Source of the DNA: a virus
Length of the DNA: 34,930 nt
Strand: one strand, 5' to 3'
Virus record (IMG/VR): IMGVR_UViG_3300035183_000200
Span: 1 to 34,930 of that record
A program made the position numbers and the translations under genes. Below the pieces are notes generated by a model. That model ran no database searches. It was not told where the DNA came from and saw only the letters and a program-made list of their open reading frames with translations. This document shows, piece after piece, positions 1-34,930 of the stretch (its first letter is position 1; every line of letters begins with the position of its first letter).

Positions 1-34
1 AAAAAATGGAAGATTTTTAGATTTTTTAAAATGA
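1..34 (+). CDS. Partial 3' end of a lytic transglycosylase gene (second version)
   Basis: Reading in from base 2, the frame encodes KNGRFLDFLK and stops at TGA 32-34. These are the last residues of the transglycosylase encoded at 32971-33558, and the nucleotides are identical there. The window therefore starts inside a second version of that gene's end. Its stop overlaps the ATG at 31 in an ATGA joint, exactly as in the full copy. Confidence 0.7.
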   Translation, partial: KNGRFLDFLK

Positions 35-109
35 AAAAACAAAATAAGAATTGGGAAAAAGAATTTGATGAGAGATGGAGAAATTTTTCTAATAGAATTT
101 TTGAAATGT
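1..109 (+). repeat. Exact direct repeat of 33525-33633
   Basis: Bases 1-109 match 33525-33633 without mismatch. The first difference is C110 against T33634. Similarity then stays high to about base 200 and is lost. Together with the repeat 893-1019 = 34804-34930, this marks 1-892 as an alternative version of the segment that follows the transglycosylase gene. Confidence 0.85.
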
Positions 110-207
110 CTGCTAAAGGAGAGGATATAACTTGCGAAATAATAGGAAGTGGAGATCAGGTTAGAAATTTTATTCGCCAACTTCTTGTTCAAAAAGAAAA
201 AAGTTAG
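31..207 (+). CDS. Small basic protein, short version of the 33555 gene
   Basis: A 58-residue protein beginning MKKQNKNWEKEF and rich in charged residues, predicted helical. Through about residue 55 it is close to the 102-residue protein at 33555-33863, with substitutions such as F/S, G/C and K/Q. A stop then ends it where the other copy continues for about 45 more residues. Its ATG sits in the recurring A-rich joint and overlaps the upstream TGA, so translation is probably coupled. Function is unknown. It may be a truncated allele rather than a functional gene. Confidence 0.6.
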   Translation: MKKQNKNWEKEFDERWRNFSNRIFEMSAKGEDITCEIIGSGDQVRNFIRQLLVQKEKS

Positions 208-212
208 ATGAA

Positions 213-386
213 ATGAAAAAACAGAATAAAGAAATTACAACTATTGAGTTTGAGGGAGAATTACCAAAAGAAAGATTAAGCAATAAAGAAATGCAAGAAG
301 TTTATTGGAAGATGAGATATGAAGAATTATTAGCTTTTATTAAGAAGGCTAAAAAAAGAATGCATCAAAATGAAAAAACAAAATAG
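213..386 (+). CDS. Small protein of the variable island, unknown function
   Basis: A 57-residue protein that starts MKKQNKEITT and ends NEKTK. Both ends are encoded by copies of the same A-rich joint sequence. The middle is acidic/lysine-rich and probably helical. There is no Shine-Dalgarno sequence, and it starts 5 bases after the previous stop, so it is probably translated by reinitiation. Its last 17 bases overlap the start of the gene at 370 in another frame. I do not recognise the family. Confidence 0.55.
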   Translation: MKKQNKEITTIEFEGELPKERLSNKEMQEVYWKMRYEELLAFIKKAKKRMHQNEKTK

Positions 387-717
387 GGTAAAGTTTAAGT
401 TTGTGAACAATCCACACATATTTCTTGAGAAAAAAGAGATATGCAACAAAGATAATTGTGGCAATGTTCATTTATGGTTCAATAAAAGATCCTTTGGAAT
501 AGAAACATATGCGGTTTCCTTTATAAACTTGAGTCAATGGAGCGTTGAATATGGATGGTGCCTCGCAAAAGAAATTTGTATTCCAGAAAAAGGTTGGATA
601 AAAATGTTTATAGAGAGACTTGAAGACCCTGGCAGATTATCAGTAGAGTTTAGTAAAGAAGTTTGGGATGATATTTTTAGTGGGCATGAGAAAAACTGGA
701 AGCTAAATACATGGTAA
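370..717 (+). CDS. Island protein of unknown function, 115 aa
   Basis: A protein of 115 residues opening with MKKQN, the start shared by island genes. It contains cysteines around residues 25-30 (CNKDNC), a tryptophan-rich centre and no membrane segment. The length and mixed composition suggest a folded soluble protein. The start codon lies inside the joint whose other frame ends the preceding gene. No counterpart is present in the other version of the island (33555-34811), so it looks like exchangeable accessory content. I do not recognise the family. Confidence 0.65.
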   Translation: MKKQNRVKFKFVNNPHIFLEKKEICNKDNCGNVHLWFNKRSFGIETYAVSFINLSQWSVEYGWCLAKEICIPEKGWIKMFIERLEDPGRLSVEFSKEVWDDIFSGHEKNWKLNTW

Positions 718-926
718 CACAAAATTAAGATAAAGAGATAAATTAAAACTATAAGAGTTGGGGGGATTTTAAGTGGTTAATTAGAAAATAGCAGATGAAA
801 ACCTTAAAGAAAATATGAGAGAGCATCTAGAGAATTAGGCTAGAACTTTGGTTGGAGATACTTTCAGTTGAGTTTTAAAGGTATTTTTGAAGAAAAATGA
901 AAAAACAAAAGAAAAGGAGGTGAAGG
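718..926 (+). other. Gene-free stretch, probably decayed island sequence
   Basis: No open frame of convincing length is present. The last part, about 853-900, reads WRYFQLSFKGIFEEK and stops in the joint at 898-900. That faintly resembles the end of the 41-residue protein at 34686-34811 (LSFEFLGIKIVVWRKK) at the same place, so it may be a remnant of that gene. A strong ribosome binding site at 911-921 serves the next gene. Confidence 0.4.
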
Positions 927-1019
927 ATGAGAACTCGTTGCGCAAATTGTGGGATGATTTATGACATACCAGTGAGTGATATGGATATGAGAACTCCATT
1001 ACAAATAGCTCAATCAGGT
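893..1019 (+). repeat. 127-bp exact direct repeat, copy 1 (matches 34804-34930)
   Basis: Identical base for base to the last 127 bases of the window. It covers an A-rich joint, the ribosome binding site and the first 31 codons of the zinc-ribbon gene. An exact 127-base overlap ending at a contig end is typical of an assembly overlap of k-mer length, so the molecule is probably circular or terminally redundant here. Confidence 0.9.
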
Positions 1020-1142
1020 ATTTGTCCTAAATGCGGAAGTAATGCTCATAATCCTATGCCTGTTAAATACTCAATTACATTTGAGGAGCAAAATGAAAAA
1101 AACAAAATAAAGGAGGTGAAAGGGAATGATTCAAAGAATTAA
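927..1142 (+). CDS. Small zinc-ribbon protein
   Basis: 71 residues with two CxxC knuckles (C5/C8 and C33/C36), the usual layout of a four-cysteine zinc ribbon that could bind nucleic acid or protein. The start is well set: a strong AAAAGGAGGTG lies 5 bases upstream of ATG. The last 20 residues run through a joint copy with seven A instead of six. With six A the protein would end at NEKTK; the extra base extends it to KGNDSKN and into the start of the next gene. The first 31 codons recur at the window end. Partner and role are unknown. Confidence 0.75.
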   Translation: MRTRCANCGMIYDIPVSDMDMRTPLQIAQSGICPKCGSNAHNPMPVKYSITFEEQNEKNKIKEVKGNDSKN

Positions 1143-1662
1143 GTTAACAGTAAAAGGAATTACGCCGCTTTTGATGCACAGATTTCCCTTAGAAGAAATT
1201 GAAGCGATTGAAAAAAAGAGTATAGAGGAACAGGCAGAGATAGCGGCTTATCGTGATCCCGACACAGAAGAATTGTATGTGCCAGGAATTGCTTTTCAGC
1301 GGGCTTTGATATCTGGAGCAACTTATTCAAAAGGCAAAGGTCGGGGTTCACTCCAAAAAAGTGCCGCTGCTTGTTTAATAGTTTATCCTGAAAGAATTTC
1401 TCTGGGAACCAAAAAATACGCAATTGATATCAGACCTGTTGTAGTGCCAGCAACAAAAGGAAGGATAAATCGGGTAAGACCTCGTCTGGATAATTGGGAA
1501 TTAAGTCTTGTTATAGAATACGATGATACTCTTTTAACTGAAAATCAATTAAGAAAAATAGTCGATGATACTGGTCAAAGAGTAGGATTGCTTGATTTTC
1601 GTCCCGAGAAGAAAGGTTATTTTGGAAGATTTGTGGTTGTTCACTGGGAGAAAGAAAAATAG
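1126..1662 (+). CDS. Conserved phage protein of unknown function (178 aa)
   Basis: 178 residues, started by ATG 7 bases after AAAGGAGGTG located inside the previous gene. It opens MIQRIKLTVKGITPLLMHRF and later has stretches such as YVPGIAFQRALI, VVVPATKGRINRVRPRL and GLLDFRPEKKGYFGRF. I recall similar proteins as a frequent uncharacterised family in environmental phages. The alternating beta-strands, the early TPLLMH motif and the Gly/Arg-rich loops give a faint resemblance to RAMP/Cas7-like folds, which I cannot test here. It is the last gene before the non-coding stretch and the packaging genes, so it belongs to the early side. Confidence 0.7.
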   Translation: MIQRIKLTVKGITPLLMHRFPLEEIEAIEKKSIEEQAEIAAYRDPDTEELYVPGIAFQRALISGATYSKGKGRGSLQKSAAACLIVYPERISLGTKKYAIDIRPVVVPATKGRINRVRPRLDNWELSLVIEYDDTLLTENQLRKIVDDTGQRVGLLDFRPEKKGYFGRFVVVHWEKEK

Positions 1663-1680
1663 ACTATAATTACAATAGTG

Positions 1681-1860
1681 GTTTGGTCTGGTTGGGCTGG
1701 GTCCGGTATGGTGAGGTACGGTATGGTGTGGCTTGGTCCGGTCTGGTCTGGTAGGGTCTGGTGAGGTGAGGTTAGGTAAGGTCAGGTGGGGTTTAGTTAG
1801 GTTTGGTAGGGTGAGGTTAGGTAAGGTGAGGTAGTGTAAGGTAAGGTTTGGCTTGGCAGG
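1681..1860 (+). repeat. 36-unit degenerate pentamer array, GTNNG
   Basis: 180 bases divide into 36 consecutive pentamers with no insertion or deletion. Nearly all fit G-T-N-N-G, so GGT recurs every 5 bases while the two middle bases take most dinucleotides. Exceptions are C for T at four units (such as GCTGG and GCTTG) and a changed last base at two (GTTTA, GTAGT). The strand is extremely G/T-biased. GG every five bases could form two-layer G-quadruplexes in single-stranded DNA or RNA. Frames through it contain stops or only low-complexity peptide, so I call it non-coding. Confidence 0.9.
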
Positions 1861-1895
1861 GTTAAAATTATAAAAAATAAATAGAACCAAAAATC

Positions 1896-1917
1896 CTGCG
1901 TTAATTCTGCGGTAATT
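1896..1917 (+). repeat. 11-bp tandem direct repeat
   Basis: CTGCGTTAATT is followed at once by CTGCGGTAATT, two 11-base units with one mismatch. The period is one helical turn, so both copies face the same side of the DNA, as expected for a dimeric or cooperative DNA-binding protein. Small terminase or a late-gene regulator are possible users (inference). Confidence 0.5.
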
Positions 1918-1925
1918 ACTTCAAA

Positions 1926-1974
1926 CCACTCCCCTATCGCTTAGAAGCTAAAATAGGGTAGGGTAGGGAAGTGG
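1926..1974 (+). repeat. Inverted repeat with TAGGG triplicate
   Basis: Left arm CCACTCCCCTA (1926-1936) pairs with right arm TAGGGAAGTGG (1964-1974) at 10 of 11 positions. The 27-base loop carries two further TAGGG units in direct tandem with the right arm. No T-run follows, so it is not a standard terminator. It ends 7 bases before the extended -10 element, where an operator or packaging recognition site would fit. Confidence 0.5.
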
Positions 1975-1981
1975 AATTATC

Positions 1982-1990
1982 TGCTATAAT
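1982..1990 (+). promoter_or_regulatory. Extended -10 promoter for the packaging operon
   Basis: TGCTATAAT is a perfect extended -10 (TGnTATAAT). There is no good -35, which such promoters can do without. The -10 ends 9 bases before the ATG at 2000, so the expected start of transcription is about 1997 and the mRNA would be nearly leaderless. Confidence 0.55.
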
Positions 1991-1999
1991 AGGGTTGAC

Positions 2000-2377
2000 A
2001 TGTCAGCTCCCCTCGACACTTTAGACAAGAAAAAAAGGTTTGTTGAGTTTTACTCTCGCCCAGAGGTTCAAGGAAACATCTCTATGACTTGTGATGCAGT
2101 TGGAATTAACCGCCAGACTTATTACAATTGGCTAGAGAAAGACGAAAAATTCAGACAAGCAATGTATGAGGCAAAAATGAAGATGTGTGATGAAATGGAG
2201 CAGATATTGATAAGTCGGGCAGTTGAAAAAAGTGATACTGCTTTGATTTTTTGGCTAAAATACAACCACCCCCAGTACAAGGAAAATCCTCAAGTTCAGA
2301 TCAACCAACAATTTAATTCCTCCGAAATGAAAGTCAACTTTATCAATTATGAGCCTGAACATCAAACTACACCCTAA
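2000..2377 (+). CDS. terS: Terminase small subunit
   Basis: 125 residues with an N-terminal helix-turn-helix region of the phBC6A51/terminase-small type: KKKRFVEFYSR, then SMTCDAVGINRQTYYNWLEK (about residues 29-48), then helices and DTALIFWLKY near residue 80. The family binds phage DNA at the packaging start and feeds it to the large subunit. The gene directly precedes the large terminase and overlaps it by 29 bases. There is no Shine-Dalgarno sequence; the ATG lies 9 bases after an extended -10. The C-terminal tail is probably disordered and may contact the large subunit. Confidence 0.85.
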   Translation: MSAPLDTLDKKKRFVEFYSRPEVQGNISMTCDAVGINRQTYYNWLEKDEKFRQAMYEAKMKMCDEMEQILISRAVEKSDTALIFWLKYNHPQYKENPQVQINQQFNSSEMKVNFINYEPEHQTTP

Positions 2378-3635
2378 ACAGTATGAAGTAGCCGTTGATA
2401 CTCATAGATTTAGAGTCATCAACGCGGGTAGGAGGTTCGGAAAATCAGTCCTTGCCCGCTCCATTGTTTTAGATTGGGCCACCAAGAACGCTGGACTTTA
2501 TTGGATTGTTTCTCCAACCTACCAGATGGCAAGAGACATTCACTGGAAGCAAGGCTATAACCTTGAAATTCCTCAAGAGTGGATAGCCAAGAAAAATGAG
2601 GTAGATTTAGAGATAACACTAAAGAACGGTTCAAGAATAGCCCTCAAATCAGCTGAAAACCCAGATAGATTAAGAGGGACAGGATTAAGGGGCTTGGTGG
2701 TTGATGAGGTTGCATTTTTAAAAGATTGGAAACATTTGTGGGACGAAGCACTAAGACCTGCATTAACAGACTATCAAGCCCCCGCCCTTTTCACCTCAAC
2801 CCCTAAAGGATACAATGCCTTTTATGAGCTTTGGATGCAAGGTCAAAAGGAAGACGGGGAATGGAAAAGCTGGAGATTTACTACCTACGATAATCCTTTT
2901 ATTCCCGTAGAAGAGATAGAGCAAGCTAAACAAGAATTAGATGAGGATACTTTTGCACAAGAATATCTTGCAGAATTCAAAAAATTCACAGGACTTGTAT
3001 ACAAGGACTTCTCAAGAGAAAATAATGTAATAGAGCCGATAGAACTTCAACCCAACTGGACCTATTACCGGGGTATTGACTTTGGCTTTGCTAACCCGAC
3101 AGCAGTCATCTTTGCCGCTATTACAGATAAAGGAGAATTGATCATTTGGGACGAGATTTACCAATCGGGATTACAAACCCCAGATTTGGCACAGCTCATC
3201 AAGCAGAAATCGGAAGGCAAAACTTTTGTTAATACGATAGCAGACTCAGCCCAGATGGCAGACATTGAGGAATTGAGAAGATACGGGCTTATGGTCAACC
3301 CCGTGAGTAAGACTTCAGGAAGCAAAGAGGAAGACTGGGCAACTTTCAGAATTAGAAAGGTAGCGGAAAAATTAAGAAGTGGAACAATAAAAATCTTCAA
3401 TAATTGCCAGAATTTAGTTTTTGAGTTTGAAAATTATCAGTATCACGAGGTTAGAGATGGAAGCCAGGTAAGAGAAGTGCCGCTAAAGGTTAATGACCAC
3501 CTACTTGATGCTTTATCGTATTTGGTTTGTAGTCTACCAGAAAAGATAACGCCAACTTATGAAAATAGGTCTATTAGCGGTTTCATTGAACAGCTTCCAA
3601 AAGAGAATTATTTCACAAAAGAAGGATTTTATTGA
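2349..3635 (+). CDS. terL: Terminase large subunit
   Basis: 428 residues, normal length for the family: an ATPase that pumps DNA into the prohead plus an RNase H-like nuclease that cuts it. Visible are Walker A AGRRFGKS (26-33), Walker B LVVDE (116-120) with catalytic E120, and the coupling motif TSTPKG (about 149). Nuclease acidic residues lie in GIDFGF, IADSAQ and NDHLLDAL. The start overlaps the small subunit gene, so translation is probably coupled. The Walker A with arginines before GKS is typical of phage terminases. Confidence 0.95.
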   Translation: MSLNIKLHPKQYEVAVDTHRFRVINAGRRFGKSVLARSIVLDWATKNAGLYWIVSPTYQMARDIHWKQGYNLEIPQEWIAKKNEVDLEITLKNGSRIALKSAENPDRLRGTGLRGLVVDEVAFLKDWKHLWDEALRPALTDYQAPALFTSTPKGYNAFYELWMQGQKEDGEWKSWRFTTYDNPFIPVEEIEQAKQELDEDTFAQEYLAEFKKFTGLVYKDFSRENNVIEPIELQPNWTYYRGIDFGFANPTAVIFAAITDKGELIIWDEIYQSGLQTPDLAQLIKQKSEGKTFVNTIADSAQMADIEELRRYGLMVNPVSKTSGSKEEDWATFRIRKVAEKLRSGTIKIFNNCQNLVFEFENYQYHEVRDGSQVREVPLKVNDHLLDALSYLVCSLPEKITPTYENRSISGFIEQLPKENYFTKEGFY

Positions 3636-3946
3636 TTGATATGGAAGAATTACTGTCCGAGCTCGAAAAAACCGCCAAAGATGTCAACTACGGACAAGCG
3701 GTTCTAACCTTGTCTGTCCATTCAGGCAAAATTGTCGGGCTTTTAAAGAACAGTCTTAAAAGAAGACTCTACAAGCAAGATGGAGCAATTGAGGCGATGC
3801 AGGAGATTGTAGAAAAAATTAAAACCACACGAGAGCAAAAGCAATCGGGGCTTTTAACCTTTACCATAGGTTTTGTTAATGGAGAGATAAGAGAACTAAT
3901 TTTAAGCGAGAACGAGAAGGTTGTCTTGACAAATGTGGATAAATAG
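3632..3946 (+). CDS. Small protein between terminase and portal, unknown function
   Basis: 104 residues from TTG 3632 or 101 from ATG 3641. The AAGGA at 3621-3625 is 6 bases from the TTG but 15 from the ATG, so the TTG (overlapping the terminase stop) is my choice, with modest certainty. The N-terminal half is helical (ELLSELEKTAKDV, then a basic segment). The C-terminal half looks beta-rich (LLTFTIGFVNGEIRELIL). Position suggests a packaging or head accessory protein. The last codons lie inside the promoter 3926-3954. I do not recognise the family. Confidence 0.65.
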   Translation: MIDMEELLSELEKTAKDVNYGQAVLTLSVHSGKIVGLLKNSLKRRLYKQDGAIEAMQEIVEKIKTTREQKQSGLLTFTIGFVNGEIRELILSENEKVVLTNVDK

Positions 3947-3954
3947 TGGATAAT
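3926..3954 (+). promoter_or_regulatory. Sigma-70-type promoter ahead of the portal leader
   Basis: TTGACA (3926-3931), a 17-base spacer and GATAAT (3949-3954) are near-consensus. The expected start is about 3961. Everything between that start and the portal ATG at 4011 is a short leader ending in a strong terminator, so this promoter should mostly make an RNA of about 50 nt. Confidence 0.75.
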
Positions 3955-3970
3955 TTTTAGTTAGGGTATC

Positions 3971-4010
3971 AAACCGACAGTTTGCCGCCCAAAGGAGGGC
4001 GGCTTTTTTT
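3971..4010 (+). terminator. Intrinsic terminator abutting the portal ATG
   Basis: GCCGCCC (3984-3990) and GGGCGGC (3997-4003) form a perfect 7-bp GC stem with loop AAAGGA, followed by seven T (4004-4010). The portal ATG is the very next base. The only Shine-Dalgarno-like sequence, AAAGGAGG (3991-3998), lies in the loop and 3' arm, so the hairpin would both stop transcription and hide the binding site. A small hairpin AAAC/GTTT (3971-3983) precedes it. Confidence 0.85.
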
Positions 4011-5831
4011 ATGGAATTAATAGAAGAAATCAAGACACAATTCGCCAAAGCTGAAAAAGCAGTAACTAAACTCCGAGACGACCCATTTTGCTCTTGGAAT
4101 GAAAAGGAGGCTTTGTTTTTGGGACGCAATCTTGAAGCAACAGCATCACAAACCAAATCTCAAGTCTTTGACCCCAGACTCCAGACGCAAGTAATTGAAA
4201 GAAGCCAAAGAGTAATGGCTCAATTCCCCTCAGGTAAGGTTCAAGCACTTTCTAAAGACGATAAAGGCAAGAATGTTCTAATGAACCTTGTGATTAAGAA
4301 GTATATTGAACCAAACGCCGATAGTCAGTTTGACCTCTTGACTAAGCTTCAACTTCTTGACCTTTATTCACTTGTTTATGGCAGTTTTGCTTGTCTTGTG
4401 GACTGGCGAGTAGATGACGATTATGTTGGTCCCGATTTGTGGCTTATACCTATTCGCTCTCTCTTCCCTCAGGCTGGAGCAACTACGGTAGATGACTGTG
4501 ATTATATTTTTGTCTCTTCATTTGTATCTTTGGGTTGGCTTAAAAAGAGAAATAAAGAGACCTGGAAGAACATAGATAAAATTGTTAAAAAGATAGGCGA
4601 GGGTGCGGGTAAAACCAAAAACGACTTAACCACTACCCGCAAGAGTTATGTTGAGACATTATACGGAGAGCCAGGACTTGCCGAAAAAGGAGATTATGCC
4701 CAGATTGAGCTTATTACCCGCTATGAGCGAGATAGGTGGACAACTTTTGCCCCCGATTTTGATGTGATTGTGAGGGATATACCAAATCCTCAAAAAAACA
4801 ACGAGATACCTATTGTGGTTAAGCACGCTTTTCCTCTTCTTGATAGATTTTTTGGACTTGGAGAGATGGAGAAAGGCAAGACGCTTCAGTATTCTATTAA
4901 CTCTCTTATTAACCTTTACCTTGACGGCGTAAGAATGAGTTTGTTTCCGCCGACAATCATCAACCCTAATGGTGTAATCGCTTCAACCATAGAATTTAAG
5001 CCACTGGGTAAGTGGTTAGAAACAACGCCTAATTCAATTAGAACCTTGCCAGTATCGCCTGTGGGTATAAATACCTTTCAGTCAACTTATTCATTCTTAC
5101 TTGCGGCGATAGCTAATCTTGGTGGTACATCAGATGTAACCGTTCCCAGAGAAGCTGATATTACACAGGGTAAAACTCCTGCTGCAATCAAGTATATGGC
5201 AGCAAGAGAAAACACCCGCGACAACTTTGATAGGATTATGATGGAGAGAGCCCTAGACAAGATTTACAACCTCTTTGTTGATCTCCTTGTTAATAGGCAG
5301 GAGAAACCAATTAATCTTGACTTGTTTGAGGGCGAGATTAAACAACTTCAGGAGGCATATCCAAATGAACAGATTATGGAAGTTTTTGAAAGTGGCAAGT
5401 TTGGTAGAGCAACCGTTAAAAAGGGAGTGTTTGCAAATTCTAAATTCAGGTTTTATGTAGAGCCTGGAACCACGATGAAAAAAGACGAAGCAATGGAAAA
5501 CCAAAATCTCATCTCTCTTATCCAGCTATTTTTCGCAAGACCAGATATTCTGCAGCTTGTCCAGCAGGAAGGAATTAAAATCAATCTCGGTTATCTTATT
5601 AAGAGATTTATTATCACATCGGGTATACAAGAATGGGACAAGATTGTTGAGGAGATAAAACCAGAAGATATGAACCCCAAAATAATGGGGCTGCAACCAA
5701 ATAACCAGATACCGATGCCTACGCAGGCGGGTAATCAATTACAAGCGGAACAGGGACAAACACCAGACGTTGAAGCGCTTATTAATGAGATAAAAAGTTT
5801 AGCAGGAGGACAGCAATATGGAGGACAATAA
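4011..5831 (+). CDS. Portal protein
   Basis: 606 residues, in the range of podovirus portal proteins, which form the dodecameric ring where DNA enters and leaves the capsid. Recognition rests on position (terminase, then portal, then scaffold and capsid), size and the portal-like pattern: N-terminal helices, a mixed wing domain (LYSLVYGSFACLVDWRV near residue 130), a long stem region and a Gln/Pro-rich C-terminus likely to be flexible. The start has no free Shine-Dalgarno sequence because of the hairpin directly upstream. The C-terminus overlaps the next gene by 14 bases. Confidence 0.85.
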   Translation: MELIEEIKTQFAKAEKAVTKLRDDPFCSWNEKEALFLGRNLEATASQTKSQVFDPRLQTQVIERSQRVMAQFPSGKVQALSKDDKGKNVLMNLVIKKYIEPNADSQFDLLTKLQLLDLYSLVYGSFACLVDWRVDDDYVGPDLWLIPIRSLFPQAGATTVDDCDYIFVSSFVSLGWLKKRNKETWKNIDKIVKKIGEGAGKTKNDLTTTRKSYVETLYGEPGLAEKGDYAQIELITRYERDRWTTFAPDFDVIVRDIPNPQKNNEIPIVVKHAFPLLDRFFGLGEMEKGKTLQYSINSLINLYLDGVRMSLFPPTIINPNGVIASTIEFKPLGKWLETTPNSIRTLPVSPVGINTFQSTYSFLLAAIANLGGTSDVTVPREADITQGKTPAAIKYMAARENTRDNFDRIMMERALDKIYNLFVDLLVNRQEKPINLDLFEGEIKQLQEAYPNEQIMEVFESGKFGRATVKKGVFANSKFRFYVEPGTTMKKDEAMENQNLISLIQLFFARPDILQLVQQEGIKINLGYLIKRFIITSGIQEWDKIVEEIKPEDMNPKIMGLQPNNQIPMPTQAGNQLQAEQGQTPDVEALINEIKSLAGGQQYGGQ

Positions 5832-6165
5832 CGCAATACCAATTTCAAAATCGGGAATTTTTGCGGCTATTCAAGACTTAAAGGAGAGCCGCGAAGAAGA
5901 GTCGGAGGAAATTAAAAGAGAAAAGAAAATTGCGGGGTTGGCGACAACTGAGGGCTGGCAGGAATTGAAAAAAATAATTGAAGCACGAATTGAAAGCGTT
6001 TTGTCTTTTGGACGGGAGGTTGACCCTCAATTGAGTGTTGAGGCGATAGGGTTTAAGTATATTGCCTCAAGCTTAATAGCTGAAGAGTTAAGAAACATTA
6101 TTAACATTGTTGAACAAGTCTATGAATCAATCCAACGGCGAAATCAAGAGCGGGGAGAGAAATAG
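5818..6165 (+). CDS. Head-region protein of unknown function, 115 aa
   Basis: 115 residues, acidic to neutral and strongly helical: EESEEIKREKKIAGL, then GWQELKKIIEARIESVL, then a helical end IINIVEQVYESIQRR. AGGAGG at 5804-5809 inside the end of the portal gene gives a good start. It lies between portal and scaffold. Proteins at this place often help prohead assembly or carry protease or scaffold roles, but no catalytic motif is visible here. Unrecognised. Confidence 0.65.
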   Translation: MEDNNAIPISKSGIFAAIQDLKESREEESEEIKREKKIAGLATTEGWQELKKIIEARIESVLSFGREVDPQLSVEAIGFKYIASSLIAEELRNIINIVEQVYESIQRRNQERGEK

Positions 6166-6406
6166 TGAAACGGAGGGTGGGGTAAAAGATATCGGTGAGA
6201 ATTTTGTGATTGATTTAAGCACCCTAAAAAGTCAAATAAAAGAAGGATTGGCAGGACACAATTGGATACAGCAAGGACCATACCTTGTTTGTCAGTCTTG
6301 TCCTATCAGGCACGCAACTTGGGTGGGAATAGACAGGATTTTAACGGGGTTTGATGAAAATGGTGTGCCCATCTTGAAGGCTGTTAATAGGGTTAAGGGA
6401 ATTTAA
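6122..6406 (+). CDS. Head-region protein with a CxxC motif
   Basis: 94 residues from ATG 6122; an upstream TTG at 6107 would add five. The first 30 residues are polar and probably disordered. The rest contains GHNWIQQGPYLVCQSCPIRHA, with a CxxC and a nearby histidine that could bind a metal, then VGIDRILTGFDENG. I recall similar short proteins with this QSCPxRHA-like stretch near the capsid genes of environmental phages, without a known role. It overlaps the previous gene by 44 bases. Confidence 0.65.
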   Translation: MNQSNGEIKSGERNSETEGGVKDIGENFVIDLSTLKSQIKEGLAGHNWIQQGPYLVCQSCPIRHATWVGIDRILTGFDENGVPILKAVNRVKGI

Positions 6407-6415
6407 TCCTATTAA

Positions 6416-6485
6416 GAGCCCTCAAGGCTCGGTGCGGACGACCCCACCTTAGTGGAGTCTGATTTGCACCTCGTTAAAGGAGGTG
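6416..6485 (+). promoter_or_regulatory. Structured leader that can hide the scaffold ribosome binding site
   Basis: Hairpin GAGCC/GGCTC (6416-6430) is followed by a larger one closed by GGTGC (6431-6435) with GCACC (6466-6470), which encloses CCAC/GTGG with loop CTTA. The same 3' strand, CACCTC (6467-6472), can instead pair with GAGGTG (6480-6485), the heart of the ribosome binding site AAAGGAGGTG. The two pairings exclude each other, the usual layout of a translational switch. I do not recognise it as a known riboswitch class. Confidence 0.6.
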
Positions 6486-6491
6486 AATAGT

Positions 6492-7307
6492 ATGCAAGAC
6501 GAGGATAAGGCGTTAAATGCGGGAACGGAAACTTCCCAGCCAGAAGCGCCAACTGGTGAAAGCGAAAAGCAAGTCCCTGAAGCTGAAGTCAAGGAAGAAG
6601 AAGTCAAAGCCGAAACAGGCAAGACTTCAGAAGCCAAGACAGAGGCTGAGGCTAGGCCGTCAAGAGCGCAGCGGCGTATTGGAGAGCTCGTGAATAAGCT
6701 GAAAGAGGCAACCGCTCAAAAACAGGAACAGGAGTTTGTACCTCCGTTCAACTATCCAGGTTATGGGCAAGAGCAAGAGTTGCCGATTAATCCAGATACT
6801 GGTGAAGTAGACCTGGAGCAGCTTAATCGAGCAGTCGAACAGCGGGCGGCAGCTATTGCCGAATTGCAGACCAAGAGAATTATCTCTGAAGTCCAAAAAG
6901 AGGCAAATTACCGCCAAGCTGTACAGGATTGGGTAAACGACCTGGAGAAGACAATTCAAGAGAGTCCAGAGCTCGACCCCAAATCCCCACAATACAACGC
7001 TAAGCTCGACTCTGCCCTGCGAGAAGTAGTCGAAAAGGCTAATTTCGCAGAAGACGGTCGGCTCGTGCCCAAACTTAAGGTTTCTGAAATTTGGAAGAAC
7101 CTTAAGGAGGCATTAGAGCTTGAAAAGAGCAAGGCTCAAGGAGAGGTCACAGTAGGATTGGCGAAGCAGTTGGCGGAAGAAGCGATAAGGCCAAGCGGTG
7201 AAGCAAGGCAAACTTATTCGACTTCTGACTTGCAGCAGCTTCTGACCAAAGATCCTGCTAAAGTGGTCGCCATTCTTGAGTCCAAGCTCCCAGTGGCAGA
7301 AGAATAA
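6492..7307 (+). CDS. Capsid scaffold protein
   Basis: 271 residues directly before the major capsid gene. The first 55 are Glu/Lys/Ala-rich and disordered (EVKEEEVKAETGKTSEA). A basic patch ARPSRAQRRIGELVNKLKEA follows, then a long helical, coiled-coil-prone middle and a C-terminal LQQLLTKDPAKVVAIL. This composition and position are typical of phage scaffolding proteins, which line the prohead and leave before DNA fills it. ATG 6492 is chosen because it sits 8 bases after AAAGGAGG; an upstream GTG lies within the binding site itself. The leader may regulate its translation. Confidence 0.8.
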   Translation: MQDEDKALNAGTETSQPEAPTGESEKQVPEAEVKEEEVKAETGKTSEAKTEAEARPSRAQRRIGELVNKLKEATAQKQEQEFVPPFNYPGYGQEQELPINPDTGEVDLEQLNRAVEQRAAAIAELQTKRIISEVQKEANYRQAVQDWVNDLEKTIQESPELDPKSPQYNAKLDSALREVVEKANFAEDGRLVPKLKVSEIWKNLKEALELEKSKAQGEVTVGLAKQLAEEAIRPSGEARQTYSTSDLQQLLTKDPAKVVAILESKLPVAEE

Positions 7308-7329
7308 AATAGAAAGGAGGTGAAAAAGA

Positions 7330-8241
7330 ATGGCAGTTCAGACAACATCGGTCTTGTCAAACGAGGTTGCCGTTTATTATGAGGCCAAGTTCCTCGAGAG
7401 GGCTAAACACTCTCTTGTTCACGAGGAGGGTGCACAGAAGCGAACTCAAAAGGCAAATAGTGGTAAAACCATAAGGTTTACCAGATATACGCCTCTCGCA
7501 ACTGTTACCACTCCTTTGACAGAGGGTAATAACCCCGCAGAGGTTAACATTACTGAAGCCAATGTTGATGCAACTTTGGCTGAATACGGTAATGTTGTAA
7601 AAGTTTCCAAACTGCTCTCAACCGTCTCTATTGACAGAGAAGGTGCGGAGAAAGTGGAACTGCTTGGCCAAAATATGGGTGAGACACTGGATGAATTGGC
7701 AAGAAACGAGCTTTTTGCTGGTGCAACTGTTCAACTTGCAGCGGGAAAGTCTTCTTTGTCTAGCATTGCCGCTTCAGACACACTGAATGCGACAGAGGTT
7801 AGAAAAGCAGTCAGAACCCTCAAGAAGAACAAAGCTATGAGGTATCCCGATGGATTCTTCTTGGCCAAAATCTCACCCGATACCAGCTACGACCTTATGG
7901 CTGATAACGTTTGGGTAAATGCTAAAACTTATTCAGATGTTAAAGCTCTCTATGCTGGTGAGGTAGGAGAGTTGCACGGGGCGAGGTTCCTTGAGTCAAC
8001 CAACCCGAAGACAGAAGCCTCCACAGTTACTGTTTATAGTAACTTCTTCCACGGAGCAAATGCTTTCGGGTGCTTTGACCTTGAAAAAGACCCCCCCAAG
8101 CTCTATGTCAAGATTCCAGGGGCTCAAGACACAAGCAACCCAACCGACCGATACTCAACTATTGGTTGGGCGGGGAGCTATGTTTCTAAGACCCTCGTGG
8201 CAGAATGGATTGTAAACGTTAAGACAGCAGCTTCTGCATAA
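7330..8241 (+). CDS. Major capsid protein, N4-gp56 family
   Basis: 303 residues matching the pattern of N4-gp56 family HK97-fold capsid proteins. The N-terminus reads SVLSNEVAVYYEAKFLERA, then GKTIRFTRYTPLA, a ladder of TEGNNP and LAEYGNVVKVSKLLS, GQNMGETLDELARNELF, and the signature RKAVRTLKKNKAMRYPDGFF. KTYSDVKALYAGEVGEL lies in the C-terminal half. It forms the icosahedral shell. AAAGGAGGTG lies 8 bases before ATG, the best binding site in the head region, fitting very high expression. The length is normal for the family. Confidence 0.93.
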   Translation: MAVQTTSVLSNEVAVYYEAKFLERAKHSLVHEEGAQKRTQKANSGKTIRFTRYTPLATVTTPLTEGNNPAEVNITEANVDATLAEYGNVVKVSKLLSTVSIDREGAEKVELLGQNMGETLDELARNELFAGATVQLAAGKSSLSSIAASDTLNATEVRKAVRTLKKNKAMRYPDGFFLAKISPDTSYDLMADNVWVNAKTYSDVKALYAGEVGELHGARFLESTNPKTEASTVTVYSNFFHGANAFGCFDLEKDPPKLYVKIPGAQDTSNPTDRYSTIGWAGSYVSKTLVAEWIVNVKTAASA

Positions 8242-8260
8242 GAGGCTGTTTATTAACGTG

Positions 8261-8313
8261 GCTTGCTGAAGGCTGGTTGTCTCTCTGCCAGCCTTCACAG
8301 AGAGGCAGCAAGC
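8261..8313 (+). promoter_or_regulatory. Structured spacer with competing stems before the 8315 gene
   Basis: Outer stem GCTTGCTG (8261-8268) with CAGCAAGC (8306-8313), 8 bp. Inside, AAGGCTGG (8269-8276) pairs with CCAGCCTT (8288-8295), 8 bp. CTCTCTG (8281-8287), in the loop of that stem, pairs with CAGAGAG (8298-8304), 7 bp. The two inner stems interlock as a pseudoknot or, because the 8296-8297 linker is short, exclude each other. The only ribosome-binding-like sequence, GAGAGG (8300-8305), is inside the second inner stem. There is no T-run, so it is not a terminator. Confidence 0.75.
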
Positions 8314-8314
8314 A

Positions 8315-8635
8315 ATGAAAACAAAAACGAGAGAACCAGATTTAGAATTATTAGATGAAGCACGACGCAAAGCCAAAACAGAATTGGGTAAAACTCATAG
8401 GGAGGCTTTGCTTGTTGCCATTTATGAGGCAAGCAAAGATGATTGGCTTGAGAAGATGCGAATACAGTTAATAGATGCTTTAAAATATGGAGATTTGCGA
8501 AAAATGGACGAGATTAGACGAAAAATTCAGGATTATGCCAGCACTCCCTCTTTTAGAAGGAGAATTGCTCAAAAAATTGCTAAAATAAGCGAGAGAGAAG
8601 CAGAAGTTTATTTTGATAAGACTGAAAGGAGGTGA
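8315..8635 (+). CDS. Small helical protein after the capsid gene
   Basis: 106 residues, highly charged and almost entirely helical by composition: LLDEARRKAKTELGKTHREAL, then EKMRIQLIDALKYGD, then SFRRRIAQKIAKISEREAEV. The net charge is basic, so DNA or capsid-interior contact is possible. The ATG follows the structured spacer by one base, and its weak binding site GAGAGG is inside that structure, so its output may be held well below that of the capsid protein. I do not recognise the family. Confidence 0.65.
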   Translation: MKTKTREPDLELLDEARRKAKTELGKTHREALLVAIYEASKDDWLEKMRIQLIDALKYGDLRKMDEIRRKIQDYASTPSFRRRIAQKIAKISEREAEVYFDKTERR

Positions 8636-8640
8636 ATTTG

Positions 8641-8916
8641 ATGGAGGAAGCAATAAAAAAAGTCAATGAATTGCTAGTTCAAGCACCGAATGCTTTGGAT
8701 GTAGTTCTGGTTTTCGAAGACGGCAGAAATAGATATATGTATGCTGATAATTCAACCAATGCCAAAAAAGTAAGAAAAGAGGCAAGAGACATCCTCTCAA
8801 CTGCTTGGCAAGGCGGAGCATATAACTATGCAATGATTGCCAGCAAGTTAAGAGTTTCAACCCTTGCCATTCAAGCGGTGCTTGACGATGAATTTAAGGA
8901 AAAGACAGGACTATAA
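8641..8916 (+). CDS. Small conserved-looking protein, unknown function
   Basis: 91 residues from ATG 8641, chosen because AAAGGAGGTG at 8625-8634 is ideally spaced to it. The GTG at 8632 lies in the binding site. It opens MEEAIKKVNELLVQAP, has a beta-like stretch ALDVVLVFEDGRNRYMY, then helices, and ends with a helix-turn-helix-like segment (YAMIASKLRVSTLAIQAVLD, about residues 65-84). Role in virion or regulation is unclear. Its stop overlaps the ATG of the next gene. Confidence 0.65.
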   Translation: MEEAIKKVNELLVQAPNALDVVLVFEDGRNRYMYADNSTNAKKVRKEARDILSTAWQGGAYNYAMIASKLRVSTLAIQAVLDDEFKEKTGL

Positions 8917-9332
8917 TGGGTGATTTAGTTTTTAGAACAAAACAAGAGCCAACCGGGCAATTGGAGGAAGAAAAACCAATTGCTCAACCCAAAAAAGAAG
9001 GAAGCGCTGTTATTGATATAGATAAAGGCAAACTTCCCATTACAGCGTGGGAGGCTGAATATGAGAGACCATACAGCGCTGATTATTTTGATTTGGGACA
9101 GGCTTATGATGAATTGAGTTATGAGACTAAAGATAATTTAAGAGTAATTAATGATTATTTTTTGAGGCAGGTAAGAAGTGGCAAAATGAAGGCGACACAG
9201 GAGAATTTTGATAGGCTTATGGGGAAGATTAAGTCTCTTTTAAGAGTTGAAGATGCCCCGTTTATAACACAAGTTAGAGAAATTGCGGATTATTTAAAAG
9301 TTATAGGTAAACCTTATGTCGCAACCAAATAA
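8916..9332 (+). CDS. Head-tail region protein, unknown function, 138 aa
   Basis: 138 residues. The first 40 are polar and probably disordered (Glu, Pro, Lys, Gln). The rest is helical, with WEAEYERPYSADYFDLGQAY and a C-terminal helix pair ending ITQVREIADYLKVIG. The ATG overlaps the previous stop in TAATG, indicating coupled translation. It sits in a run of small genes between the capsid and fibre genes, so a virion or assembly role is likely. I do not recognise the family. Confidence 0.6.
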   Translation: MGDLVFRTKQEPTGQLEEEKPIAQPKKEGSAVIDIDKGKLPITAWEAEYERPYSADYFDLGQAYDELSYETKDNLRVINDYFLRQVRSGKMKATQENFDRLMGKIKSLLRVEDAPFITQVREIADYLKVIGKPYVATK

Positions 9333-9663
9333 ACGAGGAAACATAATTAAAGAGACAGAGCAATATATTCAGAATAAGTCTTTTGATGAAGACTTTAATG
9401 TTTTGGTGGTTGAAGGATTGGAATACGACCCCAGCGGTAAGCTTCTCCGAAAAACTACGGACGCTTTAACTACAAGAATTGATGAGGTAGATGCAAATAC
9501 GACTTATATTGGAGAAGCAGCTATTGGGAGTGCTACAAGCTCTCCAGTTTGGAGAATTAAAAAGATAGTTGTTTCAGGCACAGTTACAAGCATTCTTTGG
9601 GCAGATGGAGATATGAATTTTGACAATGTTTGGGATAATAGAACAACTTTAACTTATTATTAA
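9316..9663 (+). CDS. Virion-associated protein, 115 aa
   Basis: 115 residues. The second half is beta-rich with a conserved-looking core: TTYIGEAAIGSATSSPVWRI, KKIVVSGTVTSILWADGD, and an end FDNVWDNRTTLTYY. I recall short proteins ending this way near tail or fibre genes of environmental phages, where they are annotated as hypothetical or structural. The gene overlaps the previous one by 17 bases. No motif for enzymatic activity is visible. Confidence 0.65.
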   Translation: MSQPNKRGNIIKETEQYIQNKSFDEDFNVLVVEGLEYDPSGKLLRKTTDALTTRIDEVDANTTYIGEAAIGSATSSPVWRIKKIVVSGTVTSILWADGDMNFDNVWDNRTTLTYY

Positions 9664-9715
9664 ATGGGTATTGCAAAAATTTTTTTAGATATTAAAATAA
9701 AGGGGGTGAGATAAA

Positions 9716-10273
9716 ATGGCAACTTTTACTTGGACAGCACAATTAACTACAGGAACGCTTACGATTGGCTCAACCGACAAGGTTGGTTTTTATGGTACAA
9801 ACTTTGGAGATGCTATTACTGTCAACTCCTATCAGGACTCAACTCATATCGAAAATTCCTCTGGAACGCACCAATGCACAAGCAATCACGTTAACAACAC
9901 CAAATATCTAACTTCCACAACCGTTTCTATTAACGGCGGTAGTTCTCAAACTCTCGGTGCATCAGTTCCAACAACCGCCCAGTGTCCGCTAAAGATTAAC
10001 TTTTCTCATACTTCAGCCGTTGCCACCTCAAATGGCAAATTCTGGGCTGATAACGGAAGTGATGTAAATACTGCACCAACTGATGTAACTTTTCAGGCTG
10101 GGGAACAATCTAATACAAGCTGGACATCGGCTGGAGGAAAAACAAATGCCGTTGCTCTTGCCAACCAATCATCGGCAACCTCACACGACTTTTACATCTT
10201 TTGCTCGGCATCGCCAACAGCAGTCGGAGACAAGACGGCGTTTAGGTTGGGAATTGAGTTGACCTATCAGTAA
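9716..10273 (+). CDS. Beta-rich virion protein, 185 aa
   Basis: 185 residues, rich in Thr, Ser, Asn and Ala with few charges, as in surface-exposed phage structural or decoration proteins. It starts MATFTWTAQLTTGTLTIGST, contains GGSSQTLGASVP and KFWADNGSDVNTAP, and ends KTAFRLGIELTYQ. Two cysteines (HQCTSNH and AQCPLK) could pair. AAAGGGGGTG lies just upstream of ATG, suggesting abundant synthesis. A minor capsid, decoration or fibre-associated role is inference. Confidence 0.65.
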   Translation: MATFTWTAQLTTGTLTIGSTDKVGFYGTNFGDAITVNSYQDSTHIENSSGTHQCTSNHVNNTKYLTSTTVSINGGSSQTLGASVPTTAQCPLKINFSHTSAVATSNGKFWADNGSDVNTAPTDVTFQAGEQSNTSWTSAGGKTNAVALANQSSATSHDFYIFCSASPTAVGDKTAFRLGIELTYQ

Positions 10274-10274
10274 T

Positions 10275-10478
10275 ATGGAAAAAGATAAAGTTTATACAAT
10301 TAAAGAGGTCCTAGATTTAGTTGAAGCCGATAAGAAGTATTACAAAATGGCGGGTAAAGGATTGGTTGTCGGTGGTATTAACGTGGCTGACCTTGAACAG
10401 ACTATCAGAATTCCCGAAAGTGCTGAAAAGTTAGTTATCTTTGCACCTGAACTAGAACCTATTGAGATAGAGCTTTAG
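10275..10478 (+). CDS. Small acidic protein, 67 aa
   Basis: 67 residues starting MEKDKVYTIKEVLDLVEADK, then KMAGKGLVVGGINVADLEQT, ending with an acidic strand-like tail. No enzymatic motif is visible. It begins one base after the previous stop, so coupled translation is likely. It is followed by a small hairpin and the 10500 gene. Unrecognised; probably a virion or assembly accessory protein by position. Confidence 0.6.
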   Translation: MEKDKVYTIKEVLDLVEADKKYYKMAGKGLVVGGINVADLEQTIRIPESAEKLVIFAPELEPIEIEL

Positions 10479-10480
10479 TC

Positions 10481-10495
10481 TTGGTGATAAACCAA
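10481..10495 (+). promoter_or_regulatory. Small hairpin over a weak ribosome binding site
   Basis: TTGGT (10481-10485) pairs with ACCAA (10491-10495) around loop GATAA. The GGTG that could serve as a weak ribosome binding site for ATG 10500 is in the 5' arm and loop. The stem is only 5 bp, so its effect may be small. Confidence 0.35.
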
Positions 10496-10499
10496 CGAT

Positions 10500-10946
10500 A
10501 TGGCTAGAATAATAAGCCGATGGCTCGCTTATTTGAGTGATGGAAGCGTTGCTATCGAAGGCAAACACCCATATGAAGAAATCCCCAACGAACCCTCGCC
10601 TTGGCAGAGGCTTTTACTTCATTTAGCCAAAAATAAACTTGAGATTACGGGACTTCGTATTCAGATTGAGAAAGAGGGAGAACCAGTTAGAACCTTCAAT
10701 CTTCCCTCGAAGTCTCCTAAACAGAAATGGGCGGATTTAAAACCTCTAATTCCTATCGGATTTAATTATTTCAGGCGTGTTCAGCGAACTATGGAGCCGA
10801 TAGATGGAGATTTTGGTAACTTAAGGCTTGGAAATGAGTATCACTTTATTGAAATCCACGCAATATACAAAGGTTTTACCCTCGTCTTAATAGTTGATGA
10901 AGACACAGGAAATGAAAGTTGGAGTTTAATTTTGGAAAGGGGGTGA
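10500..10946 (+). CDS. Protein of unknown function, 148 aa
   Basis: 148 residues opening MARIISRWLAYLSDGSVAIE, with a helical WQRLLLHLAKNKLEITGLRI, a basic middle (SKSPKQKWADLKPL) and a beta-rich end (HFIEIHAIYKGFTLVLIVDE). It looks like a compact alpha/beta protein. It is within the run of tail/fibre-associated genes and ends 5 bases before the ATG of the next gene. No family recognised. Confidence 0.6.
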   Translation: MARIISRWLAYLSDGSVAIEGKHPYEEIPNEPSPWQRLLLHLAKNKLEITGLRIQIEKEGEPVRTFNLPSKSPKQKWADLKPLIPIGFNYFRRVQRTMEPIDGDFGNLRLGNEYHFIEIHAIYKGFTLVLIVDEDTGNESWSLILERG

Positions 10947-10951
10947 TAAGT

Positions 10952-11737
10952 ATGGCAATCAAACATTCTTTTCAAAGTTCAAAATCAGATGGTGCAGACT
11001 CATCTTTGGTTAGACCATCAGACTGGAACGCCGACCATACGCTTGAATTTGGCGATTTGATAAACAAGTTTAGACAAAAGCCGTTTTATTACACCGATTT
11101 CTTGGGAGCTGCTGGTGCGGCAACTGTTGAAGCCGCCTATCCATTTGATTTTGCAGTTATAAGTTCTGGAACACAAGCAAAAATAGCAAGTGAGGCAAAT
11201 CACCCTGGTATTTTAAGAATATCATCATCAACTACGGCTAACAGTGGTGGATATATCGAAACCGATGCAACTGCTTTTCTTTTGGGTGGCGGAGAGTGTT
11301 TTGAGGTTATTTTCCAACCAAGAGTTTCAGGTAATGCAAACACAACTATTCGTATGGGTTTTTTAGATACAACATCATCAACAGATGCTACAGATGGAGC
11401 ATATTTTGAATTACCAGCTGGTTCTTTGGATATCGTAGGAAAAACAGCAAATAATGGTACAAGAACAACCTCATCAGCCATTGCAACCTTAACTGTTAAT
11501 ACTTGGTATAGGGCAAGACTTGAGGTTAATTCAAACGCAACACAGGTCAATTTTTATGTTTTTAATGACAGCGGAACACAATTGGGTTCTCAAAGCATTA
11601 CTACCAACATTCCTACAGCAGTTGGAAGAGAGACTGGAGCAGGTGTTATAGCCACAAATTCAGGAACTACGGCTACACTTCTTGCTTACTTTGACTGGAT
11701 GGCGGTTTTGTTTGACGCTAGAAGTCTAACAAGATGA
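10952..11737 (+). CDS. Tail/fibre protein with a jelly-roll-like domain
   Basis: 261 residues from ATG 10952, placed 6 bases after AAAGGGGGTG; an upstream TTG lies inside the previous gene. The N-terminus, IKHSFQSSKSDGADSSLVRP followed by SDWNADH, is a motif I know from many phage tail or fibre proteins, where it probably docks to the virion. The rest is a beta-sandwich pattern typical of concanavalin-like or lectin-like domains (PRVSGNANTTIRMGFLDT, NTWYRARLEVNSNATQVNFY). A carbohydrate- or receptor-binding role is inferred. Confidence 0.7.
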   Translation: MAIKHSFQSSKSDGADSSLVRPSDWNADHTLEFGDLINKFRQKPFYYTDFLGAAGAATVEAAYPFDFAVISSGTQAKIASEANHPGILRISSSTTANSGGYIETDATAFLLGGGECFEVIFQPRVSGNANTTIRMGFLDTTSSTDATDGAYFELPAGSLDIVGKTANNGTRTTSSAIATLTVNTWYRARLEVNSNATQVNFYVFNDSGTQLGSQSITTNIPTAVGRETGAGVIATNSGTTATLLAYFDWMAVLFDARSLTR

Positions 11738-11738
11738 T

Positions 11739-12713
11739 ATGGCATTTCAGATAGACACTTTCCAAAATGATGCCTTTCAAGTGGAAGGCGGAGCTGTCGT
11801 TGTTGACAACCGCAACGCAAGAACTAAAGGAGTAGACACAATCTCCAATAGTAGAAATGCCAGAATTAAGGGATTAAGTACGACCAGTGATACTAGGAAT
11901 GCCCGTATCAAAGGGGTTGCAACGACATCCGATACAAGGAACGCAAGAACGAAAGGGGTTGCGACAACATCAGACAACCGCCCCGCTAGAACTAAAGGAA
12001 GCCTCACCACATCGGATACTAGAGGAGCAGGAACCAAAGGAATTGCAGTAGCAACAGACAATCGTCCTGCTAGAACAAAAGGTGTAGCTACTATTTCCGA
12101 TACAAGGAGCGCTAGAACAAAAGGTGTAGCTACGGTTTCCGATACAAGGGACGCAAGGATAAAGGGTACTGCAACCGACTCCGATATGAGAGGTGCGAGG
12201 ATTAGGGGTTATCTTACCGCAGTAGATACTAGAAATGCCCGGACAAAGGGGGTAGCCACAGCTTTAGACACAAGAAGCGCAAAAACTAAAGGTCAGGCGA
12301 CAACATCAGACACAAGAGCGGCTAAAACTAAAGGAGTTAGTGTCAACATAATTTCAGATAGCAGAGATGCACGCACAAAAGGTTTGGATACTTTATCCGA
12401 CAATAGGAGTGCGAGAATTAAAGGATTTGATATTGCCGGAGAAACCAGAAACGCAAGAACCAAAGGTTATCTTACAACTTCAGATACAAGGGACGCTAGG
12501 ATAAAAGGTAAATTTACAGCATCAGATTTTAGAGATGCACACACCAAGGGAAGTGCGATAATTTCAGATACAAGGGGAGCAAGGTTAATTGGAGCAATTG
12601 CAAGTTATCGAAATGCAAAAGTGAAGGGGCCGGAAGTTACTTTTCCCAAATTCATTTTTGTTGATGGAAAACTAGCAATTCATCTTTTTGGCAAATTTTA
12701 TTCTAAAAGATGA
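11739..12713 (+). CDS. Fibre-like protein built of 14-residue repeats
   Basis: 324 residues: a short head (MAFQIDTFQNDAFQVEGG), about 20 tandem units from residue 21 to about 300, and a 24-residue tail ending FGKFYSKR. The unit consensus is TSDTRNARTKGVAT, with D/N-x-R-x-A-R/K-x-K-G nearly invariant; one unit is 16 long. The strongly basic, glycine-phased repeats suggest a beta-solenoid or fibrous shaft. I recall similar repeats in metagenomic proteins of uncultivated bacteria and phages, but cannot verify it. Position among tail genes suggests surface adhesion. The stop overlaps the next ATG (ATGA). Confidence 0.75.
   Translation: MAFQIDTFQNDAFQVEGGAVVVDNRNARTKGVDTISNSRNARIKGLSTTSDTRNARIKGVATTSDTRNARTKGVATTSDNRPARTKGSLTTSDTRGAGTKGIAVATDNRPARTKGVATISDTRSARTKGVATVSDTRDARIKGTATDSDMRGARIRGYLTAVDTRNARTKGVATALDTRSAKTKGQATTSDTRAAKTKGVSVNIISDSRDARTKGLDTLSDNRSARIKGFDIAGETRNARTKGYLTTSDTRDARIKGKFTASDFRDAHTKGSAIISDTRGARLIGAIASYRNAKVKGPEVTFPKFIFVDGKLAIHLFGKFYSKR
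11799..12638 (+). repeat. About 20 x 42-bp coding repeat
   Basis: Each unit encodes 14 residues. At DNA level the units are strongly diverged in codon use while the R, A, K and G positions are kept, which points to old duplication under protein-level selection rather than recent slippage. A few neighbouring units are nearly identical, so exchange between units probably still happens. Confidence 0.85.
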
Positions 12714-13822
12714 GAATTCTTTTTGTTGAGACCCATTACAAAAGACCAAGTGGGCAAATAAAAACATCGGCGGTTGACTGGTGGAGAATAATAAATCCTG
12801 CAAATTATCTCAAAAAAAACACTGATTGGGAAATAGAAATTAGAAAGGGCGTATTATCCCAAGACTTCAAATTTGGCGATCCAAGGGCAGATTTTGAGTG
12901 GGAACAGGTAGGACAGAATTTTGATTTGGTTTGGTTATCTTATATGGGTAATCCTCTTGCCTTTTCTTATCTTGAAGTCTTAAAAAAAAGATATGGGCTT
13001 GAGTATATTATAGATTTTGACGACAACCTCCTTCAAATTTCGCAATACAATCCTATTAGCATTAAGTATGCTAAAGACCCCGTTCACTTTAATAATTTAA
13101 AAAAGATATTGAGTTTTGCACAGTATCTAACTGTAACAAACAGCTATCTTAAAAAGGTTTATAAGAAGTTTAGGGGAAAAAGCAGAGATACTATTTTTGT
13201 TTTACCGAATTATATTGACGATAAAACTTATAAACCATTACCACCCAGAAAGCACGACAAGGTTGTCGTTGGTTATTTTGGCGGCGTTGCACACCTAGCA
13301 GACCTTGTTTATGAGAATACAGAGTTTTTATCGGCAATTAGTTATTTTTTGGGTAAATATCAAGATAAAGTTGAGTTTCATGTTTTAGGATTTATGCCAA
13401 CCAATGAGTTTAATCAATTACCCAATGTAAGGTACGAATATGGTCAACCAGATTTTAATGACTATATTGAAAAATGGAAATCTTGGATTGCGGGGGTTGA
13501 TTTTTGTATTGCACCGCTACAACAGTCAGAATTTAATCAGTGTAAAAGTTCAATTAAGATATATGAGGCTGGTATCGCCAAAGTTCCTACTATTGCCCAA
13601 GATTTTGGACCGTATAAGTTTATTAAAAACCATGAGAACGGAATTAAATGTACAACCACCAAAGACTGGCTTGAGGCTTTTGAATTTATGATGAATAGAG
13701 AGAAAAGACTTGAAATGGGACAAAAAATCTATGACTACATTATCAAAAATTGTCTTATTAAAGACCACTGGCAAGAATGGAAGGAGGTGGCAGAATGTGC
13801 CGTTTCTAAAAATAGGATCTAA
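12710..13822 (+). CDS. Glycosyltransferase (GT-B fold, GT4-like)
   Basis: 370 residues. The N-terminal half begins MRILFVETHYKRPSGQ, with YIIDFDDNLLQIS near residue 105. The second Rossmann-like half contains VVVGYFGGVAHLAD (about 185) and the donor-binding region KIYEAGIAKVPTIAQDFGPY (about residue 285), with the conserved glutamate of GT4-type enzymes. It would transfer a sugar from a nucleotide sugar. The gene is embedded among fibre genes (ATGA overlap upstream), so it may decorate a virion fibre or alter host surface sugars; the choice is inference. The length is normal. Confidence 0.85.
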   Translation: MRILFVETHYKRPSGQIKTSAVDWWRIINPANYLKKNTDWEIEIRKGVLSQDFKFGDPRADFEWEQVGQNFDLVWLSYMGNPLAFSYLEVLKKRYGLEYIIDFDDNLLQISQYNPISIKYAKDPVHFNNLKKILSFAQYLTVTNSYLKKVYKKFRGKSRDTIFVLPNYIDDKTYKPLPPRKHDKVVVGYFGGVAHLADLVYENTEFLSAISYFLGKYQDKVEFHVLGFMPTNEFNQLPNVRYEYGQPDFNDYIEKWKSWIAGVDFCIAPLQQSEFNQCKSSIKIYEAGIAKVPTIAQDFGPYKFIKNHENGIKCTTTKDWLEAFEFMMNREKRLEMGQKIYDYIIKNCLIKDHWQEWKEVAECAVSKNRI

Positions 13823-13928
13823 TCTGTATGTTTCACCAAGCGGAAGGAAATGGACAAAGCGTCAAGTTGTAGCATATTACGCAAGTAAAGGTAAATTTAA
13901 CAAAGCAAAGAAAAAAAGAAAGAAGTAG
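13797..13928 (+). CDS. Very small basic protein, 43 aa, GTG start
   Basis: Begins at GTG 13797, 7 bases after AAGGAGGTGG, and overlaps the glycosyltransferase end in another frame. The neighbouring ATG 13795 opens only four codons. The protein reads MPFLKIGSNLYVSPSGRKWT and ends in an almost pure Lys/Arg tail. A short beta hairpin followed by a basic tail suggests DNA or capsid-interior binding. I do not recognise it. Confidence 0.65.
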   Translation: MPFLKIGSNLYVSPSGRKWTKRQVVAYYASKGKFNKAKKKRKK

Positions 13929-13937
13929 CAGACAACT

Positions 13938-13960
13938 GGGTAAAAAACTGGGTTTTACCC
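13938..13960 (+). other. 8-bp inverted repeat after the 13797 gene
   Basis: GGGTAAAA (13938-13945) pairs with TTTTACCC (13953-13960) around a 7-base loop. The nearest T-run starts 17 bases further on, so it is not a standard terminator. It could be a weak terminator or an mRNA 3'-end stabiliser. Confidence 0.45.
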
Positions 13961-14022
13961 CACCCCTCGTTACACTATTTTTTTGAATTGTCAGAGTTAA
14001 TATGCAATCAAGAAAATGCCTC

Positions 14023-14051
14023 TTGACAAAGAGAAAATAAAGCTGTATAAG
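14023..14051 (+). promoter_or_regulatory. Sigma-70-type promoter ahead of the 14161 leader
   Basis: TTGACA (14023-14028), a 17-base spacer and TATAAG (14046-14051) are near consensus. Start of transcription is expected at about 14058. The product would be an RNA of about 97 nt ending at the terminator 14110-14154. Confidence 0.75.
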
Positions 14052-14057
14052 AGGCTT

Positions 14058-14109
14058 AGTCTTGTAAGTTAAACTTGCAAGCGATCGGAATTTGTCCGAT
14101 GCAGGAGAA
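14058..14109 (+). ncRNA. Two-hairpin leader RNA, short transcript candidate
   Basis: Hairpin 1 is CTTGTAAG (14061-14068) with CTTGCAAG (14074-14081), 8 bp with one G-U. Hairpin 2 is ATCGGA (14084-14089) with TCCGAT (14095-14100), 6 bp. A linker with AGGAG (14103-14107) leads into the terminator. Promoter, two stems and terminator together look like a small RNA or attenuator. I do not recognise a known RNA family. Confidence 0.55.
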
Positions 14110-14154
14110 AATCCCGATTAGAGCCCGATTTTGGGTTTTAATCGGGATTTTTTT
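14110..14154 (+). terminator. Intrinsic terminator just before the 14161 gene
   Basis: AATCCCGATTA (14110-14120) and TAATCGGGATT (14139-14149) form a perfect 11-bp stem; the loop has an extra CCC/GGG helix; the T-run extends to 14154. The next gene's ATG is only 7 bases on, with no Shine-Dalgarno sequence between. Confidence 0.88.
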
Positions 14155-14160
14155 GTGAAT

Positions 14161-14430
14161 ATGGCAAACTGGATACAAAAAGCAATTAAGAAACCAGGAA
14201 GTTTTACCGCTCAAGCCAAAAGGGCTGGTATGAGCGTAGCTGAATATGCCAACAAAGTCCTTAAAAAGGGGTCAAAGGCTTCTGCAACCACTAAAAGAAG
14301 GGCTGTTTTGGCAAAGACTTTAAGAAAACTTGCAAAAAGAAGGAAAAAGACAAGCCTTAAAGCACAAATGAGGAAAAATCCAGGCAAAGTAGCGGCAAGG
14401 CTTGAGAAGAAGATAGGATTTGAATATTAA
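14161..14430 (+). CDS. Small very basic protein, likely virion DNA-associated
   Basis: 89 residues from ATG 14161. A TTG at 14131 in frame is rejected because it lies in the terminator loop. The protein opens MANWIQKAIKKPGSFTAQAK, continues GMSVAEYANKVLKKGSKA and is packed with Lys/Arg (TLRKLAKRRKKTSLKAQMRK). Short proteins with this WIQKAIKKPG start occur in many phages without a known role. The charge suggests binding to packaged DNA. The 2-base gap to the next gene suggests coupled expression. The start has no ribosome binding site unless AGGAG at 14103 is brought near by the intervening hairpin. Confidence 0.7.
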   Translation: MANWIQKAIKKPGSFTAQAKRAGMSVAEYANKVLKKGSKASATTKRRAVLAKTLRKLAKRRKKTSLKAQMRKNPGKVAARLEKKIGFEY

Positions 14431-14432
14431 CT

Positions 14433-15503
14433 ATGGCATTAATATATGGTTCATCTCTAACAGATCCACGCTATGCTAATTATGGGGGTTCGTATCTGGC
14501 TCCAATGTCTAGCCAAACTAATCCCTATGCCGCAAATTATCAAGGGAGGATGACTCTTCCATCTGCTCTACGACCAAATGTCCGAGTAGCCACAAGTCCT
14601 TCTCAAGTTGGAAAACCAGTTGGTTCGGTCTTGGATACCTCAACCAGTAGTCAACCTGTTAATCCACCAACGAATCAAACACAACAACCCACGGGAAATG
14701 AACAGCAATCAGTAGATCCTTATGCTCAAGTTTGGAGTTATTTAGATCAATTAGCGGGTAATTTACCTCAGTGGGAACAGCAACTAAAAAGTGATATTGA
14801 GAATATTGTTTCTGCCCAACAGCAAGAAGTGGAAACCGCTAAACAGGGACAATTATCTAAATTCCCCACCTATGAAGAACAAGTAAGACAAAACCAAGCA
14901 ACAACGCTTAGACAATTAGCGGAAGATATAAACAAAGCTCTTCAAGCAGGACAACTCTATCTTTCAGGACGAGGCGCAGGTTCTTCTTCGGCAGCTGATA
15001 TGTATTCCTTTGCTTTAGCACAAGAGGCGAATAAAAGAAGGGCTGGAGTTTTGATGCAAACCAATCAATTGATGAACGAATTAAATCTCAAAAAAGCGGA
15101 GATTGAAAACCAGGCACAACAACAACTTAATGCCATAAATACTTGGAAAGCAGAACAGATGGCAAATATCGCCAGAGATTTTCAAGCAAGAAAAGAACAA
15201 CTGGCCTATACACAGGCAAATATGAGCCAGCAAGAAGCAAACTACTGGATTAATAGGCTTTCGCAACTCGAAAGCGAAGCGAAAAGCTGGAATCAAGCAA
15301 TTCAGAACTGGGCATTGAACAGAATAGCACAACTTGACAACTATAAAGCCCAACTTGGACAGCTTGGCTCATTCTCTGCTCCACAACTTACTTATCAGGA
15401 ACTGCAGAGCATTCCTCAATACACCCAAATAGCACAGGAGACGGCATATCCAGTTTCACCGTTTCTGAGGAGAAAGGCTGAAGAGTTTGGTTATCAGATA
15501 TAA
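14433..15503 (+). CDS. Internal virion protein candidate, Gln-rich coiled coil
   Basis: 356 residues. The first 90 are Ser/Pro/Gln/Asn-rich and disordered. From about residue 95 to 310 the protein is almost continuous helix with heptad character and many Gln/Ala (DIENIVSAQQQEVETAKQGQ, KKAEIENQAQQQLNAINTW). It contains a short glycine-rich turn GRGAGSSSAADMYSFA at about 185. The end is YPVSPFLRRKAEEFGYQI. Position directly before the giant ejection protein fits an internal core or ejection protein of a podovirus, similar in role to T7 gp14/gp15. This is inference from context and composition. Confidence 0.6.
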   Translation: MALIYGSSLTDPRYANYGGSYLAPMSSQTNPYAANYQGRMTLPSALRPNVRVATSPSQVGKPVGSVLDTSTSSQPVNPPTNQTQQPTGNEQQSVDPYAQVWSYLDQLAGNLPQWEQQLKSDIENIVSAQQQEVETAKQGQLSKFPTYEEQVRQNQATTLRQLAEDINKALQAGQLYLSGRGAGSSSAADMYSFALAQEANKRRAGVLMQTNQLMNELNLKKAEIENQAQQQLNAINTWKAEQMANIARDFQARKEQLAYTQANMSQQEANYWINRLSQLESEAKSWNQAIQNWALNRIAQLDNYKAQLGQLGSFSAPQLTYQELQSIPQYTQIAQETAYPVSPFLRRKAEEFGYQI

Positions 15504-15508
15504 AATGA

Positions 15509-18500
15509 ATGGCAACGCTTACAGATTTACTCAACAAAGTAAAAAAGACTATTAAAGATTATACTCCGCTTGATGAGATAGCTTCTTCTGTTGAAAACTA
15601 CTTTAATCCTACTTCTAATCAGGGACAAAACTTTTGGAGCACGCCCGTTGCACAAAGGTTGGCAAATCTTCAACTAAACACCCAGCCAATGGTTCAGCCC
15701 ATCTTAAATACTCTTCGTGAGGGCGGAGAGGCTTTTGCTAGAGCGGGTGTATATACAAATCCATTAAATCCTATTTTTAACAGAAAAGAGTGGGAAAAAA
15801 CTGCACCTAAAAAGGGAGACATTGGTAAGATGACAAGGGGACTTTTAACCGCTTACGGTTTAACAAAACCCACAACTGTTTTAGGGGGAGGACTATTTTC
15901 TGCTGGGTTTAATACTCTTGCTAATCTGGTAACCAAAAAACCAATTACTCAAAATCTACCTGAAAGCATTGGCGAGGGAGCACAATTTGGAGCTTTAGTT
16001 TCACCATTGGGAGAGGCTGCCGCTTTATTACCAGTAAGGGGACTTGCTAATTTGACTTCAAAACCAGTTCTTCAAAGAATTTTGCCTGAGGTAGCTAAAG
16101 AATTTGCTACGGGGGCTGGATATGGGGCAGCGACAGAACAAAATCCTATTAAAACTGGGTTAGAATTTGCTCCCTTTGGTCTTACAGGGACAATGGTCGG
16201 GAAAACTGGAGTTAAAGCTATGGCGGATTTTAAAAATCCCGTCCATCCTGAAGATAAGGAAGAGATTTTAAAAGCTATCGACATTCTTACAAGCAAAGAT
16301 CCGAAAGTGTTTATTGAGAAGGCTGCGGAAGCGGGAAAAACATTAAGGTTGCTTGCCAGCCACTATATCGATGCAAGGTTCGGCAAAAAGGCTCCTATTA
16401 GAGATGTAATGGAAGAATTGTTAAATAGGTTAAATTATGATTATGGTTATGATTTTACATTGGGGTTTGTAGAAAAGACAGCTCCTCGTGTTGGTGAAAC
16501 CCTAACCGCCAAAATTCTTAAAACTGGTAAAGAATTGACAGGAACAGTTAAAAAGATAGCCAGAATGCCAACTGGGGCGGTAATGGCACAACTTGAGACC
16601 GCAGCGGGCAAGACAAGATGGATACCGGTTTCAAAATATGCGGAGTGGTATAAGCCAGTAGAAAAAGCAGTAGAACAAGTAGCGGGAAAAGTAAAACCAG
16701 AAATTTCTAAAGAAAATTTAATGCAAGATATTAGAAACACGATTATGGATAATTTGGGAAGTAATTATAGTAAAGATCAATTACAAATGGTTCAAATGAT
16801 AGATCAGGGGTATTCTAAATCTCAAATAAAACAATATTTTAAAGAGAAGCCAGAGAGTTGGATTGATAATTCTTATAAGAATATTAAAGATGATTGGAAT
16901 AATTTACAGAAAATTGTAAAACAAAAAGGATTAAATAGTGTATCTGAATTAATTTTCAAAACAAGAAAGGAAATTGGACAAGTAGAAAATCGCTATATTC
17001 AAGCCATTCAAGAAATATCTCAACCGAAAACAGAAGTAAAACCAGAAATTCCTAAAGAAAGGGGGATAAAAGAAAAACCAGAAATTAAAACAATCCCTCC
17101 TGAACTTGAACCCCTAGCCCAAGAAGCAAGGAAATACAAGAGTGCGGAGGAGTTTGTAAAAAACTATTCTAAAATTTTTGATGATTTAATGGAAAAAGGA
17201 ATTATTGGCAGAGGAGCAAAGTATGATAGTTATGAAGTTGGACAATCTTTGATAAAACAATTTGGGGGAGGTAAAAAGGGACTTATCGACTTCTACGCCC
17301 AAGCCATTAAAGGAATACCAGAAGTTAAACCAGCAGAACAAGTAGTAGAAAAAGTTAAAACAACTATTCCTCCTGAACCTGAACCATTAGATAAAATAGT
17401 TAATGATTTTTTAACAAATAGAAAAAGTGGGACAGAATTGACAAAAATTCTAAAAAGTAAAGCATCAGAAACTAAATTTTTACCAAGGGAACAAAAAGCA
17501 TCAATTACGCTTTATCACGGAGGTTCAATAAATGATTTAAATTCTGTATTAGAAAGGGGATTAGATACTAGTAAAGTTCAATGGGCTACTGGTTCAAGAA
17601 GAAATGTAATTTCTTTAACACCAGATTTTAGTTTAGCTGAACGATTTGGAAAAGCAGGGCATTTAAATAGACAATTAGCAATGCCAGAAAGTGGAAAACC
17701 AGCAGTTATTTACAAAATGAAAATTCCTATTGAAGATTTATTCCCAGATACTCATCAGATAAATAATGCCAGATTGTGGAAAAAAGTTGACGCCAAAAAT
17801 ACTCTTGGTGATAGTTTAATTCACGGAAATGCGGTTGTCGTAAAAAATAAAATATATCCTACTGAAATAGAAAGTGTTTTTATTTGGGATAGTAAAATCG
17901 GAGATTATAAAGAAATACCATTTACAAAACAAGCAATTCAAGATTTCTATAACCAAGCCACTAGTGGAACTGGACAAAGAAGATTGGCAAAACAAGCGTT
18001 AGAACAGATACAAGCAGGGGGAGAAGTTACAAGCCGTAGCCAATTGCCTTCCCAAGAGTTACCATCACCCAAATCAGAGCAATTAACCCAATCACAAACT
18101 TCACCACTTCCCAAAGAGCCTGTAGGAATAGCTGAAAATAAGACTCTTCCATCGCAACCAATTATACCAGAGGGTTTCAAGGAAAGAGGGGTAATGAGAA
18201 CTATAAGGACATCTGAAGCAACCCCGCCAGAATTAACAAAAGAAATTGAAAAAATTACTGGCTCAACCAGATTTTACAGACCATATTCCGATATTGCTTC
18301 TCTTAAGGAAGCAAAATCAAGAATTGCCGCAGAAGGGGTTGACAATGTTAAGAAAGCTGTTCTAGAAGGTGAATACTCCAAAGGAAATGTAGCGGCTGGT
18401 GAGATTTTGGTTTCGAAAGCCTTAAATGAAGGAAGAATTGACGAAGCAACGGAGATCATTAAAAATCTTTCTCTTAAAGCAACTCAGGCTGGACAGGCAA

Positions 18501-20797
18501 ATCAGGCGTGGGCTATGTGGTCAAGAATAACTCCTGCTGGATTTTTGAAATATGCAGAAAGTGAGGTCTCAAAAGCCGCAGAAAAAATGGGGTCTTTTAC
18601 TAAAAGTATCAGGGGTGTATTTGGCAAAAAGTCGCCAGAACTTACTACCGAAGATAAAAAGATTATCACAGATTATATGATAAAGGCTAATCAAGCAGCA
18701 ACTGAAGAGGAAAAAGCCAAGTTTGTTAAATTAGCAATGCAAACCGTAGCTGATAAAATTCCTCTTGGGGTGTCAGATATTTTTGATGCTTACCGCTATA
18801 ACAATATGCTTTCTGGGCTTCCAACCCACGAGAGAAACTTTTTCAACAATGTTTGGAATACTTTTATTACTCCAGCTTTAACTATGGCAGCCGAGGGTAG
18901 ACCCAAACAGGCTGTTTTATATGAATTTAATGCTATTAAGAATATTCCAAAAGGGTTAGATGCGTTTGTTAAATCTTTAAAACGAGAAACCCCCATTGAT
19001 TTAAGCAAAATTGATCTTTCAATGGATAAAGTAAAATATGAGAAATTACCCAGACCTCTAACTATTTTTAGCGATTTAATGGAAGCGTCGGATAAGTTAT
19101 TTTCAGGAATCATTGAGTCTTCGATGACTGCTATCGGCAAAACTCCAGAAGAAGCGACAAAATTAGCCGAAGAATATTTGGTTAGAAAACCATTAAACGA
19201 GAGGGGGTATGGAATTTTATCTGATGGAATACGGGTTATGGGTGAAGGAATTGATGCGTTTGGTAAAAAATTCAAACCAATGAGGTGGGCGGTTCCTTTT
19301 CTAAGGACGCCTTTTGATGCGGCGGTTATGCAGCTTGAATATTCTCCAATGGGGGCAATTAATTTAATGGGGTCTCAAAATAAAAGAACGGCGATTGCTA
19401 GAGCATTACTGGGTTCAACAGCTACTTTTTGGGGTGCCACATTAGCACTACAAGGCAGAACTACTTGGGCTGTACCCACCGACCCTGAAGAAAAGAAATG
19501 GTTTTACGCAACTGGTAGAAAACCATTTTCAGTTAAAATAGGAGATAAATGGGTGCCAGCATACTATTTTGGTCCTTTTGTGTTTGCTATTCTTTTACCA
19601 GCGGCGGCTAATTATTATTACAACGAAGCTCCAGATGCTCTATCGGCAGGGGATTGGGAAAAATTAGGAAAGACAATCTCATCGGCAATATATTATTGGT
19701 CTCAGTCGTCTCCTTTAGCGGGATTGGGTGGGTTTGTTAGAACATTGGAGGGAGATGTGGACTATTCTTTTGCTAAAAACCTCGCCTTTAATGCCTCACA
19801 GTTAATTCCTTATTCATCAATGTTAAGATATATTGCAAACATCTTTGACCCCGTTTATCGAAAGCCGCAGGGGTTTGTCGAACAACTAAAGACTAACATA
19901 CCTTTTCTTTCGCAGACTATTCAACAGACTTATCAAGAACCAACAGGAGAACCCGCAAAACGAGATATAACTAATTATATTTTGCCCTGGGCAATAGGAA
20001 CAGAGACACCAGAAAGACAAGTATATGAACCGTTTTATCGAGAAAGGCAACAGGAAAGGCAACAAACGAGACTTATTAATACCCTTAAAAAACAAATTGA
20101 GGAAGGACAGCCTGTTGGGGGGGAAGCGGTGGCTATGTTATATGGAAAGCGGGCAGAAAAAACTGGAGAACCGCTTTCTGTTTTAGTAGAAAGAGCTAAA
20201 CTTCAGGCGCAATATAAAAAAGCAAACGATCTTTTTGATTTATATTTAAGAGCTCCCGATGATGCAACACGAGCTAAAATTGAACAAAGTGTTATTAGAA
20301 TGGGGATTGACCCAGCGGAGGGTTTGTATAATTACCTAACCACCCAAGAAACAGCCCCCAAGACTGAATATATTAAGGCTATTATTGCTCAAAATCCCAA
20401 CACTGATATAGTAGAACTTCTTTCTCCCTATCGTAAGGAGGGGATTGCTTCTGGTAAACCACTTTTGTCTGATGGTGTTATTGATAATCTTTATGACGAA
20501 GGGCTAATCACCGCAGAACAAAAAAAATATCTTAAAAGTCTCAAATGGGACACAAAACAAAAGAAGGTGGTTGGCAAAAAGGGGACTGGTAAAAAAATTA
20601 AAATATCCGAACCGCCAACTATTAAAATCAAACAAGTAAAGCCAGCAAAGATTAAAACCACATCATTGAAAGTGAAAACAGCACGCCCAAGAAAGGTTGC
20701 AGCTCTTAAGATTGCTAAACCAAAAGCGCAAACAGTAAGTATTAGAATTCCAAAGCAAACTTACCAGCCTGTTCCTATAAGATTTGGAAGGGCTTGA
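15509..20797 (+). CDS. Giant internal/ejection protein with ADP-ribosyltransferase-like domain
   Basis: 1762 residues, by far the largest gene. The N-terminal part has Gly/Ala-rich segments (about 110-215) that may enter membranes. About residues 660-800 resemble an ADP-ribosyltransferase fold: ITLYHGGSINDLNSVLERGL, VISLTPDFSLAERFGKA and an end IESVFIWDSK. This fits the H/R, S/T and E pattern of that superfamily. Later come THERNFFNNVW, two hydrophobic stretches (about 1300-1375; LLGSTATFWGATLALQG, YFGPFVFAILLPAAANYYY) and a Lys/Pro-rich tail. Such proteins are packaged and injected with DNA, as in podoviruses; T4 Alt is a known injected ADP-ribosyltransferase. I see no RNA polymerase motifs like those of the N4 virion polymerase. 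Confidence 0.75.
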   Translation: MATLTDLLNKVKKTIKDYTPLDEIASSVENYFNPTSNQGQNFWSTPVAQRLANLQLNTQPMVQPILNTLREGGEAFARAGVYTNPLNPIFNRKEWEKTAPKKGDIGKMTRGLLTAYGLTKPTTVLGGGLFSAGFNTLANLVTKKPITQNLPESIGEGAQFGALVSPLGEAAALLPVRGLANLTSKPVLQRILPEVAKEFATGAGYGAATEQNPIKTGLEFAPFGLTGTMVGKTGVKAMADFKNPVHPEDKEEILKAIDILTSKDPKVFIEKAAEAGKTLRLLASHYIDARFGKKAPIRDVMEELLNRLNYDYGYDFTLGFVEKTAPRVGETLTAKILKTGKELTGTVKKIARMPTGAVMAQLETAAGKTRWIPVSKYAEWYKPVEKAVEQVAGKVKPEISKENLMQDIRNTIMDNLGSNYSKDQLQMVQMIDQGYSKSQIKQYFKEKPESWIDNSYKNIKDDWNNLQKIVKQKGLNSVSELIFKTRKEIGQVENRYIQAIQEISQPKTEVKPEIPKERGIKEKPEIKTIPPELEPLAQEARKYKSAEEFVKNYSKIFDDLMEKGIIGRGAKYDSYEVGQSLIKQFGGGKKGLIDFYAQAIKGIPEVKPAEQVVEKVKTTIPPEPEPLDKIVNDFLTNRKSGTELTKILKSKASETKFLPREQKASITLYHGGSINDLNSVLERGLDTSKVQWATGSRRNVISLTPDFSLAERFGKAGHLNRQLAMPESGKPAVIYKMKIPIEDLFPDTHQINNARLWKKVDAKNTLGDSLIHGNAVVVKNKIYPTEIESVFIWDSKIGDYKEIPFTKQAIQDFYNQATSGTGQRRLAKQALEQIQAGGEVTSRSQLPSQELPSPKSEQLTQSQTSPLPKEPVGIAENKTLPSQPIIPEGFKERGVMRTIRTSEATPPELTKEIEKITGSTRFYRPYSDIASLKEAKSRIAAEGVDNVKKAVLEGEYSKGNVAAGEILVSKALNEGRIDEATEIIKNLSLKATQAGQANQAWAMWSRITPAGFLKYAESEVSKAAEKMGSFTKSIRGVFGKKSPELTTEDKKIITDYMIKANQAATEEEKAKFVKLAMQTVADKIPLGVSDIFDAYRYNNMLSGLPTHERNFFNNVWNTFITPALTMAAEGRPKQAVLYEFNAIKNIPKGLDAFVKSLKRETPIDLSKIDLSMDKVKYEKLPRPLTIFSDLMEASDKLFSGIIESSMTAIGKTPEEATKLAEEYLVRKPLNERGYGILSDGIRVMGEGIDAFGKKFKPMRWAVPFLRTPFDAAVMQLEYSPMGAINLMGSQNKRTAIARALLGSTATFWGATLALQGRTTWAVPTDPEEKKWFYATGRKPFSVKIGDKWVPAYYFGPFVFAILLPAAANYYYNEAPDALSAGDWEKLGKTISSAIYYWSQSSPLAGLGGFVRTLEGDVDYSFAKNLAFNASQLIPYSSMLRYIANIFDPVYRKPQGFVEQLKTNIPFLSQTIQQTYQEPTGEPAKRDITNYILPWAIGTETPERQVYEPFYRERQQERQQTRLINTLKKQIEEGQPVGGEAVAMLYGKRAEKTGEPLSVLVERAKLQAQYKKANDLFDLYLRAPDDATRAKIEQSVIRMGIDPAEGLYNYLTTQETAPKTEYIKAIIAQNPNTDIVELLSPYRKEGIASGKPLLSDGVIDNLYDEGLITAEQKKYLKSLKWDTKQKKVVGKKGTGKKIKISEPPTIKIKQVKPAKIKTTSLKVKTARPRKVAALKIAKPKAQTVSIRIPKQTYQPVPIRFGRA

Positions 20798-20823
20798 CAA
20801 GTAAGAAAAACCAAAACTATAAT
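20794..20823 (+). promoter_or_regulatory. Consensus promoter ahead of the 20886 leader
   Basis: TTGACA (20794-20799), an 18-base spacer and TATAAT (20818-20823): both hexamers are perfect. The -35 overlaps the stop of the giant gene. Start is expected near 20830, giving an RNA of about 56 nt that ends at the terminator right before ATG 20886. Confidence 0.8.
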
Positions 20824-20831
20824 AGGGCTAA

Positions 20832-20885
20832 CTACTCGATTTGGTAGCGAGCGGAAGACCGAAATAGGTTGACCGCTCTTTTTTT
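20832..20885 (+). terminator. Leader hairpins and intrinsic terminator abutting ATG 20886
   Basis: GAGCGG (20849-20854) pairs with CCGCTC (20873-20878), with an inner ACC/GGT pair, followed by seven T (20879-20885); the next base starts the gene. Upstream, CTCG (20835-20838) can pair with CGAG (20848-20851), which would take bases from the terminator stem, while CTAC (20832-20835) with GTAG (20844-20847) would leave it free. These alternatives have the form of an antiterminator/terminator choice. Confidence 0.78.
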
Positions 20886-21566
20886 ATGACTATAGAACAA
20901 ATAATCAAAGAAGCACACAAGCTATATGCGGGGGATACTAGTTACCCCGATGTCTCCTCTGATGACTGGGCTTTTATGGTAGCCGCCGCCAACGAGGCTA
21001 TCTCAAACTGGGAAAGAGAGAACAACATCTTTTGGAAGGAATTGTTTACAACTTATTCTGCAACAACTTCAGACGGAGTTAGCCAGTATAATTTGCCCTC
21101 TAATTTTAAGCAGTCTGATGGCTATTTAAGGCTTTATGTTAATGGAACAAGTGCTAAACCAACCCTCTATCAACAAGTTAAGCCCGAAGAGGGAAAAACA
21201 ATTCAAACATCGGGAGGCAATAATCAGATTTTTTGGATTACGGATAAGATAAATATCTATCCCACACCAACCACAGCACAAGGAACGGCGAACAAGACTT
21301 TTGAACTTGATTATTACAAAAAAGCAACAACTTATTCAACAGGACAGGAGACAACTCCTCCTGAGATGTCAGACCCTTATTATATTGTAGATTGGATTGT
21401 CTTTAAGTTGTTTTCTAATGATGGTCCAGTGTCGGCAGATAAGTCGTCGCTTTATTTTCAGTTAGCCAATAATAGGCTTGCGGCGATGAGGGTGGCAGAA
21501 GAGACACCAGGTTTTTTCCAACCAGCAGGAACAATCAATCTTTTAAGTTATGGTTTTGGAGTGTAA
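20886..21566 (+). CDS. Tail adaptor / head-tail connector protein
   Basis: 226 residues. The N-terminal helical half (MTIEQIIKEAHKLYAGDTS, WAFMVAAANEAISNWERENN), a beta-rich middle with NIYPTPTTAQG and ELDYYKKAT, and a helical end SSLYFQLANNRLAAMRVAEE fit podovirus adaptor proteins of the T7 gp11 / P22 gp4 kind, which bind the portal ring. The gene precedes the nozzle-like protein by 3 bases, the expected order. It starts immediately after a terminator T-run without a Shine-Dalgarno sequence. Confidence 0.7.
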   Translation: MTIEQIIKEAHKLYAGDTSYPDVSSDDWAFMVAAANEAISNWERENNIFWKELFTTYSATTSDGVSQYNLPSNFKQSDGYLRLYVNGTSAKPTLYQQVKPEEGKTIQTSGGNNQIFWITDKINIYPTPTTAQGTANKTFELDYYKKATTYSTGQETTPPEMSDPYYIVDWIVFKLFSNDGPVSADKSSLYFQLANNRLAAMRVAEETPGFFQPAGTINLLSYGFGV

Positions 21567-21569
21567 CTT

Positions 21570-23540
21570 ATGCTTAATGTCAATTATAAACCAAACACAA
21601 GGGTTAAAGAATTGAACATTTCTCTTACTTCGTTCAAGAAAGGGACAAATACTCTTTTGGACGAAACAAGGCTTGCGCCCGATATGAGTAAAGAGTCTAT
21701 TAACCTTATCTTGGAACAAGACGGGCTTTGGAAACCACGCTGGGGAACAGCAAAATATGGCAATGCTATATCAGGCGAGTCTTCAATTCTTAATGCCACC
21801 TCTTTTGTTAAGAGCGACGGGACAAGTGAGTTAATTGCCGTTGGAGGAACAACGGGTAAGATTTTCAAATCTACAGATAATGGCAATACTTGGACACAGA
21901 TTGGGACAACCACTCTATCAACAACAGCTACCCCCTATTTTTTGCAAATCGCCGACAATCTTTACATCACAAACGGAGTAGATAATCTTCTAAGGTACAA
22001 CGGCACAACACTTTCTACCTACTCTCAACTATCAGCTCCGACTGGCGTAACTCTTACTCGTGGGTCAGGACTAACATCGGGTAGTTATACTTATTATTAT
22101 CAAGTTACTGCCTTAAATGAGATTGGGGAAACAGTTGGTTCTACAGAAGCATCAATTACAACAAATAAAGATAGAGATACTTGGGTTGCAACCTCAAACG
22201 AGCATATAGATATATCTTGGTCTGCGGTAACAGGCGCTGTTCGTTATCAGATTTATTTTTCCGATGCTTCAGGATATGAGAATTTACTTGACTCAACACC
22301 TAATACCTCTTACAGGGACAATGGGAGCGCAACCCCTAATCCTTATGTTTTTGTCCCACTTGACAACACCACAACCGCACCTAAATTTACTCATATGGAG
22401 TTGTCGGGGAATAGAATTTGGGCAACAAAAGACCCCAACAATCCTTACCGAGTGTATTTTTCGGGCTCTGGTAAGTATTTGTCCTATTTTTCGGCATTCT
22501 TTGGCGGTGGGTGGGTAGATTTGGAAAAGGGCGGTAAAGATAAACCCATTGCCGTCAAACACTTTAGGACTGGTAAGGGGGATAGTGCTTTGACTGTTTT
22601 TTGCTCAAACCCTGAAGGGACGGGTTCTATCTGGCATATAGGACTAGATAGTGTTACGGTTGGTTCCACTTCTTTTGTCGTTCCAACCGCTTTAAAGATT
22701 TTATCTGGAATTGGAATATCATCACCAACTGGGGCGGTTTATGCACAGGACAACATTTACTTTGCCAACCAAAAGGGTGTCTTTATTCTTGGCTCAAAGC
22801 CTCAACTGTTTAATATCCTCTCAACATCTGAATTTTCTGTGCCCATTAGACCATCATATAGAAGTCTAAAAAGCTATGACAAAATCTTCGCTTATTATTA
22901 TGAGGGTAAAGTATTCTTTTCAGTTAGTCGTTCAAGCGATAACGATACCCTGATAATTTATGACACGGAACGCAACGCCTGGATTTATTACTGGGATTTG
23001 AAAGTTAAAACATTTTTGGAATATACGGACACTTCTAACAATTCTCATCTTCTTTTCGTCTCACCTAACAAAAACTACTTAGTAGAATTGTCAAAAAACT
23101 ATGCAAGCGATGAGGGGAGTCCTATTTACACATCTTATTATTCTCCTCTTATACTGCTCTCGTCTGATAAAAGACAATTTGTTAAAATTAATGATGTGAT
23201 TTTTGAAGTGGGCAGACCAGTTGGGAGCATTACCGTTGAAACACTGGGGATTGAGGAGAAAAAAGGATTTTCATCTGTGGGCACAAAATCAATTAAAGAT
23301 ACGGTCTCAACCATTGATTTTGCTAATGCTTTGTGGGGAGATTTTGCTTGGTCGGACGACGATGATGTACCAAAAACCTTTTCGCAGGCAACAGTTAAAA
23401 AGAGACTTAAAATTAGGAAAAAGTTGTCGCATATTCAATTTAGGGTTTCGTCAAATATGGCAAACGCCGACTGGACGCTTCTTGGTATTCAGGCGTTCGG
23501 ATATATTACGAGTTCAAGAATACCATCAAGTTGGAATTAA
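21570..23540 (+). CDS. Tail nozzle-like protein with a fibronectin III-like insert
   Basis: 656 residues. The N-terminus (VKELNISLTSFKKGTNTLLD, SKESINLILEQDGLWKPRWG) is typical of podovirus tail tube/nozzle proteins with a beta-propeller-like body. About residues 150-250 look like a fibronectin type III domain (SAPTGVTLTRGSGLTSGSYT, ISWSAVTGAVRYQIY). The remainder has repeated beta blades (GAVYAQDNIYFANQKGVFIL, YDTERNAWIYYWDL). It would extend from the adaptor ring as the tail tip, and the FN3-like part may contact the cell surface. Confidence 0.75.
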   Translation: MLNVNYKPNTRVKELNISLTSFKKGTNTLLDETRLAPDMSKESINLILEQDGLWKPRWGTAKYGNAISGESSILNATSFVKSDGTSELIAVGGTTGKIFKSTDNGNTWTQIGTTTLSTTATPYFLQIADNLYITNGVDNLLRYNGTTLSTYSQLSAPTGVTLTRGSGLTSGSYTYYYQVTALNEIGETVGSTEASITTNKDRDTWVATSNEHIDISWSAVTGAVRYQIYFSDASGYENLLDSTPNTSYRDNGSATPNPYVFVPLDNTTTAPKFTHMELSGNRIWATKDPNNPYRVYFSGSGKYLSYFSAFFGGGWVDLEKGGKDKPIAVKHFRTGKGDSALTVFCSNPEGTGSIWHIGLDSVTVGSTSFVVPTALKILSGIGISSPTGAVYAQDNIYFANQKGVFILGSKPQLFNILSTSEFSVPIRPSYRSLKSYDKIFAYYYEGKVFFSVSRSSDNDTLIIYDTERNAWIYYWDLKVKTFLEYTDTSNNSHLLFVSPNKNYLVELSKNYASDEGSPIYTSYYSPLILLSSDKRQFVKINDVIFEVGRPVGSITVETLGIEEKKGFSSVGTKSIKDTVSTIDFANALWGDFAWSDDDDVPKTFSQATVKKRLKIRKKLSHIQFRVSSNMANADWTLLGIQAFGYITSSRIPSSWN

Positions 23541-23549
23541 GGAGGAGAT

Positions 23550-24497
23550 ATGGCAGCAAATGCGAATGACAAACTAATCAAAGGAGCACGAAGATTTAGC
23601 ACAACCCTTGCGGCGACGATTGCCGATGGGGCAGCTACTTCTATGTCTTTGACCTCAACAACGGGTCTTCCAACAGACACGGCGGTTGAGTTAGTGATAG
23701 ATAGAGTTGATGCAAACGGCAACAAAACCCCATCTAAAGAAGAGGTCGTAAGGGGTGTGGTATCGGGAACAAGTGTTATCAATCTTGTAAGGGGAGTTGA
23801 GGGAACGGCACAAGGGCATTCTGCTGGAGCTGTGGTTGAGGCAAGATTGACTGCTGACCAGTGGAATAGGATGGTTGATTGGGGATTGACAGAACACGCC
23901 CAAGATGGGACGCACGACTCAACCAAAGTGGCAATGCTGGCTGGGGCTCAAACCTTTACGGGGGCAAAAACTTTTGGTTCGGGGCTTCTAAAAGCAACCA
24001 GACCGCAAATTACAACTTCAATAGACGATGCTAATGGCAATGAGGTTATAGAGACACCAGCCACCCCTTCGGCGGTAAATCAAGTCAAAATCACAAATGC
24101 GGCAACGGGTAATAATCCGACTATTGAGGCTTCGGGGGATGACACAACTATTCCTCTATTTTTAAAAGGCAAGTCGGCTTCTGTAGGGGTCGAGGGCATT
24201 TACGATAACGGGAATATCACGGGGTCTGTAACCATTAATATGAAGAAAGGCTCACGGCAAAAAGCAACTCTAACTGGAAATGTGACTTTAAATTTTTCAA
24301 ATCCAGTAGAAGGTCAGGCTTTGGAATTATTCTTAATTCAGGACGCAACTGGCGGAAGAACGATTAGTTTTACCCCTACAATCAATTGGCAGGATAATAC
24401 AACCCCCACTTGGACGACTACTGCCGATAAGGTGAATGTGATTGTTCTTCGCTATATTGGAACATCTTGGTATGGAATAGGAGCAAAATTTGCTTAA
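23550..24497 (+). CDS. Tail fibre / tailspike-region protein
   Basis: 315 residues with a good AAGGAGGAG start. The N-terminal third carries a motif common at the start of phage fibre proteins (VVRGVVSGTSVINLVRGVEG then TAQGHSAGAVVEARLTADQW), followed by HAQDGTHDSTKVAMLAGAQT, a short trimeric-fibre-like repeat. The C-terminal half is beta-rich (MKKGSRQKATLTGNVTLNFS, RTISFTPTINWQ, YIGTSWYGIG), resembling pectate-like or jelly-roll fibre tips. It probably forms a trimeric host-contact fibre. The motif is strong but the receptor is unknown. Confidence 0.75.
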   Translation: MAANANDKLIKGARRFSTTLAATIADGAATSMSLTSTTGLPTDTAVELVIDRVDANGNKTPSKEEVVRGVVSGTSVINLVRGVEGTAQGHSAGAVVEARLTADQWNRMVDWGLTEHAQDGTHDSTKVAMLAGAQTFTGAKTFGSGLLKATRPQITTSIDDANGNEVIETPATPSAVNQVKITNAATGNNPTIEASGDDTTIPLFLKGKSASVGVEGIYDNGNITGSVTINMKKGSRQKATLTGNVTLNFSNPVEGQALELFLIQDATGGRTISFTPTINWQDNTTPTWTTTADKVNVIVLRYIGTSWYGIGAKFA

Positions 24498-25394
24498 ATG
24501 AATGACTATTTTGAGCAAAATAAAAAATTGATATTACAACTCGCTAATACAGAAGCGGGAAGATTTTTGCTTGGATTAAAAGATAAAGACAGAATTATTA
24601 AAGTATCTCCAAATTCAGTTCACCAGTTAAAAGACTTTCAAAACGGAGAAGCAGTTATTCAGGCTAAATTTTGGGCTTGCGATAATGTTGCTCAAATTTT
24701 TCTTCCCATTTTAACTAAAATAGAGATTGCACAGGATTATCAACCAATCAAAGATAAATATGAAGCCTTTTTGCATTTTTCGGAATTGGAAAGAAACAGG
24801 AAATATCCGCAGATATATCTTGATGATTTTTACACAACATCAGAAGATGGAACTATACAGAGGGGATGGGTTTCTACCTGGAGCGATGCAAGAGACGGGG
24901 CTGGCCAAAACATAAATAAAACAGGAACTACAATGAATGCAAGAGCCGCATTTTTATCAGGAGTAGGCTATGAGGTATATCGTTCTTTTTGCGTTACAAA
25001 TACATCCCCACTTCCAGATGCGGCAATTATTATCAGTGCGGTTTGGAATTTATCAATGACCCAAGGAGCAGGAAATGGAAATTTGGTTTGTTGTCAAGGG
25101 ACACAAGGAGATACTCTTGAATTAGCAGACTATCAAGCATTCGTAAGAACAGATTTTGGCAGGCTAACTAATCCTGGTGCAGGATGGCAAACCCTTTCAT
25201 TAAATTCAAGTGGAATAAATAATATCAATAAAACAGGAAATTCTTACTGGTGTTTTCAACACCATTTGGATTTTGACAACGTTGCTCCCACTGATCAGCC
25301 AATTTTAATAATAGAAACTTCCGAAGCTACAAACAAACCGTATTTAACGGTAACTTATCAAAAAGGCGGTGCTTTCCTGCACAATTTCCTATAA
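24498..25394 (+). CDS. Fibre or baseplate-like protein, 298 aa
   Basis: 298 residues. About 100 N-terminal residues form a helical/mixed domain (NKKLILQLANTEAGRFLLGL, ITKIEIAQDYQP-like stretch). The rest is a beta-sandwich-like domain with aromatic-rich strands (GTIQRGWVSTWSDARDGAGQ, YEVYRSFCVTNTSPLPDAA, ILIIETSEATNKPYLTVTYQ), similar in feel to carbohydrate-binding or DNRLRE-type fibre domains. It starts directly after the fibre gene stop. A receptor-binding tip or fibre partner is likely but unproven. Confidence 0.6.
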   Translation: MNDYFEQNKKLILQLANTEAGRFLLGLKDKDRIIKVSPNSVHQLKDFQNGEAVIQAKFWACDNVAQIFLPILTKIEIAQDYQPIKDKYEAFLHFSELERNRKYPQIYLDDFYTTSEDGTIQRGWVSTWSDARDGAGQNINKTGTTMNARAAFLSGVGYEVYRSFCVTNTSPLPDAAIIISAVWNLSMTQGAGNGNLVCCQGTQGDTLELADYQAFVRTDFGRLTNPGAGWQTLSLNSSGINNINKTGNSYWCFQHHLDFDNVAPTDQPILIIETSEATNKPYLTVTYQKGGAFLHNFL

Positions 25395-25400
25395 AAAAAT

Positions 25401-25622
25401 ATGACAAGGCCTAGTAATTATGACATCTTACTTGAAGTCCAAAAATCCTTAAACAGGATAGAGGATAAACTGGATGAAAAAATCTCAAGAGTAGATACGA
25501 GAGTCGACAACCTCGACTCTCGTCTCTCAAACCTTGAAGGAAGGGCGAGTGTTTTGGGTGCAATATCGGGAGCTATCGCTGGCGTGATATCGTCTCTTTT
25601 GGGTGGTATACTTAATAAATAG
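25401..25622 (+). CDS. Coiled-coil protein with C-terminal membrane segment, XhlA-like
   Basis: 73 residues: a heptad coiled coil (VQKSLNRIEDKLDEKISRVD, then RVDNLDSRLSNLEGR) and a glycine-rich hydrophobic C-terminus (GAISGAIAGVISSLLGGIL, about 52-70). This is the plan of XhlA-type haemolysin-like proteins that work with holins in lysis. The gene starts the lysis group: M23 peptidase 4 bases on, then a holin candidate. An 11-bp perfect inverted repeat lies in the coiled-coil codons. Confidence 0.7.
   Translation: MTRPSNYDILLEVQKSLNRIEDKLDEKISRVDTRVDNLDSRLSNLEGRASVLGAISGAIAGVISSLLGGILNK
25497..25523 (+). repeat. Perfect 11-bp inverted repeat inside a coding region
   Basis: ACGAGAGTCGA (25497-25507) and TCGACTCTCGT (25513-25523) are exact reverse complements around loop CAACC. 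The stem covers the codons of the coiled coil. It could partly arise from heptad codon similarity, but the perfect pairing and short loop make an mRNA hairpin likely. Confidence 0.7.
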
Positions 25623-25625
25623 AAT

Positions 25626-26588
25626 ATGAGATACCCAGTAGGACAGTTGGGGACGAAAGACGAATTTGATAAGTTCTGGTATGTGGCAGATGGTTTTGGT
25701 ATAAATAGAGAAACATATTATCACGAGGGGCTGGACATAAATCTTAAAAGCGGCGGGGATACTGATTTAGGAGAGTTGTTATACGCAGTAGGAGATGGCA
25801 AGATAGTTTATTATCACGACAATTCACATCCTACTAAAGGTTTTGGCAGGCATTTGGTTCTTGAATGCCAGACGCCTTTAGGAACAAGATGGTTTCATTA
25901 TTGCCATTGTCAGGAGATAACAGCGACGGTCAAAGAAGTTAAAAGAGGAGATGTAATAGGAAAGCTCGGCAAGAGTGGAACTCAATCTGCACATTTGCAT
26001 TTTGCGGTTTTTAAGGTTGACCCATCAACCCTAAGGAACGGAATTGATACGATTGCTAAAACAATTACCGAGCTTAATAGCTGGTGGGAAGACCCATTAC
26101 TTTCACTTGATATGGAAGAAAAACCAAAAGATTTACCAGAGTGGTTTAAAACATTATTGCAAGAACGAGGTTTATCTCTTGACAGGGAAGGAGAATTCCG
26201 TGCATTTTTTGAAAAAGCTGTAAAATATGACAATGATATTCAAACACTTACTCGTCAAGTTACATCTTTATCGGCTTCACTTTCGGATAGGGCTGGAGAG
26301 GTTAGTTTACTTTCTGAACAAAACGAGAGGTTGCGAAACGAAAGAGATGCGGCGATTGAAGACTTTAATAAAGAAAGAGATAAATTCAATCAGGCAGATT
26401 GGGAAGCAAAAAAGCTCGAAATCAAGGCTAAATCTCTTGAGGAAGAGATTGGAAAACTTAATTCCGACCTCACCAAAGCGAATAAGACGATAGAAGAATT
26501 AAAAGCCAGTCAATATATCAAGGTTGGCGATATACCCACCTTAAAATTGATTTGGTGCGTTTTAAAGAGGTTTCTAGGTAGGAGGTGA
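25626..26588 (+). CDS. Endolysin: M23-family metallopeptidase with coiled-coil tail
   Basis: 320 residues. The N-terminal 150 form a LytM/M23 zinc peptidase, which cuts peptide cross-bridges in peptidoglycan. The metal ligands are in place: H33xxxD37, and H123 with H125 in HLHF, plus the active-site-type H91/H94 in FHYCH. From about residue 195 to 305 the protein is a long coiled coil (LSEQNERLRNERDAAIEDFN, EEEIGKLNSDLTKANKTIEE). A short hydrophobic-basic end LKLIWCVLKRFLGRR could touch membrane. There is no signal peptide, so release should need the holin. A coiled-coil tail instead of a wall-binding domain is unusual. Confidence 0.88.
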   Translation: MRYPVGQLGTKDEFDKFWYVADGFGINRETYYHEGLDINLKSGGDTDLGELLYAVGDGKIVYYHDNSHPTKGFGRHLVLECQTPLGTRWFHYCHCQEITATVKEVKRGDVIGKLGKSGTQSAHLHFAVFKVDPSTLRNGIDTIAKTITELNSWWEDPLLSLDMEEKPKDLPEWFKTLLQERGLSLDREGEFRAFFEKAVKYDNDIQTLTRQVTSLSASLSDRAGEVSLLSEQNERLRNERDAAIEDFNKERDKFNQADWEAKKLEIKAKSLEEEIGKLNSDLTKANKTIEELKASQYIKVGDIPTLKLIWCVLKRFLGRR

Positions 26589-26593
26589 TGAAA

Positions 26594-26776
26594 ATGAAAA
26601 AAATTTGGGAATGGCTTGATGGCAAAAAAACAATAATTGCTTCCGTTCTAATTTTCTGCGCTGGTGGAGCAAAAGCATTGGGATGGATTGATGAAGGAAG
26701 TTTCCAAACAATCATAACAATAGCAGGAGCGATTGCAGTATATGGGATTAGAGACGCAATTAGAAAGCTGGAATGA
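26594..26776 (+). CDS. Holin candidate, 60 aa, two hydrophobic segments
   Basis: 60 residues from ATG 26594, 8 bases after GGAGG. The sequence MKKIWEWLDGKKTIIASVLI leads into a hydrophobic stretch (about 13-30), a short polar turn WIDEGSF, and a second hydrophobic stretch TIITIAGAIAVYGI, ending basic (RDAIRKLE). Two membrane passes with a charged end, next to an endolysin lacking a signal peptide, fit a class II-like small holin. An ATG at 26588 would add two residues, allowing a dual start as in lambda S; this is inference. The stop overlaps the next ATG. Confidence 0.7.
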   Translation: MKKIWEWLDGKKTIIASVLIFCAGGAKALGWIDEGSFQTIITIAGAIAVYGIRDAIRKLE

Positions 26777-26985
26777 AAGAACAAGAACCTAAATTCAAAA
26801 TAGACGGGAATGGAGGAAACCCAAGATGGGTAATCTATCCCTTACCTCAAGGAGAGTATGAGATTTTTGGTCCATTTTCGAAACAAACCGCTACAGAAAT
26901 AGCGAAAGATACGGGTGGCAAAGTTTACAAAGAAGTGCCAGACTTGGGAGATAAAAGTGTTGTCAATTTAACAACCGATGACTGA
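26773..26985 (+). CDS. Small protein of unknown function, 70 aa
   Basis: 70 residues with an ATGA overlap to the holin candidate. It reads EPKFKIDGNGGNPRWVIYPL, then GEYEIFGPFSKQTATEIAKD: a small alpha/beta fold with no signal peptide or membrane segment. The first half resembles a short beta sheet, the second a helix. It is translated in coupling with both neighbours. No function recognised. Confidence 0.6.
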   Translation: MKEQEPKFKIDGNGGNPRWVIYPLPQGEYEIFGPFSKQTATEIAKDTGGKVYKEVPDLGDKSVVNLTTDD

Positions 26986-27928
26986 AAGAGGACTTTTCTA
27001 TCCAGATGGGAGTTTCAAATCTCAAGCCGAAATAAGGCGAGGTCTATCATCAACCCCTCAAATAATCAAACCAGAACCATTACAACCCACAACCTTTGAC
27101 GAAGAGCTTCAAAGGATGAAAGAACTTCAAAAACAAAGAGAACCCCTACAAATTTGGAAAGATGAGGTAGATATTCAGGTAGATACAGGAAGATTGCCAT
27201 ACTTCTTCTTAATGCCTTTGTCAGATTTGCATATAGGCTCGGAGCACACGGATTATCACCAACTTGAGAAGTATCTTAAAGTAATAGACAGATATCCTAT
27301 CTATACTGTGCCGCTTGGCGATTTAGGAGATTTTTTTGGACCATTTAAATATCCCACCGGAATGGCAGAGGATGTAGTCAATGCCGACGCTCAACTTATG
27401 ACTTTGAGAAATTTTTTCTTGCAGTATAAAGAAAAAATCCTTTGTGCTGTAACTGGCAATCACGACGATTGGATATATAAAACTGCTGGAGTTGAACCTT
27501 ATAGATGGCTAGTTGAAGACTTGAACATTCCTCTTCTTAATTCAGGCGGGCTTCTTAACCTTGAAGTCAATGGAGTCAAATACAAAATACTGCTTTATCA
27601 CGCAATATCAAAATATAATTCAAGCTTTAATCCAACTCACGCAGGTAAGAGAATGCTTGAACTGCATCGTGATGCAGATATAGTGGTTAGTGGCGACAAA
27701 CATAGGTTTGGAATGGAGAAATTGACGCATAGAGATAAAAAACCTTATATTATTCAATTGGGAACTTTCAAGACGGAAGACAGTTATGGCAGGAGAAGCT
27801 ACGGAATGGCACCTCATCCTCAAGCTGGCTTCCCTGTTCTTTTTTTGTCGGCTGGAGAAAAGAATGTTGAGGCAATAGAGAATTTAGAGATTGCAAAAGA
27901 TTTTATTGATTTGGTGAACGGGGGTTGA
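26978..27928 (+). CDS. Calcineurin-like metallophosphoesterase
   Basis: 316 residues. About 70 leading residues are linker-like; the catalytic domain follows with the family metal motifs in order: D83-x-H85 (LSDLHIG), GD115/D118 (LGDLGD), N161-H162-D163 (GNHDD), H208 (YHAI) and H242 (SGDKHRF). These bind two metals and hydrolyse phosphoesters. In phages such enzymes act on DNA ends, nucleotides or host signals; the long lead and lack of a capping domain do not separate these. It opens the replication side after lysis, so a DNA-metabolism role is more likely. It overlaps the previous gene by 8 bases. Confidence 0.85.
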   Translation: MTERGLFYPDGSFKSQAEIRRGLSSTPQIIKPEPLQPTTFDEELQRMKELQKQREPLQIWKDEVDIQVDTGRLPYFFLMPLSDLHIGSEHTDYHQLEKYLKVIDRYPIYTVPLGDLGDFFGPFKYPTGMAEDVVNADAQLMTLRNFFLQYKEKILCAVTGNHDDWIYKTAGVEPYRWLVEDLNIPLLNSGGLLNLEVNGVKYKILLYHAISKYNSSFNPTHAGKRMLELHRDADIVVSGDKHRFGMEKLTHRDKKPYIIQLGTFKTEDSYGRRSYGMAPHPQAGFPVLFLSAGEKNVEAIENLEIAKDFIDLVNGG

Positions 27929-28001
27929 TACAGAAAGATATAGTTGACAAATAAAAATGGAGGTTTTAGAGTAGATATGATGAATGATTTGACTGATTGA
28001 T

Positions 28002-28232
28002 ATGACTGATAATCCTACACTGCTTTTAAGAGTACGCTCCCAATTTAAAAGGCTTGAACAAGTCACTTGGACCATTCGCGAGCTCCAGAACAGGTTTCCT
28101 CTAGGCATTCCAGAAAATGAAGAAAATCTACTTAAAGGATATTTGGCAATGATTTACGATGTTGAAGACATTCTTAGAGAATTAAAAGAGCTAAAAAAAG
28201 AATATGAGCGAAACTCTGGAACTATTAAGTGA
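28002..28232 (+). CDS. Small helical protein, 76 aa
   Basis: 76 residues, strongly helical and charged (RVRSQFKRLEQVTWTIRELQ, then MIYDVEDILRELKELKKEYE). It may form a coiled coil with itself or with the next protein, whose gene overlaps it by 29 bases. The spacer before it (27929-28001) has a TTGACA at 27944 but no well-spaced -10. It belongs by order to the replication group. Unrecognised. Confidence 0.6.
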   Translation: MTDNPTLLLRVRSQFKRLEQVTWTIRELQNRFPLGIPENEENLLKGYLAMIYDVEDILRELKELKKEYERNSGTIK

Positions 28233-28401
28233 TATCAATAAAGTGATTGAAGCCATCAACGATGAAGTAGATAGCTATATTGGAACATTTACCGCCAGTA
28301 GTAAAGCTAAGCGTGAATTTATGCAAAAAATCTATTTAAGTAAAAGAAAGGAATTGGCTAGGCTATCAAAACAAATGTATCTAAAATGGAGAAACCCATA
28401 A
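28204..28401 (+). CDS. Small helical protein, 65 aa
   Basis: 65 residues: ETLELLSDINKVIEAINDEV, a short FTASSKAK turn, then a basic helix IYLSKRKELARLSKQMYLKW. It overlaps both neighbours (29 and 16 bases), which suggests obligatory coupled translation with the replication ATPase. It could be an ATPase accessory or loader-like partner by position. No family recognised. Confidence 0.6.
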   Translation: MSETLELLSDINKVIEAINDEVDSYIGTFTASSKAKREFMQKIYLSKRKELARLSKQMYLKWRNP

Positions 28402-29915
28402 AAACACCAGAAGAGTTTATTGCTGAAGAGCTTGGAATACCCGTGTCTAAAATGGGGGTGGATGAAATCAAGAAAAGGAAAGAGAAAAAGGACAATGTAG
28501 TTGAAACTTCATTTTTGGAGACTCCAGAATATATCCTAGAACAAATTGGCAGTGCGGACTATGCGGACGATGCGGTATGTAAAAGAGAACTAGGAAAACC
28601 ATCTTTTGTTAAGTTTTCGAGGCTAAATGGAGAAATTGACATTGTAAATGAGTTCGAATACAAAGGAGTCGTTTATCGTCCTATAGTTGATGATATTCTC
28701 TTAAAGGGGGGCATAATGCTTCCGACGGGAGTAGAAGAGTACAAAAACACAAAAGAGATAACAGATCAGATATACGAGTATATTACAGAAAGAATACAAG
28801 TCCCGCAGAATCCCGTTAATTATGAAAGATTTTTACCCAATCTTATCCTCTTCTATTGGTTATATGATAAATTTCCCTTTGTGCCATATATTCATTTTGT
28901 AGGCGGAACAGGAACGGGTAAAACAACGGCTATGGAAACAATCGGTAGTTTATCTTATAAGCCCATAGATAGTTCAGGATCTTTGACAATTGCCTCTATG
29001 TTTAGAATGGCTACCGCTTGGAGAGGAACGCTCTTAATAGATGAATTTGAGAAAGTTGGAGAAGATACCAAAAGTATTATATTATTTTTAAAAGCTGGTG
29101 TATCTAATAGGTTAGTATTAAGGACAGAAGGGGATAAAATCAAAAAACTTACTGCTTATATTATTAAATCTCCCAAGATATTTACTTCGGAGAAACCAAT
29201 GGACGATGCAGGACTTTTATCAAGAACGATAACTATTAAGATGGAAAAAAATACAAAAAGGCTTCCTTTATATCAATTAAGAGAAGATTATAAAGAAGCG
29301 GAAGATATTAGAAATAAACTTTTATTGTGGAGATTGCATAATTATGATAATATAAGTCTTAAAGATATAAAATATGGCTTCCCAGAGTTGGAGGTCTTTG
29401 ATCGCCGTGTCCAACAGATACTAACTCCTATATATTTCTTTTCAGATGAAGAAAAAAGAAAAGATATACTTCAATTTGCCAAAGAGCAAGAAGAAGAAAC
29501 ACTTAGAGAAAGAAGAGAGTCGTTAGAAGGTTCTATCTTTGAGATGATGCTTGAGATTTGGAATGATGGAGATGAGGTTCAACTTAAAAGTCTAACTTCT
29601 AGATTAAACGAAGACAGAAAGTCGGGCGGTTATAGAAGCGAATTAACAGAGAAGAAGGTTGCTAACATTATCAGGAAAGTTTTAGGTTTTGACATCGAAC
29701 AAAGGGGGCACGATAAAGCAAGGTGGATAGTAATGAACTGTGAAAACTTAGAGAGCAAAGCCTCTTATTTTGGCATTAACTTAGCCTTGTATGATACCCT
29801 TTATAGTTCTCTTTTTGATACCGCACAGTCCGCAACGTCCGCAGGCAATCGTGAAAAAATATTACCAGAGAAAAACTTGATTTTGGAAGCCAATGAGATT
29901 TTTAACGAGGAATAG
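28386..29915 (+). CDS. Replication ATPase/helicase with winged-helix end
   Basis: 509 residues. Walker A GGTGTGKTT (173-181) and Walker B LLIDE (216-220) lie in a P-loop domain like those of SF3/primase-associated helicases found in phages and plasmids, followed by a sensor-like SPKIFTSEKPMDDAGLLSRT. The C-terminal part (VQLKSLTSRLNEDRKSGGYR, EKKVANIIRKVLGFDI) looks like a winged helix for DNA binding. About 130 N-terminal residues have no primase motif. It is the only replication enzyme I see, so host polymerase and primase are probably used. It would melt or unwind the phage origin. Confidence 0.8.
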   Translation: MEKPIKTPEEFIAEELGIPVSKMGVDEIKKRKEKKDNVVETSFLETPEYILEQIGSADYADDAVCKRELGKPSFVKFSRLNGEIDIVNEFEYKGVVYRPIVDDILLKGGIMLPTGVEEYKNTKEITDQIYEYITERIQVPQNPVNYERFLPNLILFYWLYDKFPFVPYIHFVGGTGTGKTTAMETIGSLSYKPIDSSGSLTIASMFRMATAWRGTLLIDEFEKVGEDTKSIILFLKAGVSNRLVLRTEGDKIKKLTAYIIKSPKIFTSEKPMDDAGLLSRTITIKMEKNTKRLPLYQLREDYKEAEDIRNKLLLWRLHNYDNISLKDIKYGFPELEVFDRRVQQILTPIYFFSDEEKRKDILQFAKEQEEETLRERRESLEGSIFEMMLEIWNDGDEVQLKSLTSRLNEDRKSGGYRSELTEKKVANIIRKVLGFDIEQRGHDKARWIVMNCENLESKASYFGINLALYDTLYSSLFDTAQSATSAGNREKILPEKNLILEANEIFNEE

Positions 29916-29930
29916 TTTATCCTTGCGTAA

Positions 29931-29957
29931 GTGTCCAATGTGTCCAATGTGTCCAAA
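29931..29957 (+). repeat. Three tandem 9-bp units abutting an ATG
   Basis: GTGTCCAAT, GTGTCCAAT and GTGTCCAAA follow each other and end at the ATG 29958. They are in frame, so a GTG start at 29931 would add MSNVSNVSK to the protein. They may instead be operator or iteron-like sites. No ribosome binding site is seen for either start. Confidence 0.7.
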
Positions 29958-30230
29958 ATGGAGGACTTAATTGACGAGCTAAATCAAATTTTAACAGAAT
30001 ATGGTTTTGCTATGAGATGGGACGAGGTTGTAATGTGGCATAAGGTAGGGGAGATTTTAACCCATACAAATATAAGACCTTCTCAACTTGGGGAGCTTGC
30101 CGACATTTTAGAAATAGACGAGGGGGATTTGTGGGACGCAATTCTTTTCTACAAGAAATTCCCCGATCTAAACTTGCTTCCTGAGGGTAAAGATGTAAGT
30201 TGGGGTAAAATAAAAGAAAAATATTTATGA
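29958..30230 (+). CDS. Small protein of the replication group, 90 aa
   Basis: 90 residues from ATG 29958 (99 if the upstream GTG 29931 is used). The sequence EDLIDELNQILTEYGFAMRW, then RPSQLGELADILEIDEGDLW and FYKKFPDLNLLPEGKDVSWG, resembles the N-terminal region of DUF1016-like proteins, which are helical and linked to DNA enzymes. Here it stands alone without a nuclease domain. The stop overlaps the next ATG by 4 bases, so it is probably co-translated with the HNH/NinG-like protein. Confidence 0.65.
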   Translation: MEDLIDELNQILTEYGFAMRWDEVVMWHKVGEILTHTNIRPSQLGELADILEIDEGDLWDAILFYKKFPDLNLLPEGKDVSWGKIKEKYL

Positions 30231-30730
30231 GACTTAAAAAGTGCGTTAACTGTCTTCAAAAAAAGAAATGCCCTTATAAAAAGGGTAAAAAGTATTTTTG
30301 TTCAAAAGAATGTAAAACAAACTATTATGAAAACCATATCCCTACCCTCTTAAAAGAAATTCAAAAAGAATTTAATAAGATGATAACTGAAAACCAACCC
30401 TGTGCAGTCTGCGGTAAAAGATTTGAGAAAATGCAATGTTCGCATATCTGGAGCATAGGTTCGTCTCCTTCTATAAGGCTAGATATTCTCAATGTTCTCC
30501 CGATGTGTGGTCATTGCCACAATTTCTGGTGGCACTTAGAGCCGATGCAATCTCACGATTGGTTTGTCTCAAGATATCCTGAAAGAGCCACATATCTTGA
30601 ATTTGCGAGACACCAAAACAAGCCTTGGACAGCAGAGGAGCTTCATCAAATCAGAAGAGCCATTAGGGAGAAAGATTTTCAATCTCTTATCAGATTTAAA
30701 AAAGAATGGTTGCAATCCAAAAAATCCTAA
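30227..30730 (+). CDS. NinG/HNH-like zinc protein
   Basis: 167 residues. A first zinc knuckle (C6, C9, C25, C29; KKCVNCL and FCSKECK) is followed by a helix and a second zinc-HNH region: CAVCG (59-63), CSH (71-73), N89, CGHCHNFWWH (94-103). The order Cys-pair, His, Asn, Cys-pair-His is that of NinG/Rap-type recombination proteins and related HNH nucleases, which cut branched DNA. A role in recombination during replication fits the position between the helicase and the early regulators. Length is near that of NinG proteins (about 200) but a little short. Confidence 0.75.
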   Translation: MRLKKCVNCLQKKKCPYKKGKKYFCSKECKTNYYENHIPTLLKEIQKEFNKMITENQPCAVCGKRFEKMQCSHIWSIGSSPSIRLDILNVLPMCGHCHNFWWHLEPMQSHDWFVSRYPERATYLEFARHQNKPWTAEELHQIRRAIREKDFQSLIRFKKEWLQSKKS

Positions 30731-30861
30731 ATAGATTACAAAAACCCTGCAAACTTTGCGGGGAGTATTTTTTTTACGGAAATTCCAAAAGGCTTTATTG
30801 TGTAAATTGTGATTCAAAAAAATACAAATACCAAAAGAAAAAAGTTGACAAAACTAAATAA
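30706..30861 (+). CDS. 51-aa zinc-ribbon protein
   Basis: Overlaps the end of the NinG-like gene in another frame. The frame from ATG 30706 gives MVAIQKILNRLQKPCKLCGE and a second pair CVNC at residues 32-35, followed by a Lys/Tyr-rich tail ending KVDKTK. Two CxxC pairs 14 residues apart form a compact zinc ribbon. It could bind DNA or act as a regulator. No Shine-Dalgarno sequence is visible. The stop is inside the promoter of the next gene. Confidence 0.5.
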   Translation: MVAIQKILNRLQKPCKLCGEYFFYGNSKRLYCVNCDSKKYKYQKKKVDKTK

Positions 30862-30872
30862 AGGTGTATAAT
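30845..30872 (+). promoter_or_regulatory. Consensus promoter giving a nearly leaderless mRNA (HTH gene)
   Basis: TTGACA (30845-30850), a 16-base spacer and TATAAT (30867-30872). Only 8 bases separate the -10 from ATG 30881, so transcription should start about 2 bases before the ATG. The spacer segment ATAAAGGTGT and the distance to ATG are the same as in the promoter at 31050. Confidence 0.75.
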
Positions 30873-30880
30873 TAAATAAA

Positions 30881-31066
30881 ATGAAATTACTTACACCCGC
30901 TCAAGTCGCAAAAATTTGTGGAGTTAGCAGAATGACTGTTTATCGTTGGATGCGGTCTGGCAAGCTCCCCTACCAAACTCTTGGAAAACATTATCCTAAG
31001 TTGATCTACGAAAAAGACATTCCTACTTTTTTGAGGCGAAAATTGCCTCTTGACAAAAAAGTATAA
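30881..31066 (+). CDS. Helix-turn-helix regulator, MerR/excisionase-type
   Basis: 61 residues: KLLTPAQVAKICGVSRMTVY then RWMRSGKLPYQTLGKH is the HTH_17/MerR-like helix-turn-helix plus wing used by excisionases and small repressors. No integrase is present, so excision is unlikely and a transcription regulator is the better call. It has its own consensus promoter and no ribosome binding site, so it may be the first early protein made. Its end encodes part of the -35 of the next promoter. Confidence 0.8.
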   Translation: MKLLTPAQVAKICGVSRMTVYRWMRSGKLPYQTLGKHYPKLIYEKDIPTFLRRKLPLDKKV

Positions 31067-31077
31067 AGGTGTTAAAT
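31050..31077 (+). promoter_or_regulatory. Second leaderless-type promoter
   Basis: TTGACA (31050-31055), a 16-base spacer and TTAAAT (31072-31077), ending 8 bases before ATG 31086. From the -35 to the ATG its length equals that of the promoter at 30845, and most positions match, including ATAAAGGTGT. The two look like copies of one promoter module. Confidence 0.65.
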
Positions 31078-31085
31078 TATAAATA

Positions 31086-31277
31086 ATGGACATAGAAGAA
31101 ATTGTAAAAAAATCTCTGATTGCAGGAAGAATTAGCGGTTTGGCTTTTTCAGCTAGAAAATACATAGAGCTGGCTCTCGATAATCTCGAATTCGAAAAGT
31201 TAGAAGAAGTAGCGGAAATTCTTAAAGAAGTCCAGCAAAAAGTAAAAGAGATTGAGAAGTTGGCCAGAAAACTATGA
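31086..31277 (+). CDS. Small helical early protein, 63 aa
   Basis: 63 residues: DIEEIVKKSLIAGRISGLAF, then EKLEEVAEILKEVQQKVKEI, a long amphipathic helix rich in Glu/Lys. It is driven by its own nearly leaderless promoter, one of only two in the early region, so it is probably made early and matters for takeover or regulation. The stop overlaps the next ATG (ATGA). No family recognised. Confidence 0.6.
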   Translation: MDIEEIVKKSLIAGRISGLAFSARKYIELALDNLEFEKLEEVAEILKEVQQKVKEIEKLARKL

Positions 31278-31486
31278 ACGAAGTTAAAATGGAAACAAAA
31301 ACTCAAAATCTCATTCAAGTCAAACAAACAAAAAGTTTGAGAATGTATTACGACCTTGAGAACAAAGAGCTTTTATTTGAGAAAGACAACGTTTTTTTCA
31401 CTCTCAAAAAGAATGAGGTTTTTCCAGTCTTGCGAGGAATTATATCTTGCGTTCAACGATTTTATAGAAGGGAGGTGCGAAAATAA
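31274..31486 (+). CDS. Small early protein, 70 aa
   Basis: 70 residues: KQTKSLRMYYDLENKELLFE, then DNVFFTLKKNEVFPVLRGII, ending FYRREVRK. A beta-then-helix pattern with a basic end; such short proteins occasionally bind nucleic acid. It is coupled at both ends (ATGA upstream; TAATG downstream) between the helical protein and the ssDNA-binding-like protein. No family recognised. Confidence 0.6.
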   Translation: MNEVKMETKTQNLIQVKQTKSLRMYYDLENKELLFEKDNVFFTLKKNEVFPVLRGIISCVQRFYRREVRK

Positions 31487-31842
31487 TGGCTTTCAAAAAA
31501 TTTCAAGCAGATAGAAACGAAACCCACGACTGGGAAAAAGAAAAAGTCCTTGAAGGGGTTTATGTCTCGAAAAGAAATGTTTTAACCATAAACGGCGACT
31601 CTTGGCTTTATACGGTAGAAAAGGCGGGAGGCAAGAAAGTAGATGTTTGGGGAAAAGCAATGCTAAATAGTTTTTTCCAGAATATCCCTATTGGTTCAAT
31701 GATAAGGATAACTTACAAAGGCAAAATGAAATCAGCCAAAGGGGGAAGAACCTATCACGCCTTTGAGCTTGAATACGACGATTCAACCGCCGAAAAAGAA
31801 GACATTACAGTCGAACAAGTAGAAGAAATCTTTAAAAAGTAA
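31486..31842 (+). CDS. Single-stranded DNA-binding-like protein (OB-fold candidate)
   Basis: 118 residues. The core LEGVYVSKRNVLTINGDSWL, then KKVDVWGKAMLNSFFQNIPI and GSMIRITYKGKMKSAKGGRT, is a five-strand OB-fold-like pattern with aromatic and basic residues placed as in phage ssDNA-binding proteins. It ends with an acidic tail (STAEKEDITVEQVEEIF), which in this class recruits partners. A GGAGGTG site and position next to a RecB-like nuclease support a role in replication and recombination. Identification is by pattern, not by a diagnostic motif. Confidence 0.6.
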   Translation: MAFKKFQADRNETHDWEKEKVLEGVYVSKRNVLTINGDSWLYTVEKAGGKKVDVWGKAMLNSFFQNIPIGSMIRITYKGKMKSAKGGRTYHAFELEYDDSTAEKEDITVEQVEEIFKK

Positions 31843-31907
31843 TTGTCTTTTGAGAAGGTGGGGTGGTACTTACTGCCCCATCCTCTGAGGAGAAAATAAA
31901 GTTAAAT

Positions 31908-32966
31908 ATGAAAAATCTAACTTGGAGTTTTGGACAAATCTGGAACGAAAGTCTAAAGGAAGCTCGTCAACCAAGAGAGCCTCAAGCAAGAGATGTTATA
32001 TGGGCTTCAGAATTAGGTAAGAGTTATCTTGATTTGTATTTGGCAATGAAAGGAGAAGAACCCTCCAACGATTTTTCAGATACTGCCCTTCGCAAGTTTG
32101 ATGCGGGAATAATCTGGGAAAAGATAATAGAAGTTATCCTTAAAAGAGCCGGCATTTTACTTGAGACTCAAGAATGGCTGAAAAACCAAATAGATGGTTG
32201 TATTCCTGTAACAGGCAAGCTAGATTTTCTAGTTGGCGGCAAAACGGACAAAGAAAAAGCTAGGTTTGAATTAGAAAAGATAAAAGACATCTTACCTGAA
32301 AACGTTTACAATGCCTCTCTCCGCATAATTGATTCTTTGCCCGACGAAATCAACCAGATTGTCCTTGAAATCAAATCAATCTCATCTTTTATGTTTGACA
32401 AATACCAAACTTCAGAAATTCCTAACGCCAATCACCGCTTGCAACTTATGCACTACCTGATTTGCAAGAACCTCCCCGAAGGGCATATAGTTTATGTCTC
32501 AAAAGACGACGCAAGACTTTTGGAGCTGGGGGTTTTTAATCCCTCCGCAGTAAATGGAGAATATGAGAAATTTATTAAAGAATTTTCTTCCTACTGGAAC
32601 GCTGGTCAAGAGCCGCCAAAAGAAAAAGAAATCGTATTTGATGACGAGTGGGGCAAGTTTGTAGTTAACTGGAAAGTTATGTATTCCCGCTACCTCACCA
32701 AAATCTACGGATATAAGGATCAAGAGGAAGTTAGAACTAAATTTGAACCCCTTGTTGCCTCGTGGAATAGGGTTCTTACTAGGATTAAAGACAGGAAAGA
32801 GATGACCAAAGATAATCTAGAAAAAATCAAGGAAATGGAAAAATGGGGATTTTCTCATATAGTTGAGAGGCGGGGTGGAGACTCAAAAGAGTCCCGACCC
32901 CGTTCTGACGGCGGGGACGAAATTTTCCTCACCCGAGGGCAGCGGGTAGCTCGTCCCGCCTCTTGA
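31908..32966 (+). CDS. PD-(D/E)XK nuclease, RecB/Cas4-type
   Basis: 352 residues from ATG 31908; a GTG at 31863 would add 15, and neither start has an ideal binding site. Catalytic residues are visible: D106 (GKLDFLV), E154-x-K156 (IVLEIKS) and the RecB-family QxxxY motif Q179-Y183 (RLQLMHY). Between D106 and E154 is a helical insert. Such enzymes are phage exonucleases for end processing and recombination, and would pair with the OB-fold protein upstream. The last 33 residues (from about ERRGGDSKE) are encoded by a GC-rich double hairpin and look like an added tail. Confidence 0.8.
   Translation: MKNLTWSFGQIWNESLKEARQPREPQARDVIWASELGKSYLDLYLAMKGEEPSNDFSDTALRKFDAGIIWEKIIEVILKRAGILLETQEWLKNQIDGCIPVTGKLDFLVGGKTDKEKARFELEKIKDILPENVYNASLRIIDSLPDEINQIVLEIKSISSFMFDKYQTSEIPNANHRLQLMHYLICKNLPEGHIVYVSKDDARLLELGVFNPSAVNGEYEKFIKEFSSYWNAGQEPPKEKEIVFDDEWGKFVVNWKVMYSRYLTKIYGYKDQEEVRTKFEPLVASWNRVLTRIKDRKEMTKDNLEKIKEMEKWGFSHIVERRGGDSKESRPRSDGGDEIFLTRGQRVARPAS
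32866..32963 (+). repeat. GC-rich double-hairpin element at the nuclease 3' end
   Basis: Arm 1: CGGGGT (32871-32876) with ACCCCG (32897-32902), enclosing GACTC/GAGTC with loop AAAA (32880-32893). Arm 2: GCGGGGACGA (32911-32920) with TCGTCCCGC (32951-32959), one bulged G, enclosing ACCCG/CGGGT (32931-32947). The ends AGAGGCGGG and CCCGCCTCT (32955-32963) are also complementary over 9 bp. The element is far more GC-rich than its surroundings and stays open in frame, like a palindromic element that entered a gene. Confidence 0.75.
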
Positions 32967-32970
32967 CCAT

Positions 32971-33558
32971 ATGAGAAAAATTAACCTAAACAAAAGAAGA
33001 ATTAGTTTGAAAATTAAGCTAGCGGTCTTAATCGCCATTCTAATAGCCCTTCTGGCTTCACTAAATCAATTAGCAAAGGCGATTACTCGCTGGTTTGATA
33101 CTTATACCGTCCAATGGAATCAAGTCCTTTCTATAACAATTAAGCCGCCTTTTGAGATTAAAAAGCGGGAAATCCCAGCCGAAAGAGTAATAGAGGTTGT
33201 AGAGAAGATACCAGAGCCCCAAGACTTAAAAACTGATATAGAGAAATACATTTACGAAAAGTGGGGAATTGAAAATTACAAGCTGGCTATATCAATTTTT
33301 ACGGCGGAAAGCGGGCTGCAGGAGGATGCTTGGCACATAAACAGCAACGGCACAATTGATTATGGAGTAGCTCAAATCAATTCTGTAAACTGGAAGTTAG
33401 AAGGATGCTCGCTTAAGGAGATAGTTTTTGCGAAGGGTAATCTAGACTGTGCCTATAAGCTTTGGGATAGAGCCAATGGTATTGAAGGAGACGGGATAGG
33501 AAGCTTCAGGGCTTGGAGCGTAGCAAAAAATGGAAGATTTTTAGATTTTTTAAAATGA
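32971..33558 (+). CDS. Membrane-anchored lytic transglycosylase
   Basis: 195 residues. A basic start (MRKINLNKRR) and one membrane segment (about 14-34, LAVLIAILIALLASL) are followed by an external linker. An SLT/lysozyme-like domain follows with catalytic glutamate E113 in IFTAESGL and the motif DYGVAQIN (130-137). It cleaves the glycan strand of peptidoglycan from the outer side of the membrane. It lies far from the lysis genes, beside the nuclease, so it may serve wall remodelling during takeover rather than final lysis. Its last 34 bases recur at 1-34. It ends in an ATGA joint. Confidence 0.8.
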   Translation: MRKINLNKRRISLKIKLAVLIAILIALLASLNQLAKAITRWFDTYTVQWNQVLSITIKPPFEIKKREIPAERVIEVVEKIPEPQDLKTDIEKYIYEKWGIENYKLAISIFTAESGLQEDAWHINSNGTIDYGVAQINSVNWKLEGCSLKEIVFAKGNLDCAYKLWDRANGIEGDGIGSFRAWSVAKNGRFLDFLK

Positions 33559-33633
33559 AAAAACAAAATAAGAATTGGGAAAAAGAATTTGATGAGAGAT
33601 GGAGAAATTTTTCTAATAGAATTTTTGAAATGT
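33525..33633 (+). repeat. Exact direct repeat of 1-109
   Basis: Matches 1-109 base for base. It covers the last codons of the transglycosylase gene and the first 26 codons of the following small gene. It is the point where the two versions of the variable island begin to differ. Confidence 0.85.
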
Positions 33634-33863
33634 TTGCTAAGGGAGAGGATATAACTGGCGAAATAATAGGAAGTGGAGACCAGGTTAGAAATTTTATTCG
33701 CAAACTTCTCGCTCAAAAAGAGAAGGTGGTAAAAGAGAAGCAGGAAGAAATAAATAGGCTAAATAGGTTTATTACTCGTGCGATTGGAGCAAGTCCTAAT
33801 GGGTATGTTCCTTGCGATTATTTAAAGCTTGGATTATCAGCGAAAAATGAAAAAACAAAATAA
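33555..33863 (+). CDS. Small island protein, 102 aa (full version of the 31-207 gene)
   Basis: 102 residues from ATG 33555, overlapping the previous stop. It begins MKKQNKNWEKEFDERWRNFS, has GEDITGEIIGSGDQVRNFIR, a coiled-coil piece KEKVVKEKQEEINRLNRFIT and ends NEKTK inside the next joint. About 55 N-terminal residues match the protein at 31-207. The longer frame upstream (from 33513) is rejected because it runs through the transglycosylase codons. Function unknown; it is the only island gene present in both versions. Confidence 0.7.
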   Translation: MKKQNKNWEKEFDERWRNFSNRIFEMFAKGEDITGEIIGSGDQVRNFIRKLLAQKEKVVKEKQEEINRLNRFITRAIGASPNGYVPCDYLKLGLSAKNEKTK

Positions 33864-34263
33864 AATAAAATTCAGATTTTGGCATACGAAGTTGAAAAAA
33901 TGGCTCAAAAATTGTGCCGTTGCCAACGATGGCAAGGTGTGGGATCTGACTACAAATGAGGAGGTCAAGGATGTAATTCCTCTCCAATTTACTGGTTCAA
34001 AAGACAAAAATGGCAAAGAGATTTATGAAGGAGATGTTGTGTATTGTAATTCTTGCGAAGAAGACGATAATGGGGGCGTTTTCAGGGTCGTATGGGGATA
34101 TTTTGAAGATTGTTGCGTCGAAGGTGAGACTTGGGTTTTAGATGGTCTCACTTGGGAGCAAACTGTCTATTACCATTCTCTAGAAAAGGACATAGAAGTT
34201 GTTGGTAATATTTATGAAAATCCCGAACTACTAACTAAACTAAGGAAAAATGAAAAAAATTAA
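33847..34263 (+). CDS. YopX-family protein
   Basis: 138 residues from ATG 33847. It has the YopX pattern: a basic N-terminal strand region (KIKFRFWHTKLKKWL), then LQFTGSKDKNGKEIYEGDVV near residue 50, a variable middle with several cysteines, and VVGNIYENPELL near the end. YopX proteins are common small phage and plasmid accessory proteins of unsettled function. Both ends lie in joint repeats, so it behaves as one cassette of the island. The N-terminal MKKQNK is given by the joint rather than by the family. Confidence 0.8.
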   Translation: MKKQNKIKFRFWHTKLKKWLKNCAVANDGKVWDLTTNEEVKDVIPLQFTGSKDKNGKEIYEGDVVYCNSCEEDDNGGVFRVVWGYFEDCCVEGETWVLDGLTWEQTVYYHSLEKDIEVVGNIYENPELLTKLRKNEKN

Positions 34264-34471
34264 GTTTGACAAGAAACATTTTAGAAAACTACTCCGCAAT
34301 GGAGATATTAAAATTCTTTTGGATAGAGTAGAAGAACGGGCTGAAGCAGAAGCAAGGCTAAAAGAAATAGAGGCGATTTATCCTTCTTTGGTGGGAATTG
34401 CCGAAGATCAATGGGAAATCAATATAAACGTTCCGAATGGAACTTGGACTTTTCTGGCTAAAAAGAATTGA
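34250..34471 (+). CDS. Island protein of unknown function, 73 aa
   Basis: 73 residues: MKKIKFDKKHFRKLLRNGDI, then a helix RVEERAEAEARLKEIEAIYP and a beta-like end INVPNGTWTFLAKKN. The start overlaps the YopX gene by 14 bases in a degenerate copy of the joint. No motif recognised; present only in this version of the island. Confidence 0.6.
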   Translation: MKKIKFDKKHFRKLLRNGDIKILLDRVEERAEAEARLKEIEAIYPSLVGIAEDQWEININVPNGTWTFLAKKN

Positions 34472-34477
34472 ATCAAA

Positions 34478-34681
34478 ATGATAAAACAAATGATACAAAT
34501 AGACAATAAATACATACCTTATCGGTGGAAGGAAACCCTGATTAAAAATCAAAAGATCGGCGGGGTATTTCTAGTCTTTCTGTCGGGAGAAAATCGTGCC
34601 GAAATACAAAAGAAAGTAAAATTACTAAAGCAATTTTGTAAAAAAATTTATATGTATGGTAAAAACGAAAAAACAAAATAA
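34478..34681 (+). CDS. Island protein of unknown function, 67 aa
   Basis: 67 residues: MIQIDNKYIPYRWKETLIKN-like start, then GGVFLVFLSGENRAEIQKKV and a basic end with KKIYMYGKNEKTK. The C-terminus is supplied by a joint copy whose ATG has become ACG, so it no longer opens a downstream frame. A small alpha/beta protein is likely. Unrecognised. Confidence 0.55.
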   Translation: MIKQMIQIDNKYIPYRWKETLIKNQKIGGVFLVFLSGENRAEIQKKVKLLKQFCKKIYMYGKNEKTK

Positions 34682-34685
34682 AACT

Positions 34686-34811
34686 ATGAAGTGGAAAGCA
34701 TCCTTTAGTTCTACTGATACTCTTAAGAATTGGACAAGCGGGGGCTATTATAAATGTTTGTTAAGTTTTGAGTTTTTAGGAATTAAAATCGTTGTTTGGA
34801 GAAAAAAATGA
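34686..34811 (+). CDS. Very small island protein, 41 aa
   Basis: 41 residues reading MKWKASFSSTDTLKNWTSGG, then YYKCLLSFEFLGIKIVVWRKK. The stop TGA overlaps the ATG of a joint copy at 34808. That joint opens only an 8-codon frame running into the ribosome binding site of the zinc-ribbon gene. A degenerate relative of its last 15 codons appears at about 853-900 in the other version. No ribosome binding site; call is tentative. Confidence 0.45.
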   Translation: MKWKASFSSTDTLKNWTSGGYYKCLLSFEFLGIKIVVWRKK

Positions 34812-34930
34812 AAAAACAAAAGAAAAGGAGGTGAAGGATGAGAACTCGTTGCGCAAATTGTGGGATGATTTATGACATACCAGTGAGTGATATGGATATG
34901 AGAACTCCATTACAAATAGCTCAATCAGGT
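34804..34930 (+). repeat. 127-bp exact direct repeat, copy 2 (matches 893-1019)
   Basis: The last 127 bases of the window equal 893-1019. If the molecule is circular, sequence after 34930 continues at 1020, giving a map of about 33.9 kb (893-34803). Confidence 0.9.
34838..34930 (+). CDS. Partial 5' end of the zinc-ribbon gene (copy of 927)
   Basis: The first 31 codons of the gene at 927-1142, identical in sequence and with the same AAAAGGAGGTG ribosome binding site, cut by the window end. It most likely is the same gene seen again because the map closes on itself. Confidence 0.85.
   Translation, partial: MRTRCANCGMIYDIPVSDMDMRTPLQIAQSG

Follow-up and report, generated by a model that had tools for sequence, protein, structure and literature searches.

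It has long been asked whether short boundary sequences guide the mosaicism of phage genomes, or whether breaks arise at random and are selected afterwards. The question is raised anew by a locus in IMG/VR virus record IMGVR_UViG_3300035183_000200, which was analysed in its entirety (34,930 bp; hereafter the window). An 18-bp sequence with the consensus AATGAAAAAACAAAATAA, herein called the joint, recurs at the boundaries of small genes, or cassettes, that form an array flanked by a lysozyme-like gene on one side and the terminase genes on the other, and its occurrence in the window is confined to that array. The form ATGAAAAAACAAAATAA is present exactly at positions 31, 33555 and 33847 and with one mismatch at 213, 370, 897, 34665 and 34808, and the copy at 1093 carries one additional A. 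Site 34250 (ATGAAAAAAATTAAG), which differs at 6 positions, is a weak copy, and site 34478 (ATGATAAAACAAATGAT) is degenerate to a comparable extent. When up to three mismatches are allowed, the window holds 10 matches to the joint, where 1.6 are expected and the maximum in 100 shuffles was 6, and none of the 777 other ATG triplets of the window comes within three mismatches of it. A degenerate joint-like sequence (TTGACAAAACTAAATAA, 30845-30861) lies outside the array, where it closes ORF 30706-30861 as VDKTK and a stop; this may be a chance resemblance or an old joint.

The joint is also carried by seven further IMG/VR phage contigs, namely G001 (3300010938_000092), G002 (3300003892_000011), G003 (3300010938_000161), G004 (3300003891_000030), G008 (3300005573_000432), G014 (3300035183_000214) and G015 (3300031749_000019), of which those numbered 3300010938 derive from a Chocolate Pots hot springs sample. 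The resulting set of eight contigs is metagenomic, its members are not all closely related, and several end inside arrays. Backbone genes are common to the window, G002, G003, G008 and G014, and fewer are common to G001. An array bounded by a lysozyme-like gene and the terminase region is likewise present in G002, G003, G014 and G015, although the lysozyme assignment in the last two rests on inspection only. Contig L125, whose small terminase is 92% identical, has no joint array beside that gene, and thus not every member of the group has the array. No close relatives were found among cultured phages, and when genome contigs were scanned with the small terminase, the only match (43%) was on an Omnitrophota MAG contig that lacks an array, so the host is unknown.

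Given that the repeat is of low complexity and that its flanks are about 50% A, it could be argued that A-rich start-codon context and chance produce the pattern, or that assembly chimeras do so, particularly since these are metagenomic contigs and several terminate within arrays. An exact 19-mer search of IMG/VR returned 77 stretches, only four of which had more than one copy, and all four sit in contigs tied to the joint group by other searches. Among the other loci with the exact 19-mer, 68 of 72 lack a second copy within two mismatches; of the four that have one, two (L026 and L070) proved to be further joint-array carriers. Only 4 of the 5,892 ATGs outside the arrays of the eight joint-bearing contigs fall within three mismatches of the joint, and two of those are gene starts in a second, smaller array, located on the other strand in G001. 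Several independent samples yielded the same cassettes and joints, their proteins are conserved, and assembly k values mostly exceed the length of the repeat (they were 21-127 in a sister study of a vent pool, PMC6137239). Chance and A-rich context are ruled out by the match counts, the 19-mer loci and the absence of the signal from the other 777 ATGs of the window, and we regard this alternative as a whole as all but excluded. The second array of G001 (22323-22802, minus strand) consists of two joints that start genes encoding MKKQNKTPKQ... and MKKQKIYLKL....

The organization of the array in the window can be followed from the left flank, with all features on the plus strand. A Cas4/RecE-like exonuclease gene (31863-32966; phrog_1706, phrog_434 and phrog_1990), a candidate recombination function, lies just left of the array. 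The lysozyme-like gene that follows (32971-33558) ends at the TGA within the ATGA of the first joint, an exact copy at 33554-33571. Cassette F1 (33555-33863), which encodes a 102-aa protein of the DWEKEF family with homologues elsewhere in G003 and G015, finishes with NEKTK and a stop inside the next exact joint (33846-33863). The latter opens cassette F5 (33847-34263), a YopX-family gene (Pfam PF09643, E=1.6e-16) whose homologues in G002 and G014 have other neighbours, and which reads NEKN and a stop at the degenerate joint ATGAAAAAAATTAA (34249-34263). A 73-aa cassette of unknown function (34250-34471) precedes another degenerate joint with four mismatches (34477-34494), which begins the 67-aa cassette F8 (34478-34681). 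F8 ends in NEKTK and a stop at the ACG variant of the joint (34664-34681), and it shares 82% nucleotide identity with G003 10148-10341, the similarity ending 1 bp past the joint. A 51-aa cassette (34656-34811) then terminates at the TGA of the last joint at this end (34807-34824), which is accompanied by an AAGGAGG leader.

The left end of the window begins with what is evidently the same locus. The joint at 30-47 is the equivalent of that at 33554, and the cassette that it opens (F1', 31-207) is a shortened allele of F1; positions 1-200 and 33525-33724 are 96% identical and then diverge. This allele continues with a one-mismatch joint (212-229), the 57-aa cassette F3 (213-386), which ends in NEKTK and a stop and is present in the left allele only, the TAG variant of the joint (369-386), and a 115-aa cassette of unknown function (370-717). 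A homologue of F3 at G003 10631 also starts at a joint. No convincing ORF is evident in 718-895, ahead of the next joint, and this segment is possibly a cassette remnant. The joint at 896-913, again with an AAGGAGG leader, is the same site as 34807-34824, and positions 893-1019 are identical to 34804-34930 over exactly 127 bp. It leads to cassette F2 (927-1142), a zinc-ribbon-like CANCG...CPKCG protein that recurs at different places in G003 and G002. The array concludes with a joint carrying an A7 run (1092-1110), where the upstream frame is shifted to NEKNKIKEVKG..., and with a conserved gene (1126-1662; phrog_4652) that has 99% amino acid identity in G003. A structure predicted for the product of this gene was of low confidence (pLDDT 52) and was set aside.

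Thus, positions 31 and 33555 represent one site seen twice, positions 897 and 34808 represent another, and the ends of the window overlap as two alleles. One reads lysozyme-F1-YopX-34250-F8-34656-F2 and the other F1'-F3-370-remnant-F2; both reach the same F2 cassette, and their divergence lies 3 bp before the F2 joint. The natural interpretation is that the map is circular and that the population contains two cassette arrays. Because 127 was the largest metaSPAdes k in the sister study (PMC6137239), the overlap resembles one from an assembly graph, which is a possibility only, given that the assembly settings for the window itself are not known.

Some of the properties of the joint derive from its reading frames. 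The ATG frame (ATG AAA AAA CAA AAT) encodes MKKQN, and one base earlier the sequence encodes NEKTK and a stop. The joint therefore opens one frame with its ATG, closes a second with the TGA of the ATGA overlap, and closes a third with the TAA that follows NEKTK. In the window, NEKTK and its stop truly end genes only at 386, 33863 and 34681, and both the lysozyme gene and ORF 34656 stop at the TGA. Across 38 joints in six contigs, NEKTK-type and ATGA endings each account for roughly a third, some genes stop a few bases earlier, and two joints in G001 (17721 and 19161) are in-frame fusions. In the A5 and A7 variants the NEK frame is displaced, which makes the upstream protein longer. On the downstream side, the ATG frame of the joint at 897 yields only an 8-codon leader, after which come a Shine-Dalgarno sequence and, at 927, the true gene; a Shine-Dalgarno leader likewise comes after the joint at the F2 copies. 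A cassette bounded by two joints carries its start, and usually its stop, with it, irrespective of the genes beside it. Translational coupling along the array through the overlapping stop and start would be consistent with this arrangement, but it is inferred.

These findings bear on several statements in the initial annotation. Its description of a repeat at gene joints was confirmed with respect to sites and frames, including the MKKQN and NEKTK readings. Its list of ten sites held in part, in that two pairs are the same sites counted twice, 34250 is weak, and 34478 was missing. Similarly, its assertion that NEKTK and a stop end the upstream gene describes one way only, since ending at the TGA of ATGA is roughly as frequent. 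The proposal that both neighbours stay in frame holds in the broader form of a joint that closes two upstream frames and opens a third, and we therefore consider the joint a broader frame adaptor for which the MKKQN and NEKTK description is only one case.

Whether cassettes have moved can be assessed by comparing what lies between joints in different phages. Array proteins were clustered after their joint residues had been masked, and seven families (F1, F2, F3, F5, F8, F11 and F14) were found in at least two contigs. The lysozyme gene is followed by F1 in the window, by F2 in G003 and by another cassette in G002, where the lysozyme-like genes are 85% (G003) and 77% (G002) identical to the window copy. 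Likewise, the YopX cassette is preceded by F1 in the window, by a cysteine-rich cassette in G002 and by F11 in G014. No family-to-family adjacency is common to two phages, whereas the backbone to the left stays collinear. Differences within cassette bodies are concentrated at codon position 3, and thus the cassettes are real genes. In G014, a gene that is located between joints (17332-18369) encodes a DNA methyltransferase (phrog_363), and so the cassettes are not all tiny genes of unknown function.

A pairwise comparison of the flanks of 46 joints gives the same picture. Homology was limited to the left flank in 15 pairs and to the right flank in 17 (including one that pairs the two alleles of the window), and the single pair with homology on both flanks again represents these two alleles. 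Between phages, 31 joint pairs share one flank and none (0/31) shares both. For ordinary gene starts in the same genomes, both flanks were homologous in 75 of 130 cases, the left alone in 27 and the right alone in 28. The difference is nominally significant (Fisher P of 2e-10), although this value is indicative only because the pairs are not independent and the window's alleles were sometimes counted twice. The association of breaks with joints is not absolute. Mosaic breaks without joints occur at 55 of 130 backbone gene starts, some G015 cassettes lack joints, and homology ends away from a joint at the left end of F8, at the left end of the G003 11504 tail, and in a C-terminal segment of F3 that is common to G008.

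Cassettes have thus been shuffled from joint to joint between phages. The initial annotation had suggested that the genes lying between copies be compared in related phages, and this check was positive, with the same cassettes found in other orders. It had also stated that a conserved gene order, or absence of the joint from relatives and a resemblance due to A-rich start context alone, would refute the idea; in the event, gene order varies, relatives do have the joint, and it is not a general A-rich start context. Its claim of an integrase-free exchange is supported by the reordering of unrelated cassettes, by homology that breaks at the joint, and by the lack of an integrase or transposase among the scanned genes. 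As that annotation acknowledged, homologous recombination and translational coupling are still inferences.

More precise evidence for the position of the exchanges comes from individual junctions. A 218-bp segment comprising F2 and its joints has 97.7% identity in G003 and G002; it begins and stops at joints, and the DNA beyond it is unrelated, whereas these two phages are about 85% identical in the core there and about 86% in their lysozyme genes. Between G001 and G002, which are distant phages, F14 shows 84% identity, and both of its ends lie at joints. Two joints are hybrids. That at 34798 in G002 has the left flank and TATG of G003 11570 and, on its right side, the GGAGGAATAAAAATG of G003 9440. 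That at 16901 in G014 combines the left flank of G003 11265 with the TAG and right flank of G002 33613. Because polymorphisms internal to the joint accompany one neighbour or the other, the crossovers can be placed inside the 18 bp.

The conservation of the joint is restricted to about 20 bp. Both lysine-codon wobble bases are A in all 32 aligned copies, whereas gene bodies use AAG for 24% of lysines. Since these wobble bases are invariant while cassette bodies differ at third positions, it appears to be the DNA or RNA that is conserved rather than the peptide, although this evidence is supporting and not decisive given that related copies are not independent. A protein-level MKKQN/NEKTK signature as the main cause is ruled out by the frame differences, the A5 and A7 shifts and the invariant wobble bases. 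Homologous genes can also end in different frames, as with F14, which ends in KSK and a stop in G001 and in KNEKTK and a stop in G002.

On the basis of these observations, we propose that the array serves as an exchange locus in which each cassette is a single gene and a short coding joint is repeated between cassettes. Cassettes would move between phage genomes, and within one population, via crossovers inside the joint, and these would occur by homologous recombination or single-strand annealing on 18-24 bp. The RecE/Cas4-like exonuclease beside the array perhaps assists the exchange, and annealing or template switching between joints during phage replication, helped by such functions, is in our judgement the most likely mechanism, which remains an inference. 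To the left of the exonuclease gene lie a small unassigned protein just before it and then an SbcD-like exonuclease and a NinG/Rap-like HNH protein. The overlapping stop and start are predicted to couple translation along the array. Taken as a whole, cassette exchange by crossover in the coding joint is likely the best explanation. What is shown is that the same cassettes occur in different orders, that homology ends at joints on both sides, and that joint-internal markers follow one neighbour; recombination was not observed directly, and the mechanism and coupling are inferred. It should be noted that the joint is short for RecA-type recombination and that no annealing protein was identified.

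The main rival to annealing holds that the joint is a selected signal for translation initiation and coupling, and that illegitimate recombination occurs anywhere but leaves as survivors only those recombinants that have breaks at gene ends and a functional signal, which would make breaks seem to coincide with joints. The joint is indeed located at start codons, upstream genes stop at or just before it, and mosaic breaks without joints occur elsewhere in these genomes. A-rich codons after the ATG are known to favour initiation. Moreover, illegitimate recombination near gene boundaries is a usual explanation of phage mosaicism (PMC3029335). Against this alternative, the other ATGs of the window all lack the signal, breaks fall within a few bp of an 18-bp joint on both sides, and markers within the joint segregate with the flanks. 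In addition, upstream genes end in different ways, and so the end peptide is not under selection. We consider this rival unlikely, with the hybrid joints and the sharp two-sided ends opposing it, but a contribution is not excluded.

A second rival would make the joint the site of a site-specific recombinase or homing nuclease, such that the cassettes are integron-like or driven by a nuclease. In its favour are the single-gene cassettes, the directional repeat, the frequent reordering, and the HNH (NinG/Rap-like) gene at 30227-30730. However, PHROGs and Pfam scans of the main window genes (not every very small ORF was included) revealed no integrase, resolvase or transposase, and the sole integration-related match was an excisionase-like/MerR-like HTH protein at 30881-31066. 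No nuclease was recognised in any window cassette. The joint contains no inverted repeat, and none of three joints examined folds more stably than shuffled sequences, which rules out a hairpin or attC-like structure. We therefore view this rival as very unlikely, and exchange apparently proceeds without a dedicated recombinase. No promoter- or terminator-like match coincides with the joint on the plus strand of 32900-34930 (sigma-70 scan only), and no tRNA or Rfam element was found.

Returning to crossover in the joint, a bolder reading, towards which we lean only slightly, is that the recombination site is itself a universal reading-frame adaptor. In this reading, 18 coding bases would allow cassettes to be spliced in any order, and to be translationally coupled, without a promoter, terminator, ribosome-binding site or integrase.

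Several known systems share features with the joint. The promoter early stem-loops (PeSLs) of T4-type phages, which are mobile regulatory cassettes and a proposed recombination site (Arbiol et al. 2010; Comeau et al. 2014; via PMC4503421, PMC3950731), are also short repeated elements between accessory genes, dense in an intensely shuffled region, and the joint similarly lies at the ends of shuffled accessory genes. PeSLs, however, are composite promoter-terminator motifs with a stem-loop, whereas the joint has neither, occupies 18 bp inside coding sequence, and has as its regulatory content a start codon and two stops. The boundary sequences of lambdoid phages (PMC3029335) are short sequences shared at module boundaries that were proposed to guide homologous exchange, and the joint likewise is common to different phages exactly where homology switches. 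Exchange there is attributed to homologous recombination functions, which for the joint are only inferred from the adjacent RecE/Cas4-like exonuclease; moreover, a single joint sequence serves a whole array and several different genomes, and forms part of both neighbouring genes.

The SAS/ESAS elements of cluster K mycobacteriophages (PMC3203893) are repeated, short and directional, and they occur at the starts of small non-structural genes of unrelated families and are absent elsewhere. The 13-bp SAS (GGGATAGGAGCCC) has an AGGAG Shine-Dalgarno core and lies 3-7 bp upstream of the ATG, whereas the joint contains the ATG and first codons, lacks such a core, and has exchange evident at the element. 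In haloarchaeal virus HGTV-1, a conserved motif with a suggested role in shuffling precedes most ORFs of one genome arm (PMC3950731), but it comprises a TATA-box-like region and an inverted repeat and is located ahead of ORFs rather than inside them. Integrons also carry single-gene cassettes in an ordered, changeable array, but the joint is coding, no integron integrase (a tyrosine recombinase) was found among the scanned genes, and there is no attC-like fold. Shuffling at boundary repeats is therefore already known, and what is new here is a dual-frame coding joint without a promoter, stem-loop or Shine-Dalgarno core. A published description of the same joint is not excluded, as our literature search was limited to open-licence PMC papers. 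Regardless, one sequence marks nearly every array boundary across several genomes, with internal markers that localise crossovers, and an 18-bp part thus makes it possible to test directly whether boundary sequences guide mosaicism. For frame-safe gene assembly, too, the coding design would be a natural precedent.

Two additional repeats were observed in these genomes. A G-rich array with a period of 5 (GG[T/C]NN; 17-19 GG per 20 units) lies beside gene 1126, whose family (phrog_4652) is of unknown function, in each of the four contigs that have this gene, namely at 1674-1862 of the window, about 12150-12345 of G003, about 866-965 of L013, and 5860-6000 and 6540-6700 of L014, where it is present on both sides of the gene. 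The corresponding count was at most 9 in every other joint-group or neighbouring contig tested and in control loci without gene 1126. Pseudomonas phage LESphi2 carries a distant homologue of this gene, and a period-5 stretch is also present about 400 bp upstream of it but is weaker (14 per 20). The gene and array possibly constitute a linked unit, the function of which is unknown. Finally, internal diverged repeats (65-79% identity) at 11817-12588 lie within ORF 11739-12713 and are also repeated at 21.6-22.6 kb of G002, and this ORF might encode a repetitive fibre-type protein.
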